Part shown: positions 1 through 64,000 of the stretch, one piece after another
Layout: every line of letters begins with the position of its first letter
Numbering within the stretch: position 1 is the first letter of the stretch
NCBI GenBank assembly: GCA_025359125.1
Contig: JANYHI010000015.1
Coordinates: 1-64,000 of the forward strand
Length of the DNA stretch: 64,000 bases
Reading direction: 5' to 3'
From: Cytophagales bacterium
GTDB lineage: Bacteria > Bacteroidota > Bacteroidia > Cytophagales > Cyclobacteriaceae
Translations under genes and position numbers: made by a program
The notes under the pieces: model-generated
Database searches by the model: none
The model's input: only the letters and a program-made list of their open reading frames with translations
What the model was told of the DNA's origin: nothing

Positions 1-261
1 CATACCCAACGCACGGGCTTCAGTTACTTTTAATTTGAAGTTGATGAACAGATCGAGGTATTCGTTTATTTTAGCTTCCGAGAAATCCTCCGATTTATTC
101 TGATGATTTTTTTTGTAGAGATAGATAAACTCATCTGCATATGTGGGAGTTTTATTTAAGGAGAAAAGAACGGTTGGCTTTTCTGTTTTTAGAGGTTGGC
201 TATAACTGAAATAACTGCTTGCAACCAGGAGCAGCAGTACCAAATGCATGCGCATGAACAT
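1..261 (-). CDS. Periplasmic peptidyl-prolyl isomerase (SurA/PpiC type), N-terminal fragment
   Basis: Open frame of 87 codons that runs off the left edge of the window, so only the N-terminus is present. The start is a Met followed by a hydrophobic stretch ending near SYFSYSQ, which is a signal peptide for export. The following segment (YADEFIYLYKKNHQ, then EAKINEYLDLFINFKLKVTEA and a final ALGM) matches the N-terminal helical part common to Bacteroidota secreted PpiC/SurA-like chaperone-isomerases. The catalytic parvulin domains would lie outside the window. It has its own promoter-like box just upstream, so it is probably not part of the bacteriocin operon that ends at 328. The family call rests on the N-terminal pattern only. 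Confidence 0.6.
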   Translation of the reverse strand, partial: MFMRMHLVLLLLVASSYFSYSQPLKTEKPTVLFSLNKTPTYADEFIYLYKKNHQNKSEDFSEAKINEYLDLFINFKLKVTEARALGM

Positions 262-276
262 TTTGTTTTAGTACCG

Positions 277-284
277 CAAAAATA
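277..284 (-). promoter_or_regulatory. Putative -7 promoter box of the PPIase gene
   Basis: The minus strand reads TATTTTTG, an exact match to the Bacteroidota -7 consensus TAnnTTTG, 16 bases ahead of the start codon at 261. No convincing -33 TTTG element was picked out. The box suggests transcription independent of the upstream exporter gene. Confidence 0.4.
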
Positions 285-327
285 GGTGTATTTTGTGATT
301 GCGAAAGCCTTATATGAATCATAAGTA

Positions 328-2489
328 TCAAACCCTCTCCTCCATCATTGGGAATTGTTGCTTCCAAAGTTGATAATAGTGTCTTCGCGAAGATAATAGT
401 GAATGGTGGTCACCTTCTTCAACAATAATTCCGGCATTCAAAACTACTATTTTATCTGCGTTTAATACTGAACTAAGACGGTGCGCAATTAATATTACCG
501 TTTTATTCTTTTCACGCATCCATTCAATCATCTGATGGACATACTGCTCTGATGTAGAATCCAATGCTGAAGTAGCTTCATCTAATACTAAAATTTCAGG
601 ATCGCGATATAGAGCTCGCGCAATAGCAATGCGCTGTTTTTGGCCACCCGATAGCGTAGCTCCGTTTTCGCCTAAATAAGTGTTGAAACCAGCAGGAAGT
701 TTTTCAATAAAATCAAGAATGCCCAATGAAGTACAGATAGAAATGATCTTCTTCATATCGGGTTGATAATCACCTATTGCAATATTATCAATCACATTTC
801 CGGCAAATAGATCAACTTTTTGAGGCACTATGCCAACTAACTGCCTAAGTGAATTATTCTCAATAAACTTTAGGTCATACTTACCAATTTTTATGCTTCC
901 GGATGTAATGGGATAAAGGTTTTGTAAAATATTAATTAAGGTAGATTTACCAGAGCCACTCTCTCCAACAAGTGCCGTTAGCTTACCCTTTGGAATCATT
1001 AAACTAAAATCTTGAAACACAGTTAGCCTAGAACCATATCGAAAGGCTACATTTTTAAACTCGATATCATCTACCATTTCACGGGTAAGTGTCACTTTAT
1101 TTTCGTCATTTTCTCTCTCTAAGTCCATGATTTCAAAAAGACGATCTGCTGTGATCATTGCATTTTGTATAGTTTTATTCATGCCTATCAAACTGCTTAC
1201 CGGGCCGGTGAAGTAGCCAATCAATGCATAGAATGATAAAAGTTCACCTGGAGTGATCTGATTATCCAACACAAAACCTGCGCCTACCCAAAGCAGAATG
1301 ATAGTGAATAGCCTTGAAATAAATTCAGTGGAGAAATTCGAGAATAAATTGTTTAACCCTGATTTATATACGGTTTGCAACAAATTATAAAACTTGTCCT
1401 CTGTTTTTATATTCGCGTGTTGTTCAAGCCCGAAGCTGATCGTACTCACCGAGTTCAGCGACCCCACCAACTGCGATTCCAGCTCAGCCGAGGTTTCCAT
1501 TAATTTTCGCTCTGCCTTCTTATTTAGCCGATTGGTGATGTAGTAAATGATCGAGTAGAAAGGGATCACCAATAAAATCACCACCGCCAGCTTCCAGTAG
1601 TAGGTGAACATGAGCGCAAACGAGAACACGATCATGAAAAAGTTCACGGCCAGGTTGATAGATACATCGTTTATGAATGCTCTGATTTTTACGGCATCGT
1701 TTATACGCGAAAGAATTTCGCCTACGCGCATGGTATCAAAAAACTGTTAAGGCAGCTTGAGTAAGTGTTTATAGTAGCCAAGCATCAACCGTGAGTCTAT
1801 CATCTGCCCTGTCTGCACGGTGAAAAGACTTTTGGTGTAACCGATAAAGATCGACATGAGTAACAATACTACCATGCAATACTCATCAGGTTCAACAAAT
1901 TTCGATTGCCATCTACCAGTACGTAATCAACTATCTTTTGCAGGTAAATAGAAGTTTATAGGCCAATGATGGTATAAATCAACGCACCAAACAGTGCTTG
2001 CACCATCATATTTTTATGCGGACGCACTAGGTGCCAAAAACGAGAAGAAACTGATTCCTTTCTATTTCCTTTCTGAAAAGTCTCGCTCGGTAATAGTAAA
2101 ATCAATACACCCGTCCATATTTTTTTAAACTCCTCGTGCGTATGTTTGTGCACTTGGCCATCGCCCGGATCCATGACTTCAATATGGGATTGTGTAGCGT
2201 TGTAAATAACTACATAGTGGTGTAATACCTCTTTAACAATAATATGTGCAATAGCGGGCTTGGGTATCTTAAATAAACTCTCAAACGATCCTTTTACACC
2301 TTTGGCCTGAAAGCCGAGTTTTTCCGCGGCCTCAATCATGCCCAGCACGTTTGTCCCTTTCTTATCAGTAGAGGCTAATTGCCGGATGCGAGCAACGGGT
2401 AGTTGCAACTCGTAATGCGCAGTGATGGAAGCAAGGCAGGCCGCCCCACAGTCTGTAATATCGCGCTGTTTTACTTTTTGAATTTTCAT
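328..2489 (-). pseudogene. C39-peptidase ABC exporter for double-glycine peptides, interrupted
   Basis: Read as one gene this is a peptidase-containing ABC transporter of about 720 codons, the class that cleaves double-glycine leaders in the cytosol and exports the core. The N-terminal piece (2489 to 1956) is a C39 peptidase with catalytic Cys14 in DITDCGAACL, a His in HHYVVIYN and an Asp in VMDPGDG, followed by the first membrane segment. The C-terminal piece (from 1731) has further membrane helices and a complete ATPase: Walker A GESGSGKST, signature LSGGQKQR, Walker B ILVLDEATSALD. Three lesions separate them: a TAA stop at 1956-1958, a one-base-loss-type frameshift near 1876, and a second TAA at 1747-1749 where CAA (Gln) would fit the context. 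The reading between lesions is clearly coding, for example YLQKIVDYVLVDGN and FTVQTGQMIDSRLMLGYY. All lesions fall within about 210 bp, so local sequence error should be excluded before calling it dead. Confidence 0.85.
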
Positions 2490-2558
2490 ACAACTACCTA
2501 TTCATTATTTAGCTGTCCAAAACAATAGCTATCTTTATCTTTACAAAATCAGCATGTG

Positions 2559-2804
2559 ATGAAAACAGTTACTATCCAAATGGAAGATGATGCTGCCAAA
2601 ATATGGCAAACTCTTCCTATTGAGGCACAGTCGATTCTAACATCTGGTGCGCTATCAGCATTGTTGGCCGGAGAATTGTATCCAACTGGCACCGACCAAT
2701 TGGAACTGGCTATTTCGCTAGCAGAAAAAGGCGTTCCTGCTAATATGATCAGCAGATTGACTCGATTGGATAGGGATGTATTTGAATCCTTTCTTAGCAA
2801 ATAG
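2559..2804 (+). CDS. Probable antitoxin paired with a PIN toxin
   Basis: Small acidic protein of 81 residues whose stop lies 6 bases before the start of a PIN-domain toxin, the usual antitoxin-then-toxin order. I do not recognise the family. The C-terminal part (LAEKGVPANMISRLTRLDRDVFESFL) looks like a short helix-rich segment of the type that contacts DNA or toxin in such systems. The ATG at 2559 is preferred over the in-frame GTG at 2556. The pair lies on the opposite strand between the ABC exporter and HlyD genes, which suggests insertion into an older operon. Function is inferred from gene order. Confidence 0.6.
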   Translation: MKTVTIQMEDDAAKIWQTLPIEAQSILTSGALSALLAGELYPTGTDQLELAISLAEKGVPANMISRLTRLDRDVFESFLSK

Positions 2805-2810
2805 TCAATA

Positions 2811-3224
2811 ATGCGTTTTGTATTTGATACCAACACACTCATCAGTGCCATTCTAAAACCAAACGGTACCGTTATGCAAGTAGTGCATGTTGCCTTGCAA
2901 AAAGGCATCATTGTTTTTAGTGCCGAAACAAAAGCCGAAATAGTCAGCGTTATCCAGCGAGAAAAGTTTAATGTGTATCTTCCTTTGAATGATAGATTGA
3001 AATCGCTTGAGACGATTCTGGCTAAAGCCGTACAGGTGGAAACAAAGACAACTGACGTCATTGCCTGCCGCGATTTTACGGATGTAAAGTTTCTGAGGCT
3101 TGCCTTTGAAGCAAAAGCAGATTGCCTTATCACGGGCGATGCTGACCTTAGTGTCTTGACCGCTTTTCGTGAAATACCTATTCTTTCCATTGCTGAGTTC
3201 CGTTCTTTCATCACCGCTCTTTGA
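2811..3224 (+). CDS. PIN-domain toxin (COG1569-like ribonuclease)
   Basis: 137-residue protein with the PIN-fold start MRFVFDTNTLISAIL, which supplies the first conserved Asp, a central Glu in SAETKAEIVSVI, and later acidic residues in ACRDFTDVKFLRLAFEAKADCLITGDADL. This is the layout of the PIN toxins that cleave RNA with a metal held by three or four acidic residues. Length is normal for the family. It follows the presumed antitoxin by 6 bases and so should be co-transcribed and neutralised by it. The family call is firm; target RNA is unknown. Confidence 0.85.
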   Translation: MRFVFDTNTLISAILKPNGTVMQVVHVALQKGIIVFSAETKAEIVSVIQREKFNVYLPLNDRLKSLETILAKAVQVETKTTDVIACRDFTDVKFLRLAFEAKADCLITGDADLSVLTAFREIPILSIAEFRSFITAL

Positions 3225-3271
3225 TTTTTTATTGATAGTTGGCTTGAGATGTTAGACGTTAGATATAAGAT

Positions 3272-3302
3272 GTAAGACTCTTTCTATACTCTACTGTCTT
3301 AC
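3272..3302. terminator. Possible bidirectional terminator between PIN toxin and HlyD
   Basis: Inverted repeat GTAAGAC (3272-3278) and GTCTTAC (3296-3302) with a 17-base loop between two convergent genes. No strong T-run follows on either side, so this is only a weak hairpin candidate. Confidence 0.25.
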
Positions 3303-3308
3303 GTCTTA

Positions 3309-4449
3309 CTACTTGTGTCTCCCATCTACATTCGGGTTCACCCAGTCATCCACCTTATCATACAACAACTGCCACAAGCTGCGTTGTGTTACAATGAAGC
3401 GTGCCTGTAACGTCATGCCTTTTTTCAAAAAACCTTTGTAGCCGTTTTTCAGTTGTAGGAAATCTTTTTCTAGAAGGCATCTAACTTTAAATACTGGTCG
3501 CTCATTATTTATTTGAACATCATTAGATATTTCCACAAGAGTACCATTGGCCAAACCCCATTGATTGTAGTTAAAAGCGTCAACCTGAAACCGAACTAAC
3601 ATTTTCTTTCTTAGTAAACCTATATCATTTGGATTTACGTAGACTTCCACTGCTAGAGAGGTATCAGGTGAGATTTGGGCGAGTTCTTGATTTGCGAATA
3701 CATTGCTTCCTACGTATAAACCAGTCATACTTTGCACATTCCCTCTTATTGGAGCTTTAATAGTGTGGTTATCCTTTTCTTTCTCAATTAAAGCGAGTTG
3801 TGATTTATAATCATCCAATTCTTCTTTATGAGAATGGAGATCAAGTTGCCATTGAGTGAGTTGGCTATGAATAAATATTTCCAAATCATTCTTTGACTTT
3901 TCCATCTCAAACTGATTATTCTCGAATTCTGCATCAGCAATAACTGATTGATCATGTAATACTTTGCTCCTTTGAAACTCAGTTTTAACTTTTTTCAAAA
4001 GAATAGAAAATTGAAGAAGCTTTTGTTTATAGTTCAAAAAAATCTTGTGTATAAAGGCTTGTTTGCAATTGAGGAGGTAGCTGTCTTGAACTTGTTAACG
4101 CTTCAAGATCTGCGATAATCAATTCCAACTCCTTAACTTTAGCTTGATAGATTTTAGTTTTTTCATCACTAACTTCATCAGATATAATGAAAAGTGCTTC
4201 ACCTTTTTTTACTTTTTGGTTTTCAACTATGTTAATGACTCTTATCCTGCCATTTACATTTGAGCGAATTGTGTTTATTTCGGTGGCTGGTCTTATAATT
4301 GCTGGAGATGAAACGCTAACAAAAATATTAATAAGGGGCATGCTAGCAATACACGCGCCAACAGCGATTAGGGCAGTTAAGTAAATAATTTTAGTTGATC
4401 TTTTTAAATAAATCTGCCCATTTTGGGTATAGTTTGGTAACCTTGTCAT
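3309..4449 (-). pseudogene. HlyD-family periplasmic adaptor, frameshifted
   Basis: The N-terminal part (4449 to 4027, 140 residues) has a cytoplasmic tail, one membrane helix (IIYLTALIAVGACIASMPLI) and a lipoyl-like half (IRSNVNGRIRVINIVENQKV, KKGEALFIIS). The C-terminal part (4037 to 3309, 242 residues) has a coiled-coil hairpin, the second lipoyl half (TIKAPIRGNVQSMTGLYVGS) and a beta-barrel end. Together they make a full-length adaptor that would join the C39 ABC exporter to an outer-membrane channel. The two frames meet at a run of seven T on the coding strand (about 4036-4042). Removing one T restores a continuous reading of QDFLNYKQKL. The cause may be a real slip mutation, phase variation, programmed frameshifting or a sequencing error. 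Gene order with the prepeptides and exporter supports the role. Confidence 0.8.
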
Positions 4450-4479
4450 GTTAGCGCTTAATTAAGAATAATTAGATTT

Positions 4480-5247
4480 CTATATTTTTTTCCCCAATAA
4501 CAGTACTGGTATTAGAACGAACGAGTTATTCATTATATGTAACGCAATGGACCAAGCCAAGCCATTCTTAATTCTGACATAGGTATAAATAAATCCGGAG
4601 AATGGATACGGGAGTAAAATTAGTATCATTGCCAAGGCGGTTTTCGAATTGAATTCGGTGATTGGATAGTTGAATGCATGGACACAACTAAACGTAATGA
4701 TTGATATTATTACTAACCAAGAGTGTCTAAGTTCTATACTTCTCCGAATGCTCAAAAAGTGACGATAGAAAAAAATAAAACCAAATGGAAGTGCTAAGAA
4801 GATGAACAAGAAACGATGCACTCTTTCTGTTGGAATAATTGTAGGAATTAAGATAATAAGTACTACGTATAGGAAATAAAATAGGGAAACTGTCAACGAA
4901 ACGGAAGTCAAAAATATGTTTTCTGAAAACCATCCCCTAAAGCCTAACTCTTCTAGTATGGGGAAGACAATTATTATTAAAACTATAGAAAAATATGGTC
5001 CATACGTGTCAGTAAGTTCTATTTGATTTCTGTATAACGGAATTGAGCCATCAAAAATTAGGGCCTCGGCAATAATAATGACAATAGTGCCCACTATTTT
5101 GATAAGTAGAGCTAAAAGAAAACATTTAGCAAAGAGTTTGAGCTTCACTTCAAAAGAACTTTTTGTTCTTAAATCATTAATCATTTTAATTATTCTTAGT
5201 TTGTTATAAAAAAATATGAGGCTGACTACTTTTTGAGCCATCCTCAT
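4480..5247 (-). CDS. CPBP-family intramembrane metalloprotease (Abi)
   Basis: 255-residue membrane protein with about seven hydrophobic segments. It carries the CPBP signatures: motif 1 EELGFRGW (Glu99, Glu100, Arg104), a later FSCVHAF with the second motif His, and HIMNN near the C-terminus. In bacteriocin loci such proteins act as self-immunity factors or in peptide maturation. It sits between the two prepeptide genes and the exporter genes in the same direction, so an immunity or processing role is plausible. The start could instead be Met22 (MINDLRTK), because the first 21 residues add an extra basic-hydrophobic stretch. Family call firm, role inferred. Confidence 0.82.
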   Translation of the reverse strand: MRMAQKVVSLIFFYNKLRIIKMINDLRTKSSFEVKLKLFAKCFLLALLIKIVGTIVIIIAEALIFDGSIPLYRNQIELTDTYGPYFSIVLIIIVFPILEELGFRGWFSENIFLTSVSLTVSLFYFLYVVLIILIPTIIPTERVHRFLFIFLALPFGFIFFYRHFLSIRRSIELRHSWLVIISIITFSCVHAFNYPITEFNSKTALAMILILLPYPFSGFIYTYVRIKNGLAWSIALHIMNNSFVLIPVLLLGKKI

Positions 5248-5298
5248 AATTTAAATTTATTGTGATTCTAAAATAATTTCCGCTAGAATTTTGTAATT

Positions 5299-5487
5299 CT
5301 AATGTACCTCGTAATTGCCAGTAATAATTAGGAATCCATCAATAACAGCATGCGCTGTTTTACCAAGTACATATCCGATTCCACTAGCTATGTTGTCTAA
5401 CCATTCCCAGCCGCCAGTAACTTGCACCATTTCTTCTGATGAGAGTTCAGTTAGTCCCATGCTGTTTTCACTTTGAAAGTTTTTCAT
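5299..5487 (-). CDS. Double-glycine bacteriocin prepeptide, second of pair
   Basis: 62-residue peptide with a 26-residue leader ending in LSSEEMVQVTGG, a classic double-glycine leader for C39 ABC exporters. Cleavage would release a 36-residue core starting WEWLDNIASG. The core is amphipathic and Gly/Ala-rich with a GxxxG motif (Gly12 to Gly16, GYVLG) and two Trp at its start, features seen in two-peptide (class IIb) bacteriocins. It lies 10 bases after the companion prepeptide, with identical leader and core lengths. No known bacteriocin was recognised by sequence, and activity is inferred. Confidence 0.75.
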   Translation of the reverse strand: MKNFQSENSMGLTELSSEEMVQVTGGWEWLDNIASGIGYVLGKTAHAVIDGFLIITGNYEVH

Positions 5488-5497
5488 ACTTGTTGTT

Positions 5498-5686
5498 TTA
5501 GTGTTTTAGTGAAAAAGAATCAAACCCTTTTGCAAAACCACTTGCAAATGCATCTGCTGCATCACTTAGCGCCAGCAATACATGATGTTCGCAATACCAA
5601 GGGCAATCACCGCCTTCAATATTTAAAGTTTCGATGTTACTGAGTTTCTCTAATCCTTCGATTTCAAAAATTTCCATAATTTCCAT
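5498..5686 (-). CDS. Double-glycine bacteriocin prepeptide, first of pair
   Basis: 62-residue peptide with an acidic 26-residue leader ending in LSNIETLNIEGG. The predicted 36-residue core begins DCPWYC, giving two Cys three residues apart that could form a disulfide, and continues as an amphipathic helix with a GxxxG motif at core Gly24 to Gly28 (GFAKG). Met4 is an alternative start and would shorten the leader to 23. It is followed after 10 bases by a second prepeptide of the same architecture and preceded by an HTH gene that itself ends in a double-glycine tail. Likely an antimicrobial or signalling peptide; not matched to a named family. Confidence 0.75.
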   Translation of the reverse strand: MEIMEIFEIEGLEKLSNIETLNIEGGDCPWYCEHHVLLALSDAADAFASGFAKGFDSFSLKH

Positions 5687-5744
5687 TTTTTAAGTTAAAT
5701 TTTATTTCTCAGCCCCGGCCGGAAGCCTTAGTACAAACATAAGG

Positions 5745-6092
5745 TTAGAGAGTCCCGCTAGTTGAGACTGGCAAAAAAAATTGTTCGCTCGGCCATAAAC
5801 TCATGTAAGAAACAAACCCGCCTTTAATATTTTTAAGTTCTTCTGCTGATAAACCTGCCGTTGGCAAAAAGCCAAAGAACAATCCACCCTCCTGCTGGTA
5901 TTCATATCTATTCTTTGTTGGGCAATGGTGTAATGGTGCCTTCAACTCTTGCCTTGCAAATTGCACCAGCCGGAAGAAGGTACTTCTGCCAACCCCCATC
6001 TTAGCGGCATACTCGGTAGCATTGCCTTTTACCTTACGTTTCACCAGATCATCCAGCAATAATAACAATCTTGTTTTCTCTTCTAAACTCAT
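5745..6092 (-). CDS. HTH DNA-binding protein with C-terminal double-glycine leader and short core peptide
   Basis: 115-residue protein. Residues 1 to about 78 form a compact HTH domain (KGNATEYAAKMGVGRSTFFR is the recognition region) ending in the EGGLFFGF motif typical of small Bacteroidota HTH proteins. After a short linker the sequence LSAEELKNIKGG (ending at residue 92) is a textbook double-glycine leader, followed by a 23-residue tail FVSYMSLWPSEQFFLPVSTS plus GTL. The fusion is in one uninterrupted frame. It is the first gene of the minus-strand bacteriocin operon and has a repeat array upstream. A C39 protease could cut off the tail as a signal or bacteriocin, or the tail could tether the regulator to the exporter. 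Both ideas are inference. Confidence 0.75.
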   Translation of the reverse strand: MSLEEKTRLLLLLDDLVKRKVKGNATEYAAKMGVGRSTFFRLVQFARQELKAPLHHCPTKNRYEYQQEGGLFFGFLPTAGLSAEELKNIKGGFVSYMSLWPSEQFFLPVSTSGTL

Positions 6093-6448
6093 GCTTTTAA
6101 ACTTTATTTAAACAACAACACGGTATACAAAATAGTTATATCGTCTATTGTTTTTGTAGGCATTTTTAACAAAAAATGAGATGTGATAAGCATGTACTTT
6201 TTTATAAAATTTAAACAATTTGGTAGCCCTATATAACAATTTGGTAATACTATGTATACGTGAGAGGTAATGCTATATTTATGCATTAATTTACTTTACC
6301 AATACTTAGGCTTTTAAAGTAAAAGAGTGTCTGCATCTAAATAGTATCAGTGATTCTAAAAAAATAAAAGGAAACTTTCTTGAAAAGCTATTTTGTTAGG
6401 AAAGGGGTAAATACATCAGGTTGTGTTTACTAATGCTTTAATTTGTGT
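6093..6448. other. 356-bp intergenic region upstream of the bacteriocin operon
   Basis: Very AT-rich stretch between the stop of the RsbW-like gene and the start of the HTH gene. It contains the three-copy direct-repeat array described separately and no convincing gene. A 60-codon minus-strand frame at 6104-6286 (starts MHKYSITSHV) has no recognisable features, overlaps the repeats and would run to within 12 bases of the HTH start; I regard it as chance. Confidence 0.6.
6215..6279 (-). promoter_or_regulatory. Three direct repeats at helical spacing, putative operator of the bacteriocin operon
   Basis: On the plus strand three 14-mers are visible: GGTAGCCCTATATA (6222-6235), GGTAATACTATGTA (6243-6256) and GGTAATGCTATATT (6266-6279), consensus GGTAaTnCTATaTa. 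The starts are 21 and 23 bp apart, about two helical turns, so a protein would see them on one face. Copies 1 and 2 also share the upstream bases, giving an exact 11-mer ACAATTTGGTA twice, 21 bp apart. The array ends 123 bp before the HTH start. LytTR-type regulators of peptide systems use two direct repeats with similar spacing, but the bases do not match that consensus well. The binding protein could be the HTH protein itself. Confidence 0.5.
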
Positions 6449-6859
6449 CTAAACAGATTTAGTAAGCCTACAAATATTTTTGCCGTTCTCTTGAAGGTAC
6501 TCTATTTTATCCATAATGGTTTTTACCAATCTAATTCCCAACCCGCCTTTTCTTTTTTCGTGAACTAAATGAGTAATGGTTGGTTCTTCAAAATGATTGA
6601 TGTCGAACATAGAGCCATCATCAATTATTTCGAAAATAAACTCTCCCTTAGCGGGGATGTGAATGTTCATTGAGATGTTATGATCTGGATTGCAGTGATG
6701 TGCGTGAATCATTAGGTTAGAGCACATTTCGTCTAATGCCAATACAATAGCGCCCATTTCTAAATCAGACACGCCTTGTCCATCGAGCGAGGTTCTGATG
6801 AACTCGCGTATGCCCTTTAAATTGTTAAGGCTGCAACCTATATTATATTGATAGCTCAT
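6449..6859 (-). CDS. RsbW-like anti-sigma kinase (HATPase_c_2)
   Basis: 136-residue GHKL ATPase. The N-box appears as LALDEMCSNLMIHAHH, the G1 box as FEIIDDGSMFD and the G2 region as KGGLGIRLVKTIMD. Proteins of this type phosphorylate a STAS-domain antagonist and bind a sigma factor or other partner. The start overlaps the end of the upstream STAS gene by 17 bases, which indicates translational coupling. The order phosphatase, antagonist, kinase is a complete partner-switching cassette. No sigma factor gene lies nearby, so the output is unknown; in Bacteroidota it may not be a sigma factor at all. Confidence 0.85.
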   Translation of the reverse strand: MSYQYNIGCSLNNLKGIREFIRTSLDGQGVSDLEMGAIVLALDEMCSNLMIHAHHCNPDHNISMNIHIPAKGEFIFEIIDDGSMFDINHFEEPTITHLVHEKRKGGLGIRLVKTIMDKIEYLQENGKNICRLTKSV

Positions 6860-7193
6860 TGGCTAACTTTTTTGCTTCTTGTTTGGTATCACGAATATTC
6901 AATAGATCTGCCAAGCCTAAAATGCTAAAAGTATTTAGCACCCGTTCTTTTAGGCCATACAAAACAAAACTGATTTTCTTATCTCTCAATTCTTCAATGT
7001 ATGACATAAACACACCTAACCCAGCTGATGAGATATATTCTAATGCAGAGCAATCCACCAATATCTTTGTAAATCCTTCACCCACACTTTTTGCAATGGC
7101 CAAATCTAGTTCTATGGAAGAGCTGGCATCAATATCACCTACTATGGCAATAATGTCAGCACCTTCTTCTTGCAGTCTCTTGATGTGAACCAT
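6843..7193 (-). CDS. STAS-domain anti-sigma factor antagonist
   Basis: 116-residue single STAS domain. The conserved phosphorylation loop reads LVDCSALEYISSAGLGVFMS, with the candidate phosphoserine in ISSAGLG. It would be phosphorylated by the overlapping RsbW-like kinase and dephosphorylated by the SpoIIE-type phosphatase encoded 37 bases upstream. Length and fold are typical of RsbV/SpoIIAA. The role in partner switching is strong by context; the physiological signal is not visible. Confidence 0.88.
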   Translation of the reverse strand: MVHIKRLQEEGADIIAIVGDIDASSSIELDLAIAKSVGEGFTKILVDCSALEYISSAGLGVFMSYIEELRDKKISFVLYGLKERVLNTFSILGLADLLNIRDTKQEAKKLANELSI

Positions 7194-7229
7194 GTAATTG
7201 TAACGGTTTAGTTTTTTTTATGTTTTTGT

Positions 7230-9293
7230 TTACTTGAATTTTACAGTCATAGACGTGTAATCATCATTAATATCTTCTGAGCCAGAGAATGCGTACAAAC
7301 TTTTTATTACACTTTCTTCTATTTCATTTGAACTTTTCTGTGCGTTTTCTTGTAGTGCATGCGCTAATCTTTCATATCCGAATTCTTCGCCTTTGTTGTT
7401 TTTAGCTTCGGTAATACCGTCCGTATATAACACCATCACATCTCCTGCGGCATAGCTGATTTCGTTGTCTTCCACAAAATTGCAATAGTCGTGGCTGCGC
7501 ACCATACCTAAGGCAGTACCCTTATCTTTTAAATATTCCGCTTTATTTTTTGAGGCGCAATAAATTAATACCGGGCAATGGCCGGCTCTGGAATAATAGA
7601 TTTTTTTTGCTTGCGTGTTGATTACAAAATAAGTTGCGGAAATAAATGAGCCTCTCTCCAAACAATAGACAAGAGCTTTATTTGCTTTCGCCATAAAGTC
7701 TTTTGGGTTGGGACCTTGTTGTGCCAGGCTGTGAAAAATACCTTTCATTTGCGACATATGAAATGCAGCAGTGGTGCCTTTACCAGAAACGTCTGCGATA
7801 ATCAAAGCAATTTCGTGATCACTAATTCGCAAGGTGTCATAGTAATCGCCACCTACCTCATCTGCCGAAGCTGAGAAAGCAGAGATTTCAAAATCAGCAT
7901 CATGTTCTAATTTTGTTGGGAGTAAACTTTGCTGAACTGTTTTCGCAATTTTTAATTCTTCTTTATATCGTGCATTTTGAAAGGCCTCCTCCATCAAACG
8001 GAAGTTTTCAATAGAGATGCCCGCTTGATTGGCGAATGTTGAAACGATGCGTGTCATTTCTTTATTAAAGCTATCAGGCAACTCTTTTAAAAGTGCTAAT
8101 GTGCCAATGGTTTCTTCTTTTACTTTAATCGGAAAAGCTAGTAGAGAACGAAATCTCGTACTCCGTAAAGAGCCTAAGTGCTTCGATAGATTTTTGGTTT
8201 TATCGCTACTCTGATCAAGCGCTCCCCTGATATTATTTTTCTCTAAATGAGCATGGATATCTTTGGTTTCCATTTCGGTGATTTGATATGTAAAGAGACG
8301 TTGATCATTGGCGGAACCTTTTATTTCTAGCCAAGCGGCATCTGCAAAAACAGAACTAACAGAACTTTCCAGTAAAATATTATAAACGCTCTCTTCATTT
8401 TGCTCGGTCTGTATCGATTGACTGATGCGTTGAAAGTTAACAACCTCTTCTAACTTTTGCTCAAACACAGAAGAAGTAGGAAGATTAAATAACACTACCA
8501 AAAAAGAAAAAGACATGTAGGTGATAACAAAAGCCAATAATGCGATATTGAAAATATGACTTTGAAAATCAAGAAATACAGGAGATTGTTGACTAATTAC
8601 ATCTGACCAAATTGTAACGGAGTACAAAAAGTAGACTAAATAAAAGATAGAAAGCAGCAGCAACAACAAGCTTGTCCATTTTTGTTTAAAATTAAGATAA
8701 GCTACCCACCGCATGTTAGCAGAAAGCACTACACCCAGTAAGCTGGTGATAATAATTGCAGTAGTTGTAATGGTAGTAGAAATAGTAATGTGAATACTAT
8801 CGTAGATCAAAATAAAAAACAATAGAATTTCAAAGGCGAGCCATGCCCTTAAAAGCCACTTTGATTTTTGATATAATATTAACCGCTTCCACGAGGTGAA
8901 GGCAGCTATTAAAAAATTGATGAAGAGAGCTAAGTGTAATTGATAAACAAAATCTAAGAAGATAACATTGGTTGCCAGCTTAGTACTGCCTAACAAAAAC
9001 AGAATCAAACGAACGGCAAGAGATATTACCGTGGCTATTAACCCCGTTGCAAAAACCTTCCAGAGTAAATCGGTGAAATTGAGATTTTCGTCTCTTTCTA
9101 TTCTAAACTTATAGTAGTAGAATATTGAGATGATGAAAACATCCAGCATAACCCTCGGCAGCCAGGTTGGGATACCTGAATGAAGGGATTTTAAGTCGCT
9201 AAAAAGAACGGTGATATCTGAAAAAACCAGGATCACCCAGGCAATAATAGCGCAGAGAGATGCGAGACGAATAAGTGCCTTGGTCTTGAACAT
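7230..9293 (-). CDS. Membrane SpoIIE-type PP2C phosphatase with GAF domain
   Basis: About 687 residues. The N-terminal 285 form a block of eight or so membrane helices, then a GAF domain (about 300-430), then a PP2C/SpoIIE domain with metal-binding motifs EVGGDYYD and LIIADVSGKGTTAAF, followed by AGHCPVLIY, VLYTDGITEA and a final DDYTSMTV. It would dephosphorylate the downstream STAS protein in response to a membrane or GAF-sensed signal. I place the start at 9293 (MFKTKALIRLAS). A longer frame from 9329 exists, but its first 12 codons are the hairpin and T-run of the guaB terminator. First gene of the phosphatase-antagonist-kinase cassette. Confidence 0.88.
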   Translation of the reverse strand: MFKTKALIRLASLCAIIAWVILVFSDITVLFSDLKSLHSGIPTWLPRVMLDVFIISIFYYYKFRIERDENLNFTDLLWKVFATGLIATVISLAVRLILFLLGSTKLATNVIFLDFVYQLHLALFINFLIAAFTSWKRLILYQKSKWLLRAWLAFEILLFFILIYDSIHITISTTITTTAIIITSLLGVVLSANMRWVAYLNFKQKWTSLLLLLLSIFYLVYFLYSVTIWSDVISQQSPVFLDFQSHIFNIALLAFVITYMSFSFLVVLFNLPTSSVFEQKLEEVVNFQRISQSIQTEQNEESVYNILLESSVSSVFADAAWLEIKGSANDQRLFTYQITEMETKDIHAHLEKNNIRGALDQSSDKTKNLSKHLGSLRSTRFRSLLAFPIKVKEETIGTLALLKELPDSFNKEMTRIVSTFANQAGISIENFRLMEEAFQNARYKEELKIAKTVQQSLLPTKLEHDADFEISAFSASADEVGGDYYDTLRISDHEIALIIADVSGKGTTAAFHMSQMKGIFHSLAQQGPNPKDFMAKANKALVYCLERGSFISATYFVINTQAKKIYYSRAGHCPVLIYCASKNKAEYLKDKGTALGMVRSHDYCNFVEDNEISYAAGDVMVLYTDGITEAKNNKGEEFGYERLAHALQENAQKSSNEIEESVIKSLYAFSGSEDINDDYTSMTVKFK

Positions 9294-9297
9294 TTTT

Positions 9298-9330
9298 ATA
9301 AAAACATGGCCAATCAAGAGATTGGCCATG
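9298..9330 (-). terminator. Rho-independent terminator of guaB
   Basis: Perfect 11-bp inverted repeat: CATGGCCAATC at 9305-9315 and GATTGGCCATG at 9320-9330 with a 4-base loop, followed on the minus strand by TTTTTA. It lies 42 bases after the guaB stop. Its bases can be read as MANLLIGHV in the frame of the next gene, which makes a false upstream start for the phosphatase. Confidence 0.85.
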
Positions 9331-9371
9331 CAATAATAATTAAATAATAAGCTCTAAAATAGTCTCAGGTT

Positions 9372-10844
9372 TTACTTCCTGCTATAATTAGGTGCTTCGC
9401 GGGTGATGCTCACATCATGTGGATGACTTTCGTGAACGCCCGCAGCGGTGATTTTCACAAATTTGGCAGCCTTAAGTTTTTCCAAATTCTTGGCTCCACA
9501 ATAACCCATTCCAGCTTTTAAACCGCCTACCAACTGATATAAAATTTCAGCTACAGAGCCTTTGAATGGCACTCGACCTGAAATTCCCTCTGGCACTAAT
9601 TTTTTAATATCATCTTCTACATCCTGAAAGTACCTGTCTTTAGATCCGTCTTCCATAGCCTCTAAGGAACCCATACCTCTATAAGATTTAAATCTTCTTC
9701 CTTCATAAATAATTAGTTCACCTGGAGCCTCTTCTGTTCCGGCCAACAAAGATCCAATCATTACACTATCAGCTCCGGCTGCTAATGCTTTTACAATATC
9801 GCCAGAGAATCGAATGCCTCCATCGGCAATTATTTTTGTGTTAGAACCCTTCAACGCTTTGGCCGCTTCATATACGGCAGAGAGTTGAGGAAGTCCAATG
9901 CCAGCTACAATGCGTGTGGTACAAATACTTCCGGGGCCTACGCCAACTTTTACGGCATCCGCACCAATTTTTGCAAGGGCTTTGGCAGCTTCCCCTGTTG
10001 CTATGTTTCCAACTACTAATTCCAACTGAGGATATTTCTTCTTCACTTTTTTTGCGGCCTCTATTACGTAGACGGAATGTCCGTGGGCGGTATCAATGCT
10101 AATGACATCAACGCCAGCATTTTTCAATGCTTCAATTCGATCCAAAATATCGGGGGTAACCCCTACGGCTGCACCTACTCTCAGTCTTCCAAATTTATCT
10201 TTGCAGGCATTAGGTTTGTTTTTCTTCTTTAGGATGTCTTTGTAAGTAACAAGGCCCGTTAGCTTACCTTTTTTATTTACGATAGGCAACTTTTCAATTT
10301 TATAATCTTGCAGAAGCAATTCTGCTTTTTCTAGAGTAATCCCCTCAGGTGCAGTGATCAGATTCTCTTTGGTCATTATTTGCTCGATGGGTGTTGACAT
10401 GTTTTTTTGAAAACGCAGATCTCGGTTTGTAATGATGCCCACTAACTTTCCGTTTTGATCGATTACCGGAATACCGCCAATCTTAAACTCACGCATTATT
10501 TTTTCAGCATCGCGCACAGTAGAGCTTACATGAAGTGTAACCGGATCTAGGATCATTCCGCTTTGCGAGCGTTTTACTTTGCGAACCTGATCGGCCTGCG
10601 CCTCCATAGACATGTTTTTGTGGATGAAACCCAATCCACCCTCTAGTGCCATACCAATAGCTAGTTCGGCTTCGGTAACGGTATCCATCGCAGCAGAAAT
10701 GATTGGAATGTTAAGTTTAATATTCTTAGTCAGGTAACCAGATGAATCTGTATCGCGAGGTAGTACCTCGCTGTACGCTGGAACCAAAAGCACATCATCA
10801 TAGGTAAGTGCTTCGAATAAAAATTTGGAAGAATCGAGTGCCAT
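9372..10844 (-). CDS. guaB: Inosine-5'-monophosphate dehydrogenase
   Basis: 490 residues, the standard length. It oxidises IMP to XMP with NAD+, the committed step of GMP synthesis. The N-terminal barrel part ([18 protein letters not shown]) is followed by two CBS domains (about 95-205), then the catalytic loop [13 protein letters not shown] with active Cys308, the phosphate site [20 protein letters not shown], and the mobile flap near the C-terminus (GRVPFKGSV). It is followed by a strong terminator. A box TACTTTTG on the minus strand at 10884-10877 is a likely -7 element. Confidence 0.97.
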
Positions 10845-10876
10845 GGCAAATAATTTACGATTGATTATTTGCGGGG

Positions 10877-10884
10877 CAAAAGTA
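10877..10884 (-). promoter_or_regulatory. Putative -7 promoter box of guaB
   Basis: Minus strand TACTTTTG fits TAnnTTTG and lies 32 bases upstream of the guaB start codon. The -33 element is not clear. Confidence 0.4.
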
Positions 10885-10920
10885 AAGGGTAAAGCGTTAA
10901 GAAGCTAATTTTAGTTGCGG

Positions 10921-11033
10921 CATCTCTGAAAACCTATTGCATGTCTCAGACTGAGCCTGTCGAAGTGGGGTTAGATAACAATAACGATGATTCGCGTTTC
11001 GACAGGCTCAACGCGACAAGGTTTTTAGAGATG
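10921..11033. repeat. Nested inverted-repeat element (TTCGACAGGCTCA family)
   Basis: Inner arms TGAGCCTGTCGAA (10952-10964) and TTCGACAGGCTCA (10998-11010) are perfect 13-bp inverted copies. Outer arms at 10921-10935 (CATCTCTGAAAACCT) and 11019-11033 (AGGTTTTTAGAGATG) are inverted copies with one mismatch. The element fills the divergent gap between guaB and the penicillin acylase gene. A related degenerate copy lies at 27255-27315. It behaves like a short interspersed palindromic element without its own gene. Confidence 0.7.
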
Positions 11034-11136
11034 ACTTTGTGGCAATTCTTCCGTTGGCAGGCTTTAATGAATCGATCGTCAAATTGTTTTTAAGTAATAA
11101 GTAATTAGACCTACATTAGTTAATACTGCCCTAAAT

Positions 11137-13548
11137 ATGAAAAATTGCTTCGTGTGCTTCTTACTGATTTGGCCTTTGGCTGCGCGCAGTCAAACTAAAA
11201 CGGAGTTAACGCTTTCTGGCCTTCAACAACCGGTAGAGGTGCTTCGCGATGAATTTGGTGTGAACCATATCTACGCACAAAATGAACATGACTTATTTTT
11301 TGCACAAGGCTACTGTGCTGCAAAGGACAGACTTTTTCAATTTGAAATGTGGCGTAGACAGGCTACCGGCACCATGGCCGAGTTGCTTGGCGCAAAAGAA
11401 ATTTTACGCGATAGTGGTGCTCGTTTATTCAAGTTTCGGGGCGATTTAAAAAAAGAGTTTAATCATTATCATCCGCATGGCGTGCAAATTATCACGGCCT
11501 TTACAGAAGGCGTGAATACCTATATAAAAGAAACAGAAGCCAATCCTGATTTATTGACGTTAGAATTTAAGTTACTGAAAACAAAACCGAAACGCTGGAC
11601 GCCCGATGTTGTCATTTCTCGGCATCAAGGGTTGCTAGGCAATATTGCCGAAGAGGTTTTATTTGCTAGAATGGTTACTGTTTTGGGAGCAGAAAAAGTA
11701 AAAGACTTAGTTGTATTTGAACCCGGCCAACCGAATTTACAACTCGATCCTGCGATTGATGGTAAACTTTTAGCGGAGCCGGTTACAGAAATGTATGATG
11801 CCTTTCGCAAGCCGTTGAGCTTTACTCCACAAGATATTTCCATCTCAGCAAATTTAGATTTGAATCAATATAATCGTTTTGCAAAAGCAGATGAAGAAGC
11901 TTATCAAAAATTAATAAACACCGAACGAAATACTATTGGCAGTAATAATTGGATCGTTAGCCCTACATTATCTCACAGTAATTCTCCGCTCCTTGCCAAT
12001 GATCCGCACCGGGCGTTGTCTGCTCCATCGCTTCGCTACATGGTTCACTTACATGCGCCCGGCTGGAATGTAGTGGGCGGTGGCGAGCCAACTATTCCGG
12101 GGGTTTCTATTGGGCATAATGAGTATGGCGCGTGGGGACTTACCATTTTTGATATAGATGCGGAGGATTTATATGTTTACCAACTTAATCCTCAAAACTC
12201 ACATCAATATAAATATCAAAATGGGTGGGAAGAGATGCGCATAATTAAGGATACTATTAAAGTAAAAGGAAGTACAGATGTTTTAGTAGAGCATTTCTAT
12301 ACTCGACATGGACCGGTTACTTTTTTAGACAGCAAAAATAATATTGCCTATGCCATGCGCTGTGGCTGGATGGAAATTGGAGGCGCCCCCTACATGGCCA
12401 GCTTGCGGATCGATCAGGCAAAAAATTGGAATGAATTTAAAGATGGATGTTCGTACAGTCACATTCCTGGCGAGAATATGATTTGGGCAGATAAAAAAGG
12501 AAACATCGGCTGGCAGGCAGTAGGTATAGCACCCATTCGTAAAAATGGGGAAGGACTTTTGCCCGTGCCGGGAGATGGTAGATATGAGTGGGATGGTTAT
12601 TTGCCGATACAATCTTTACCAAATGTTTTTAATCCCGCCAAGGGATTTTGGGCTACTGCAAACGAAAATTTAATTCCGAATAATTATCCGCATCGCAATG
12701 CAGTAGGGTGGACGTGGGCTGATTCGTATCGGGCCGATCGCATCAACGAAGTGCTTGGCGCTGGAAAGAAATTCAACACTGATGATATGATGAAACTTCA
12801 GCACGATTATCTTTCGTTACCTGCACGTAAACTTGTGCCGATGTTGCAACAATTAAAATCAATAGATGAAAAAACAGAAGTAGCTCGGCAGCTATTGTTG
12901 AATTGGAATTTTGTGATGGAGCGATCTTCAATAGCAGCAGGAATTTATGCGGCTTGGGAAAAAAGAATTTCTGAAAACATTCTTCCTCTTTTTGTACCCG
13001 CAAATGCCACGCTTTTGGTGAAGAGTGTTCCATTGACTAGAATAATTGAGTGGATAGAAAACTCACGTTCTGAGTTTGGAAATAATCCAGTAGCTGATAG
13101 AAATCAATTTTTGCTTTTAGCCTTGCAGCAGGCGGTAGATGATCTTACTAAAAAATTAGGGGCCGATGCGGAGCAATGGCAATATGGGCAACTGAATTAC
13201 CATCATGTATTAATCAAACACCCGCTTAGCAACGCAGTGGATGATGCCACCCGAAAGAAGCTGGAAGTGGGGCCGTTGCCGCGCGGAGGAAACGGCTCTA
13301 CTCCCGGCATGACAACTAATGGAGATAATCAAACAGCTGGGGCAACTTTTAGAATGGTGGCAGATGTAGCCGACTGGGATAAGACAATGTTTACCAATGC
13401 ACCCGGCCAAAGTGGGGATTCGAGAAGTCCGTTTTATAAAAATTTATTTTTCCTTTGGGGCAATGATCAATATTTTCCAGTTTACTATACAAAAAGTAAA
13501 ATTGAAAAGGCAACGAAAGAAAGATTGTTATTAAAGCCCGTGCGTTAA
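11137..13548 (+). CDS. Penicillin acylase family Ntn-hydrolase (S45)
   Basis: 803 residues with a signal peptide (MKNCFVCFLLIWPLAARSQ). S45 enzymes self-cleave to give two chains with an N-terminal Ser nucleophile; here it is Ser269 in NTIGSNNWIVSP. Supporting motifs are FAQGYCAAKDRLFQFEMWRR in the alpha chain, and LLANDPHRALSAPS, IPGVSIGHNEYGAWGLT and a C-terminal NAPGQSGDSRSPFY in the beta chain. Substrates in the family include beta-lactams, acyl-homoserine lactones and other amides; none can be assigned here. The 3' end overlaps the convergent VTT gene by 18 bases. Confidence 0.92.
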   Translation: MKNCFVCFLLIWPLAARSQTKTELTLSGLQQPVEVLRDEFGVNHIYAQNEHDLFFAQGYCAAKDRLFQFEMWRRQATGTMAELLGAKEILRDSGARLFKFRGDLKKEFNHYHPHGVQIITAFTEGVNTYIKETEANPDLLTLEFKLLKTKPKRWTPDVVISRHQGLLGNIAEEVLFARMVTVLGAEKVKDLVVFEPGQPNLQLDPAIDGKLLAEPVTEMYDAFRKPLSFTPQDISISANLDLNQYNRFAKADEEAYQKLINTERNTIGSNNWIVSPTLSHSNSPLLANDPHRALSAPSLRYMVHLHAPGWNVVGGGEPTIPGVSIGHNEYGAWGLTIFDIDAEDLYVYQLNPQNSHQYKYQNGWEEMRIIKDTIKVKGSTDVLVEHFYTRHGPVTFLDSKNNIAYAMRCGWMEIGGAPYMASLRIDQAKNWNEFKDGCSYSHIPGENMIWADKKGNIGWQAVGIAPIRKNGEGLLPVPGDGRYEWDGYLPIQSLPNVFNPAKGFWATANENLIPNNYPHRNAVGWTWADSYRADRINEVLGAGKKFNTDDMMKLQHDYLSLPARKLVPMLQQLKSIDEKTEVARQLLLNWNFVMERSSIAAGIYAAWEKRISENILPLFVPANATLLVKSVPLTRIIEWIENSRSEFGNNPVADRNQFLLLALQQAVDDLTKKLGADAEQWQYGQLNYHHVLIKHPLSNAVDDATRKKLEVGPLPRGGNGSTPGMTTNGDNQTAGATFRMVADVADWDKTMFTNAPGQSGDSRSPFYKNLFFLWGNDQYFPVYYTKSKIEKATKERLLLKPVR

Positions 13549-14148
13549 CCCTTTAAATAATTCGGGTGCATACCAAACCACGGCACCATAACCAGCAAAG
13601 CGGACCACCCGCGTGATGCAGATCAGCAAAAAATATTTGAAGTTTAAATTTACGGAGCCGGCAAGCATGCACGTAGCGGAGAAAGGAACCGGAGTTACCG
13701 CTCCAACAAAAACTAAATAACCGCCATACGTTTTTAGTTTACCTTCATATTGCTTTAAATACTTTTCGCGAATTTTCTCTTGATAAAATTTTGTTTTAGA
13801 AAACACTTTGCCAATATAATAGCCCAAAATACCAGCCGCATAAGAGATGATGGTGAGAATTGCCAAGTTCGTTGCAAAGCCACTCAGGTCAATGTTATCC
13901 AATATCCAAATCATCATAAAAATTTCGGGAGGCAAAATACCAAACACAATTTCTGATAAGGTATAGATGCCATATAAGATGCCCGGGTTAGCTCGGATGG
14001 TATCGATGTGTTCTTTAAAATTTTGCTGAATGTAGTTTTCCAGAAAAACAAACGCTACTATAATAACGGCAAACCAAGCTAGCCCCTTAAAAAGATTGCG
14101 AAATAAAAAACTGGAACGTGTCTCTTCCTTCTCTTCGTGCGGCTTCAT
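13531..14148 (-). CDS. DedA/VTT-family membrane protein
   Basis: 205 residues with several membrane helices and re-entrant segments. The stretch GAVTPVPFSATCMLAGSVNLNF resembles the VTT/SNARE-associated motif with Pro-rich re-entrant loop, and the glycine motif YAAGILGYYIGKVF precedes it. Family members are lipid scramblases or flippases that recycle carrier lipids. The gene is followed upstream by a GNAT gene in the same direction with 1 base between, so probably co-transcribed. The exact lipid substrate is not known. Confidence 0.7.
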   Translation of the reverse strand: MKPHEEKEETRSSFLFRNLFKGLAWFAVIIVAFVFLENYIQQNFKEHIDTIRANPGILYGIYTLSEIVFGILPPEIFMMIWILDNIDLSGFATNLAILTIISYAAGILGYYIGKVFSKTKFYQEKIREKYLKQYEGKLKTYGGYLVFVGAVTPVPFSATCMLAGSVNLNFKYFLLICITRVVRFAGYGAVVWYAPELFKGLTHGL

Positions 14149-14149
14149 G

Positions 14150-15319
14150 CTAGTTTAAAATAGGATGTCTTTTAAAGGACTTACTTTCATCAAATAATTT
14201 TCGGTAGGTAATATGCGTTTTAGAAACGAACCCACCAACTTGTTCTACTACATTAATCATTTTTGGATTGAAATCGCCAATCCAATTCATTTCATATTCA
14301 TCATAGCGTTTATATTCATCTTGCAAAACTTTTCGCGCGGCCATAATCATGGCACCATCTGCACCTTTGCCTTGGTGCTCAGGAACTACACCGAATAAGA
14401 TACCGAAAGCTTTTTTATTAACTTTTCTGAATTGGTACCAAACAAATTTAAGCTTGCCCAGCCAGTTCAATTTTCCGTTTACATATTTAAATATCTGATT
14501 GATTTCGGGCAGCGAAAGAAAAAACGAAATCGGCTCGCCATGATGAAATCCAAAATATAGAAGTCTCTCATCTAAAATGGGTTTCATCTGTTTAACAATT
14601 AATGCGGCTTGTTGAGACGATATCTCGGGATTCTCCGCACGATTTGCCCACGCTTTATTGTAAACAGTTCTTAAATACTCTCCTAATTTTCCGATCTCAT
14701 CTTTGCGAAGATGGCGGAATTCATATCCTTCTTCTTTGGCTATTAAATCTGCTTTGTAGGCAAGCTTGGGCGAAAGAGGCTCTATTACTTTACGTGCAAA
14801 TGTGAGTTGTTTAAAGTATTCTTTAAATCCGTAAGCATCAAAGAATTCTTTGTAATACGGTGGGTTATAATTGCATTGATAATTTGGCTCGCGATCAAAC
14901 CCATCTATCAGCAAACCCCACCATCTGTCTCGGCTGCCAAAGTTTATGGGGCCATCCATGGCTTCCATGCCTTTTGCTTGTAGCCATTCTTTACACGCAT
15001 TGAAGAGGATGAATGCTGCATTTTTATCGTTGATGCACTCGAATAAACCGAGGCCACCGGTTGGCTGGTCGTTTCCTTTTTTGATGGTTTTCTGATCGAT
15101 GAAAGCAGCCACTCTACCAACCGTACTATTCTTATCATCTTTCAATATCCATCGAATAACTTCTCCGTGGCGGAATGTTTTATTTTTTTCAGGATCAAAA
15201 ACATTTTCAACGTCTTTGTCTAACGGCCTGATCCAATTCGGATAATTTTTATAAAGACCGATAGGGAAATTTACAAAATCCTTTTTGTCTTCCGCACTTA
15301 CTACTTCCTTCAATCTCAT
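14150..15319 (-). CDS. GNAT-fold protein of a conserved Bacteroidota family
   Basis: 389 residues. The C-terminal part contains a GNAT motif A (GILFGVVPEHQGKGADGAMIMAA), the acyl-CoA pyrophosphate loop. The N-terminal half (FPIGLYKNYPNWIRPLDKDVE, then GPINFGSRDRWWGLL) is a conserved block often annotated only as hypothetical. Likely an N-acyltransferase; the acceptor is unknown. It sits 3 bases after the stop of the PAS kinase and just before the VTT gene, suggesting a three-gene unit kinase, GNAT, VTT. Confidence 0.7.
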   Translation of the reverse strand: MRLKEVVSAEDKKDFVNFPIGLYKNYPNWIRPLDKDVENVFDPEKNKTFRHGEVIRWILKDDKNSTVGRVAAFIDQKTIKKGNDQPTGGLGLFECINDKNAAFILFNACKEWLQAKGMEAMDGPINFGSRDRWWGLLIDGFDREPNYQCNYNPPYYKEFFDAYGFKEYFKQLTFARKVIEPLSPKLAYKADLIAKEEGYEFRHLRKDEIGKLGEYLRTVYNKAWANRAENPEISSQQAALIVKQMKPILDERLLYFGFHHGEPISFFLSLPEINQIFKYVNGKLNWLGKLKFVWYQFRKVNKKAFGILFGVVPEHQGKGADGAMIMAARKVLQDEYKRYDEYEMNWIGDFNPKMINVVEQVGGFVSKTHITYRKLFDESKSFKRHPILN

Positions 15320-15322
15320 TTC

Positions 15323-17200
15323 TTAACTGTCCTTGTTCGAACTTAAATGGTTGGGCAATTTTAATTCAAATATTGTGCCCTTACTTAATTCGCTCGTAAC
15401 TTTTAATAAACCACCTAATTTATCTACCGCATTTTTAACAATGTAAAGACCCAGACCCGACCCGTCTGATTGCTCGCTGGCACGATAAAACATGTCAAAT
15501 ATTTTTGCTTGGTTAATGGGGCTTATGCCAATTCCATTATCTGAAAAAACAATAATAGCTCTATCTGCATTAATTTTAATATCAATTGTTATAATAGATT
15601 CTGCCTTTTCAAAATCGCGATACTTAATGGCATTTGAAATCAGGTTTCGTAAAATTTCTCCTATGCGCCACGGGTCGCTATAAAAATCTTCGCCCTCTAC
15701 TACTATTTTTGTTTTAATCTTATCGGCACCTTTCAAATATCCCAGATCTGTAAATGTTTGATGAATCAATTGTTCGATACCAATTTTTTCAATCTTGACA
15801 TCTAATTTTAAATTTTTAGAATGACTTAATACATCGCTGATAAAATGATCAAGCTGTTTTACTTTTTGTCCAATAATTTTTATGTAGTCGGCAAGGCTAT
15901 CATCGTTTCCATCTAACTGCGCAAGGTTAACGAGGCCTAGCACTGATGAAAGTGGCGCTCTAAGATCGTGTGATACTTTATAAACGAAATTATCTAATTC
16001 TATATTCCGCACTTTAAGTTCTTCCTCCACTTTTTTCTGCGAAGTGATATCCACATACACTCCAAAAATGCTGATGGTTTTATTTTCTAAGGGAACGGGT
16101 ACTCCGTAGATGATCACAGAGAGTTCAGATTTATTTTTATGAATGCGCCTCGATTCGATTTTAACAATTTGTTCGCTTGAAATTAATGTGTTGAGATCAT
16201 TGCCTTCAGATTCTAATTCTGCCGGAACGATGTAGTCATTCAAGCTCTGTCCGGCAAGATCGGCAGATGTATATCCGAATAGTTTTTCAAATCCTTCATT
16301 TACCTGCACTACCTTTCCTGTTTCATCTAACATTACCAACCCAAAGGGCGAGCTCTTAAACAATTGCGAAAACAGTGTTTCCGTTTTGCGTTTAGCCTGC
16401 AACGCCTCTCTCTCTTCGGTAGTGTCTTTGATAATAATTTGGATGGAGGGCTTTCCTCTAAAAAGTAGTGTGTGTGCGGAAGCATCTACGATAATTTCTT
16501 TGCCATCCAGCCTAATATATTTTTGTTCGATAGTTGGAATTGTTTTTCCTGCCATTAAATCAGCTAATCTATCTAATGCTTTACCTTGTGATTCGGGATG
16601 TACGAAGTTGAGAGGAGGTACGCCTAGTAATTCGTCTATCGTTTTAGCTCCCAAAATGGTAGCTGCGGCTTGGTTAGCAAAAACAAGATTTCCATCCTGG
16701 TAGATAACGATACCGAGAGGCAGTGTTTCTATTAATTCTTTATACCGGCCTTCAGATTCAAGGGCAATTTGTTCCTGCGTTTTTCTTAAATCGAAATAAT
16801 TTTGCTCAATTTGTTTTTTATGGGTGATGTCGGTAAATAATCCCACCCATACCACACGGCCATCATCGGTTTTGCTGGGCGTGCCAATTGCTTCTACCCA
16901 CTTTGTTTTTCCGCTATCTGTAGTAATTCTTCCTTGCCATGAAAAGTTACTGGCATTTTTTAGCCACCGCGAAAACTCTTTTAAAAATTCACCCCGGTCA
17001 GCAGGATGAACGTATGACTCCATGGTACGAACCCCACTGATTAATACCTCGCTGCTCGTTTCAAATATCTCTTCGCAATGAGGGCTTAAGAAAGTATAAT
17101 CCCGCTCGCCATCGGGAAACAGCGTATACTCAAAAACAGCAGCGGGTAATTTACCAATGATTTGACGGGTATGATCAATAGAGCTTACAGGCTGTTCCAT
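15323..17200 (-). CDS. Multi-PAS sensor histidine kinase
   Basis: 625 residues, no membrane helix, so cytosolic. Three PAS domains (about 10-130 with PAC-like FSWQGRITTDSGKTKWVEAI, 150-265, and 275-395) precede a HisKA domain with phospho-acceptor His411 in VSHDLRAPLS and an HATPase domain with DNGIGISPINQAKIFDMFYR and GSGLGLYIVKNAV. No response regulator is adjacent, so it is an orphan that probably phosphorylates a partner elsewhere. Closely related in its catalytic end to the MASE1 kinase at 36607. Confidence 0.93.
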   Translation of the reverse strand: MEQPVSSIDHTRQIIGKLPAAVFEYTLFPDGERDYTFLSPHCEEIFETSSEVLISGVRTMESYVHPADRGEFLKEFSRWLKNASNFSWQGRITTDSGKTKWVEAIGTPSKTDDGRVVWVGLFTDITHKKQIEQNYFDLRKTQEQIALESEGRYKELIETLPLGIVIYQDGNLVFANQAAATILGAKTIDELLGVPPLNFVHPESQGKALDRLADLMAGKTIPTIEQKYIRLDGKEIIVDASAHTLLFRGKPSIQIIIKDTTEEREALQAKRKTETLFSQLFKSSPFGLVMLDETGKVVQVNEGFEKLFGYTSADLAGQSLNDYIVPAELESEGNDLNTLISSEQIVKIESRRIHKNKSELSVIIYGVPVPLENKTISIFGVYVDITSQKKVEEELKVRNIELDNFVYKVSHDLRAPLSSVLGLVNLAQLDGNDDSLADYIKIIGQKVKQLDHFISDVLSHSKNLKLDVKIEKIGIEQLIHQTFTDLGYLKGADKIKTKIVVEGEDFYSDPWRIGEILRNLISNAIKYRDFEKAESIITIDIKINADRAIIVFSDNGIGISPINQAKIFDMFYRASEQSDGSGLGLYIVKNAVDKLGGLLKVTSELSKGTIFELKLPNHLSSNKDS

Positions 17201-17269
17201 GGAACGTTAAATATAATTCAAGTGATGGAATGAACGGGTGTGAAGTAATAAAATGATCAAAAAATGAAA

Positions 17270-17989
17270 TTAATAATTGGTGGTTACATGCTTTATGGTA
17301 GCCAAATCCCAATCTATCACTAGGCCTTTGGCGATGCGCTTTGCAACTTCTTTGCCATAAAGTATTTCTACAAGGTATAATGCCACATCGTATGATTTGG
17401 CTCCTCCGGCAGAGGTGAGTGATCTTCTGTCGTGAACAAAGCTGACATCTTTATGTATGGTAAGCTGAGGAAAGGTTTGTTTAAAACGATCAATATCTCC
17501 CGGAAAAGTGGTGCATTGATACGTGTTTAATAGGTTTGCTTTCGCCAACACAAAAGCTCCATCGCACAAAGAAATTGTATAGAGAGCTCTCCGCCCTTTC
17601 TCGGCTACAAACTGAATGAGCTCTTTGTTTTCTAAATCTGAATCCATGCTATGCTTCGCACTGGGCACAATTAAAATATCAATATCGGGAAGGGAATCGT
17701 TAATGGCATAATCAGGAATAATTTTTAGTCCTTCAAAAGTAAGGATGGTATCTTTTTGAGGAGCGATTGTAAAAACATGAATTCCAGGTGCGGTATGAAA
17801 GATAGTATGGTGTAAAATATCCATCGGGGCGATCAACTCAGAATTGTAAACGCCATCTACAATAAGGAAGGCGGCATTTAATTGTTTCGTTGGCATGATG
17901 GGCGGCATTGCCGATGTGTTTTTATCTTTGTTGCCAGGCTCGCAAGACATTACCCAACTAAATACGAGACTTATAATTACAATGCGCAT
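17270..17989 (-). CDS. DJ-1/PfpI-like lipoprotein
   Basis: 239 residues. The N-terminus (MRIVIISLVFSWVMSC) looks like a lipoprotein signal with Cys16, an unusual location for this fold. The remainder is a DJ-1/PfpI class I amidotransferase-like domain. The nucleophile elbow reads LYTISLCDGAFVLAKA with Cys142, followed by an AGGAKSYDVALYLVE segment as in the N-terminal sensor domain of GlxA-type AraC regulators, here without the HTH part. Function as an envelope-attached stress or ligand-binding protein is inferred. Divergent from the YdeI gene. Confidence 0.75.
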   Translation of the reverse strand: MRIVIISLVFSWVMSCEPGNKDKNTSAMPPIMPTKQLNAAFLIVDGVYNSELIAPMDILHHTIFHTAPGIHVFTIAPQKDTILTFEGLKIIPDYAINDSLPDIDILIVPSAKHSMDSDLENKELIQFVAEKGRRALYTISLCDGAFVLAKANLLNTYQCTTFPGDIDRFKQTFPQLTIHKDVSFVHDRRSLTSAGGAKSYDVALYLVEILYGKEVAKRIAKGLVIDWDLATIKHVTTNY

Positions 17990-18031
17990 TTTTTAATTTT
18001 AGTAGATTCAAAAAAAATAGAACCCCAAGGT

Positions 18032-18547
18032 ATGGATAAAGGCATTGAAAAATGGCAGCTGGCCAAACCAATCGTTAAAAACTTTGAAGGAATTTTGGAA
18101 GATCCCGGTCTTAAGATTGATGCGGCCTTTATCTCTTTTCCTTACAACGTGAAGCAGCTATTTGGTACAGGCGGGCAAGTAAAGGTAAAAGTAACATTTG
18201 ATGGCTACCCCTACCGTGGCATACTCTCTAACATGGGCGGAGCGCATCATGTTATATTGGTTCGAAAAGATGTAAGAGCTGCTATTGGAAAAAAAATTGG
18301 AGATAAAGTGAGTGTAATTGTAACTCAGGATTTGGAAGAACGCTTGGTAGAAATGCCAGAAGAACTTGCACGCCTTTTGAAAATAAATGCGAAGGCTGAT
18401 GCCTTCTTTAAAACTCTTTCTTTTACTAACCGAAAGGAATATGCTCTTTGGATAAGTTCTGCTAAAAGACCAGAGACAAAAGCAACCAGATTAGAAGCAA
18501 CACTCAAAAAATTAATAGCTGGAAAGAAAAACCCATCAGAAAAATAA
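18032..18547 (+). CDS. YdeI/OmpD-associated family protein with DUF1905
   Basis: 171 residues. The N-terminal half (IDAAFISFPYNVKQLFG to YRGILSNMGGAHHVILVRKDVRAAIG) is a DUF1905 beta-barrel. The C-terminal half (LLKINAKADAFFKTLSFTNRKEYALWISSAKRPETKATRL) is the OmdA/YdeI helical domain, whose Pfam name refers to bacteriocin protection. I start at the ATG at 18032, because the frame extends back into the divergent DJ-1 gene. The link to the bacteriocin locus 12 kb away is speculative. Confidence 0.85.
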   Translation: MDKGIEKWQLAKPIVKNFEGILEDPGLKIDAAFISFPYNVKQLFGTGGQVKVKVTFDGYPYRGILSNMGGAHHVILVRKDVRAAIGKKIGDKVSVIVTQDLEERLVEMPEELARLLKINAKADAFFKTLSFTNRKEYALWISSAKRPETKATRLEATLKKLIAGKKNPSEK

Positions 18548-18572
18548 ACACTTAATCTAATACCTTTATAGC

Positions 18573-19250
18573 ATGAAGAAAGCTCTTGGTTTTTTATTCG
18601 TTATCGTATCTCTATCAGCAAATGCTCAAATACAAATAGGCAAAGCATCTTTTTATGCTGATAGATTTGAGGGTAATCCTACTGCTAGTGGTGAAAAGTA
18701 CAGAGCCAATAAACTTACGGCTGCCCACAAGACATTGCCATTTGGAACTAAAGTGCGAGTGACCAACTTAGCAAACAATGAATCGGTGGTGGTTACAATT
18801 AATGATCGCGGCCCTTACGCAGAAGGTCGCGTCATCGACCTATCAAAAATAGCAGCCGAAAAATTAAATTTTTTTAATCAGGGAACTGCCGAAGTTAAAT
18901 TGGAAATAGTAGATGCTACTGATGGAACAGGAGATAATCAACCTGTGCCGGTAGATCATGTTGTAGTAGATGATAAAGAAACCTACGATTTTGATATTGC
19001 CAGAATTGAGCCGTCAGGCTTTGGCATACAATTAGGAACCTATCAAGAGTTGGTGAATGTGATGAAGATTGCAGATAATTTGAAGAATGCCTATAAAAAG
19101 CGGGTAGCCGTACAAGTAAAAATTTTGAATGGTGTAAAATTCTATAGCATTCTGTTAATTGGATTTAACAAAAGAGAGAAAGCCCAAAGTATGATGGCAG
19201 ATATAAAGAAAAAATTCCCCGATTCTTTTGTGATAGATTTTAGTAAGTAA
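18573..19250 (+). CDS. rlpA: RlpA-family septal ring lytic transglycosylase with SPOR domain
   Basis: 225 residues with a signal peptide (MKKALGFLFVIVSLSANAQ). A double-psi beta-barrel follows, with GKASFYADRFEGNPTASGE, the LPFGTKVRVTN segment and the catalytic-region NDRGPYAEGRVIDLS. The C-terminal segment (FGIQLGTYQELVNVMKIADN onward) is a SPOR domain that binds denuded glycan strands at septa. RlpA cleaves peptidoglycan lacking stem peptides. It follows the YdeI gene by 25 bases; a box TACCTTTA lies about 15 bases ahead of the start. Confidence 0.9.
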   Translation: MKKALGFLFVIVSLSANAQIQIGKASFYADRFEGNPTASGEKYRANKLTAAHKTLPFGTKVRVTNLANNESVVVTINDRGPYAEGRVIDLSKIAAEKLNFFNQGTAEVKLEIVDATDGTGDNQPVPVDHVVVDDKETYDFDIARIEPSGFGIQLGTYQELVNVMKIADNLKNAYKKRVAVQVKILNGVKFYSILLIGFNKREKAQSMMADIKKKFPDSFVIDFSK

Positions 19251-19262
19251 TTTTCTTTAAAA

Positions 19263-19925
19263 CTATTGTTTTGAATTTAGTGCCTTGCTTAATCGAATAG
19301 CTTTTTCAAGCACTTCTTCATAAGCTTCTATACCTTCACTCAATTGAGACTTTACGATCACCCAATTATTTTTAGTTTGTATATCTTTCAATATTGTAAT
19401 GTCCGTGAGCTTTTGGGTTGCATAACTATAATGAGGCGAGAAGTAAGTATTAAAATGATTTAGAAGAAATTCGGTGTAGACGGATTCAAAGCGATCTATA
19501 TTTCCGTACCCCTGATAATATTCAGTAATAGAGCTGCGCAACTGTTGATCGTTTATTGCAGTTAGTCCGCCACCATTAATTAAAGTTCTATACGTATTTT
19601 CATTCCGATCATTAAATGTTTCAAAAGAAAGAATTTTCATAACCGCAGGTTCTAATCTGGTTATCTCAATATTATTTTGAAGACAATCTTCTGCGGCAGT
19701 CAGGTCTGCTTTTAGTTCTAACAAAATCTCATTTACTTTCTTCACATCCTTAGCCACATCTTCTCCCAGGCTTTTTAAATAAAACTGCTCTAGCGATTGT
19801 TGATCTGAATGCTGCTTTAGATTATTCAATTGAAAGGCAATTGAAACACCCACAACTACAATCAGTAGGTCAAAGACTTTATTTAGCAGAATACCCTTTA
19901 TTGTTTTCGATAATTTAAATACCAT
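19263..19925 (-). CDS. Uncharacterised single-pass membrane protein (DUF6090-like)
   Basis: 220 residues. A basic N-terminus and one membrane helix (KVFDLLIVVVGVSIAFQLNN) are followed by a long helical, charged soluble domain with coiled-coil character. The pattern matches small Bacteroidota proteins annotated as DUF6090, for which I know no function. It lies 46 bases after the acyltransferase gene in the same direction and may be co-transcribed. No catalytic motif seen. Confidence 0.6.
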   Translation of the reverse strand: MVFKLSKTIKGILLNKVFDLLIVVVGVSIAFQLNNLKQHSDQQSLEQFYLKSLGEDVAKDVKKVNEILLELKADLTAAEDCLQNNIEITRLEPAVMKILSFETFNDRNENTYRTLINGGGLTAINDQQLRSSITEYYQGYGNIDRFESVYTEFLLNHFNTYFSPHYSYATQKLTDITILKDIQTKNNWVIVKSQLSEGIEAYEEVLEKAIRLSKALNSKQ

Positions 19926-19971
19926 CCTTACTTTTTTTGTGACTTAAACTTAGCCAATTTATTTATCTCAA

Positions 19972-21132
19972 TCATTTTTTCTTGAGGCCAAATAAAAACC
20001 GAGTTATATTAAATGGACGAATGATTAGTAAGTAGAAACTAACACAACTTGCTAGCGTAAGAAAACAAATCATCCAGTATTTGCCTGCAATACTCCAATC
20101 CCATTGGCAAACGTAATAACCGATTGCAATAATTACAGATTGATGTAGAATATAAAATGGATATAGCCCTTCATTTATTTTAGCTAACCACGGGTGCGGA
20201 ATGTTTAAATAATATTGGCCGTATGAAATGATTGTTATAACAGTAAACCAACTTACAAAAATACTGACTACATCAAAAGTTGTCTCGATAGTTTCGAGAG
20301 GGAAAGGCAGTACGAGTAATCCACGAAAGTGAAAATAACAGATGTAAAACGGAATTAACAAAACAATCATTGCCGATAATAAGTATCTTCGGTTGGTACC
20401 AATTGCACTCCACAATTTTGGTATCGAATAAGAAATGGCACCCATCACAAAAAAGATAAAATAGAAAGTAAAGAATGCCCAGTCGTGTACCAGATCGTGT
20501 GTTTCTTCTGGGAAATAAGGACGTAATAAAATCTGAGTAATCAAGATGAAAATAGAAGGTACTAATAAGATGCCCGCAGGGCTTGCCAATAATAAAAACA
20601 CTTTTGATTTGAATTTTTCTGAATTGGGCGAGCGAAGAAATTTTAAAAATGGCAATGCGATTAAAGAGAAGATAAACAAATAAAGAATAAACCAGAGATG
20701 ATGCCAGCTAAAGCTTCCTTCGGGATAGGGCTTAAACACGAACACTGTTTTATAGAAATCAAAATAGCTTGCGAATTGATTAATTCGTTCGTAATAAATT
20801 TGAGGAGGTACTACTACAAACATTCCAAAAAGTAGGGGGATAAATAATCTTTTGAATCGGTCTGTTCTGAATTGCCCAGCCGTGCGACTGCCCAACGCCA
20901 TATAGGTTCCCGCTCCAGAAATGAAAAGTAAAAGAGGCATTCTAAAAAAGTGCGACCAAATCATCCAGTATTGAAACGAATAGGTTAACTCACTATTTTT
21001 TACATGCCAGCCCCAATGGTTAAACCACATACCGGTATGAAAAAAAAGTAAAATTATGATGGCGATTAGTCGTAGCCAGTCTAAGTCGTATCTTCGTTCT
21101 TGAAGATTGTTGGAGGTTAGTTCTTGATTCAT
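19972..21132 (-). CDS. Acyltransferase 3 family membrane protein
   Basis: 386 residues with ten or so membrane helices. The N-terminal catalytic region LDWLRLIAIIILLFFHTGMWF holds the conserved Arg and His of the acyltransferase 3/OpgC family, which transfers acyl or succinyl groups to surface or periplasmic glycans. The downstream MPLLLFISGAGTYMALG is the second family motif. Substrate unknown. Possibly in one unit with the DUF6090-like gene. Confidence 0.88.
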   Translation of the reverse strand: MNQELTSNNLQERRYDLDWLRLIAIIILLFFHTGMWFNHWGWHVKNSELTYSFQYWMIWSHFFRMPLLLFISGAGTYMALGSRTAGQFRTDRFKRLFIPLLFGMFVVVPPQIYYERINQFASYFDFYKTVFVFKPYPEGSFSWHHLWFILYLFIFSLIALPFLKFLRSPNSEKFKSKVFLLLASPAGILLVPSIFILITQILLRPYFPEETHDLVHDWAFFTFYFIFFVMGAISYSIPKLWSAIGTNRRYLLSAMIVLLIPFYICYFHFRGLLVLPFPLETIETTFDVVSIFVSWFTVITIISYGQYYLNIPHPWLAKINEGLYPFYILHQSVIIAIGYYVCQWDWSIAGKYWMICFLTLASCVSFYLLIIRPFNITRFLFGLKKK

Positions 21133-21285
21133 GCGTTTATTTTTTTACAAAGAACGCTAGCAATTTCCTCAGGTAAGGCTGTTTTTATAAGCCAGAGGAG
21201 CGATTTTATAAAGTCGAACATAGAATGTTGGTTAAATCATCAGATTGTAGAATAATACTTAAGTTTGGTTTGTAAAACTCAAACT

Positions 21286-22074
21286 ATGAAATCAATAACA
21301 TTCTCCTGCTGCCTATTTATAATAGGATCTACAACCACCCATTGCTTGGCACAAGGTTATCCAAACACGCCTCCTGAAGTATCGCCCATGCCAATGAAAC
21401 CCGAAATGACTGAGGTGTGGGAGCCAGAGGTGAAGGTTATTTCTGCTGCTAAGAAGTTAGGAGATGCCCCCTCCGATGCCATTATTCTGTTTGATGGCAA
21501 GAACTTAGATCAATGGGTTAGCCAAAAGGATGTAACGCAACCAGCGCCATGGAAAATTATAGATAAAGATTATTTGGAAGTAGCCCCCCAATCTGGAGGC
21601 ATCCAAACCAAAATGCAGTTTGGAGATTGCCAGTTGCATATTGAATTTAGCGCACCAGACGTTGTAGATAATCAAGGACAAGGACGCGGCAATAGCGGTA
21701 TATTTTTTCAAAATCGTTACGAACTCCAGATTCTGGATTCATATAATAATCGCACTTACCGAAACGGACAGGCAGGAAGTATTTATAAAGATCACGCACC
21801 CCTAGTAAATGCAATGCGTGGTCCACTAGAGTGGAATTCGTTCGATGTGATTTATACAGCACCCCGTTTTAAGGCAGATGGAAGATTGGATTCACCCGCT
21901 CGCATTACGGTGCTGCACAATGGGGTGGTCGTTCAAAATAATGTTACTATCAACGGACTTACTTTATATACTGGTTTGCACACATATCCATCTTCGCACG
22001 GTGAAGATGTTATTTCGTTGCAAGATCATGGCAACAAAACACAGTTTCGAAATATCTGGATAAGAAGATTGTAA
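21286..22074 (+). CDS. Secreted DUF1080 protein (3-keto-disaccharide hydrolase fold)
   Basis: 262 residues with a signal peptide (ITFSCCLFIIGSTTTHCLAQ). The DUF1080 concanavalin-like domain shows FDGKNLDQWV, the PWKIIDKDYLEV beta-strands, FGDCQLHIEFSAP, GNSGIFFQNRYELQILDSY and EWNSFDVIYTAPRF. Some members act on 3-keto-glycosides. The ATG at 21286 is chosen; a TTG 21 bases upstream would only extend the signal peptide. No sugar-oxidising neighbour is visible, so substrate is not assigned. Confidence 0.9.
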   Translation: MKSITFSCCLFIIGSTTTHCLAQGYPNTPPEVSPMPMKPEMTEVWEPEVKVISAAKKLGDAPSDAIILFDGKNLDQWVSQKDVTQPAPWKIIDKDYLEVAPQSGGIQTKMQFGDCQLHIEFSAPDVVDNQGQGRGNSGIFFQNRYELQILDSYNNRTYRNGQAGSIYKDHAPLVNAMRGPLEWNSFDVIYTAPRFKADGRLDSPARITVLHNGVVVQNNVTINGLTLYTGLHTYPSSHGEDVISLQDHGNKTQFRNIWIRRL

Positions 22075-22101
22075 GAATCTCTGGTAACCATCCTTAAGAA
22101 T

Positions 22102-22260
22102 TTAGTTGATGAATGGTTTGAGATCCGAAAAAATGGAATGCTTTTGACAAGCGAGATTTTTGTTGTTGATTTTTACCAAATCAGGATGATCCACGGGCTT
22201 TGGTAAGAAATGAGAAATGCCGAATGAAGAAATCAGTTTTACGGGTTGGTTTTCAACAAC
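22102..22260 (-). pseudogene. Possible remnant of a response-regulator receiver domain
   Basis: A 52-codon open stretch ending in TAA and preceded by a stop has no start codon of its own. It reads KLISSFGISHFLPKPVDH followed by PDLVKI, which matches the end of a REC domain (the conserved Lys-Pro of the last beta strand and the final helix). It lies downstream of the AraC gene on the same strand. The first 100 or so residues of a receiver are absent. A chance match cannot be excluded. Confidence 0.3.
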
Positions 22261-22303
22261 TCATATCTCTTAAAGGCGAATATAAATCGAACTCAGATTC
22301 ATT

Positions 22304-23422
22304 TTAATTCCTCCATTCGGAGGGTGTACTACCCGTGAGTTTTTTAAAGGCTGTGTTGAAAGATGATTTTGAGTTGTAACCGACCTGCTCTGCAATTTCT
22401 TCTACTTTAATGTGGCTTTTTTCTTTCAATAGAATTTTGGCCTCTTCAATTCTGTACTCAGCAGTCATTTCAAAAAAACTTTTGCCCAACCCATCGTTAA
22501 TAGCTTGGCTAAGTTGATGTACTGTTAACTTTAACTGGCTGGCTAATTCGGGTAGCGAAAAGTCGGATTTTAAAAATGGCTTTTCGATTTCCATTTTACT
22601 TTTTAACCTTTTTAAAATTTCGGTTTGATCATCTAGCGAAAGCGAAGAGCTTTTGTATTTCTGTTGATCTACCAAATTGGGTTGTTTAAAAAACCCAGAT
22701 TGCCTAATCACTTGGAAGCTGATAAGGTAGATAGCAATTGTTATGTAAACCGAAAATAAATGGTCTCCAGTATCATCAGTGTAGAAGAGCTTCACGATAA
22801 AGATTAAAACAACTACAAAAACAATTTGAACAACTGTAGAGCGAAGCTTAATAAAAGTATCTTGTTTGGCTTTCCAAAACGATTCGTTCTTTTCGTTAAA
22901 AGCTTTGATGGTGATAATTACCCCAAGCACGGAATAAACACCTAGGTGAATCAAGATAAATTCTGAATGATAAGGCGGATTAAAAAAATTCAAAGGTGTA
23001 TCGCGAAAATCTAGGCCAATTGGATGATAGGCGCCAATCCAGGCGTTGAACTTTACATCGTTGGATTGGATCAAGAACGGAATCTGAATGATCAACCAAA
23101 CGGTAGGAATTATAAAGTGATAGTATGCCTTTTTATCAGTCTTACCCTTAACTAAACTTACGATCATCAAATAGAAAGAGGGCCCAATTACAAATGCAAG
23201 CGATTCTGAAAAATCTACCAGCCAAAGGCAAGTGATGATGTAGCCTGTGTAACACAAAAATATTTCTAATGTGCACGCAGCCATAGCCATTACCAAAATG
23301 CCCTGATAGACATTCGCCTCTATCTTTCTATTTTCTTTAGAGAAGAAAAAAACAGATAGGAACAATGCCTGCACAATGCCCAGCAAAATAAATATTGCAA
23401 AAAGATCAATCCGATAACTCAT
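22304..23422 (-). CDS. AraC-family transcription regulator with seven-helix membrane domain
   Basis: 372 residues. The first 235 form about seven membrane helices. The C-terminal AraC domain (about 265-370) has two HTH motifs: FSLPELASQLKLTVHQLSQA and KVEEIAEQVGYNSKSSFNTA, ending KKLTGSTPSEW. Such proteins are common in Bacteroidota and couple an unknown membrane signal to gene control. The target may be itself or the divergent GNAT gene, whose start is 42 bases away. Confidence 0.92.
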   Translation of the reverse strand: MSYRIDLFAIFILLGIVQALFLSVFFFSKENRKIEANVYQGILVMAMAACTLEIFLCYTGYIITCLWLVDFSESLAFVIGPSFYLMIVSLVKGKTDKKAYYHFIIPTVWLIIQIPFLIQSNDVKFNAWIGAYHPIGLDFRDTPLNFFNPPYHSEFILIHLGVYSVLGVIITIKAFNEKNESFWKAKQDTFIKLRSTVVQIVFVVVLIFIVKLFYTDDTGDHLFSVYITIAIYLISFQVIRQSGFFKQPNLVDQQKYKSSSLSLDDQTEILKRLKSKMEIEKPFLKSDFSLPELASQLKLTVHQLSQAINDGLGKSFFEMTAEYRIEEAKILLKEKSHIKVEEIAEQVGYNSKSSFNTAFKKLTGSTPSEWRN

Positions 23423-23463
23423 TACTTTTCTATCAAGCCTGCAAAGTAATATATTTGAAAATT

Positions 23464-23994
23464 ATGTCAGCAGAAACTTTAAAAGCCACAGCGGTGGATG
23501 TAGTGGAGCTAAATAAATTAGTCAACTCTGCCTATCGGGGCGATTCATCCCGGCAAGGATGGACGACAGAGGCTGATATGTTGGATGGTACCCGTATCGA
23601 TGAAGATATTTTGAAAGAAATAATTCAGCGGCCTGATACTACAGTTTTACTGTATAAAGATGGCTCACGTCTTTTAGGCTGTGTAGAGTTGCGAACGGAT
23701 GAAAAGAAGATTTACTTAGGCATGCTCTCGGTTATGCCAAACACACAAGGCAAAGGCATTGGTAAAAGATTATTGAAGGAAGCTGAAGTGTATGCCTTAG
23801 AACAAGGCTGCAATAAAATTTACATGACTGTGATTTCTGTTCGTACTGAATTAATTGACTGGTACGTGCGGCACGGGTATCATTTAACAGACGAACGCAA
23901 GCCCTTTAAGATGCCCGATGTTCGGTTTGGCATCCCTAAGCAAGAGTTAGAATTTGTGGTGCTTGAAAAAATAATATTGCCACTAAGTTTATAG
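23464..23994 (+). CDS. GNAT-family N-acetyltransferase
   Basis: 176 residues. Motif A reads LGMLSVMPNTQGKGIGKRLLKEAE, with the acetyl-CoA loop QGKGIG. The rest (ELIDWYVRHGYHLTDERKPF) fits the GNAT fold end. The ATG at 23464 is chosen over an in-frame TTG at 23395, which would overlap the divergent AraC gene. Acceptor substrate unknown. Confidence 0.9.
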   Translation: MSAETLKATAVDVVELNKLVNSAYRGDSSRQGWTTEADMLDGTRIDEDILKEIIQRPDTTVLLYKDGSRLLGCVELRTDEKKIYLGMLSVMPNTQGKGIGKRLLKEAEVYALEQGCNKIYMTVISVRTELIDWYVRHGYHLTDERKPFKMPDVRFGIPKQELEFVVLEKIILPLSL

Positions 23995-24038
23995 ATTCAA
24001 AAACTTAGATTCTAAATTCTAATTTTTAGCTTTACCTC

Positions 24039-24737
24039 ATGTCTTTGTCACCGTCTTTCAAAAGGAAATGGAAGAAGATCAAAAATTTTCTTTTAGTGCT
24101 AATCGTACTTCAATTGGCATACATCATCTTACTTAAATGGGTAGATCCACCTATTACCATCACGCAACTTGGCAGTGTTTTTCAAGGATACGGGTTGTAT
24201 CGAAATTATGTTCCCATAAAAATGATTTCGAAGCAAGCACGTTTGGCGGTAATGGCTTCAGAAGATCAACTTTTTCCAGACCATGATGGGTTCGATTGGA
24301 CCAGCATAAGAAAAGCGATGAAGTACAATAAGAAAAAACCAAATCGGGTGAGGGGTGCATCTACCATTAGCCAGCAGGTAGCCAAAAATGTTTTTTTATG
24401 GCAAGGCAGAAGTTGGGTGCGCAAAGGATTAGAGGTGTATTTTACGTTTATGATAGAAACGTTTTGGAGTAAGGAAAGAATTTTAGAAGTGTATTTGAAT
24501 GTTGCAGAAATGGGAAAAGGAACTTTTGGAATTGAGGCGGCCAGTCAGAAATATTTTAAGAAGCCTGCTAAAAAATTAACCAGAGCAGAAGCGGCTCAAG
24601 TTGCGGCTATACTTCCTAACCCAAAGAAATATTCAATAAAACCTTTATCTAACTATGTGCAGAGGCGCGCGAACTGGATACAAAGCCAGATGAATAATTT
24701 AGAATCGGATGTGGATGTGGCTGCTTTGTTAGATTAA
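24039..24737 (+). CDS. mtgA: Monofunctional peptidoglycan glycosyltransferase
   Basis: 232 residues with one N-terminal membrane helix (FLLVLIVLQLAYIILLKW) and a single GT51 domain without a transpeptidase. Motif I carries the catalytic Glu75 in MASEDQLFPDHDGFDW, followed by RGASTISQQVAKN, motif III around KERILEVYLNVAEMG, and EAAQVAAILPNPKKYS. It polymerises lipid II into glycan strands on the outer face of the inner membrane. Length is normal for MtgA. Confidence 0.95.
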   Translation: MSLSPSFKRKWKKIKNFLLVLIVLQLAYIILLKWVDPPITITQLGSVFQGYGLYRNYVPIKMISKQARLAVMASEDQLFPDHDGFDWTSIRKAMKYNKKKPNRVRGASTISQQVAKNVFLWQGRSWVRKGLEVYFTFMIETFWSKERILEVYLNVAEMGKGTFGIEAASQKYFKKPAKKLTRAEAAQVAAILPNPKKYSIKPLSNYVQRRANWIQSQMNNLESDVDVAALLD

Positions 24738-24825
24738 CCCTCAAAAATTATAGACGAACCCTTGGAATAATAGTCGGTTGAAGTGTAATTGTAATTAGCT
24801 ATTTTTCGATACTTAATAATATAAT

Positions 24826-26292
24826 ATGAAGCATTCCTTTTTAATACTTGCCTGGCTTGTGGCGTTTCCGCTGTTCTCACAAAACAGTGATTTGCCTACG
24901 GATTTTTTGACCAAAGATTTTCATAAAGACCGAAGAGACAAATTGCGGGCAAAACTTCCGCAAAACTCGGTGGCGGTATTTTTTGCCAATCCTGTTCGCA
25001 ACCGCGCTAATGATGTCGATTTTGTGTATCATCAAGACCCTGATTTTTTTTACCTCACGGGATATAAAGAGCCAGATGCAGTATTATTTGTTTTTAAAGA
25101 AAAACAAACTGCCAATAATGGTACGCAGTACAACGAGATACTTTTTGTGCAGCCAAGAAATGAAGCCCGCGAACAATGGACGGGCAGAAGATTAGGCGAG
25201 AAAGGTGTAAAAGACTTGTTGGGCTTTGAACAAGCTTTTAATAACACCGAGTTTAAAAGATACGATGTAAATTTTTCTAAGTTCGACAAAATTTTATTTT
25301 ACGATTTCCTGAATGATGTTCGGAACGATCCACGCGATTCATCTGATCTTTTTGATTTGCAAGCACAGTTTAAAGCAAAAGTCAACTACCCAAATAAGAA
25401 TGGAGTAACGTTGGCAGTGGAGCCAATCAAAAATAATTTAGACATGGCTGGCCTCGATGCCATTATGGATGAACTTCGCGGAATTAAAACACCCGAAGAG
25501 TTAAGCATGGTGCGCAAGGCAGTTCAAATTTCATGCATGGGTCAACTAGAAGTAATGAAAGCCATGAAGCCGGGAATGAGCGAGCGCGAAATACAAGGCA
25601 TTCATGAATTTGTATTTAAAAAATATCAGGCAGAAGATTTGGGCTATCCTTCTATTGTTGGAGCTGGCCACAACGGTTGCATATTACATTACATCGATAA
25701 TTATAAACCCAACATCTCTACCAAAGAATTAATTTTAATGGACTTGGGTGCCGAGTTTCATGGATATACCGCAGATATTACGCGCACCATTCCCGTAAAC
25801 GGCAAGTTTTCTCCTGAGCAAAAACTCATTTATGAAATTGTGTTGAAGGCACAAGAGGAGGCCATGAAAATTTGTAAACCCGGCACCACCTTCCGTGAGC
25901 TAACAGCGGCAACACGTGTAACCGTAAACAAAGGATTAGCCGAGTTGGGCATCATCAAAAACCCTGACGAAAAAAATACTTATTATCCACATGGCTGCTG
26001 CCACCATATTGGATTAGATGTGCACGATAAGGGAACGTATGATAAACTTCAAGAAAATATGATCATTACCATAGAGCCAGGTATTTATATACCCGAAGGC
26101 GCACCGTGCGACAAAAAATGGTGGGGTATTGCCGTGCGCATTGAAGATGATTACTTAATTACGAAAGAAGGGTACGATCATTTATCTATAGGAGCACCGC
26201 GAACGGTAAAAGATATTGAAGCCGCTATGAAATTACCCAGCGCGCTCGATAATTTTATTTTGCCTGAATTAGGTAAGGAAAAAAAGAACTAA
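24826..26292 (+). CDS. Secreted aminopeptidase P family protein (M24B)
   Basis: 488 residues with a signal peptide (MKHSFLILAWLVAFPLFSQ), so periplasmic, unlike cytosolic PepP. The N-terminal creatinase domain is followed by the M24 fold with its metal ligands: Asp in LMDLGAEFHGYTADITRT, His in HHIGLDVHD, Glu in TIEPGIYIPEG and Glu in RIEDDYLIT. It removes N-terminal residues before proline. A strong terminator follows the stop. Confidence 0.93.
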   Translation: MKHSFLILAWLVAFPLFSQNSDLPTDFLTKDFHKDRRDKLRAKLPQNSVAVFFANPVRNRANDVDFVYHQDPDFFYLTGYKEPDAVLFVFKEKQTANNGTQYNEILFVQPRNEAREQWTGRRLGEKGVKDLLGFEQAFNNTEFKRYDVNFSKFDKILFYDFLNDVRNDPRDSSDLFDLQAQFKAKVNYPNKNGVTLAVEPIKNNLDMAGLDAIMDELRGIKTPEELSMVRKAVQISCMGQLEVMKAMKPGMSEREIQGIHEFVFKKYQAEDLGYPSIVGAGHNGCILHYIDNYKPNISTKELILMDLGAEFHGYTADITRTIPVNGKFSPEQKLIYEIVLKAQEEAMKICKPGTTFRELTAATRVTVNKGLAELGIIKNPDEKNTYYPHGCCHHIGLDVHDKGTYDKLQENMIITIEPGIYIPEGAPCDKKWWGIAVRIEDDYLITKEGYDHLSIGAPRTVKDIEAAMKLPSALDNFILPELGKEKKN

Positions 26293-26301
26293 TAAATTTT
26301 G

Positions 26302-26323
26302 AAAGGCTACTTCGGTAGCCTTT
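26302..26323 (+). terminator. Terminator hairpin after the aminopeptidase P gene
   Basis: Perfect 9-bp stem AAAGGCTAC / GTAGCCTTT closed by a TTCG tetraloop, followed by CTTGTTTTG, 10 bases after the aminopeptidase stop. A frame that opens at 26299 for the next gene reads through it, so that upstream start is false. Confidence 0.85.
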
Positions 26324-26358
26324 CTTGTTTTGAAGAAGCAACTTGTTTAATTAATGCT

Positions 26359-27216
26359 ATGCAAGCCTCAACCATTACGGCTACCGTGCTCCCCATTGCC
26401 CTCGGCATAATTATGTTTGGGCTAGGGCTTACACTTTCCATAGGTGATTTTATTAGAATTTTAAAATATCCTAAGGCAGTATCTATTGCACTTATTTGCC
26501 AGATGATCTTACTGCCCGTGATTTGTTTTCTTATTGCAAAAATATTTACGTTGCCTCCTGAATTAGCCGTTGGCTTAATGCTTTTGGCGGCATCTCCCGG
26601 TGGTGCTACTGCCAATTTGTACAGCCACCTTTCTAATGGCGATGTGGCATTGAATGTTACACTCACTGCCGTTAACTCTTTCTTAACATTATTTACACTT
26701 CCGCTTATTGTAAATTTTTCGCTAGCTCACTTCATCACTTCAGAGCAATATATTCCAATGCAATTTGCAAAAGTAGTTGAGGTATTTGCGATTGTTCTTT
26801 TGCCTGTTACCATTGGGATGTTGATAAAAAGCAACATGCCATTCTTTGCTTCAAAAACAGAGAAACCCGTAAAAATTCTCTCAGCCGTATTTTTGACTCT
26901 CATTATTGTTTCAGTTACCATACGTGAATGGAAAACATTAACTACTTATTTTGGGGATATGGGATTTCCGGTTTTAGTATTTAATCTCATGAGCATGGCT
27001 GTCGGTTATTTTACTCCGCTATTATTTAGAGTAGAGAAAAGACAAGCTATTGCCATTGGCATGGAGATAGGAATCCACAATGGAACATTGGCTATTTTTA
27101 TTGCGCTAAGTGTATTGAATAACTCAGCTATGAGTGTTCCGCCTGCGCTTTATAGCATTCTTATGTTTTTTACAGCTGCTCTTTTTGGGTATTTGGTAAA
27201 GGAAAGGAAGACGTAG
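26359..27216 (+). CDS. Bile acid:sodium symporter family transporter
   Basis: 285 residues, about nine to ten membrane helices. Family motifs are ALGIIMFGLGLTLSIGDF near the start, LAASPGGATANLYSHLSNGDVALNVTLTAVNS in the core (unwound helix crossing region), and GIHNGTLAIFIALS near the end. In bacteria such proteins import organic acids or pantoate with sodium. ATG 26359 is chosen since the upstream part lies in the terminator. Confidence 0.9.
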   Translation: MQASTITATVLPIALGIIMFGLGLTLSIGDFIRILKYPKAVSIALICQMILLPVICFLIAKIFTLPPELAVGLMLLAASPGGATANLYSHLSNGDVALNVTLTAVNSFLTLFTLPLIVNFSLAHFITSEQYIPMQFAKVVEVFAIVLLPVTIGMLIKSNMPFFASKTEKPVKILSAVFLTLIIVSVTIREWKTLTTYFGDMGFPVLVFNLMSMAVGYFTPLLFRVEKRQAIAIGMEIGIHNGTLAIFIALSVLNNSAMSVPPALYSILMFFTAALFGYLVKERKT

Positions 27217-27256
27217 CTTTCTAAGTAAGATCAAAAAATTCTTACTTAGCTAAAGA
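27215..27256. terminator. Hairpin between convergent symporter and alcohol dehydrogenase genes
   Basis: Perfect 10-bp stem CTAAGTAAGA (27221-27230) and TCTTACTTAG (27240-27249), 9-base loop, with imperfect outer pairing of AGCTTT and AAAGCT. There is no long T-run, so strength is uncertain, but the position between convergent genes fits a bidirectional terminator. Confidence 0.5.
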
Positions 27257-27257
27257 A

Positions 27258-27321
27258 AGCTGTCACGTTGAGCTTTGTCGAAACGTAATTCGAGATGTCT
27301 CGACAAGTTTAACTCGACAAG
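27258..27321. repeat. Degenerate inverted repeat related to the TCGACAAG/TTGTCGA family
   Basis: GTTGAGCTTTGTCGAAAC is followed by TCTCGACAAGTTTAACTCGA, giving imperfect inverted copies around a short centre and two TCGACAAG repeats. The core resembles the perfect TTCGACAGGCTCA arms at 10952-11010, pointing to one interspersed family with variable preservation. Confidence 0.45.
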
Positions 27322-28368
27322 CTAGTATAGTGTTTTCAAATCAATAACAAAGCGATAGCGCACATCATTTTTAACCATTCGCTCATAGGCATTATTTATT
27401 TCCTGAATAGGTATGAGCTCTACATCCGATACGATATTTTTTTCTGCACAATAGTCGAGCATCTCTTGTGTTTCTTTAATGCCACCAATAGAAGAGCCAG
27501 TAATACTTCTGCGATTACTTAATAAATTAAAGGGCTGCACGGTGGGTGCTTCTGCGGGAATGCCTACTACTAACATGTTTCCATTAAGACCTAATAGATT
27601 TAGATAGGCGTTATAATCGTGATTGGCCGAAATGGTATTGAGTAATACATTAAAATATCCGTAATACTTTTTCATTTGTGCTTTGTCCGTTGACAATAAA
27701 AATTTGCTAGCACCTAATCTTTTTGCATCTGCTTCTTTAGATGCAGACGAACTGATGAGTGTAACTTCTGCCCCGAATGAATGCGCAAACTTTAATCCCA
27801 TATGGCCTAATCCACCCAATCCAATAATTCCAACCTTTGTTCCTTTCCCCACTTTTGCATAGCGTAGCGGAGAATAGGTTGTAATACCAGCGCAAAGCAA
27901 CGGAGCTACTGCTTTCAAATCTAACTTCTCTGAAATGTGTAACACATATTTTTGATCGGTAACAATTTGAGAAGAGTAACCGCCTTGCGCAGCCGTTTTG
28001 CCATCGCGTTCAATAGCATTGTAGGTGCCAGTCATTCCCTGCTCGCAATATTGTTCTAAGTCAGCTTGACAATTTTTGCAAGTGCGACAGGAGTCTACCA
28101 TTACACCTACTCCGGCTAAATTGCCAACGTTAAAATTTTTAACGTTCGCGCCAACGCGAGTAACCTTGCCAACAATTTCGTGGCCGGGCACCATAGGGTA
28201 GCGAGAGCCGCCCCACTCGTTGCGTGCCTGATGCAAATCGCTATGGCAAACACCACAATACAAGATTTCAATTTGTACATCATCGGGGCGTAGATCTCTG
28301 CGATCAAACTGAAAAGGAACTAATGGGCTTTTTGAATCGAGGGCTGCGTAGGCTTTGGTTGGTTGCAT
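27322..28368 (-). CDS. Zinc-dependent NAD(P) alcohol dehydrogenase (YahK/cinnamyl type)
   Basis: 348 residues. Catalytic zinc ligands appear in CGVCHSDLH and GHEIVGKV, the structural zinc site in CRTCKNCQADLEQYC, and the Rossmann motif as GIIGLGGLGHMGLKFAHSFG. The order and length match the YahK/AdhC group of aldehyde reductases. Physiological substrate not evident from context, although it neighbours homogentisate dioxygenase. Confidence 0.95.
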   Translation of the reverse strand: MQPTKAYAALDSKSPLVPFQFDRRDLRPDDVQIEILYCGVCHSDLHQARNEWGGSRYPMVPGHEIVGKVTRVGANVKNFNVGNLAGVGVMVDSCRTCKNCQADLEQYCEQGMTGTYNAIERDGKTAAQGGYSSQIVTDQKYVLHISEKLDLKAVAPLLCAGITTYSPLRYAKVGKGTKVGIIGLGGLGHMGLKFAHSFGAEVTLISSSASKEADAKRLGASKFLLSTDKAQMKKYYGYFNVLLNTISANHDYNAYLNLLGLNGNMLVVGIPAEAPTVQPFNLLSNRRSITGSSIGGIKETQEMLDYCAEKNIVSDVELIPIQEINNAYERMVKNDVRYRFVIDLKTLY

Positions 28369-28428
28369 TTTTTAAATTTTAAGAAATCGTACTGAAAACT
28401 AATAACTAATAACTAATAACTGAGAATT

Positions 28429-29619
28429 CTACGGTGTATTCACCTCATTAAATCCTCCATCACTATCTGTCCAACTCATCGGGTAGTTCTTGTCTAAGAA
28501 TTCAAGCGATTGATCGGTTAAATAGAGAGGATGAAAAGTATCAATCATTACCGCCAACTCATGTGTTTCTTTGGCGCCAATACTTTTTTCTACCGTGCCC
28601 GGATGAGGGCCATGCGGCAACCCACCTGGATGAAGTGTAAAAGACCCGCGCTCAATTCCTCTTCGGCTCATAAAATTTCCTTCCGCATAATATAACACCT
28701 CATCGCTATCAATGTTACTATGATTGTAAGGAGCGGGAATGGCTAATGGATGATAATCGAATAGACGAGGTACGAACGAGCAAATCACAAAATTTCGTGC
28801 CTGAAACGTTTGATGCACAGGCGGTGGTTGGTGCAGCCTTCCGGTGATAGGCTCAAAGTCGTGAATCGAAAATGTGTAAGGCCACAAAAATCCATCCCAA
28901 CCCACTAAATCGAGCGGACTGAAATCATAGACATACTGATGTAAGTATCCTTGCTTTTTTATCTTTATTAAAAATTCTCCACGGCTGGCATCTGTAATAA
29001 GTTCTTGAGGGGGATGAATGTCGCGCTCACAATAAGGAGAGTGTTCTAACAATTGACCCAATTGATTTCTATATCGCTTTACAGTTTCAATAGGTGCTGC
29101 AGATTCTATTATCAATAAACGAAGGGGGCCTTCTTCAAATTCTAATTTATAAATAACAGTGCGGGGTATTACTACGTAATCTCCTTGCTTGACTTCCAAT
29201 TTCCCGAAAGGAGAGATGAGTATACCTTTTCCGTCATGCACAAATAATACTTCATCTCCTTCTGCATTTTTATAGAAGTAGTCCATTTTGCGCTGCGTGG
29301 GTGCGCAGATAGAAATGGTGCAATCATTGTTCATTAACAACACTTTGCGTGCGCTCAAATAATCTTCACCGGTAACAGTAACCTTAGAGGTGTTCAAGTG
29401 AGTTTGGCGCAGCGAGTAGTCCTCTATTTTTTTAGCTCCGTATTTTACAGATTCCTTCACTTGCTTTACGCGAGTAGGAGGATAGATGTGATAGAGGTTA
29501 GAGTAAATTCCTGAAAATCCCTCTGAGCTCACTAACTCTTCTTTGTACAAACTTCCATCTGGCTGGCGAAATTGAGTATGCCGCTTGGGCGGGATTTTTC
29601 CTAATCGATGATAGTACAT
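28429..29619 (-). CDS. hmgA: Homogentisate 1,2-dioxygenase
   Basis: 396 residues. It opens the ring of homogentisate to maleylacetoacetate in tyrosine and phenylalanine breakdown. Recognised by YYHRLGKIPPKRHTQFRQPDG at the start, FLWPYTFSIHDFEPITGR in the middle, and the iron-site region SFTLHPGGLPHGPHPGTVEK with a following KETHELAVMIDTF. The other pathway genes (hppD, fahA) are not in this window. Confidence 0.93.
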   Translation of the reverse strand: MYYHRLGKIPPKRHTQFRQPDGSLYKEELVSSEGFSGIYSNLYHIYPPTRVKQVKESVKYGAKKIEDYSLRQTHLNTSKVTVTGEDYLSARKVLLMNNDCTISICAPTQRKMDYFYKNAEGDEVLFVHDGKGILISPFGKLEVKQGDYVVIPRTVIYKLEFEEGPLRLLIIESAAPIETVKRYRNQLGQLLEHSPYCERDIHPPQELITDASRGEFLIKIKKQGYLHQYVYDFSPLDLVGWDGFLWPYTFSIHDFEPITGRLHQPPPVHQTFQARNFVICSFVPRLFDYHPLAIPAPYNHSNIDSDEVLYYAEGNFMSRRGIERGSFTLHPGGLPHGPHPGTVEKSIGAKETHELAVMIDTFHPLYLTDQSLEFLDKNYPMSWTDSDGGFNEVNTP

Positions 29620-29723
29620 AGGTGAAATTTAAAGTGACAAGTTAATAAGAAAATGCCATCATCTGCTTCACTTATGATTCTCCCTTTTTGTGAACTTTGT
29701 ATTCCAAGAAATCACATGCATTC

Positions 29724-29750
29724 AATGTAACTAAAAATCAGTTACATTTG
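29724..29750 (+). promoter_or_regulatory. Promoter and operator-like palindrome of hicAB
   Basis: Perfect 9-bp inverted repeat AATGTAACT (29724-29732) and AGTTACATT (29740-29748) with a 7-base spacer. The right arm overlaps TACATTTG (29743-29750), an exact TAnnTTTG -7 box just before the hicA ATG at 29756. Binding of HicB (a DNA-binding antitoxin) here would block the promoter. The very short distance implies an almost leaderless mRNA. Confidence 0.6.
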
Positions 29751-29755
29751 TTAAA

Positions 29756-30004
29756 ATGAGCAGATTTCGAAAAGCATTAGCCCGGCTAAAAACCAGACCG
29801 AAGGATTTTAGTTGGAAAGAACTGCAAACCATTATGGCTCATTTTGGTTATCAAGAATTAAAAGGAGGTGGGTCTAGAAGAAAGTTTGTGCATCCTGAAT
29901 CGAGGGTTACGGTGAGCTTACATGAACCGCACCCAAGCCCCATTATAAAAATGTATGCATTGGACATTGTTATTGAGCACTTAAAACAAGAAGATCTTTT
30001 ATGA
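29756..30004 (+). CDS. hicA: HicA-family mRNA interferase toxin
   Basis: 82 residues. The dsRBD-like HicA fold shows FSWKELQTIMAHFGYQELKG, GGGSRRKFVHPESRVTVSLH and EPHPSPIIKMYALDIVIEHL. This is the long subfamily with a LHxPHP motif in which the shorter family's Gly-Ser-His is replaced by Gly-Ser-Arg, so the catalytic His is probably one of those in the LHEPHP region. Overlaps hicB by four bases (ATGA). Confidence 0.9.
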   Translation: MSRFRKALARLKTRPKDFSWKELQTIMAHFGYQELKGGGSRRKFVHPESRVTVSLHEPHPSPIIKMYALDIVIEHLKQEDLL

Positions 30005-30339
30005 AAAATTTTTTAGAACACAAAAATTACAGAGGCACTGTTGAGTTTAGTGCAGAAGATGAAGTTTTTTTTGGTAAGATTAATGGCATCCGAGATGTAG
30101 TTACTTTTGAAGCCGATACTGTTACTAAATTAAAAAAAGCTTTTAAGGAAGCAGTCGAAGACTATATTGAAACCTGTAAAAAATCGGGGAAGGATGTTGA
30201 TAAAGAATTTAAGGGTAGTTTTAATGTTCGTGTTAAGCCAACCATTCATAGAATGGCAGCTATTAAATCAGCCTCATTAAAGATTTCTTTAAACCAATTG
30301 GTGGAGAGGGCCTTAGAGAAAGAAGTTTTAAGTCATTAA
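30001..30339 (+). CDS. hicB: HicB-family antitoxin
   Basis: 112 residues. The N-terminal part (YRGTVEFSAEDEVFFGKING to VTFEADTVTKLKKAFKEAVEDYIETC) is the degenerate RNase-H-like HicB domain. The C-terminal SLKISLNQLVERALEKEV is a ribbon-helix-helix-like segment that should bind the palindrome upstream of hicA. The toxin-first gene order is usual for hicAB. Confidence 0.92.
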   Translation: MKNFLEHKNYRGTVEFSAEDEVFFGKINGIRDVVTFEADTVTKLKKAFKEAVEDYIETCKKSGKDVDKEFKGSFNVRVKPTIHRMAAIKSASLKISLNQLVERALEKEVLSH

Positions 30340-30367
30340 TAAGCACTTGAAGCAATAGAAATCATCA

Positions 30368-31996
30368 TTACATCTTCCCTCTATTCAAATCCGGAATACG
30401 ATCAAATAATTTAATGGCTTGCTGCAGCACTTCATTTGTTTCGTTAAAAATGGGGTAGAAGTGACTGTTGTCCCACACTCTTCGGGCAATTTCTGCTTTT
30501 AAGTAAACCTGAAATAATTTTTTGTTTTTATTTAGGTCTTTTAAATCCGCAGGTATTTTACTCTTTTTCCCCAGCCCCACCACTTGCATCAGCATGTTAT
30601 CATTCACAATGAAGTTTTCTTGATAATCGCGGAAGCCTTTCTTCTCTAAAGCGTTTTTATTTTGTTCTCCGTAATTAAATGCATACTCTCGCAGCACATT
30701 GGCATAGCTGAGTTCGTTAAAATATTGACTCGTTAAGGTTGTATCTAGTGGAACAAAATAATCGGGCATAATGCCACCGCCACCATAAACTGTGCGGCCG
30801 TTAAGTGTTTTATATTTTAAGGAGTCGTTGAACTTTACACTATCGGCCGTAAAAAATTCTCCGTGTTTATAACGTTTAATAATGTCTTTATCATAGTCGG
30901 CATTATTTTCATATGGCTTTTGAATAGAGCGGCCGCTGGGGGTATAGTAACGCGAAATAGTTAAGCGTACTTCCGAGCCATCGTTCAAATCAAACGGGCG
31001 TTGTACCAATCCTTTGCCGAATGATCTTCTTCCCACCACCAATGCACGATCATTATCTTGCAATGCACCACTCACAATTTCTGAAGCTGATGCGCTGCCT
31101 TCATTTACCAATACAATCAAATCGCCTTTTTCAAAATCTCCTTCACTGGTGGCAATCGCATTTTCATTGTACTTTTTTTCTTGACCATTGGTAAATACAA
31201 TTTTCTCACCGGCAGGTAAAAATTCATCGGCCACAGAAATAGCCTGATCCATGTATCCACCTGGGTTTCCTTGCAAGTCGAGCACTAATTTTTTCATTCC
31301 CTCTTTGCGTAGTTTAGTCATGGCCGACTTCACTTCTTCATGTGTAGTTTGTGAAAAGCGATTTACTTTAATATATCCAATCTCCTGATCAATCATGTAA
31401 GAGGCATCGACTGAGAACTGTGGAATTTTATCTCTGACAATGGTGAAGACTATTAGTTCTTTTTTATTTCTGCGTAGCACTTCAATTTTTACTTCGGTTC
31501 CTTTAGGGCCTTTTAAGTGCCTTTGCACATCGCGATTAGTGAGATTAACACCAGCCACAGTGCTGTCATTTACTTTCACAATCTTATCTCCCGATCGAAG
31601 CCCAACAGCTTCGGATGGCCCACCACTCAGGGCGGATACTACCACCAGTGTATCGTGAAAAATATTAAACTCAATTCCAATCCCTTCAAAGTTTCCTTTT
31701 AAATCTTCATTGGCAGAGACACGATCGCGCGAAGAGATGTAAGCAGAGTGGGGATCTAACCTTGCTAACAAGTGAATAATGGCATCTTCTACTAAACCAT
31801 CGGTCTTGGTGTCATCAACATATTCTTTTTTTACTAAGGTCAATACTTCTCTGAGTTTTTGAATATCCTTATTGACTTCTCCTGAAGTTGATTTGGAGTT
31901 CAGGCTCGCGCCAATCAACACTCCAGCAGCCAGGCCAATACAAAGAACTAATGGTAAGCTGATTTGATTGCTGGAATTCTTATTCTCCATTGCCAT
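30368..31996 (-). CDS. S41 C-terminal processing peptidase with PDZ domain
   Basis: 542 residues, anchored by one N-terminal helix (ISLPLVLCIGLAAGVLIGASL). PDZ domain at about 95-175 (SGGPSEAVGLRSGDKIVKVN). The Ser-Lys dyad is Ser301 in NEGSASASEIVSGALQD and Lys328 in RRSFGKGLVQ. A Tricorn-like core (KKLVLDLQGNPGGYMDQA) precedes it. It cleaves C-terminal regions of periplasmic or outer-membrane proteins. Confidence 0.94.
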   Translation of the reverse strand: MAMENKNSSNQISLPLVLCIGLAAGVLIGASLNSKSTSGEVNKDIQKLREVLTLVKKEYVDDTKTDGLVEDAIIHLLARLDPHSAYISSRDRVSANEDLKGNFEGIGIEFNIFHDTLVVVSALSGGPSEAVGLRSGDKIVKVNDSTVAGVNLTNRDVQRHLKGPKGTEVKIEVLRRNKKELIVFTIVRDKIPQFSVDASYMIDQEIGYIKVNRFSQTTHEEVKSAMTKLRKEGMKKLVLDLQGNPGGYMDQAISVADEFLPAGEKIVFTNGQEKKYNENAIATSEGDFEKGDLIVLVNEGSASASEIVSGALQDNDRALVVGRRSFGKGLVQRPFDLNDGSEVRLTISRYYTPSGRSIQKPYENNADYDKDIIKRYKHGEFFTADSVKFNDSLKYKTLNGRTVYGGGGIMPDYFVPLDTTLTSQYFNELSYANVLREYAFNYGEQNKNALEKKGFRDYQENFIVNDNMLMQVVGLGKKSKIPADLKDLNKNKKLFQVYLKAEIARRVWDNSHFYPIFNETNEVLQQAIKLFDRIPDLNRGKM

Positions 31997-32135
31997 GTGT
32001 AAAGTTAGTAGGTACTTAACGCTTGCTGATTAGACAAGGTTATGCTGCAAAAAAGGGTAAAATAAACGGCTGGAAAAAGGGTTAAGATAAATTTTAGGTT
32101 TTAACTATTCTTTTGCTTGTTGCATGAGGTTGATC

Positions 32136-32143
32136 TATCTTTA
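32136..32143 (+). promoter_or_regulatory. -7 like box ahead of the RIC-like gene
   Basis: TATCTTTA lies 6 bases before the GTG at 32150, with TTGTTG about 16 bases further upstream. It argues that the TTG at 32117, which opens a longer frame, lies inside the promoter. Confidence 0.35.
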
Positions 32144-32149
32144 CTTATT

Positions 32150-32908
32150 GTGGATAAATCGTTAACCAAAAACAAGCGTATTGCCGATCTGGTAGAGGAA
32201 GATACCGAGGTAGCTCAGGTTTTGTTTTATTTCGGAATTCGGTTTTACGAATATGGCAACCAAACGCTAGAGCAAGTTTGCAGGCATCGTGGCTTGCGGG
32301 TAGATCAATTAGTAAAGGAGTTAGAAACACCGCGTACTAATTTTCATGAAGAAGATGTCCCCCTTTTTTCTTATCCGATTGATTTGATTATTGAATATTT
32401 AAAGCACGCGCACTTTCTTTTTATTAAGCAAAAGCTTCCTTATATCGGTAAGCTGGTGGAGAACTTCAAAGCACATCATGCTGGGTATAATTTGGTGGAG
32501 CGCGATTTGAAAACTTTGTACCCACTTTTTCTGGAAGATTTTGTTCATCACATCTACGAAGAAGAAGATACGCTTTTTAAGTATATCAAAATGCTGCAGC
32601 GCGCAATAGATGGAAATTACCATTCATCCAAATTATATCATCAGATGGAAAAATTATCGTTGCTGAATTGTTCTATTGATCACGAAGCTCATGATGATGA
32701 AATGGCGGGCATTAGAAAAATTACTAATGATTATTACCTGGCCACAGATGCACCACTTCACGTAAAAGTGATTTATGCTGAATTGATTGGCTTTGAAAAG
32801 AGTCTACAGGTTCATGCCCGCATTGAAAATGAAATATTGTTTCCCAAAGCAATGATCTTAGAAAATCGGGTGAAAGATATTTTACATAAGAAATCGAAGT
32901 GGAATTGA
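32150..32908 (+). CDS. Hemerythrin-like protein related to RIC/ScdA iron-sulfur repair factors
   Basis: About 252 residues from the GTG at 32150. The N-terminal ScdA-N-like segment (KNKRIADLVEEDTEVAQVLFYFGIRF) lacks the CCGG cysteines of true RIC. The rest is a four-helix hemerythrin domain with His and acidic ligands: KAHHAGYNLVERDLKTLYPLF, FVHHIYEEEDTLF, DHEAHDDEMAGI and a final HARIENEILFPKA. A di-iron protein dealing with nitrosative or oxidative damage is likely. The start codon is uncertain because there is no in-frame ATG near the N-terminus. Next gene overlaps by one base. Confidence 0.8.
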   Translation: MDKSLTKNKRIADLVEEDTEVAQVLFYFGIRFYEYGNQTLEQVCRHRGLRVDQLVKELETPRTNFHEEDVPLFSYPIDLIIEYLKHAHFLFIKQKLPYIGKLVENFKAHHAGYNLVERDLKTLYPLFLEDFVHHIYEEEDTLFKYIKMLQRAIDGNYHSSKLYHQMEKLSLLNCSIDHEAHDDEMAGIRKITNDYYLATDAPLHVKVIYAELIGFEKSLQVHARIENEILFPKAMILENRVKDILHKKSKWN

Positions 32909-33333
32909 TGGTGACTGTATTGGCGTGGATCAACGCCTTTATTTTTTTTGCGCTAGCGCTTCTTCATTTCTACTGGGCCAACGGTGGCAAGTGGGGAATA
33001 GACAAGGCTGTTCCAGTTGCGCCTTCAGGAGAAAAAGTTTTAAAGCCATCTGCCCTTGCAAGTATTGTTGTTGCAATTGGCTTGAGTTTAATGGCTATTG
33101 TTCATCTTAACAATGCCAGATTGTTTTCTATTGATTTACAATTTCCAGTAAATAAGATCGCCACACTGGCAATCGCGCTTATTTTTTTACTTCGTTCCAT
33201 TGGAGATTTTAAATGGGTGGGTCTCTTTAAAAAAGTAAGAGATACTGAATTTGGAAGAAGCGATACAAAATATTTCGTTCCACTTTGCTTGTTCCTTTCG
33301 TTATCAGCATTTCTAATTTATAGTAGAGCATGA
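32908..33333 (+). CDS. DUF3995 membrane protein
   Basis: 141 residues with four hydrophobic helices. The opening WINAFIFFALALLHFYWANGG and the GKWGIDKAVPVAPSGEKVLKP loop fit DUF3995, an uncharacterised family of small integral membrane proteins. ATG overlaps the stop of the RIC-like gene (TGATG), and its own stop overlaps the thioesterase start, so the three genes are a tight operon. Confidence 0.75.
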   Translation: MVTVLAWINAFIFFALALLHFYWANGGKWGIDKAVPVAPSGEKVLKPSALASIVVAIGLSLMAIVHLNNARLFSIDLQFPVNKIATLAIALIFLLRSIGDFKWVGLFKKVRDTEFGRSDTKYFVPLCLFLSLSAFLIYSRA

Positions 33334-33788
33334 GCTTATCACAACTACATAAATTAAAGCAGGTTGCCATAGATGGTAATTATAAAGCAATTGAAGATTT
33401 TTTTAATGCATCTGCTCAGCTCAAGCAAATGAATATTAGAATTGATCTTTCCAATCCGGCAATTCCGTTGGTATTTATAGATGAAGTTGTTGAGATACAT
33501 AAAGGAGGTGTAGGCACAGAAGCAGTAAATGGCGCGGTAATCGCTTTGCTGATAGATTTGGCAATTGGCTTATTGGGCGTAACTTATTATTCAGAAGGGA
33601 TGACGGCCACATCTAACCTAAACATTAATTATGTAAAGCCATTGTTGACTAAAAAAGTGATGGTTAGAGCCGAGCAAACGCAAGTGATCGGCAATCGAAT
33701 TTTTGGTATTGCTAGGGTGATGAATGAGAATGGAGAAGTATGCACCTACGCTACGGGCACTGTCGCGAAAGGAATCATTATTTCGTAG
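33330..33788 (+). CDS. PaaI-type hotdog thioesterase
   Basis: 152 residues. The hotdog helix and strand show GTEAVNGAVIALLIDLAIGLLGVTYYS followed by MTATSNLNINYVKPLLTKKVMVRAE and a final CTYATGTVAKG. Such enzymes hydrolyse acyl- or aryl-CoA esters in the cytosol. Start overlaps the DUF3995 stop by four bases. Substrate unknown. Confidence 0.85.
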   Translation: MSLSQLHKLKQVAIDGNYKAIEDFFNASAQLKQMNIRIDLSNPAIPLVFIDEVVEIHKGGVGTEAVNGAVIALLIDLAIGLLGVTYYSEGMTATSNLNINYVKPLLTKKVMVRAEQTQVIGNRIFGIARVMNENGEVCTYATGTVAKGIIIS

Positions 33789-33799
33789 GTATTAGGGAT

Positions 33800-36295
33800 T
33801 TAATTATCCCAATCAAAATATTCATCTTTCTCTAACTCCACTTCTTTCTTTTTCTTTTTTCCTTTTAGTTGAAAAGCTTCTTTCAGTTCTTTCACTTCTT
33901 TTTTAAGATCTGAGATAATCTTCTTTTTTACCGCTTCCTGATCGTAACTGATTTTGTACTGATCGGTGGTGCCAGTAATTTTTAAGAACAGTTGTGTTTT
34001 TCCCTGCGGATTTTCCTCAATGGCTCCGAATGCTTCGTCTGGATCAATTTTTTTCTTGTTTCGTAATGGGGCAACCACTCGATATAAAATATGTTGATCA
34101 AATGTATGCGTGCCGCTTAGCTGAAGTGTGGTTACGTTACTTTTTATTTCCATTTGAGGAATATAAATCGTTTCATTTTCTATGTGGATGTCATTTTTTA
34201 AATCAGCGAAGCGAAGTTTATTCAGCCCCTCATCATCCAAGTATTTATTTAAGCCTTGCAACGGAGCAAAGTTATTAAGTTCTCCTTTTTTGATGATGGC
34301 GCTAATATCTACAGTAAGTGTTTTCGGAATTAGTTTTAAATCTTTTGTTAACGACATGTCCATCGTTACATCTGCCTTGGCCTCACCTTTCAAATGTTTG
34401 TCTTCAATAAAATGCTGTCCAAAATTTTTGAATACATAAAATATGCTGTCAATCTCGATGCCATCTAATTTAAAGCCGCTATTAATTTCAATGGCTTTGG
34501 TATTCTTAGCATCTACAATTCCATTCAGTTGTAATTTGCCACCCATCGTTTTCATGGTAATGTTGCGCGATACCGCCACTTGGTTTTTCACTAACAGATC
34601 TCCTTTTACATGTTGAGGATGAAACCGTTTATAGCTCAAATGCTTTATATCGCAATTAAAGTTTAAGTGCAGCAGCGGAGAGATCCAAAATTTAATTCCG
34701 TTGGATTGACCTTCGCCAAAACCAATATTAAATAGCTGATCGACATCCAGAAAATCCGATTTCAAATCGGCCTCAATACCAATTGGCTGGTCATCGAACA
34801 ATAAAAAAGTAACTACGTTTTTAAAAAATCCATTCAACACAAAATCACTTTTCTCTAGCTGGCCACTAAAATTGCTCATGGCCAAGTCATTGTTGTTGAA
34901 TTGTAGCGATCCGTTCAAATTTTTGAAATGAATGTTGCCGTTTGCCACTTCAAAATCAACATTCGAAAGATTTATTGTTCCGCGCGTTTTAACCTGTTGC
35001 GCAGTAGCTTTCTTCTTCAATAATTCTATTTGGCCAATAACGGCAAAATCTGCCAGCAAGTTGCCTTTGATATTTTTGATAGAGGTAATGGGATAAAAAT
35101 TTTGAATAGAGGTGGCATCCAGTTCTCCTTTGAAATCGAATTTTAAAAATGGCTTTTCCAGATTCTCGAGAGATAAATTACAGTTAAAAGGTTTTTCATT
35201 TAATTCGCCCCGCACTTCCTTTAGTATAAGTGTTGCTTTTGAAAAATCAGATAGAGAGGTGGTGCTGAAAGAGCCGGTTAAATGTGCGCGGGTAATTTTC
35301 GATTTGTAGTCAGGATGAGTGAAGGTTGCATTCATACATCCAAATTCAATTGATACTTTTGGATCTCTATGTTTACCAATCTCTCCATTCAGTGATAGAT
35401 TAAAAAAAATATTTCCACTACTACGGTATTGGCTCAGTTTTTTATTGAAGTCATCGGGTAATAAAGCCAATAAAGTTTGAATAGTGGTTTCTTTGCTTTT
35501 TGCTTTAAGTTGAATTAGATTTTTTTCTTTGAAAGAGTAAGTGCCGGTAATATCAAACACAGATTGGTTTACAGAAAGTGTTGCCGAGTTAATCTTTATA
35601 TATTTTTTTAAATCATCATAGTCAATTTTTGATTGCAGAATAAATTTCTTGCCTCCCAGAAATTTTTTATCTCGGATTTTGATTTGTTCGGTGGTGGCAT
35701 CGCCAGAGGCTAAAATTTTGTACACGTCTCCACGAACGGAAATGGATGATGTTAATTTTTCGCTCGAAAAAATATGATGCTGCTGTGCAGGTTGATCGAG
35801 ATAACTAACACGCGTATCAACTAACTGAACATCTTTTAAATCAAAAGAGATGGTGCTGGCACTATTACTTTTATTTGACTTAATGATGGTAAAGTTATTT
35901 TCTCCTTTCTCGTTAATTTTTAGATTCGTTTCGCTTGTTGCGATTTTCAATCCCGTTACGGCATAATTCCCTTTCCATGCTTCGAGCGCATTCATAGAGA
36001 AAGAAATCTTTTTGGCGGTAAGTAAAGGATATTCATCCAGATGACTGTCCTCCACATACACGTCAGTAAAGAGAATTGATAGGTGGGGGAAATTGCGCCA
36101 CGCTGAAATTTCAATCTTACCGATTTTTACAGGAGTATTGAGGCTTTTGTTAGCTTCGTTTACAAACTCTTGAATAATACGGTCTTTGAAAAGAAAAACG
36201 GAGGAGATACCTCCAATAATCAAAACAAGCAGCGCGATGGCTGTGTAGAGTAATCCTTTCTTTAATTTGTTCAAGCTATAAAAAGTGTAATGCAA
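33800..36295 (-). CDS. AsmA-like inner-membrane-anchored protein
   Basis: 831 residues with one N-terminal membrane helix (GLLYTAIALLVLIIGGISSVFLF) followed by NEANKSLNTPVKIGKIEIS and WRNFPHLSILFTDVYVED, the AsmA-N motif. The long remainder is beta-rich with repeating strands, consistent with the bridge-like lipid-transfer architecture of AsmA/TamB relatives. A short Lys/Glu-rich tail ends it. Proposed role in phospholipid or lipoprotein traffic to the outer membrane comes from the family. Confidence 0.85.
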   Translation of the reverse strand: MHYTFYSLNKLKKGLLYTAIALLVLIIGGISSVFLFKDRIIQEFVNEANKSLNTPVKIGKIEISAWRNFPHLSILFTDVYVEDSHLDEYPLLTAKKISFSMNALEAWKGNYAVTGLKIATSETNLKINEKGENNFTIIKSNKSNSASTISFDLKDVQLVDTRVSYLDQPAQQHHIFSSEKLTSSISVRGDVYKILASGDATTEQIKIRDKKFLGGKKFILQSKIDYDDLKKYIKINSATLSVNQSVFDITGTYSFKEKNLIQLKAKSKETTIQTLLALLPDDFNKKLSQYRSSGNIFFNLSLNGEIGKHRDPKVSIEFGCMNATFTHPDYKSKITRAHLTGSFSTTSLSDFSKATLILKEVRGELNEKPFNCNLSLENLEKPFLKFDFKGELDATSIQNFYPITSIKNIKGNLLADFAVIGQIELLKKKATAQQVKTRGTINLSNVDFEVANGNIHFKNLNGSLQFNNNDLAMSNFSGQLEKSDFVLNGFFKNVVTFLLFDDQPIGIEADLKSDFLDVDQLFNIGFGEGQSNGIKFWISPLLHLNFNCDIKHLSYKRFHPQHVKGDLLVKNQVAVSRNITMKTMGGKLQLNGIVDAKNTKAIEINSGFKLDGIEIDSIFYVFKNFGQHFIEDKHLKGEAKADVTMDMSLTKDLKLIPKTLTVDISAIIKKGELNNFAPLQGLNKYLDDEGLNKLRFADLKNDIHIENETIYIPQMEIKSNVTTLQLSGTHTFDQHILYRVVAPLRNKKKIDPDEAFGAIEENPQGKTQLFLKITGTTDQYKISYDQEAVKKKIISDLKKEVKELKEAFQLKGKKKKKEVELEKDEYFDWDN

Positions 36296-36606
36296 AGGTA
36301 CTAGACAAAAATCAATCCAGCCTTACATTTTAACTCGTATTCGAAAACGATAGAAGCGACTTATGAGTTTCTTTTTCGTATACCTATTTCAAGCGTATCT
36401 GAATGTATTAAATCCTACAAGCCATAAATTTAAACCCGTGATGAGAATCTCCTAACCTTCTTTGTCAAACCTAAAAACTTGCGCTGTCGCTCAGCTGTAC
36501 TGATCATTCAAAACAAAATCATCTTAACTTTTATGATAGCCTCTCTTTATTTTTTGGATATTATTACTGTACTTTTACTAGAGAGTCATTCACCAAAAAT
36601 CTGAGC
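36296..36606. other. 311-bp divergent intergenic region with a promoter for the MASE1 kinase
   Basis: No gene found on either strand. On the plus strand TTTTTTGG (around 36550) and TACTTTTA (36570-36577) resemble -33 and -7 elements of the kinase gene that starts at 36607. The rest has no repeat or structure that I could see. Confidence 0.45.
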
Positions 36607-38247
36607 ATGTCGGTGCCTACCGAAATAAAAAATAATGAATTGCCTTGGTGGACGTGGGTAGCACCATTCTTTATATTTCAGATTGGTAGTTTAATTTCGC
36701 TACAGTTTAGATACGATACTGGAGTCGGGGCCTTTTACCTGCCCACGGCATTTGCTATTATTTTGGTAAATTGGTGGGGCCCTAAACGAGTAATTCCAGC
36801 ACTTTATATTAGTTCAACAATACTTACTCCATTTTGGGGGGTAGAAGTGTGGTGGCAATGGCCTATCTATCCAATTTGCGAAAGTCTCTATGTATGGGCA
36901 TCATGGTTTGTGTTCACACAAGTATTAAAAGGTAAATATTGGTTGCCCAACACAAGTGAATTGGCCAAGTTCATTTTTCTGGGAATATTCATTCCATTAG
37001 TTCTTGAGCTTACTCTTCTACAAGCACTATTAACAATTTTTGGAGAACAGCCAAAGGAATTATTCTTTAGCCACATTGCCAGAAATTGGTTAGGAGAATT
37101 TACTGCAACTTTCGGAATTTCTGTTTTGGTCTTATTTATGATGACCCCTTACATGTCGAATAAAAATTTGTTGAATAAAAAATCTGACCATCCTCCGTCT
37201 ATTAAAAACTTAACAAGGGGAAATCAAAAATTTGAAATTTTAGGTTTGTATGCGCTGATTTTCATTTTGTCAATAGTCATTCCGTTTGATACATACTGGT
37301 ATTTTTATAGTGCAGTTGCTTTATACATCGCCTTGCGATTTGGGTTTAAAGAAGTAATCATTTGCAACTTTCTTATATTTCTTTTCACTTATATTTTACC
37401 TAACTATTATTCTAAACTAGACCCACTTGGATTCTACCATGTTGATATTTTATTGAATGTGTTTTTGGGAAATATTACCTTATATGTTTTTGCCACTTTT
37501 ACTGGGCGAGTGGTTTCAGATTTAAATGAGGCAGAAGAAAAAATAAATCGACAGCTAACAGAATTAGAACAAACCAATAAAGAGCTAGATCGATTTGTGT
37601 ACAGCGTTTCTCACGATTTAAGCGCCCCACTTAAGTCCATTCAGGGCTTAGTAAATATTAGTCAACTGGATCATTCAGACGAATTTAAATCGGAGTATTT
37701 AAAAAAAATAGGACAGAGTGTTTCAAAACTTGATTTATTCATCAAAGAAATTTTGGATTATTCTAGAAACAAAAGGTTAACAGTAGAAAAAGAATCCATT
37801 CTGTTAAAGGAAATGTGCGAAGAGATTATTGAAAATCTTAAATACATTGAAAATTACCCCTCTGTTAAATTTGATTTATCGGCTACCGAGAAAAAGATTA
37901 TTCGCACCGATAAGTTGAGACTAAAAATAATTTTGACAAATCTTTTCTCAAATGCTATTAAATTTCAGAAGCAAAAACCAATGGAGTTGGCGAGGGTAGA
38001 CGTTAGGTTTACCCAAAACTCTATTCACCAATTAATCATCGTAAATGATAACGGGGAAGGGATAAAATCAGAATATGCAGAAAAAATATTCAATATGTTT
38101 TTCCGGGCACATCAGGGCTCAAGCGGTTCGGGGCTTGGATTGTACATAGCAAAAGAGGCAGCGGAAAAACTGGGTGGCACACTTATGGTTGCTTCTGAAT
38201 ATGGAAAAGGATCTACCTTTACCCTTCAACTTCCATTAAATGATTAG
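36607..38247 (+). CDS. MASE1-type sensor histidine kinase
   Basis: 546 residues. The first 310 are a MASE1-like membrane sensor with about eight helices (GVGAFYLPTAFAIILVNWWGP is typical). A short coiled coil leads to HisKA with His336 in VSHDLSAPLKSIQG and an HATPase domain: NLFSNAIKFQ, VNDNGEGIKSEYAEKIFNMFFR, GSGLGLYIAKEAAEKLGG. Orphan kinase with no adjacent regulator. Its stop overlaps the next gene by 8 bases. Confidence 0.92.
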   Translation: MSVPTEIKNNELPWWTWVAPFFIFQIGSLISLQFRYDTGVGAFYLPTAFAIILVNWWGPKRVIPALYISSTILTPFWGVEVWWQWPIYPICESLYVWASWFVFTQVLKGKYWLPNTSELAKFIFLGIFIPLVLELTLLQALLTIFGEQPKELFFSHIARNWLGEFTATFGISVLVLFMMTPYMSNKNLLNKKSDHPPSIKNLTRGNQKFEILGLYALIFILSIVIPFDTYWYFYSAVALYIALRFGFKEVIICNFLIFLFTYILPNYYSKLDPLGFYHVDILLNVFLGNITLYVFATFTGRVVSDLNEAEEKINRQLTELEQTNKELDRFVYSVSHDLSAPLKSIQGLVNISQLDHSDEFKSEYLKKIGQSVSKLDLFIKEILDYSRNKRLTVEKESILLKEMCEEIIENLKYIENYPSVKFDLSATEKKIIRTDKLRLKIILTNLFSNAIKFQKQKPMELARVDVRFTQNSIHQLIIVNDNGEGIKSEYAEKIFNMFFRAHQGSSGSGLGLYIAKEAAEKLGGTLMVASEYGKGSTFTLQLPLND

Positions 38248-38686
38248 ATTTTTTTTGATTGTCATTATTTTGTTGCCTTCTTTTTGTTGCGCTCAAAAAA
38301 GTATTTACAAAGGATTGCCTTCTTTAGTCTGGCCAAAGCTTTATCAAATTGAATTTCAAAAAGAAAAAGATTTTGATAAACCTCTTTTTACTAAAGAAAC
38401 GAAAGCTTTAGCGAATAAAATTATTTCGTTACCGGGCTACATGGTTCCTTTTGAAAACGGAATGAAAGGAAGTCATTTTATGTTAACCTCATTGCCTCTC
38501 AATGCTTGCTTTTTTTGTGGCGTGGGTGGCCCCGAAACAATTGTAGAAGTATTCTTACTCAAACCAATCACCTACACAGATAAGCCTGTTGAAATAAAGG
38601 GAAAATTAATTCTCAACAATACCAATCCTGATAAAATGATTTACATTTTAGAAGCTGCTGAGTTTTTAGGAGCGGTTGAATTCTAA
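38240..38686 (+). CDS. Secreted DUF3299-like protein
   Basis: 148 residues with a signal peptide (FFLIVIILLPSFCCAQ). The body contains ISLPGYMVPFENG, then HFMLTSLPLNACFFCGVGGPETIVEV, which resembles the DUF3299 core with its conserved Cys pair, and an OB-like ending KPVEIKGKLILN. Overlap with the kinase gene suggests coupled translation. No function known for the family. Confidence 0.65.
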   Translation: MIRFFLIVIILLPSFCCAQKSIYKGLPSLVWPKLYQIEFQKEKDFDKPLFTKETKALANKIISLPGYMVPFENGMKGSHFMLTSLPLNACFFCGVGGPETIVEVFLLKPITYTDKPVEIKGKLILNNTNPDKMIYILEAAEFLGAVEF

Positions 38687-40063
38687 CTATTTGAATCCGT
38701 ATTTATCTATCAAATAAACCAAAGCAGCCATAGATGCTGAACCCAATTCAAGTTCTCGCTTATCAACTTTATCAATGGTATCTTCTGAAGTGTGGTGAAC
38801 TGAAAAGTACCGTTGTGAATCAGGCAGATATCCAATCAATGCTACGCCTTGAGTAGTCAGCGGGCCAATATCAGCACCTCCACCTTCCTGATTAAAATCC
38901 CAAAGATCATAAGGCTCCAGCAATGGCTTCCAGCTTCTGATGATTGATTTTATTTTGTCGGATGCTGACATTGTAAAACCTCTCGGTGCAAAACCTCCGC
39001 GATCTGATTCAATTGCTGCTAAATGTTTTTCTTTATTTTGTTTTGCTAGCTCTGCATATTTTGTTCCTCCACGTAAACCATTTTCTTCATTCATAAACAT
39101 CACTGCACGAATGGTTCTTTTGGGTTTATAGCCTATTGATTTAAATAATCGCAATACTTCAATAGACTGAATACAACCAGCGCCATCATCATGCGCGCCT
39201 TGTGCTAAATCCCAAGAATCTAAGTGACCACCTACAACAATAATTTCATCTTTGTATTCTCCGCCTCTTATTTCTCCCACTACATTAAATGAAGGTGCGT
39301 CTTCCAATATTTGGCAATGTGTCTCTAAATAAAACTGTAACTCTTTTTCTTCTTTTAAAAGTTTACTCAACAGTTCTGCATGTTGTGTGCTAATGGCAAC
39401 ACCTGGAATAAGTTTTATATTAGTTGCATAGCGCATTCCCCCAGTGTGAGGATACTCTTCAAGCCCCGAACCCATGGAGCGAACAATTACCGCAACGGCA
39501 CCTAACTTCGCTGCTTCAATAGCACCATTGCCGCGTTGTTCAACAGCACCACTGTAAGCAGCAAACGTATTTATTTTAGCGGGATCCATCGGGCGATTAA
39601 AAAAAACAATTTTACCTTGTATTGCTTTTGTTCCCAGTGCTTTCAGCTCATCAAAACTTTTAACTTCAACAATACCAGCGGCAATACCTTCGGCTCCTGT
39701 TCCGATCGATCCACCCAGCGATGTAATTGCCATATCTTTGGTTCCAATTTTTTTGGAATTGAGTATGCGCCCAATTTCTTGCTCACCGCGAACCCAATGC
39801 GGAACCATCACAGGTTGCAACCACACCGAATCAAAACCTAGATCTTCCATCTTATGCCTGCTCCATTCTACCGCAGCGGCAGCTCCTGGCGAACCAGACA
39901 ATCGCGGCCCGATATTCACACACAAATCGTGAAGCATCTCGTATGATTTACCTTTGGATAAAGCTTGATCAAAAATAGATTTGATTGTGCCCTCATCAGT
40001 TTGTTGTGCATATGTGTTGACTCCAGAAAGAAGTAATACAACAGATAGTAATTTTTTTCTCAT
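38687..40063 (-). CDS. Secreted M28-family zinc peptidase
   Basis: 458 residues with a signal peptide (KLLSVVLLLSGVNTYAQQ). A PA insert (about 110-230) interrupts the fold. Zinc ligands: His and Asp in VVGGHLDSWDLAQGAHDDGAG, Glu in MNEENGLRGG, Asp in AIESDRGG and His near the C-terminus in YFSVHHTSEDTIDKVDK. An exo-aminopeptidase or carboxypeptidase acting in the periplasm or outside. Convergent with the DUF3299-like gene with no gap. Confidence 0.92.
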   Translation of the reverse strand: MRKKLLSVVLLLSGVNTYAQQTDEGTIKSIFDQALSKGKSYEMLHDLCVNIGPRLSGSPGAAAAVEWSRHKMEDLGFDSVWLQPVMVPHWVRGEQEIGRILNSKKIGTKDMAITSLGGSIGTGAEGIAAGIVEVKSFDELKALGTKAIQGKIVFFNRPMDPAKINTFAAYSGAVEQRGNGAIEAAKLGAVAVIVRSMGSGLEEYPHTGGMRYATNIKLIPGVAISTQHAELLSKLLKEEKELQFYLETHCQILEDAPSFNVVGEIRGGEYKDEIIVVGGHLDSWDLAQGAHDDGAGCIQSIEVLRLFKSIGYKPKRTIRAVMFMNEENGLRGGTKYAELAKQNKEKHLAAIESDRGGFAPRGFTMSASDKIKSIIRSWKPLLEPYDLWDFNQEGGGADIGPLTTQGVALIGYLPDSQRYFSVHHTSEDTIDKVDKRELELGSASMAALVYLIDKYGFK

Positions 40064-40401
40064 TGAATTAAGTTAGAAACTAAAAGTACTAGGTTTGCTC
40101 CCAAACTCAAAATTCGTTATCGATGCTTTAGGTTTATGTGTATCTTTACATGATATGATTCATTCCTCGTTTCAGCGAAAAATGCCTGAGGTAATCAATC
40201 TTCTGCGTAAGCATCAGATTAAAAAATGCAATAGAAAGAAACCTGATTACGATTGGCGAACTTTTAATAATGGCTCCTGATGTTCCTAGAATAAACGTAC
40301 TCATAGATATGACGAAATTGAGAGTGTACAAATCTGGAGTATCCTTATCATTTTAAAAAGGCAAGTGAATCAACTTCTCTCTGGCACCTAAATAAAATCC
40401 T
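40064..40401. other. 338-bp intergenic region with a possible decayed reading frame
   Basis: A plus-strand open stretch from 40146 reads MPEVINLLRKHQIKKC after a few residues, which resembles the opening of small MNT-type nucleotidyltransferases, but the expected GSxxxD motif does not follow and the frame ends at 40280. A second frame continues briefly to a stop near 40355. I would not call a gene here; at most a remnant. Confidence 0.2.
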
Positions 40402-41301
40402 ATGGCATTTCTATTTGATTCTTTTGAAGGTTGGAGGAAGCATTCGGGTAGCGACACCGCATCCCTGGTGCAAGCAGTTTTAGATTACGAGCTCGATCAA
40501 AAAGGAAGAAGCGAATCGCAAATTTGGGACGGCTTGAATACTGCCTGGCAGGTAATGAAGGATGCCGTAAAAACCGGATTAGAAGAGGATATGACCTCGC
40601 GATCGGGCATGATCAATAACGGAGCGAAAAAAGTTTATAACTACCCTAAGCCAGTTCTTTCCAAAGAATTTCAAAACCTCATTTCGCGTGCATTGGCTGC
40701 AAAAGAAGTTAATTCATGCATGGGTAGAATTGTAGCAGCGCCCACCGCTGGGGCTTCCGGAATTATGCCTGGAGTTTTATTTACGCTTCAAGAAATCCAT
40801 CAAATAGAAGACAAAAAAATTCTAGAAGCGATGTTGCTAGCGGCTGGCATTGCATTGATAATGGAGCAAAAGGCATCTATTGCTGGTGCTGTTGGCGGAT
40901 GTCAGGCCGAAACCGGAACAGCGGCAGCGATGGGAGCGGGGGCTATTGTTTATTGTTTAGGAGGAACTACAGATCAGATTTTTAATGCAGTAGCTATAAC
41001 TGTTCAGTGTATGCTAGGATTAGTTTGCGACCCCGTGGCGGGATTAGTAGAAGTGCCTTGCGTAGTGCGAAATGCAAGTGCTGCTGCTATCGCAAACAGC
41101 TCTGCTCAAATAGGATTAGCAAATGTAAGTAGTGTGATCCCAGTAGATGAAGTGATTGAAGCGATGGGCGAAATTGGTGCGAGCATGGAAACACGTTATA
41201 AAGAAACTGCCTTAGGAGGATTAGCGGCAACTAAAACCGGTAGGGCAATTTCTAAAAAAGTGTTGATCAGAGATATTGAGATGTTGCCTGATGAACAATA
41301 A
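40402..41301 (+). CDS. sdaAA: L-serine ammonia-lyase alpha chain (iron-sulfur dependent)
   Basis: 299 residues covering the catalytic domain only. Motifs: MTSRSGMINNGAKKVYNY, ACMGR-like NSCMGRIVAAPTAGASGIMPG, then the cluster-ligand cysteines in GGCQAETGTAAAMG, CDPVAGLVEVPCVVRNA. It deaminates L-serine to pyruvate using a [4Fe-4S] cluster. No beta chain gene lies beside it in this window, whereas many relatives carry one in the same operon or fused. Confidence 0.9.
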   Translation: MAFLFDSFEGWRKHSGSDTASLVQAVLDYELDQKGRSESQIWDGLNTAWQVMKDAVKTGLEEDMTSRSGMINNGAKKVYNYPKPVLSKEFQNLISRALAAKEVNSCMGRIVAAPTAGASGIMPGVLFTLQEIHQIEDKKILEAMLLAAGIALIMEQKASIAGAVGGCQAETGTAAAMGAGAIVYCLGGTTDQIFNAVAITVQCMLGLVCDPVAGLVEVPCVVRNASAAAIANSSAQIGLANVSSVIPVDEVIEAMGEIGASMETRYKETALGGLAATKTGRAISKKVLIRDIEMLPDEQ

Positions 41302-41410
41302 AACCTTCAATAAAAAATGAGACCTGCCATAAGTAAGTCTTCTGTTTAATTAAATAATTGATCTTCTACGTTGCCTACAAATTTCAATAACTTGCAGTAA
41401 AATAAATTCT

Positions 41411-41881
41411 ATGCAAAAAAGTATCGTTTTTCTAGCTTGCATTCTCTCTATACTATCGTCAAATGCTCAAACTAAAAAACTATCTATCTACAAAACTTTT
41501 GGTGGAGTTGTATATGAAATGGATACTCTTACAGTTAGCTCCAAACAAGTTTCAATGATCCTTCAGCAAAACCCAACTGCTTACAAAGAATTTAAATTAG
41601 CTAAAATAAACTCTTCGATTAGTAGTGTACTTGGTTTCTCTGGTGGAGTGCTAGCAGCTATTCCGCTGGCTACAGCAGTAGCTGGCGGGCAACCCGAATG
41701 GATTTATGCAGGAGGAGGTGCAATTCTTATATTAGGATCTATTCCGTTTCATTCCTTTTTTAAAAACAGAGCAGCAAATGCTATCGACATCTATAATAGT
41801 GGGTTACCCACCTCTCGCTTCAAAATAAAACCCTCGCTCCAATTTTCAGGAACAAGGGCTTCTCTTATTTTAAGATTTTAG
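41411..41881 (+). CDS. Secreted protein of unknown function
   Basis: 156 residues with a signal peptide (SIVFLACILSILSSNAQ). The middle has two hydrophobic Gly/Ala-rich segments (SVLGFSGGVLAAIPLATAVAGG and WIYAGGGAILILGSIPFHSFF), so it may sit in the membrane. I recognise no domain. Its stop is 8 bases from the convergent caspase gene. Confidence 0.6.
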   Translation: MQKSIVFLACILSILSSNAQTKKLSIYKTFGGVVYEMDTLTVSSKQVSMILQQNPTAYKEFKLAKINSSISSVLGFSGGVLAAIPLATAVAGGQPEWIYAGGGAILILGSIPFHSFFKNRAANAIDIYNSGLPTSRFKIKPSLQFSGTRASLILRF

Positions 41882-41888
41882 AATTTTA

Positions 41889-44800
41889 TTAATTACCTCC
41901 TTCTTTGTTGGTAACAGAAATAGGGAAATCATTTCCGCGCATAAAACCTGTTGGGTATTGCGCTTCGCCACCATATTGCTTGGTCAACTCAGGCACACGT
42001 TCTTCCATATAAAACTTCAATTCATTAACGGTAATTTTATTATCGCCATTGTCACCTTTACCATCCAGCGCCTCTAGCAACGCATAGGTAAATACGCCAT
42101 GCTTTAAAATATCAAATTCAGTAGCAAATTGTTTAGAACCCGAAGAGGCAATCATTACTACTCCGGAACTTCTTGCTAATTGAACCATTGCCTTCTCATC
42201 TCCCGCTACGGCACGTGTTTTCATGCTTTTTAATGCAGCTCCAGAATGACAGGCATCCATTAAAACTATTTGCTTGGTGGATCTGATCTTTGTTAAATAA
42301 CCTTTTAGCTCATCATCAGAAATTCCTTTTGCTATTAACTGCTGTGGGTCTCCGTAAATTTTAGTTACATCAGTTGGCACAAAGTAAAAGGGACTCTCTC
42401 CGTCTTTATCTTTATTCTCCTCATCCAAACTTCCATGGCCGGCATAGAAGAAAATAAACACATCCTGCGGTTGTGCTTTGGCCGCAATAGATTTAAAGCT
42501 CTCCACAATCTTAGCTTTGGTGGCATTCTCATTATATAATTCAATTTTATTTACGGATTTGTAAATTCGTTTGCTCTGCGAAATCAATTTTTCTGTAAAT
42601 GATTTAGCATCAGGCTCTGCATAATTTAAATTGTAAGATGAATTTTGATATTTATTAATTCCAATCACTAACATGTGAAGAGAAGAAGTAGCAATCACCT
42701 GCCCAACATATTCAATTTTTAATATCTCTGGGCGTGATTCAATTTTCTGGTAGTTAACCACTACTATTTTAAATTCATTGGTTTCATTTAACAAATCAAT
42801 ATTGTAGGTCTTAATCACTTTATCATTTTCGCCTTTGGTTTTTACTTCCGTATCGTTGAGGATAAGTTTATCATTTTGATAAATGTTAACTTCCTTCACG
42901 CCACTTCCTCCATCAAAAATTTCAACTTCCAGTGGCAACGATTTTTGGGTAGTCACTAACTTTCCGTTTTGATAGTCGACCAAACCCTTGTCGTGCAATG
43001 TCTCGGAAGTGAAGAAGCCCGCAGAAGGTCGGTGAAGTTTTGAAAGATCAAAAATTCGTTCACCTTCTTCGCGCAAGATGTCTTCCACTCTTTTCCCTTG
43101 CGAAATGCTTTTCTCCATTTGCTTTGGGCGATATAGTATTTCAAAATATTGCTCGGCAGTATAAAAATCTGCTAGCTTATCTATGCCTCTGTTAATATGC
43201 CATCCAAAATATTGACTACCCGAAGAAGTACAAGCGAAATAACCTTTGTGTGCCCAGCACACCCATTCATTATCTTCTGTTAAAAATAGGGTGGCAAAAG
43301 GCAAAACGGATTCACCCAGATTTTTATAAACTTCCTCAATCCCCTTGTATGTTTTATCACCATTGTTTTTTAGGTAGTCGATTACTTGCTTCCAAGCTTG
43401 CTTAGAGGGTTCTTTTGTTAATGAGTCTACAGGCAATGACGAAAAGAAATTTGCCCAATCGGCATCTGGAAAAGCCTGCCGTAAAGACGGAGCCGCTCCT
43501 GATTCTGACAACTTCCACAGAATAATTGTTTGATCTTCTCCACCCGAAGCAAGATACCTGCCATCAGCACTAACAGTTACGGCTCTCACTCCACCAACGT
43601 GCCCTACAAATTCTTTTTGAAAAAACCCATTCTTGTCATAGAGTTTTAAAGAAAAATCACTGGCCACTGCTATGTTGCCATCTATCGTAGCTTGGAAATC
43701 TAAAATCCTACCGTCTTCATCTGGTGCATTTTCTATTTTCTTTCCCTTCGGTAGGCTCAAAGTTGTTTCAGAACTTTGAGAAATTCCTTTGTTTAAATCC
43801 TGAACAGGAGAAGAATATTTAGAAGCAGTGGCATTTAACTTCATCAGATTGAAGTCAAAACTTCTTTTATATTCGTTGGCTTTGGCATTTACATCTTGTG
43901 ATACAAATAGTTCAAGCCCAGAACCAAAAGCCAAATCGTGAATGGCACTACCTTTGCCTCTTACCTTACGAATGGTTTTTCCATTGATCGGATTCCAAAG
44001 ATAGATTTCATTATTTGTTCCTCCTGCCGATGCCACTACATAGCTTCCATCATCTAACGGAGAAAAGGCCGCTGCAAGCACTGCATTATCGTGGCCATTA
44101 AAATCGGTAAATTTGTTTCCGCCTGGTACCCCGTAACTTACCCCATGACCGCGAGCATCTAAGCCGACTAATATTTTTGAGTCATGCGAAAATGCCATTG
44201 CATTAATAGGAGCCTCGCTCGACCACTCTTTAACAATTGATCCATCTGTGCGCCAAAGTTTAAATTCATTTGTTTGACTACTAGATGCCAAAAACATTCC
44301 ATCGGCAGAGTACGCTAACTTATTTATTTCGCCTCTATGCTTATTCCATAAGCGAGGATTAAATTTTATACCTCCTTTATCTAAAGTAGCTAAGCTATAA
44401 ACCAGAATTTCCGTTTTTCCTTCTACGGCAATGGCTGCATCCATTGTTATAGGATTCATTGCTAAAAATTTAACTGGACCTCCTGCCGGAATTGACAGTG
44501 CAACTTTATAGTTTGGAGAAGTTGTATCTACTCCCCACACTTTCATGGTGCCATCATCACTTACGCTTATAAGGTATTTTCCATTACCAGCGAAGGCGAG
44601 GCTATTTATTACATTTGAGTGGCCTAATGCAGTGGCAACCTGAACACCTTTATTAAGGTCAATTATTGCAATGTAAACCTGATTGTCTTTGGTGATAGTA
44701 TATCCGGCAACAGCCAGGAGGTTGCCATCGGGCGATAGGGCAGAGGCATATAACATTCCGTTTGAACCATCTCCAATTTCGGATTCAAACTTTTTTAACA

Positions 44801-45005
44801 TTTCGCCCGTGTGGGCATTCCAAACACGTATGGTTTTATCTTCTGAAACAGAAATTATTTTTTGACCATCAGGAGTGAAGTTCAAGTTCTGAACTTTGGC
44901 TGAGTGACCCATAGAATTGATTACAATTCTTGGTGCTCCCGTTTGGCAAAATGCCTGACTAACTATTAGATTAAAGACGACAAAAAGTAAGGTTTGTTTT
45001 TTCAT
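41889..45005 (-). CDS. Secreted WD40-repeat protein with C-terminal caspase (C14) domain
   Basis: 1038 residues with a signal peptide (QTLLFVVFNLIVSQAFCQ). Around 30-520 lie WD40 repeats (GHSAKVQNLNFTPDGQKI, GHVGGVRAVTVSADGRYLAS and several more). The C-terminal caspase-like domain (about 770-1020) has LVIGINKYQNSSYNLNYAEPDA, catalytic His857 in FYAGHGS and catalytic Cys919 in MDACHSG. The layout is that of bacterial metacaspase-like proteins. Because of the signal peptide it should act outside the cytosol. A TAnnTTTG box lies 25 bases ahead of the gene. Neighbour across a 446-bp gap is a secreted subtilase. Substrate unknown. Confidence 0.9.
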   Translation of the reverse strand: MKKQTLLFVVFNLIVSQAFCQTGAPRIVINSMGHSAKVQNLNFTPDGQKIISVSEDKTIRVWNAHTGEMLKKFESEIGDGSNGMLYASALSPDGNLLAVAGYTITKDNQVYIAIIDLNKGVQVATALGHSNVINSLAFAGNGKYLISVSDDGTMKVWGVDTTSPNYKVALSIPAGGPVKFLAMNPITMDAAIAVEGKTEILVYSLATLDKGGIKFNPRLWNKHRGEINKLAYSADGMFLASSSQTNEFKLWRTDGSIVKEWSSEAPINAMAFSHDSKILVGLDARGHGVSYGVPGGNKFTDFNGHDNAVLAAAFSPLDDGSYVVASAGGTNNEIYLWNPINGKTIRKVRGKGSAIHDLAFGSGLELFVSQDVNAKANEYKRSFDFNLMKLNATASKYSSPVQDLNKGISQSSETTLSLPKGKKIENAPDEDGRILDFQATIDGNIAVASDFSLKLYDKNGFFQKEFVGHVGGVRAVTVSADGRYLASGGEDQTIILWKLSESGAAPSLRQAFPDADWANFFSSLPVDSLTKEPSKQAWKQVIDYLKNNGDKTYKGIEEVYKNLGESVLPFATLFLTEDNEWVCWAHKGYFACTSSGSQYFGWHINRGIDKLADFYTAEQYFEILYRPKQMEKSISQGKRVEDILREEGERIFDLSKLHRPSAGFFTSETLHDKGLVDYQNGKLVTTQKSLPLEVEIFDGGSGVKEVNIYQNDKLILNDTEVKTKGENDKVIKTYNIDLLNETNEFKIVVVNYQKIESRPEILKIEYVGQVIATSSLHMLVIGINKYQNSSYNLNYAEPDAKSFTEKLISQSKRIYKSVNKIELYNENATKAKIVESFKSIAAKAQPQDVFIFFYAGHGSLDEENKDKDGESPFYFVPTDVTKIYGDPQQLIAKGISDDELKGYLTKIRSTKQIVLMDACHSGAALKSMKTRAVAGDEKAMVQLARSSGVVMIASSGSKQFATEFDILKHGVFTYALLEALDGKGDNGDNKITVNELKFYMEERVPELTKQYGGEAQYPTGFMRGNDFPISVTNKEGGN

Positions 45006-45014
45006 CGAAGGTTA

Positions 45015-45037
45015 GGTATTATTCAATACCAAATTTA
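45015..45037 (-). promoter_or_regulatory. Promoter box and palindrome upstream of the caspase gene
   Basis: Minus strand TAAATTTG (45037-45030) is an exact TAnnTTTG match 25 bases before the start. It overlaps the perfect palindrome GGTATT-ATTC-AATACC (45015-45030), and the sequence AAATTTGGT occurs twice in tandem. The palindrome is placed where a repressor could act. Confidence 0.45.
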
Positions 45038-45136
45038 CCAAATTTTATCAGTAAGTGATTGAAAGGTAGCCTTATGAAGAAGAAGGAAACGAGAAGGCCG
45101 ATTATTAACATAAAAAGCCCCTTTTAGTAAGAAAAA

Positions 45137-45247
45137 TTAATTCAATTGAGCCTTTAACTCACTTGTCTTTACAAAATTGAAGCGATAAGCTATCGCGAAA
45201 AATGTAGAAAAGAAAAAGACAACAGATAATAAGCATACTTCTACCAT
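45137..45247 (-). CDS. Possible 36-residue single-helix membrane peptide
   Basis: A short frame starts MVEVCLLSVVFFFSTFFAIAY and ends RFNFVKTSELKAQLN (about 20 hydrophobic residues then a charged tail). It shows no homology that I recognise and no ribosome-binding site. It may be chance, but hydrophobic peptides of this size do occur as toxins or regulators. Confidence 0.2.
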   Translation of the reverse strand: MVEVCLLSVVFFFSTFFAIAYRFNFVKTSELKAQLN

Positions 45248-45451
45248 AATTCTTCGTGTTTGTTGAGACAAAATTGCGACATTCTACTTTTCGAGCTTCT
45301 GCTGAAATCTTGCAACTCCTACTGAAGTAATATCTTGTTCGTATTTTAAATAAAATGGCATCGGCTGTGCTAAAAGTTTAAGCCGTACAAATAAAAAAGG
45401 AGAGCAAAAAGACGTTAAAAAGTATATTCGCCCCTGCTTACTGAAAAAATT

Positions 45452-47068
45452 ATGAAAAAGTCTGTTTTATACATGCTGTTTTTTGCTTTTACCTTCATTT
45501 CTACACTCGCCCAATCAAAAAAAGAAATCCCTAATGATTGGTTTTTGAAAGATCCTGAACAAGATAGTCTGCAAGGAGTAAGCGCAGAAAGAACCTATCA
45601 AACACTGCTGAAAGATCAACCTTCCAGAACGGTACTAGTAGCTGTTATTGATTCAGGTATTGATATTGATCATGAAGATCTCAAAAATAATATCTGGATA
45701 AATAGTAAGGAAATTCCCAACAATGGTATTGATGACGACAAGAATGGATACGTGGATGATATACACGGCTGGAATTTTATTGGCGGCAAAAACGGAAATG
45801 TTGAGGCCGATACGTACGAATTAACTCGAGAATTTATTCGCCTCGATAAAAAATTCAAAGATGTTGATTCGGCTAAAGTTAGTCGCAAGCAACGCACCGA
45901 ATACAGCAGCTACATTAAAGTGAAAGACAAGTATCAAAAACTGAAGCTTAAGAATGAGCAACAGTATAAATTGTACTCACTTAAATACAATCTAATTAAA
46001 GCAAGTTATGATAGCTTGAAAATGCTATTTAAAACGGAGAAGCTAAATCCCGAAGAAGTTCGAAACATTAAAACAACTAATCCAACTCTGCTATTTAGCA
46101 AAAGCACCATTTTGGACATTTATAAAATTATGGGTGAAGATGCTAGTATTGATGAGTTTCTCAGTCAGATTAAAGAAGGTGTAGATTACTTTGGTGTGAT
46201 TGTAAAATATGGATACAATGCTGATTTTGATTCGAGAAAAATTGTAGGAGATAATTATTTTAATCTCACCGAAAAAGGATATGGCAATAATGATGTGAAA
46301 GGGCCAGATCCACTACATGGCACGCATGTGGCCGGAATAATTGCGGCCGATCGTAAAAATAATATTGGGATAAATGGAATTGCTGACAACGTAAAAATTA
46401 TGGTGATCCGTGCGGTGCCCAATGGCGATGAGCGAGACAAAGATATTGCCAATGCGATCTTTTATGCGGTAGACAATGGTGCGCAAATTATTAATATGAG
46501 TTTTGGAAAATCGTTTTCGCCAGAAAAAGAATTTGTAGATAGAGCTGTTAAGTATGCTGAGCAAAAAGGAGTTTTAATGGTACACGCGGCTGGCAATGAT
46601 GGCGACAATATGGATGTAGATAAAAATTATCCTACCAAAAAGTATTTGAATGGTAAAGAAGCTAAAAACTGGATTGAAGTAGGAGCTTCGGCATGGGGCA
46701 GTAACGAAGATTTCGTTGGGAGCTTTTCTAACTACGGGAAAAATTCCGTCTCTTTATTTGCACCGGGCGTACAAATCTATTCTACCACTCCAAATAATAC
46801 CTATAAAAACGAAGATGGAACGAGTATGGCCAGTCCCACTACAGCAGGGGTTGCAGCCTTACTCATGTCATACTTCCCAGAGCTAAATGCTGTGCAAGTA
46901 AAAGACATTCTACTAAAATCTACACGCAAGTTCGATAACTTAAAAGTGCAGAAGCCGGGGAGCAAAGAACTTGTGCCTTTTAGTGATCTAAGTATTTCTG
47001 GAGGATTAGTAAATGCCTATGAAGCCGTTAAATTAGCTGAGATAGCAAAGCGTATGGCCGTTAAGTAA
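45452..47068 (+). CDS. Secreted S8 subtilisin-like serine protease with large insert
   Basis: 538 residues with a signal peptide (SVLYMLFFAFTFISTLAQS). Catalytic triad Asp67 (VAVIDSGIDIDHED), His289 (HGTHVAGIIAA) and Ser458 (DGTSMASPTTAG). Between Asp and His lie 222 residues, far more than the 32 of subtilisin. The insert is charged and coiled-coil-like (VKDKYQKLKLKNEQQYKLYS). No C-terminal sorting domain is present, so it is probably periplasmic. Length and insert resemble the family of Bacteroidota S8 peptidases. Divergent from the caspase gene. Confidence 0.93.
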   Translation: MKKSVLYMLFFAFTFISTLAQSKKEIPNDWFLKDPEQDSLQGVSAERTYQTLLKDQPSRTVLVAVIDSGIDIDHEDLKNNIWINSKEIPNNGIDDDKNGYVDDIHGWNFIGGKNGNVEADTYELTREFIRLDKKFKDVDSAKVSRKQRTEYSSYIKVKDKYQKLKLKNEQQYKLYSLKYNLIKASYDSLKMLFKTEKLNPEEVRNIKTTNPTLLFSKSTILDIYKIMGEDASIDEFLSQIKEGVDYFGVIVKYGYNADFDSRKIVGDNYFNLTEKGYGNNDVKGPDPLHGTHVAGIIAADRKNNIGINGIADNVKIMVIRAVPNGDERDKDIANAIFYAVDNGAQIINMSFGKSFSPEKEFVDRAVKYAEQKGVLMVHAAGNDGDNMDVDKNYPTKKYLNGKEAKNWIEVGASAWGSNEDFVGSFSNYGKNSVSLFAPGVQIYSTTPNNTYKNEDGTSMASPTTAGVAALLMSYFPELNAVQVKDILLKSTRKFDNLKVQKPGSKELVPFSDLSISGGLVNAYEAVKLAEIAKRMAVK

Positions 47069-47072
47069 AAAT

Positions 47073-47543
47073 TTACTTTTTTACTTTTTCCACTCTTAAT
47101 CCAATGGCTAAGATTCCTTGCAGTGTATCTTGTCGCATAAATTGTTCAAAACGAGCTTTATACTTTCCTCGCTTAGCAAATCTAAATTTTTGCGCGATAG
47201 AAAATTGATGATCATACACATCGCCTAGCCCACTCTTGCCATTTGGTTCGCCCGTTTTTTGATCAAATAAATATTCTGCAATCATTTTTTTTGATAGCTC
47301 CGTTCCCACCGAATCATTCAACTGATAATTAGTAAACAATCTTGCATAAGGGTAGTCGATGGAATTTCTAACATCCAAATAAAGATTATACCTACTGGCT
47401 GTATCCTGAATGGTAAATTCAAGCTGTGCGGGTTCGGATATTTTCCAGATGCGATCTTTGAATTCTACATTTTCTTCAAACAATCTATTCGAGTCGCACG
47501 AAATTAAAATTGCAATGATTGCCACAAAAACTAAAAACCTCAT
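47073..47543 (-). CDS. gldH: Gliding motility lipoprotein GldH
   Basis: 156 residues. Lipoprotein signal FLVFVAIIAILISCDSN with lipidated Cys16. The following FEENVEFKDRIWKISEPAQLEFTIQD and YNLYLDVRNSIDYPYARLF match GldH. Required with other Gld proteins for type IX secretion-linked gliding in Bacteroidota; presence alone does not prove gliding. Overlaps the upstream ricT gene by four bases, a conserved neighbour pair. Confidence 0.88.
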   Translation of the reverse strand: MRFLVFVAIIAILISCDSNRLFEENVEFKDRIWKISEPAQLEFTIQDTASRYNLYLDVRNSIDYPYARLFTNYQLNDSVGTELSKKMIAEYLFDQKTGEPNGKSGLGDVYDHQFSIAQKFRFAKRGKYKARFEQFMRQDTLQGILAIGLRVEKVKK

Positions 47544-48961
47544 ATGTTCTCTGGCGGGTTGGGATTAGGGTTTGAATTATTGCTGTTGTCAGAATTTCTA
47601 TTCGGATTAGGATTAGGTCTATTGGGGTTTGGCCTGTTTGGGTTATTTCTATTTGGGTTGTTGTTTCCATTTGGATTATTCCGATTCGGATTTTGTTGCC
47701 CTGCTCCTTTTGGTTTATTTTGATTGCGGTTAGGATTGTTTTGATTCGGATTGTTGGAGTTAGGATTATTGGGGTTAGGATTTCTTGGCTGTTGATTGCG
47801 TGGTTGGTTAGGATTTCCTCCGCCTTGCACATTCTTAGGTTGCTCGCGTGTATCGCGATTCTTGTTTCTGTTTTTATTATTGTTCGATCTATTTCTGAAT
47901 TTCTTATCCATGCTCTCCAAATCGCTATTGAGCGTAGACAAAGGCAAGCGAACTTCTTCTTTGTCAATCTGAAGTGTTGCTGGCTTTTTACCTTCTTTAT
48001 TGAGCAACAAAATTTCATTTACACGATCTACATTTAACGGATACCAGTTGTTATCTTCTTTATATCCAAACCACATGATCTTTCTGAAAATATCAGTTTT
48101 CTGTAGTCGGGCTTCACCCTGTTCTGTTAACAAAGGCGTATCAATATCCGGAATGAATTTGAGTGCCTCAATGTACGTTTCTAATTCATAATTTAAACAG
48201 CATTTCAATCTGCCGCATTGGCCTGAGAGCTTGGACGGATTTAATGATAAGTTTTGATAACGCGCGGCACTGGTTGCCACATTTTTAAAATCACTTAACC
48301 AGGTTGAGCAGCAAAGCTCGCGACCACAAACGCCAATGCCGCCTAAGCGGCCAGCTTCTTGGCGCAAACTGATTTGTCGCATTTCTACACGCACTTTAAA
48401 CTCAGCAGCTAACTGTTTAATCAACTCGCGAAAATCAACTCTATCTTCAGCGGAATAAAAAAATGTAGCTTTTGTATTGTCGGCCTGATATTCTACATCA
48501 GAAAGTTTCATGGCTAATTTATACTGCTTAACAATTTCGCGCGCACGGTACAAAGTTGGGCTATCTCTTTTCTTTGTTTCTTCGAATTTTTCTAAGTCGC
48601 GCTGATGAGCAATGCGATAAACCTTTTTGATTTCATCGTCATTGGCTACTTTTTTCTTCTGCAATTGCAAACGAACCAATTCACCTTGAAGTGAAACATA
48701 TCCTAAATGATGACCGGTTGGTGCTTCTACGATCACGGCATCGCCAGTAGTAAGCGATATTTTTTCTGAATTTCTGTAGAAATCTTTTCTGCCATTTTTA
48801 AAGCGAACTTCTACCACATCAAATTTATCTTCTACTGGCATATCCATGTTAGATAGCCAATCGAATACGTTCATTTTATTGCAGCCTCCAGTTCCGCACG
48901 CACCGTTGTTGTTACAACCCGATACCTTACCATCTTTTTTTGTTCCGCAAGCGCAGCCCAT
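47540..48961 (-). CDS. ricT: RicT-like PSP1-domain protein with Asn/Pro-rich tail
   Basis: 473 residues. A Cys-rich start (MGCACGTKKDGKVSGCNNNG) and PSP1 core with VRVEMRQISLRQEAGRLGGI, GVCGRELCCSTWL and GQCGRLKCCLNYELE, whose cysteines could hold an iron-sulfur cluster as in the RicA-RicF-RicT complex. From about residue 365 the protein ends in roughly 100 residues of low complexity rich in Asn, Pro and Arg (NNPNRN and NPNP units), coded by a GGATTN-type minisatellite. Role in RNA maturation is known for Bacillus RicT; in Bacteroidota the gene pairs with gldH. Confidence 0.88.
   Translation of the reverse strand: MGCACGTKKDGKVSGCNNNGACGTGGCNKMNVFDWLSNMDMPVEDKFDVVEVRFKNGRKDFYRNSEKISLTTGDAVIVEAPTGHHLGYVSLQGELVRLQLQKKKVANDDEIKKVYRIAHQRDLEKFEETKKRDSPTLYRAREIVKQYKLAMKLSDVEYQADNTKATFFYSAEDRVDFRELIKQLAAEFKVRVEMRQISLRQEAGRLGGIGVCGRELCCSTWLSDFKNVATSAARYQNLSLNPSKLSGQCGRLKCCLNYELETYIEALKFIPDIDTPLLTEQGEARLQKTDIFRKIMWFGYKEDNNWYPLNVDRVNEILLLNKEGKKPATLQIDKEEVRLPLSTLNSDLESMDKKFRNRSNNNKNRNKNRDTREQPKNVQGGGNPNQPRNQQPRNPNPNNPNSNNPNQNNPNRNQNKPKGAGQQNPNRNNPNGNNNPNRNNPNRPNPNRPNPNPNRNSDNSNNSNPNPNPPENI
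47560..47880. repeat. Minisatellite coding the Asn/Pro-rich tail of RicT
   Basis: On the plus strand short units such as GGATTA, GGGTTT, GGGTTG and GGATTT recur for about 300 bp. They encode overlapping NPN, NNPN and NPNR units in the minus frame. Unit length is a multiple of three so the frame is kept, but copy number may vary between strains. Confidence 0.6.
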
Positions 48962-49060
48962 ATATCAATTATCTAAAAAGTAAATGGTTCAATCTTAAAA
49001 AAATAAGAGAGGTCGATCTATCGCCTCTAACTCTTAGCCCTTTCTCAAATGAGAAGGTTA

Positions 49061-50356
49061 TTAAACCTTATTATCCATCAAAGTTAATACATCGTTGCCA
49101 ATATCCTTTCGGAAATAAACACCTTCCCAATTAACAGATTCTACCGCTGAATAAGCCTTTTCTCTTGCTTCAGCTAATGTTTTAGCCTTTCCGGTAATTC
49201 CTAATACACGTCCACCTTCTGTAACTACACGTCCATCTTTTATCTTGGTTCCTGAATGAAAGACATACGCTTCGGTTCTTTCATCAAGGCCACTTATTAT
49301 TTTTCCTTTCTCGTAATTATCAGGATAACCTCCAGCGGCCATCACCACAGTGATGGCATAGTTCGGATCAATTTCAATTTTATGCCCTTTCAATTCTCCT
49401 TTAGCGGCAGCTAATAACAATTCTAGAAAATCACTTTTGATTCGGGACATTACCGATTGCGTTTCAGGGTCGCCCATGCGAGTATTGTATTCAATCACCA
49501 GGGGCTCGCCTTTCACATTCATCAGGCCAATAAAGACAAAACCCTTGAATGAAATTTGTTCTTTCTTAAGCCCCGCAATGGTGGGTTTGATTATTTTATC
49601 TTCCACCTTCTGCATAAAATCTTTATCGGCAAAAATTACCGGAGAGACAGAACCCATTCCCCCTGTGTTCGGACCAGTATCGCCATCGCCAATGCGCTTG
49701 TAGTCTTTTGCCTCAGGTAAGATGATATAATCCTCTCCATCGGTTAGTACAAAAACAGAAAGCTCTATTCCATTTAAAAATTCTTCTACTAAAACTTTTG
49801 CGCTGGCATCTCCAAATTTTTTATGTTCTAGCATTTCGCGCAGGGTGGCTTTAGCTTCATCTACATCAGATGTAATGATTACACCTTTGCCTGCAGCGAG
49901 TCCATCTGCTTTTAAAACTAATGGAGGTTGGCATGTATCTAAATATTGCACTGCCTCATTTGCCTGATGAGAATAAAAGGTTTTTGCTTTTGCCGTTGGT
50001 ATATTATTTCTAAGCATAAATTGCTTTGAAAAATCTTTGCTTCCTTCTAATTGAGCTCCCGCTTTGCCGGGGCCTACCATAGGAATGTTTTTTAAACTTT
50101 CCTTCGATTCGAAAAAATCGCGAATGCCTTTTACTAAGGGAACCTCAGGCCCTACCACTACCAAATCAATTTTGCTTTCGATACAGAAGATGCCAAGCTT
50201 TTCAAATTCTTCTACACCAATAGATACATTTTCTGCAACTAGCGAAGTGCCCGCATTACCTGGGGCCACATATAGTTTTTCGCACTTAGCACTTTGTTTG
50301 ATCTTCCAGGCGAGGGCATGTTCGCGCCCTCCGTTGCCAATTAATAACACGTTCAT
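49061..50356 (-). CDS. purD: Phosphoribosylamine-glycine ligase
   Basis: 431 residues from the ATG at 50356 (MNVLLIGNGGREHALAWKIK). ATP-grasp enzyme of purine synthesis that joins 5-phosphoribosylamine and glycine. Motifs: VVGPEVPLVKGI, KADGLAAGKGVII, GPNTGGMGSVSP and VIEYNTRMGDPETQ. The frame extends 57 codons further upstream, but that part lies in a dispersed repeat and is not genuine. Confidence 0.97.
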   Translation of the reverse strand: MNVLLIGNGGREHALAWKIKQSAKCEKLYVAPGNAGTSLVAENVSIGVEEFEKLGIFCIESKIDLVVVGPEVPLVKGIRDFFESKESLKNIPMVGPGKAGAQLEGSKDFSKQFMLRNNIPTAKAKTFYSHQANEAVQYLDTCQPPLVLKADGLAAGKGVIITSDVDEAKATLREMLEHKKFGDASAKVLVEEFLNGIELSVFVLTDGEDYIILPEAKDYKRIGDGDTGPNTGGMGSVSPVIFADKDFMQKVEDKIIKPTIAGLKKEQISFKGFVFIGLMNVKGEPLVIEYNTRMGDPETQSVMSRIKSDFLELLLAAAKGELKGHKIEIDPNYAITVVMAAGGYPDNYEKGKIISGLDERTEAYVFHSGTKIKDGRVVTEGGRVLGITGKAKTLAEAREKAYSAVESVNWEGVYFRKDIGNDVLTLMDNKV

Positions 50357-50436
50357 AAAATTGTAAACCTCAAAGATAATCGAGATTGTGATATTAATTT
50401 TTATGTAGTGCGATGTTAATAGTAAGGTGAGGGGTA

Positions 50437-50528
50437 GCGTGAGGGATTGTAACGGAAAGCCCGCAGTGGTGCGCCTCACACCACGAGGACTTGTAGCGAA
50501 AAGCCCGACCCGAAGGGGCACGCCCAAT
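50437..50528. repeat. Interspersed GC-rich Bacteroidota repeat element
   Basis: About 92 bp with clear GC excess over its AT-rich surroundings: GCGTGAGGGATTGTAACGGA, GCGCCTCACACCACGAGGAC, then AAAAGCCCGACCCGAAGGGG and CACGCCC. It contains several short inverted pieces (GGTGCGCCTCACACC and CCCGACCCGAAGGGGC). I recognise this pattern as widespread in Bacteroidota intergenic regions. It explains a false N-terminal extension of purD. Mobility mechanism not determined. Confidence 0.65.
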
Positions 50529-50581
50529 TAAGATTTGCTATGCCAGTTATTCTATTGCAAAAGGCTACGTCATTTGCCAAT

Positions 50582-52474
50582 TTATAAAGCGCCAGATTTG
50601 ATTTCATCAACCACCGTTGGATCAAGAAGAGTAGTAATATCTCCCAAATTGGTGGTATCGCCTTCAGCTATTTTGCGTAAAATTCTGCGCATAATTTTTC
50701 CTGACCGAGTTTTAGGAAGTCCGCTTACAAACTGAATTTTATCTGGCTTAGCAATGGGGCCAATAATTTTTGAAACTACTTCTTTAATTTCATTTCGAAG
50801 GTGAGTTTCTTCATGAACAGGTTCGTAGGTAACAACAAATGCGTAAATGCCTTGGCCTTTAATATCGTGCGGGTAGCCGACCACCGCAGATTCGCAGACT
50901 GCGGAATGTTCATCTATTGCACTCTCCACTTCTGCGGTACCCATGTTGTGGCCAGAGACAATAATAATATCATCTACTCGGCCAGTTATACGATAATAGC
51001 CATCTTCATCTCGTTTGCAACCATCTCCAGTAAAATATTTTCCGGGAAACGTAGAGAAGTAGGTTTCTTTAAAGCGCTGGTGATCTCCATAAATAGTACG
51101 AGCCATAGAAGGCCAAGGAAATTTTATGGTGAGTCTGCCTTCAATATTATTACCCTCCATTTCTTTTCCATTTTCGCCCATCACTGCTGGCTGAACACCC
51201 GGCAATGGAAGTGTAGCGAAAGAAGGTTTTGTTTTTGTGATTCCGGCAATGGGAGAAATCATAATTCCTCCTGTTTCTGTTTGCCACCAAGTATCTACAA
51301 TAGGGCAATTATGCTTGCCAATATTTTTGTTGTACCACTGCCAGGCTTCTTCATTGATGGGCTCGCCCACGGTGCCCAACACTTGCAAAGAAGAGAGATT
51401 ATATTTTTCCACAAATGAAATAGGTGCTTTCTCTAACGATCGAATAGCGGTAGGGGCGGTGTAAAAAATATTCACCTTATGTTTTTCAATCACTTGCCAA
51501 AACCTCCCCATATCTGGCCAACTAGGCACACCTTCAAACATTAATGAAGTGCCTCCATTCAACAATGGTCCATATAAAATATACGAATGACCTGTCACCC
51601 AACCTACATCGGCCGTACACCAATAGAGCTGTCCTTCTTTATATTGAAAAACTGTTTTGAACGTGTAGCCAACATATACCATGTAGCCACCGCAGGTATG
51701 CACCATGCCTTTTGGTTTGCCAGTACTGCCTGAAGTATATAAGATAAAAAGCAAATCTTCTGCATCCATTTCTTCTGCTTCGCATACAGTAGGTGCATTT
51801 TGCATTTCAGTATGCCACCAAGCATCTCTACCTGTTTGCATATTGATGGCAACTTTTGTGCGCTCGACTACAATACATTTTTCAACAGATGGTGATTTTA
51901 GCAAGGCCTCATCTACAATGGATTTTAGGTTGATAGATTTATCTCCGCGAAATGCGCCATCTGAAGTAAGCAGTACTTTGCAGCCAGAATCATTAATTCG
52001 ATCTGCAACAGAACCGGAAGAAAATCCTGCAAACACCACAGAATGTACCGCGCCAATTCGGGCGCAACCCAAAATTGCATAAGCTGTTTCAGGAATCATG
52101 GGCATGTAGATACAAACCCGGTCGCCTTTCTTCACGCCATTTGCTTTGAGCATGTTGCCTACTTTACAAACTTGTTCATAAAGTTGCTGATAAGTGATTT
52201 TTTTGGAAGTCTCAACAGGATCGTTAGACTCCCATAAAATAGCAGTTTGGTTGGCACGCGTAGGAAGATGTCGGTCGATGCAATTTTCAGTGATATTCAG
52301 CTTGCCACCTAAAAACCATTTTACTTCAGGTGTATTAAAATCCCATTGTAAAACCGCAGCCCACTTTTTGCGCCAAACAAAATCATTTGCTTGCTCTGCC
52401 CAGAAAGATTCAGGATTTGTGGTGCTTTTCAAATACTCGTCTGCATATTCTTTGTTGTCTGTTATCAATTTCAT
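50582..52474 (-). CDS. acs: Acetate-CoA ligase
   Basis: 630 residues, close to the usual 650. AMP-forming enzyme making acetyl-CoA from acetate. Motifs: FILYTSGSTGKPKGMVHTCGG (P-loop), DTWWQTETGGIMISP, YFTGDGCKRDEDGYYRITGRVDD and the acetylatable lysine in GLPKTRSGKIMRRILRK. Overlap-free and with a 176-bp gap to the divergent glycan cluster. Confidence 0.97.
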   Translation of the reverse strand: MKLITDNKEYADEYLKSTTNPESFWAEQANDFVWRKKWAAVLQWDFNTPEVKWFLGGKLNITENCIDRHLPTRANQTAILWESNDPVETSKKITYQQLYEQVCKVGNMLKANGVKKGDRVCIYMPMIPETAYAILGCARIGAVHSVVFAGFSSGSVADRINDSGCKVLLTSDGAFRGDKSINLKSIVDEALLKSPSVEKCIVVERTKVAINMQTGRDAWWHTEMQNAPTVCEAEEMDAEDLLFILYTSGSTGKPKGMVHTCGGYMVYVGYTFKTVFQYKEGQLYWCTADVGWVTGHSYILYGPLLNGGTSLMFEGVPSWPDMGRFWQVIEKHKVNIFYTAPTAIRSLEKAPISFVEKYNLSSLQVLGTVGEPINEEAWQWYNKNIGKHNCPIVDTWWQTETGGIMISPIAGITKTKPSFATLPLPGVQPAVMGENGKEMEGNNIEGRLTIKFPWPSMARTIYGDHQRFKETYFSTFPGKYFTGDGCKRDEDGYYRITGRVDDIIIVSGHNMGTAEVESAIDEHSAVCESAVVGYPHDIKGQGIYAFVVTYEPVHEETHLRNEIKEVVSKIIGPIAKPDKIQFVSGLPKTRSGKIMRRILRKIAEGDTTNLGDITTLLDPTVVDEIKSGAL

Positions 52475-52650
52475 TTCAAGTATATTGGATTCATTCTACA
52501 ATACTTTTGACACATTCAAAATTGAAAGGTTTTATCTTAAAAAAAAATAAGCTACTTTGAATTTTGTATATAAACAATTCGCGAAATCCTTCTCTCTTGA
52601 TGTATATTTTCCTTGGGTTTAAGTATATAGCCATCAAAATTTTCATTTGA

Positions 52651-53580
52651 ATGACCCCTTCATCCACAGATAAACCACTGTCAGAGCATATTCTACGAAC
52701 GCTGTTATATTTTGACATATTTAGCTACCCGCTCACGTCAACAGAAATTTATAGGTTCTTGGGATGTCCGGTAAATGATATAGTGTCGGTAGAGAGAGAA
52801 CTTGAAAGACTAAAAATCGATAATCTTGTTTTTCAATTTCAAAATTTTTTTAGCGTTAAGGATAATAATACACTCGCTGACAGAAGGCTAAAAGGCAATA
52901 GAGAGGCTGAATTGCAGATGCCACACGCGCTAAAGAAGGCAAGATTTATTTCTTCATTTCCGTTTTTCCGAGGCATCATGATCTCTGGATCACTATCGAA
53001 GAACTATATGGATGAAAAAAGTGATTTAGATTTTTTTATTGTAACCGAACCGGGAAGGTTATGGATTGCAAGAACCATTTTTGATTTTTACAGAAAGCTT
53101 TTTATTCGCAAGAAGCATTATAGAAATTATTGTTTAAACTATTTCATCAGCTCAGATAGACTTACTATTGAGGAGCAAAATATTTTTACTGCCACAGAGC
53201 TTGCCACCGTGAAGCCAACTATCGGATTAATTCATTATCAGAATCTGATGAAAGAAAATTCTTGGGTCAGTAACTATTTCCCAAACTTAATGGCATCTGT
53301 AAATCAATCTGCTTTACCAACCTTAGATTCGTTCACTAAAAAATCTTTAGAAAAAATAATAAACTTGTTTTTGGCCGATGAGTTGGACAAAGTAATAATG
53401 CGGATTCGATTTGCGTGGTTTAAAAGAAAGCATTCACGTAATTTCACTAAGACCGATTTTGAAGTTGCTTTTAAATCAAGAAAGTATGTGTCTAAAGCTC
53501 ATGCTACAAATGGCCAGGCAAAAATTCTTAGTCTATATGAAAAGAGTATAATTAGTGGAATCGGAAGCTTGGCACAATAA
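52651..53580 (+). CDS. Nucleotidyltransferase-domain protein with winged-helix start
   Basis: 309 residues. The N-terminal 85 look like a winged helix (ILRTLLYFDIFSYPLTSTEI). The middle holds a DNA polymerase beta-type nucleotidyltransferase signature, MISGSLSKNYMDEKSDLDFFIVT (GS and DxD). The C-terminal half is helical. First gene of the glycan cluster. It might transfer a nucleotide to a sugar, lipid or protein; the substrate cannot be read from the sequence. Confidence 0.75.
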   Translation: MTPSSTDKPLSEHILRTLLYFDIFSYPLTSTEIYRFLGCPVNDIVSVERELERLKIDNLVFQFQNFFSVKDNNTLADRRLKGNREAELQMPHALKKARFISSFPFFRGIMISGSLSKNYMDEKSDLDFFIVTEPGRLWIARTIFDFYRKLFIRKKHYRNYCLNYFISSDRLTIEEQNIFTATELATVKPTIGLIHYQNLMKENSWVSNYFPNLMASVNQSALPTLDSFTKKSLEKIINLFLADELDKVIMRIRFAWFKRKHSRNFTKTDFEVAFKSRKYVSKAHATNGQAKILSLYEKSIISGIGSLAQ

Positions 53581-53581
53581 T

Positions 53582-55042
53582 ATGAGTAAAGTACTTATCA
53601 CTCATTCTTATTTCTACAAGCTCGATCCAAAACAATGGGCTTTTCAACAACCGTATCCACCGCTTGGTACTTTGCAAGCTGCCTCTGTAATCAGAGATGC
53701 TGGCATTGAAGTTAATTTTTTTGATGTTGCCTTAAATAATAAACCAGAAGAAATAGGTGTACCATTAAATTCTTATAAGCCATTGTATTTTATTATTTAC
53801 GATGATGGCTTCAATTACCTAACAAAAATGTGCCTAACTGTGATGCGCGAGGCTGCATTTAAAATGAGCGAGCTTGCAAAAAAGAACGGTGCCATAGTCA
53901 TTGTCTCAAGTTCTGATTCTACGGATCATTACGAAAAATATTTTGAACATGGCGTTGACTATGTAATCCGGGGGGAGGGTGAGGAAACGCTGCGGGAGTT
54001 ATTGCGTGCACTGGAAAATAAAAAAACTGTAGATGGTATTTTAGGAATAGCCTATCAAACTGAAAATAAGACAATAGTAAATGCAGCGAGGCCAGTGCTA
54101 CGGCAATTAGATAATTTGCCACCGCCTGCTTGGGATTTAATTGATATTGAACCCTACCGAAAAATTTGGTTAGATAGGCACGGCTACTTTTCTTTAAACA
54201 TTGCAACTACGCGAGGTTGCCCATTCAAGTGTAATTGGTGTGCGAAACCAATTTACGGCAATCGATACAACTCGCGCTCACCGAAAAAAGTAGTAGACGA
54301 AATTGAGTATCTATTAATAAAATTTAAGCCTACTCATTTTTGGATGTGCGATGATATTTTTGGGTTAAAGCCCGGATGGATCAAAGAATTTAAAAATGAA
54401 GTTGAACAAAGGAATTTAGATTTTAAATATAAGATTCAGTCGCGAGTTGATTTGCTGCTGGAAGAAGATACGATTGATAGCTTAGTAGAATCTGGAATTG
54501 AGACAATCTGGGTTGGAGCGGAGTCGGGTTCTCAAAAAATTTTAGATGCCATGGATAAAGGCACACAAGTAGAACAAATTTATAGTGCTACAAGATTACT
54601 GAAATCAAAGGGCGTAAAGACTGCTTTCTTCCTCCAATTTGGCTACCCAGAAGAAACCCAACATGATATTGACTTAACTTTAAAAATGGTTTTAGAATTG
54701 ATGCCCGATGAAATAGGTATTTCTGTTTCGTATCCTTTGCCCGGAACGAAATTCTATGAAAATGTAAAAAGCCAATTAAGCGCGAAACAAAACTGGGTAG
54801 ACTCCGATGAGTTAGCCATGATGTTTACGAATAGGTATCCAACAGCATTTTATAAAATTCTTCAGCGATATGTGCACGGAAGATACAGATTGAAACTAGC
54901 TTTCCTTTATTTTAAAGGATATCTAAAAAAACCATTCAATCAATTTCCCAGAATTAAAAAAATTATAGCTGTTCCTTATTTTCTTCTCCTGTCTTTAATT
55001 TACGCCATTCAGCTAAGAAAATATCAATCTCATGGCAATTGA
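53582..55042 (+). CDS. B12-binding radical SAM protein (first)
   Basis: 486 residues. N-terminal B12-binding Rossmann-like domain (about 1-150, PPLGTLQAASVIRDAGIEVN) and radical SAM core with the cluster motif CPFKCNWCAKP, then ETIWVGAESGSQKILDAMDKG. Such enzymes methylate or rearrange unactivated carbon. The start is the ATG at 53582, one base after the preceding stop; an in-frame GTG at 53555 is less likely. It overlaps the methyltransferase gene by 11 bases. Confidence 0.9.
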   Translation: MSKVLITHSYFYKLDPKQWAFQQPYPPLGTLQAASVIRDAGIEVNFFDVALNNKPEEIGVPLNSYKPLYFIIYDDGFNYLTKMCLTVMREAAFKMSELAKKNGAIVIVSSSDSTDHYEKYFEHGVDYVIRGEGEETLRELLRALENKKTVDGILGIAYQTENKTIVNAARPVLRQLDNLPPPAWDLIDIEPYRKIWLDRHGYFSLNIATTRGCPFKCNWCAKPIYGNRYNSRSPKKVVDEIEYLLIKFKPTHFWMCDDIFGLKPGWIKEFKNEVEQRNLDFKYKIQSRVDLLLEEDTIDSLVESGIETIWVGAESGSQKILDAMDKGTQVEQIYSATRLLKSKGVKTAFFLQFGYPEETQHDIDLTLKMVLELMPDEIGISVSYPLPGTKFYENVKSQLSAKQNWVDSDELAMMFTNRYPTAFYKILQRYVHGRYRLKLAFLYFKGYLKKPFNQFPRIKKIIAVPYFLLLSLIYAIQLRKYQSHGN

Positions 55043-55844
55043 AATAACTTCTAAGTACTTAGCGGTAAACAAAGGCTTTAGTAAACAATCTGAAAAATAT
55101 GATGAAGAAGATGCGGCCAATCCAATTCTTCAAATTTGGCGAACACAAGTTTATGATCATGTCGATTCATTTATTAAACCTTCCAGCTCCATACTTGAAT
55201 TAAATTCCGGTACAGGAATTGACGCGGTGAGATTTACAAAGCAAGGGCACAACGTTCATTGCGTTGAACTTTCAGATGGAATGGTTCATGAAATCAAAAA
55301 GAAGATTGAATTAAATAATTTAAAATCATCATTAACAGTACAACAACTTTCTTATGAATGCCTAGAAGAAGTAACTGGAAAATATGACTACGTGTTTTCT
55401 AACTTTGGTGGGCTTAACTGTTCGAACAAGTTAACTAAAATCACTCAACACTTCCATCGGTTACTAAAGCCGGGAGGAATTATTACTTGGGTAATTATGC
55501 CGCCCATTTGTCTTTGGGAAATTAGTTGGATTTTTAAAGGGCATTTTAAAAATGGACTCAGAAGGTTTCATAAAAACGGTGTGATGGCACATTTGGAGGG
55601 ACAATATTTTATGACCTATTATTATTCGCTCAATGATTTAAAAAAAGCGTTTGGTAAATCTTTCACCTTGTTGAAGTGTGAAGGATTGGGAGCGCTTTCT
55701 CCACCACCTTCGGCAAACAATTTTCCGATAAAGCATCCTAAGATATACAGCGCACTTGCTCGACTAGATAAACAACTGCGAAATCATTTTCCATTTAATC
55801 GCTGGGCTGATCATATTGTGGCTACGTTTCAAATGAAAGAATAA
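55032..55844 (+). CDS. Class I SAM-dependent methyltransferase
   Basis: 270 residues. SAM-binding motif I reads SILELNSGTGIDAVRFTKQG, motif II region YDYVFSNFGGLNC and post-motif LLKPGGIITWVI. The remainder is basic and contains a helical cap. By context it should modify a sugar or lipid intermediate of the cluster. Start overlaps the radical SAM gene end. Confidence 0.88.
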   Translation: MAIEITSKYLAVNKGFSKQSEKYDEEDAANPILQIWRTQVYDHVDSFIKPSSSILELNSGTGIDAVRFTKQGHNVHCVELSDGMVHEIKKKIELNNLKSSLTVQQLSYECLEEVTGKYDYVFSNFGGLNCSNKLTKITQHFHRLLKPGGIITWVIMPPICLWEISWIFKGHFKNGLRRFHKNGVMAHLEGQYFMTYYYSLNDLKKAFGKSFTLLKCEGLGALSPPPSANNFPIKHPKIYSALARLDKQLRNHFPFNRWADHIVATFQMKE

Positions 55845-55848
55845 TGTA

Positions 55849-57018
55849 ATGAGTTCAGCTAATCTCATTAACATAGATCGTTTATTTTTCCTTCCTAATA
55901 AATTACTTAGGTTTTTATTTATTATCCTAAAATCTTCAAAAAAAAGAGAAAAAGAAAGTCGCATTGTTATTATTAAGTTGATGGGAATTGGAAGCCTTAC
56001 TTTACTTTCATCGATGTGCGAAAAAGAAGGCATAGATAAAAATAAAATCACGTTAATAACTTTTCATACAAATCAAGATTTATGTTTGTTGCTCGGCTTC
56101 CCTAACGCTCTATTCATCAGGCATTCAAACCTATTTTATTTTCTGTATGATTGTATCTATGTGGCTACACGAATTAGCGAGCATTCTTTTTTACAGATTA
56201 TTAATTATGAAAGATGTTCTTTTGCTGTTAGCTCATTTTGTTTTTGTATTGCATTTGTTCGACCATCTATGGTGTTATGTTTTGAAGATGGGGAATCAAA
56301 ATTTTATGGCAATAGATTAGAGATTTATTCTGTAGATCAGCTAACAACAGAAAAAATGTTCAGCGTTGGAGTTGAAGACATTTCAAGAGTTGGAATAAAA
56401 GTAAGAACAGTTCCGATTAGGATTGAAATGAATAAGGTAGTAGTTAATTGTAATGCAAGTAACTACCTTTTGGCAAGAAGATACCCCGCAAAAAATTTTA
56501 TTAAATTGATTGAAATACTCCATAGTGCCAATCCAGATTTACGTTTCCTTTTTACGGGATCGATTCAGGAACGCTCATATGTAGAAGAAATAATAAATGT
56601 ACTATCTCAAAAGAAAATATCAGTTCAAAATATGGCGGGAAAATGGAATCTTCATGAATTTTGCCAAGAGTTATCAAATTGTAATTTATTTATCACCTGC
56701 GATTCAGGGCCATTGCATCTTGCAGCTTATATGGAAATATCTACACTCGCACTTTGGGGGCCAACGCAACCTTATCAATTTGGATATGAAAATTTGTCTT
56801 TCTTAAAAAATTGTACAATGAAAATGAATTGTGCGCCTTGCCTTAATCATTTATATTCTTCCGCTACTAAGTTTTGTAAAGGTAAAATTACATGTTTCGC
56901 TACCTTATCTCCGGAACATATAATAAAAGATGCCATGGATTTACTTTCAGATAGTAAAAATATTAGAATTATAAAATTTCCGCATGGCATGGTTACCAGA
57001 CAATTAAACAACGTGTAA
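55849..57018 (+). CDS. Glycosyltransferase family 9 (heptosyltransferase-like)
   Basis: 389 residues. N-terminal Rossmann part (RIVIIKLMGIGSLTLLSSM) and C-terminal NDP-binding part with CNLFITCDSGPLHLAAYMEI and STLALWGPTQPYQFG match ADP-heptose:LPS heptosyltransferases. The KLMGIGS segment replaces the usual GD of the N-terminal phosphate loop. A role in adding sugars to a surface glycan is likely. Confidence 0.85.
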   Translation: MSSANLINIDRLFFLPNKLLRFLFIILKSSKKREKESRIVIIKLMGIGSLTLLSSMCEKEGIDKNKITLITFHTNQDLCLLLGFPNALFIRHSNLFYFLYDCIYVATRISEHSFLQIINYERCSFAVSSFCFCIAFVRPSMVLCFEDGESKFYGNRLEIYSVDQLTTEKMFSVGVEDISRVGIKVRTVPIRIEMNKVVVNCNASNYLLARRYPAKNFIKLIEILHSANPDLRFLFTGSIQERSYVEEIINVLSQKKISVQNMAGKWNLHEFCQELSNCNLFITCDSGPLHLAAYMEISTLALWGPTQPYQFGYENLSFLKNCTMKMNCAPCLNHLYSSATKFCKGKITCFATLSPEHIIKDAMDLLSDSKNIRIIKFPHGMVTRQLNNV

Positions 57019-57019
57019 A

Positions 57020-58252
57020 TTGATCACATTTATTAAATATGGAATTCTTTTAATCTTATCAGCCTGGCTGGTTTTAAAAGGCATAGTTCCAGCTTGGAAT
57101 ATTATCCATAGCGATTTCTCTAACTACTATGTCTCGTCCAAACTAATATCGGAAAAGAAAAACTTGGAGAATCTTTATAACAACGAATGGTTTCAAAATC
57201 AAATTAAAATTAATGGAATTAACGAGCCTGGAAAATTTGCGCCATTCCCCCCGCTTACAGCTTGGGTAATGCTTCCGATAAGTTTTACAGACGTTCTGAC
57301 TGCCAAAAGGATTTGGACTATATTCAATTGTGTGGTTATTGTATTTTGCATTTGGTTGATTAGTAGAATAACACTGTGGAGTTGGAGTACATCTGCTTTA
57401 TTATTACTTGCCACAGGAAATGGACTAATCAATAACTTTAAATTCGGTCAAGTTTATTTAATCGTTACGGGTTTGATTCTTCTAGCGATTTATTTGCATG
57501 ACAGATTTCAAGGCATTCTGTCTGGCGTACTTCTAGGTTTTGTAACTTGCTTAAAATATTTTCCGGTAGTTTTTATCGCAGGTTTTTTTGTAATAAAAAA
57601 CTATCGATTGGTAATTTATTCTCTGCTTTCCATCTTTGTACTTATCATCATACAAATTTGGTTCTTTGGCACTACCGTAATGGCCACTTTCATAAATAAT
57701 TCTTTACTTCCTCATTTGGATGGAGATTTGAAAGGGCAGGGTATGTATAGCTTTTCTTTTCAGTCGTGGGATGGATTGTTCCGACATCTATTTGTTTATT
57801 CTGCAAAGGACAATCCAACACCATTTTTAGATTGGCCTGTTGGTAGAAGTATACTTAAATTGATTACTCACTTAGCTGTAGGCATTTCGCTTATACTTGT
57901 TAGCAGAAAAATAATTTTGTCATCCCTTTTAGAAGATGTTAAAAAAAAATTACTTCTATCCTTACCCGCTGCAGCTGCTTTTGTCGTGTTGCCAGCGAGT
58001 GCATCTTATCACTTTATTTTACTGGTTCTGCCTTTGACTCTGCTACTTTCCTCTGAATTACTAATAAAAAATGAAAAAATTATTTTGATTTGTATCTATT
58101 CGGCCATTGGCTTTTTACCAATTGGATTCTTCTTTAGAGTAGCAGAAAAGGTAGGAGTCATTTTCGCGTACCCAAGACTTGGGTTAATAACACTTTTTTA
58201 CGTGATCACCCTATATATTGTAAATTCAAAAATTTCTTTGCGAAAGCTCTAA
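57020..58252 (+). CDS. GT87/DUF2029-type polyprenyl-linked mannosyltransferase-like membrane protein
   Basis: 410 residues with about ten membrane helices. The first periplasmic loop contains SDFSNYYVSSKLISEKKNLENLYN, corresponding to the catalytic Asp loop of GT-C enzymes of the GT87 group, which use polyprenyl-phosphate sugars. The start is TTG at 57020, 2 bases after the GT9 stop; no ATG is near. Sugar unknown. Confidence 0.78.
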   Translation: MITFIKYGILLILSAWLVLKGIVPAWNIIHSDFSNYYVSSKLISEKKNLENLYNNEWFQNQIKINGINEPGKFAPFPPLTAWVMLPISFTDVLTAKRIWTIFNCVVIVFCIWLISRITLWSWSTSALLLLATGNGLINNFKFGQVYLIVTGLILLAIYLHDRFQGILSGVLLGFVTCLKYFPVVFIAGFFVIKNYRLVIYSLLSIFVLIIIQIWFFGTTVMATFINNSLLPHLDGDLKGQGMYSFSFQSWDGLFRHLFVYSAKDNPTPFLDWPVGRSILKLITHLAVGISLILVSRKIILSSLLEDVKKKLLLSLPAAAAFVVLPASASYHFILLVLPLTLLLSSELLIKNEKIILICIYSAIGFLPIGFFFRVAEKVGVIFAYPRLGLITLFYVITLYIVNSKISLRKL

Positions 58253-58269
58253 ATAGGAAAAAGATAAAA

Positions 58270-59442
58270 ATGGAAAGACCCAATATATGGGTAACGCGTA
58301 TAAAAACGATTGCCCTTGGAGGGGGAGCTCGCATTATAAGTTCTTTGAGCAATGTTATAATCTCATTTATCATTATCAGAATTTACTCGGCTTCGTTATG
58401 GGGAGAATTTGTTTCATACTTATTAATTCTTGATTTCGGTTTTTCATTTGTTTCGTGGGGCTCAACTCCATTCTTAATTAGAGAATTTAGTCTTCATCCA
58501 AATAAGATTAGGATAGACTGGGGAGGGTCATTTTATTCTCGAAGTTTACTTCTTGGCGTTTTAGTACTGACACTTCTCTTCACTCCAATTACATTTTATA
58601 TTAAGATTTGGCTAATTGCTTGGTCGTGTTTAAGGTTTGTCTACCAATCTTTTGAGCCGATTGCCCAGACAGAAAGACATTTCATTTTTACTTTTTTTGT
58701 AGAGTTAGTTTCAATTGGAATTATAGTGATTCCTGTTCTGTCGTTAAAAAATATAAATCTAAGCACACTATTAATTTTATTCACTTTCGGGATGGCGTTT
58801 AAGGCCACCGCATTTCTACTGTTATACAGAAAATACATTGGCAAGCCTGCGATACAATTAAAATTCTTTAAACATGCATTTCCATTTTTGCTGTTGACCT
58901 TCAGCGCCATGCTTCAACAGCGCATTGACTTATACTCCGTAGCCTACTTTTTAAGCAATAGCGACCTGGCTACCTACCAAGTTTTTCTCAATTTTTTAAT
59001 TTTTTCTCAGTTCACAGCTAGTTTATTACTTAGCCCTTATTCAAAAAATATATTCAGACTGAACAAACTGTCATTCCTAAAATTAGAACGAAGTTTTATA
59101 CTTGCCGGGCTGTGGTTTTCAGCGCTAAGTGTGCTTGCAATATTCATTTGTATTCAAAATTTCTATCACTTTTCTCTTTCCTGGAAAATGTACCTGATGG
59201 GATATGGGTACATACTAATGTTTTATGTTTACCTCTTGCGGAATTACGAATTAGGAAAGTTGTATAAGCAAACTAAAGCAGCAGTATTTTCATTTCTTGC
59301 AGGTATAGTTACATTGATTGGAAGTCTTTTCTTAACACCTAGGTTTGGTTTGGAGGGAGCTCTTTTTGCTGGGCTATTGGCTCAACTATTTTTAGCGTTC
59401 CTTTATCATCAAAAATATATTCTAACGAATGCCAAAAGTTAG
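58270..59442 (+). CDS. Wzx-like oligosaccharide flippase
   Basis: 390 residues with about 12 membrane helices. The first is GARIISSLSNVIISFIIIRI and the segment SASLWGEFVSYLLILDFGFSFVSWG fits the MOP flippase superfamily that moves lipid-linked oligosaccharides across the membrane. It is shorter than most Wzx proteins (400-480). Overlaps the GT2 gene by 14 bases. Confidence 0.82.
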   Translation: MERPNIWVTRIKTIALGGGARIISSLSNVIISFIIIRIYSASLWGEFVSYLLILDFGFSFVSWGSTPFLIREFSLHPNKIRIDWGGSFYSRSLLLGVLVLTLLFTPITFYIKIWLIAWSCLRFVYQSFEPIAQTERHFIFTFFVELVSIGIIVIPVLSLKNINLSTLLILFTFGMAFKATAFLLLYRKYIGKPAIQLKFFKHAFPFLLLTFSAMLQQRIDLYSVAYFLSNSDLATYQVFLNFLIFSQFTASLLLSPYSKNIFRLNKLSFLKLERSFILAGLWFSALSVLAIFICIQNFYHFSLSWKMYLMGYGYILMFYVYLLRNYELGKLYKQTKAAVFSFLAGIVTLIGSLFLTPRFGLEGALFAGLLAQLFLAFLYHQKYILTNAKS

Positions 59443-60325
59443 CGTCATCACGTGCACATTCAATCGAGCGCATTTAATTGGTGAAACAATTCAACATGTA
59501 CTTGATCAATCCTTTCAGGATTTTGAATATATTATTGTTGATGATGGGTCTACCGATGATACTGCAAGTGTGGTTAATTCCTTCGTTGATCTTAGAATTC
59601 ATTTCCATCAACACGCCAGAACTTTTGGACACCTGAGTGCATTAAGAAATTTTGCTCATTCAAAAAGTGGAGGAGAATATTTTGCCTATGTAGATTCTGA
59701 CGATCTGTGGGAAAAAGACAAACTCGAAATTCAGGTAACTGCACTTGAGAAGGATAATCAGATTGGCTTTTCCTTTACAGATATCACCATATTTAAGGAT
59801 AATATTATTCTTAAAAAAAGCATTTACAACAAAACCGGATTCTTCATTGGTAGTGTTTTTGATCAAATGTTAAAAAATAAATTAATCATTTGCCATACAA
59901 CATTACTTATCAGAAAATCTTGCATGGAGCTTCTTGGGTCAATGGATGAAAGTATGCATTCTGGTGATCATGATTTGGTGTTTGTTTTAAGTAGAATGTT
60001 TAAAGCATATGTAGTTTATAGACCACTTGTTCAAGTAAGAAAACATAATCAAAACTCAACAGGCAGTCATAGCTTGTCTTTAATACTGCTAAAAGAACAC
60101 CATTTTACAATTCAAAAACTACATTCAAAAAATTTGATTACAAAACGGGAATTTAAAACCGCCATGGCTAATACGAGTTATGATTTCGCTCTTCAATTAA
60201 TTTTTACAAAAGATTATAAATCAGTAAAACTATATCTTCTCAAGTGTTTAAGAATTCAACCTTGGCGGTGGAAAGCCGTTGTTCATTGGATTATTATTTC
60301 AGCGAAACAAATAACGGGTATCTAA
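59429..60325 (+). CDS. Glycosyltransferase family 2
   Basis: 298 residues. GT-A fold with KVSVITCTFNRAHLIGETIQ, VDDGSTDDTASVVN and the DxD motif in FAYVDSDDLWEKDKLE. A C-terminal basic segment follows. Transfers a sugar from a nucleotide donor to the glycan, in the cytosol. Its end overlaps the convergent minus-strand gene by 27 bases. Confidence 0.93.
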   Translation: MPKVSVITCTFNRAHLIGETIQHVLDQSFQDFEYIIVDDGSTDDTASVVNSFVDLRIHFHQHARTFGHLSALRNFAHSKSGGEYFAYVDSDDLWEKDKLEIQVTALEKDNQIGFSFTDITIFKDNIILKKSIYNKTGFFIGSVFDQMLKNKLIICHTTLLIRKSCMELLGSMDESMHSGDHDLVFVLSRMFKAYVVYRPLVQVRKHNQNSTGSHSLSLILLKEHHFTIQKLHSKNLITKREFKTAMANTSYDFALQLIFTKDYKSVKLYLLKCLRIQPWRWKAVVHWIIISAKQITGI

Positions 60326-61306
60326 TTTATTATTCTGCCTCCATTGCGCGTAATACTGATGTACGTGTGTCAATGGGTTGATGTTATTCGTTTTCCGAGC
60401 GTTAATCACCTTAAAAGTAAATAAGCGATGGATACCTAAATCCCAACTATCAATTAATTCCAACTCGCGATATAGACTGACACCTGTTGGTAACGGGAAT
60501 TGAAAAAAATCAGAACGTGTGTTTGACAAATCAAATGTTTCTTTATTGGTCATCTTTTTCATGTGATTCTTTCCGAGTTTATAAGCAACCATAAATTGTG
60601 ATGAATCAATTTCAGAAATAACTATTTTCTTCGTTGCTTCCACTTGTTGGCAAGCTTGCCCTTCAATTCGTAATGAAATCATATAAAAATCATTTGCAAT
60701 AGCACCATGCAAATCTGTTGGAAATATGTTTATGAATTCATTCTCCATTACTGTAATCAAAGATATTTTTCTGGCTATTGAGTAAGCAATTCTAACTTGG
60801 TCATACAGGTTTCCATTCAATGAGATATTTCCTATTGGCTTTTTTATTCTATTCAATAAAAAAGAATTGACTATTTGATTAAAACTAGAAATGAATCTAT
60901 GTTGTCCAAAGCTTCCTTGGTAAAATACAAGTTGGTTAGCTGTAAATTCTCTCGAATTAACCTTTTTCATTCGTAATCTTGCCAAGCTGTTGCGATCTGT
61001 AGGGAAGCCCTTCCAAGTTACAAGGGTTGAGAATTGAGCCTCGGCCTCACTAAAACTAAAACAGACTTCATCATCATCAAAATCATTTTCAGTTGCCAAA
61101 GGAAAAATAACAGCTATAATAAGAGGCTTGTAACCAAGAAAAATATGGTTTGCAAGATGGTATCCATTGCTAAATTTTTTTGTAGTTAAAAATATATTCA
61201 ATGGAGAAATGAGCTTTTCACTACCAATACAGACATACTCTTGCGAAATGGTAAGTCCTGTTAATTTTCTTTTTAACCAAGCATTCATGTATATCAAAGT
61301 TATCAA
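60299..61306 (-). CDS. Unrecognised protein inside the glycan cluster
   Basis: 335 residues on the strand opposite to all neighbours. Soluble, with no signal peptide. Two similar-looking halves are suggested by strands such as SLITVMENEFINIFPTDLHGA followed by NDFYMISLRIEGQACQQVEA, a pattern that weakly recalls FMN-binding split barrels. No catalytic motif is certain. Could be a flavin reductase supplying electrons to the cobalamin radical SAM enzymes, but this is speculation. It splits the plus-strand cluster, so it is either regulated separately or a late insertion. Confidence 0.55.
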   Translation of the reverse strand: MITLIYMNAWLKRKLTGLTISQEYVCIGSEKLISPLNIFLTTKKFSNGYHLANHIFLGYKPLIIAVIFPLATENDFDDDEVCFSFSEAEAQFSTLVTWKGFPTDRNSLARLRMKKVNSREFTANQLVFYQGSFGQHRFISSFNQIVNSFLLNRIKKPIGNISLNGNLYDQVRIAYSIARKISLITVMENEFINIFPTDLHGAIANDFYMISLRIEGQACQQVEATKKIVISEIDSSQFMVAYKLGKNHMKKMTNKETFDLSNTRSDFFQFPLPTGVSLYRELELIDSWDLGIHRLFTFKVINARKTNNINPLTHVHQYYAQWRQNNKLDTRYLFR

Positions 61307-61422
61307 GAAAAAAATATCTTAATAGAAGGCAGCAGGCATTGTAAAGAATTCTCTCGATGTCTATGCCTCAGAAAATAAATTTTGTGACTGTCCATAGCGA
61401 TTATCCACTATCTTTGATTCGT

Positions 61423-62931
61423 ATGAGCAAAGTTATTCTTTTCAATCCATGGAGTGCAAAAAATGGCTTTCGTATTCCTAATTCAATCCTGCAAGTAGGA
61501 GCCTCTATTCATGGAAAGTATGAATATGTACTCGTAGATGGAAATCTGGAAAAAGATTCTTGGGCAAAGATTTGTACTTATTTGGAGACGGGTGAATATA
61601 AATATTTCGGGTGCACTGTAATGCCTGGCCCACAATTAAGACAGGCTATCCCCATTACAAAAAAGATAAAAAAACTATTTCCGGATGTAGTAACTATTTG
61701 GGGAGGGTACTTCGCATCTAATCAATATAAAACATGTATTTTGTCTAGCTATGTCGATTACATTATCGATGGCCCTGGCGATCATGTGTTTCCACAATTA
61801 CTGGAAGCCTTACAAACAGATCAAGAAATTAATCACATTCAAAATTTAATCTATAGAAATGGAGATCAGATAATTCAAACAGCGCGTGAGGTATTGTTGG
61901 ATCAAGATAAATTACCACAATTGCCTTATGAGACTTTGAATTCATTTTATTCTCTTAAAAAATATTTAAGAAAATCGTATTTGGGAAATCATACTGCTGC
62001 TTATCACTCCAGTGTTGGATGCCCTTTTACTTGTTCTTTCTGTGCCGTGGTCCCAATTTATAATGCAAGATGGAAAGGGAAGTCAGCCGAGTTGATCTAT
62101 CGAGATATTAAATACTTGAAAGATGTACATGGAGCAGATGCCGTAGAGTTTCATGATAATAATTTCTTTGTAAGCGAAAAACGAACTGTAGCGTTTTCAA
62201 ATCTAATTCTATCAGAAAAGATTTCGTGGTGGGGAGAGGGTCGAATCGATACAATCGATAAATACAAAGATGAATCACTTCGTATAATGAGCGAGGCGGG
62301 CTGCCGTATGATTTTTTTCGGTGCCGAAACAAGCAATGATGACTTGCTCAAAAAAATGGATAAAGGAGGAACGCAAACCGTAGATCAAATTAAAAAATTT
62401 GCCGCCCGTTTGAAAAAGTTTAATATCATCCCTGAATATTCTTTCGTCCTTGGTTTTCCGGCTGAAACGCCAGAAAAAGTGATGCAACAAATTGATAGAG
62501 ATATTGCGTTTATCAAAGAGATAAAAGAAATTAATCCTTTCACAGAAATAATTATTTACGTTTATAGCCCGGTAGCTACAGAAGGTTCAGAATTATATAA
62601 ACAAGTAACAGCTGCTGGCTTTAAATTTCCGGAACAACTCGAAGACTGGCTGGAGCCAGCCTGGCAAAATTTTGATTTAAGAAAAAATCCGTTGACTCCA
62701 TGGCTTACGCCTGAAATGATTAATAAAATTTTGGGATTCGAAACCGTATTGAACGCGAGATATCCAACTGTTTCAGATTTTAAACTTACGCCCTTCAAAC
62801 GATCGGTGATGCGCACTCTTTCTGATTTTAGATACAAAAAAAATATTTTTAAATTCCCGTACGAAATCAAGGCGCTACAGAAAATATGGCGCTATCGCCA
62901 ACCAGAAATTGAAGGCTTTGCCTTGGAATAA
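61423..62931 (+). CDS. B12-binding radical SAM protein (second)
   Basis: 502 residues from the ATG at 61423 (MSKVILFNPWSAKNGFRIPN). B12-binding domain (about 1-140, PDVVTIWGGYFASNQYKT) and radical SAM core with CPFTCSFCAVVP, then GAETSNDDLLKKMDKGG and PEYSFVLGFPAETPEKV. The C-terminal tail (LTPWLTPEMINKILGFETVL onward) may be substrate-specific. An upstream ATG at 61357 would add 22 unlikely residues. It is not closely similar to the first radical SAM enzyme, so two different steps are likely. Confidence 0.9.
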   Translation: MSKVILFNPWSAKNGFRIPNSILQVGASIHGKYEYVLVDGNLEKDSWAKICTYLETGEYKYFGCTVMPGPQLRQAIPITKKIKKLFPDVVTIWGGYFASNQYKTCILSSYVDYIIDGPGDHVFPQLLEALQTDQEINHIQNLIYRNGDQIIQTAREVLLDQDKLPQLPYETLNSFYSLKKYLRKSYLGNHTAAYHSSVGCPFTCSFCAVVPIYNARWKGKSAELIYRDIKYLKDVHGADAVEFHDNNFFVSEKRTVAFSNLILSEKISWWGEGRIDTIDKYKDESLRIMSEAGCRMIFFGAETSNDDLLKKMDKGGTQTVDQIKKFAARLKKFNIIPEYSFVLGFPAETPEKVMQQIDRDIAFIKEIKEINPFTEIIIYVYSPVATEGSELYKQVTAAGFKFPEQLEDWLEPAWQNFDLRKNPLTPWLTPEMINKILGFETVLNARYPTVSDFKLTPFKRSVMRTLSDFRYKKNIFKFPYEIKALQKIWRYRQPEIEGFALE

Positions 62932-62942
62932 ATAATTGACCG

Positions 62943-63617
62943 TTGATCTTACGATTTTTATTTAAGCGATTTGATTGGGCTTTAAAACCGATTACTCGAT
63001 GGTACCTGGCAAAAGAGCGCAGCTACTCATTCGAAGAAATCAAAATCAAGATTTACCCTACCGTCTTCCATCCCGGATTATTTTATAGCACCAAGATTCT
63101 TATCAATTACCTGAAGCAGCAAAAGCTTAAAAATTTAAAAATTTTAGAACTTGGAGCCGGTAGCGGATTGATCTCTATTTACGCAGCGAAGAGAAATGCA
63201 GACGTCACCGCTTCTGACATTAACCCCATTGCAATAGAGAATTTAAAACTAAACGCTACCCTTAACGAAGTAAAAATTGAGATTGTTCAAAGTGATTTGT
63301 TTGATGCCCTCTACCAAACAGATTTTTCCTTAATCATCATCAATCCCCCTTACTACCCCAAAAATATTTTAACGCAAAGCGACTTAGCCTGGTATTGCGG
63401 AGAAAATTTTGAATACTTTAAAAAACTGTTCTTTCAATTAAACGACAGGCTAAATCAACATTGCAGATGCCTAATGATTCTTTCTGAAGATTGCGACTTA
63501 CTGGAAATTAGTTCTCTTGCTTCGAAGCATTCGCTTCGCCTAAAAAAAGTTTATGAAGAGAAGGGAAGAATAGAAAATAATTTTGTGTTTGAGATTACAA
63601 AACAATCTCAGCGATAA
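62943..63617 (+). CDS. HemK-like SAM-dependent methyltransferase
   Basis: 224 residues. Motif I LKILELGAGSGLISIYAAKRNAD, motif II TASDINPIAIENLKLN and the NPPY motif in LIIINPPYYPKN, which marks methylation of a planar amide or nucleobase nitrogen. The N-terminal IKIYPTVFHPGLFYSTKILINYL resembles the substrate-side region of such enzymes. Start TTG at 62943, 11 bases after the radical SAM stop. Last gene of the cluster. Ends overlap the ZIP transporter by 23 bases. Confidence 0.82.
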   Translation: MILRFLFKRFDWALKPITRWYLAKERSYSFEEIKIKIYPTVFHPGLFYSTKILINYLKQQKLKNLKILELGAGSGLISIYAAKRNADVTASDINPIAIENLKLNATLNEVKIEIVQSDLFDALYQTDFSLIIINPPYYPKNILTQSDLAWYCGENFEYFKKLFFQLNDRLNQHCRCLMILSEDCDLLEISSLASKHSLRLKKVYEEKGRIENNFVFEITKQSQR

Positions 63618-64000
63618 TAGCAATAGAAGTTGCCAACAACGCCACACCCATTTTCTTAGAATTAAATTTATGATCAGCGCTACTTTCAAAAACGATAGTT
63701 GTGGAGATGTGCAGAAAATTTCCGCTTACAATGGCAAACAGAATGGTGAATGCTTGCGAAGACATCAATTCATTTGCTAATAAATAATCTGAAAGGGAAA
63801 GCCCAACTGGAGAAGCCAACGCGAAAATCAGCAAAAAGAAAATAGCTCGCGTTTTAGTTTTTACTTCGCATAATAAAACAGACATTAATGCAAATGCTTC
63901 CGGTGCTTTATGCAATACAATACCCCATAGCAATGTATTGGAATCATGATGGTGTGTTACGGTGCGCGGATGTGCCAACAAACCGCCTTCTAAAAAAGCA
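63595..64000 (-). CDS. ZIP-family metal transporter, C-terminal part (continues past the right edge)
   Basis: Partial: the frame is open to the window edge (reads AFLEGGLLAHPRTVTHHHD), so the start lies outside. The remaining 130 or so residues hold the ZIP motif WGIVLHKAPEAFALM, with His and Glu of the binuclear metal site, and three further helices ending VALLATSIAIIAEIVL. Imports zinc or other divalent metal. The 3' end overlaps the convergent methyltransferase gene. Confidence 0.85.
   Translation of the reverse strand, partial: AFLEGGLLAHPRTVTHHHDSNTLLWGIVLHKAPEAFALMSVLLCEVKTKTRAIFFLLIFALASPVGLSLSDYLLANELMSSQAFTILFAIVSGNFLHISTTIVFESSADHKFNSKKMGVALLATSIAIIAEIVL

Follow-up and report, generated by a model that had tools for sequence, protein, structure and literature searches.

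A winged helix-turn-helix (HTH) domain that continues in frame into a double-glycine leader is a recurrent architecture in the Bacteroidota, found in 68 of the 164 relatives compared here, with the remaining 96 lacking a GG site behind the HTH. In the reading we tentatively favor, which we hold at somewhat less than even confidence, the C39 exporter encoded in the same cluster would double as a sensor that processes or sequesters this leader-bearing transcription factor, such that exporter occupancy sets cargo transcription.

Architecture of the HTH-GG Protein

The window, i.e. the whole 64,000-nucleotide stretch of DNA that was analyzed, contains the HTH-GG gene at positions 5745–6092 of the minus strand. 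It encodes a protein of 115 residues (P0001) from an ATG start to a stop codon at 5745–5747, in a frame without internal stop. An earlier note on this DNA had described one uninterrupted frame joining an HTH domain to LSAEELKNIKGG and a 23-residue tail; this frame is indeed present, on the minus strand, with the HTH occupying approximately residues 1–70, and the plus strand of 5745–6092 contains stops and is not an open frame.

The AlphaFold2 model of P0001 is well defined up to residue 70 (10-residue pLDDT means of 85–96) and comprises three helices (residues 3–18, 25–32, and 36–48) followed by two strands (54–57 and 62–65), so that the N-terminal part (residues 1–70; 5883–6092, minus strand) is, as modeled, a winged-HTH fold. 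The winged-HTH regulators IclR, BirA, and BrxR are among its best fold matches in the PDB, where every match has an E value of at least 0.001. A PDB sequence search found no useful relative, many of the matches listed being antibody chains, and in Pfam P0001 matches DUF134 and HTH_29 at E 0.06, below cut-off. Of 20 family members, 17 match the HTH_11 profile at E values up to 0.1, the best being 1.7e-6. The HTH is followed by the predicted double-glycine leader LSAEELKNIKGG (residues 81–92; 5817–5852, minus strand), which was recognized with a leader profile measured against control GG sites and with the family profile, and by the 23-residue tail (residues 93–115; 5748–5816, minus strand). The tail is predicted to be unstructured, with pLDDT below 50 for residues 90–114.

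Two double-glycine prepeptides lie downstream of the HTH gene on the same strand, as the earlier note had claimed: P0002 (5498–5686, minus strand), with a weak lactococcin G-beta-like match, and P0003 (5299–5487, minus strand), with a weak Bacteriocin_IIc match, both below cut-off. The further claim that the HTH gene heads an operon needs correction, as a promoter-like TATGTTTG box stands right after the HTH stop, so that the prepeptides may also own a separate promoter. Further along the minus strand are a CPBP-type membrane protease homologue (Rce1-like; 4480–5247; Pfam PF02517 above cut-off), an HlyD-type adaptor recognized from its ORFs and domain matches (3309–4449, in two frames, 4027–4449 and 3309–4037), and a C39 peptidase ABC exporter (328–2489) in three ORFs (1956–2489, 1747–1875, and 328–1731), the first of which holds the whole C39 domain. 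The gene order, with the HTH first and the exporter last, differs from that of the relatives described below, and the C39 ORF is 3.2 kb from the HTH-GG gene. Between exporter and HlyD, on the plus strand (2556–3224), lie a gene for a PIN-domain protein and a small accompanying ORF, possibly a toxin-antitoxin pair. The genes upstream of the HTH gene (6449–9329, minus strand) resemble, by eye, a regulator module of anti-sigma kinase, STAS protein, and PP2C phosphatase.

The exporter and HlyD genes of the window are broken by stops and frame changes; in a tblastn comparison, the exporter of locus L067 matched the window in two frames, each match extending beyond the ORF end. The regulator and prepeptide ORFs, unlike these, are intact as frames. 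The window copy therefore belongs to a decaying cluster. The genome has no C39 match besides the one in this cluster, and since this exporter is broken, any coupling between exporter and regulator may be defunct there. For this reason, the general case is argued below from the relatives.

A Recurrent Fusion in the Bacteroidota

Profile searches with the HTH gave matches in 24 of 62 genus genomes and in 96/390, 61/392, and 46/396 genomes of the order, phylum, and class samples, respectively, with the weakest genus, order, and phylum matches being long proteins that are probably unrelated. Named relatives come from Cyclobacteriaceae, Flammeovirgaceae, Saprospirales, Chitinophagaceae, Marivirga, Fulvivirga, and Aquimarina, and GG-tailed ones from the first four of these. 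A distant relative (32% identity; NZ_AP019725.1, 3998–4267; L285), annotated as hypothetical, lies beside conjugation genes on a Bacteroides uniformis plasmid. The 169 regions collected, which include the first 20 kb of the window, yielded 165 distinct HTH proteins shorter than 200 residues, of which 164 were kept after a 65-residue minimum. P0001 forms a long branch on the tree, and L243, a genus protein that by eye resembles it, has no GG.

The earlier note had proposed tabulating how many homologues end in a double-glycine tail, and the fusion does recur: the 164 proteins fall into 82 clusters at 60% identity, 28 of which contain GG. Two of the 68 GG rows, L183 (GG in the wing) and L280 (at the frame end), are probably false leaders that were kept in the count, and some GG or GA proteins (e.g. 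L273) fail the GG rule and were counted as non-GG. There is little drift in position, the GG ending at residue 80–98 in 67 of the 68. The HTH itself appears to be under strong purifying selection, with dN/dS of 0.04–0.17 wherever computable among correctly aligned pairs of close relatives (the L263/L267 pair was dropped, its HTHs having been compared out of register).

The Leader and Its Link to C39 Exporters

Position −4 of the leader is hydrophobic in 90% of the 68 GG relatives, position −12 is hydrophobic in 87%, and position −8 is Glu or Asp in 41 of the 68; because a hydrophobic −4 or −7 was required in the choice of GG sites, positions −12 and −8 are the unbiased ones, and a profile is the fairer test. 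Such a profile was built from 62 GG-prepeptide leaders gathered automatically from the relatives' clusters (a few of them doubtful) and scored against 2732 control GG dipeptides in ORFs of at least 150 residues. It placed 57 of the 68 leaders above the 95th and 48 above the 99th control percentile (AUC 0.94), and the window leader outscores 99.96% of the controls. By this measure, the family and the window conform to the canonical leader consensus ending in GG. Nine of the ten members of the 60%-identity cluster around L201 have GG, the tenth (L180) reading SAG, and GG is retained there although leaders and tails diverge widely.

The GG proteins are strongly associated with C39 exporters. A position no more than 250 bp downstream of a C39 exporter was found for 36 of 68 GG proteins versus 9 of 96 non-GG proteins (p = 9e-10), and the difference persists when 60%-identity clusters are counted (14/28 versus 5/54, p = 7e-5). 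The exporter-adjacent GG proteins begin −3 to 226 bp past the end of the exporter gene, on the same strand. At least one C39 was present somewhere in the region for 51/68 GG and 32/96 non-GG proteins, which upholds the co-occurrence with C39 exporters that the earlier note had made a test of its proposal. A direct exporter neighbor is lacking for 32 of the 68 GG proteins, and 17 of the 68 have no C39 within the fetched region, several of these lying close to contig ends. Nine exporter-adjacent relatives have no GG. Of these, L079 scores strongly as a leader and reads INKK at the GG position, L277 reads NAG, and L206 reads YGT, the remaining six having low leader scores.

The order exporter, HTH-GG gene, prepeptide is found in L066, L068, and L072. 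The 15.4-kb plasmid pAT7 of Aureibacter tunicatorum (NZ_AP025312.1; L286, L288) carries, by its annotation, an HTH-GG gene (labeled HTH domain-containing protein), TolC, HlyD, and a C39-type exporter, together with at least four divergent ORFs that read as GG prepeptides, the annotated ones of which are called hypothetical; its HTH-GG protein and exporter are WP_309943463.1 and WP_309943437.1, respectively. A Persicobacter plasmid without annotation, read by eye, has the same content as the window cluster: a C39 exporter, an HTH-GG gene, two GG prepeptides, and a CPBP-like membrane protein. Several clusters also contain a second, shorter C39-like ORF (L066:10187–11199, L071:8264–9904, and L070:4142–5884).

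The Tail and the DNA beneath It

The earlier note had treated the tail as a core peptide, and one of its two readings was that the protein yields a signal peptide. Put fully, C39 would cut after GG in a bifunctional pheromone precursor, the exported tail being a signal or bacteriocin and the HTH remaining a regulator. The canonical leader and the exporter adjacency are both in keeping with this, and a comparable split substrate has been proposed for HetC in the part of PMC10986499 drawn on here. Moreover, near-identical HTHs can have differing tails, as pheromone types can; L201 and L205 are 94% identical in the HTH and 15% in the tail over 13 aligned residues. The tails do not appear to be conserved as peptides, however, an outcome that the earlier note had named among those refuting its proposal. 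Their dN/dS between close relatives ranges from 0.10 to 1.7 and is often near 1, and their lengths among GG relatives range from 0 to 43, with L266 stopping right at GG and having its operator 7 nt behind the stop.

Where tails are alike, the likeness resides, in the cases examined, in the DNA. Between L066 and L150, 2 of 12 possible synonymous differences occur in the tail versus 34 of 37 in the HTH, and nucleotide identity extends beyond the stop codon. The tail motifs SSITG and LLDGT were considered as a shared pheromone motif and rejected; where examined, such motifs coincide with the translated palindrome described below, and the DNA conservation extends beyond the stop.

Searches with the tail plus 120 nt as query revealed further copies of this DNA, without an HTH, within the same loci. 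Of 12 such copies examined, 10 have no leader-GG frame in the tail register, which argues against a secreted tail, and two (L068:8232 and L223:12161) keep the leader-GG-tail frame without the HTH, as a pheromone precursor might. The L068:8184–8342 and L223:12161 regions thus hold a second leader and tail, preceding another GG-prepeptide gene. A leader remnant that has lost its GG is seen in three HTH-less copies (L067:12805, L084:14320, and L223:4564). Away from the HTH, as these copies indicate, the element outlives the leader, and prepeptide cassettes seem to have been duplicated along with the 3′ end of the HTH gene. Profile scans sorted the element into six groups of 19, 8, 24, 10, 4, and 3 copies, eleven regions that duplicate named loci having been left out of these and the later nucleotide scans and the copies of near-relatives kept. 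A GG-type ORF starts approximately −40 to +160 nt from 55 of the 68 copies under a loose rule that admits a few doubtful cases. Element model R1 matches 14 of the 62 genus genomes, 13 of them within the 24 that are HTH-positive, although ten of the 14 gave training sequences; three of the other four are HTH-positive. A scan of the window genome with R1 gave no match.

Taken together, the conservation of the tail in DNA and the HTH-less copies indicate that the coding sequence of the tail is shared with a regulatory element belonging to the following prepeptide gene. The functional product is probably not the tail sequence as such, and the signal-peptide reading, which is weakened by divergent or absent tails and by conservation past the stop, is in our estimation unlikely.

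A slightly less likely alternative is that leader and tail are a neutral by-product of a lost stop or of a fusion to a former prepeptide leader, which nothing recognizes. The 96 of 164 relatives without GG would accord with such an origin, as would the tail dN/dS values near 1 and the frequent extension of the tail into the promoter region. Neutrality is difficult to reconcile with the occurrence of GG in 28 of 82 clusters, with the constrained leader positions, with the nine of ten GG in the L201 cluster despite its divergent leaders and tails, and with the strong link to exporter adjacency.

Predicted Operator and Promoter of the Prepeptide Genes

The element contains a 17-bp palindrome, mostly GT[CG]C-N9-G[GC]AC, and exactly 10 bp further on TAnnTTTG or a similar box; TAnnTTTG we take to be the −7 box consensus of Bacteroidota promoters. 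In the window, the operator-plus-box scan and the family geometry place the predicted operator GTCTCAACTAGCGGGAC, an imperfect palindrome in which 4 of 8 positions pair, in the last tail codons (5752–5768, minus strand). The scan locates the TATGTTTG box 10 bp past it (5734–5741, minus strand), and positions 5687–5733 (minus strand), which include a GC-rich inverted stretch, are the predicted 5′ leader of the prepeptide transcript. Positions 5734–5768 have zero mismatches to GTCY-N9-GGAC-N10-TANNTTTG and are the sole match with two or fewer mismatches in the 64 kb (shuffle mean 0.63).

Across all regions, 42 palindrome-plus-box sites were found, versus 9, 11, and 10 in three rounds of shuffling letters within 500-base blocks. 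Twenty-one of these sites fall inside an HTH gene or immediately after it, whether or not that gene has GG, and for 26 of the sites a GG prepeptide begins no more than 330 nt away. Among 343 palindromes, TAnnTT occurs 26 times at spacing 10 and 10 times at spacing 11, with 0–9 occurrences at each other spacing; near the 3′ ends of the 164 HTH genes it occurs 27 and 7 times, respectively, with 0–2 occurrences at the fifteen other spacings tested. Copies within one locus may share an identical palindrome variant (three in L177, two each in L265 and L223), and some copies in L215 and L228 have no clear palindrome (L215:11018 and L228:11308). Strict and relaxed scans for the operator in pAT7 and the Persicobacter plasmid produced nothing convincing. 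By eye, pAT7 has GTGCAATCACGTTTCAC twice ahead of a prepeptide, and in the Persicobacter plasmid the tail contains an imperfect palindrome, so that a variant operator in the two plasmids is possible. In L202 (1–9200, minus strand), small GG-less HTH genes with another palindrome, GTGAAAGATTATTTCAC, at spacing 11 stand beside one HTH-GG gene, and another prepeptide promoter carries GTGCTGTTTTTCAGCAC.

Among the HTH alignment columns, mutual information with half-site base 3 peaks in the recognition helix, at one column (0.75), and the runner-up, at 0.68, is outside that helix. A helix Ser goes with GTC in 15/16 cases, Arg with GTG in 9/9, and Ala with GTC in 2/2 (Ser versus Arg, p = 4.9e-6), a match that is hardly independent of descent, since only one well-supported independent pair on the tree differs in the residue (five on the best tree). 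The window follows the same pattern, its helix Ser pairing with a GTC half-site. The HTH is likely to be the binder of the 17-bp palindrome, as judged from this correspondence.

Alternatively, the palindrome could form a hairpin in RNA or be bound by a different regulator, with the HTH acting elsewhere. There is covariation in some paired columns, a DUF805b-related RNA-like core lies downstream, and the phylogenetic test, with its 1 pair, cannot tie the palindrome to the HTH. The 3′ core of the element in L066 and L223 scores 27.8, 26.1, and 23.6 bits against DUF805b (RF02914), the best being L066 (27.8 bits, E 2.6e-6), all below the gathering score of 35.6. These cores (L066:8339–8370, L223:12282–12314 and 9793–9825) lie downstream of the predicted promoter and ahead of the start codon of the prepeptide, and 16 aligned element copies have GGATGCCGAAAAGCGAATGAGTAGG-type sequence in common. 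For window positions 5200–6500, Rfam scans gave only chance-level matches (E 1.7 and 2.6); for eight loci only two tRNAs reached the gathering threshold, and for L228 the best match had E 1.3. RNA structure was rejected as the main explanation of the element, the covariation terms being small. Against a hairpin or a foreign site also stand the overall length of 17 bp and the box spacing, which are fixed though palindrome arms and center vary, the location of the palindrome upstream of the predicted transcription start, and the half-site that tracks the HTH helix residue; we regard this alternative as improbable. That the HTH was exapted as a folded recognition domain ahead of a core peptide and lost DNA binding, a layout as in the nitrile-hydratase-like and Nif11 leaders (PMC2887384, in the part drawn on here), is very improbable given the helix residue that matches the half-site, the operators at HTH genes with and without GG, and the strong purifying selection on the HTH.

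Proposed Mechanism

We propose that the small winged-HTH regulator controls the genes for the double-glycine prepeptides encoded in the same cluster. In a first step, the HTH would bind the 17-bp palindrome that precedes the −7 box by 10 bp in prepeptide promoters, one of which would span the 3′ end of the HTH gene itself; the sequence data make this step quite probable. The C-terminal leader would make the protein a ligand of the C39 peptidase in the cluster exporter, and probably one of its substrates. In a second step, which the leader and the gene order make reasonably likely, the leader would dock in the C39 domain as a prepeptide does, and GG would permit a cleavage that leaves the HTH and leader inside the cell and releases the short tail. 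In a third step, the free or processed regulator would report exporter occupancy, in competition with the prepeptides, such that prepeptide synthesis tracks export capacity. This third step we infer from the other two, and the three jointly fall just short of an even chance.

The direction of control can be argued both ways. The constant 10-bp spacing to the −7 box suggests contact with RNA polymerase and favors an activator. Plain sequestration gives useful feedback only with a repressor, and homeostatic logic favors that sign. Activation by cleavage would reconcile an activator with feedback. If the level of the regulator is set by C39, a retained leader and GG, a variable or absent tail, and a gene often placed between exporter and cargo are to be expected. 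The signal-peptide reading fits less well than the second reading of the earlier note, in which the exporter senses or titrates the regulator through its tail.

To our knowledge, how Gram-negative bacteria with many double-glycine peptides match synthesis to export is an open question. A leader-bearing DNA-binding protein with a predicted operator at the cargo genes offers a testable answer to it. If true, this would be phylum-wide, secretion-coupled regulation by leader mimicry, with the operator within the regulator's own 3′ end. Silent peptide clusters of Bacteroidota might also be found and switched on by using the leader and the 17-bp site plus box as a handle.

Comparison with Known Systems

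Prepeptides of the ComC/colicin V type are the double-glycine substrates of C39 (PCAT) exporters. The HTH-GG proteins share with them a leader with hydrophobic residues at −4, −7, and −12, often an acidic residue at −8, and a GG end, and a gene that often lies beside a C39 exporter; they differ in having approximately 75 residues of winged HTH before the leader, and no conserved tail peptide was found. FlgM and LcrQ are secretion-coupled regulators, the level of which is set by an export machine, the type III apparatus. The resemblance to these is one of logic only, in that the level of the HTH-GG protein would follow the state of the export machine, whereas here a C39/ABC exporter takes the place of the type III apparatus and the HTH is on the regulator itself. 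The 3′ core of the prepeptide-gene element resembles DUF805b RNA, below the gathering score, but the remainder of the element, unlike that RNA, is a palindrome and promoter.

The precursors of the NHLP and Nif11 families have folded long leaders, GG, and a variable C-terminal part and are clustered with an export system, as described in the portion of PMC2887384 used here. The HTH-GG proteins likewise combine a folded domain, GG, a variable C-terminal part, and an export cluster, but their domain is an HTH that apparently retains a DNA target. In Pfam and NCBIfam scans, no nitrile hydratase or Nif11 leader homology was among the matches listed (25 of 30 and 25 of 28 families for members). The sections drawn on from a survey of RiPPs in Bacteroidales (PMC10352776) report one HTH gene in a cluster and make no mention of a leader on it, and searches of the open-licence PMC literature turned up no account of an HTH joined to a double-glycine leader.

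A related regulatory proposal concerns HetC of Nostoc, a C39 exporter with a regulatory role. According to the part of PMC10986499 drawn on here, the N-terminal part of a cleaved HetC substrate is proposed to act on a transcriptional regulator, the substrate is unknown, and no GG protein is found near hetC. In the clusters described here, unlike in that proposal, the candidate C39 substrate is the DNA-binding protein itself.
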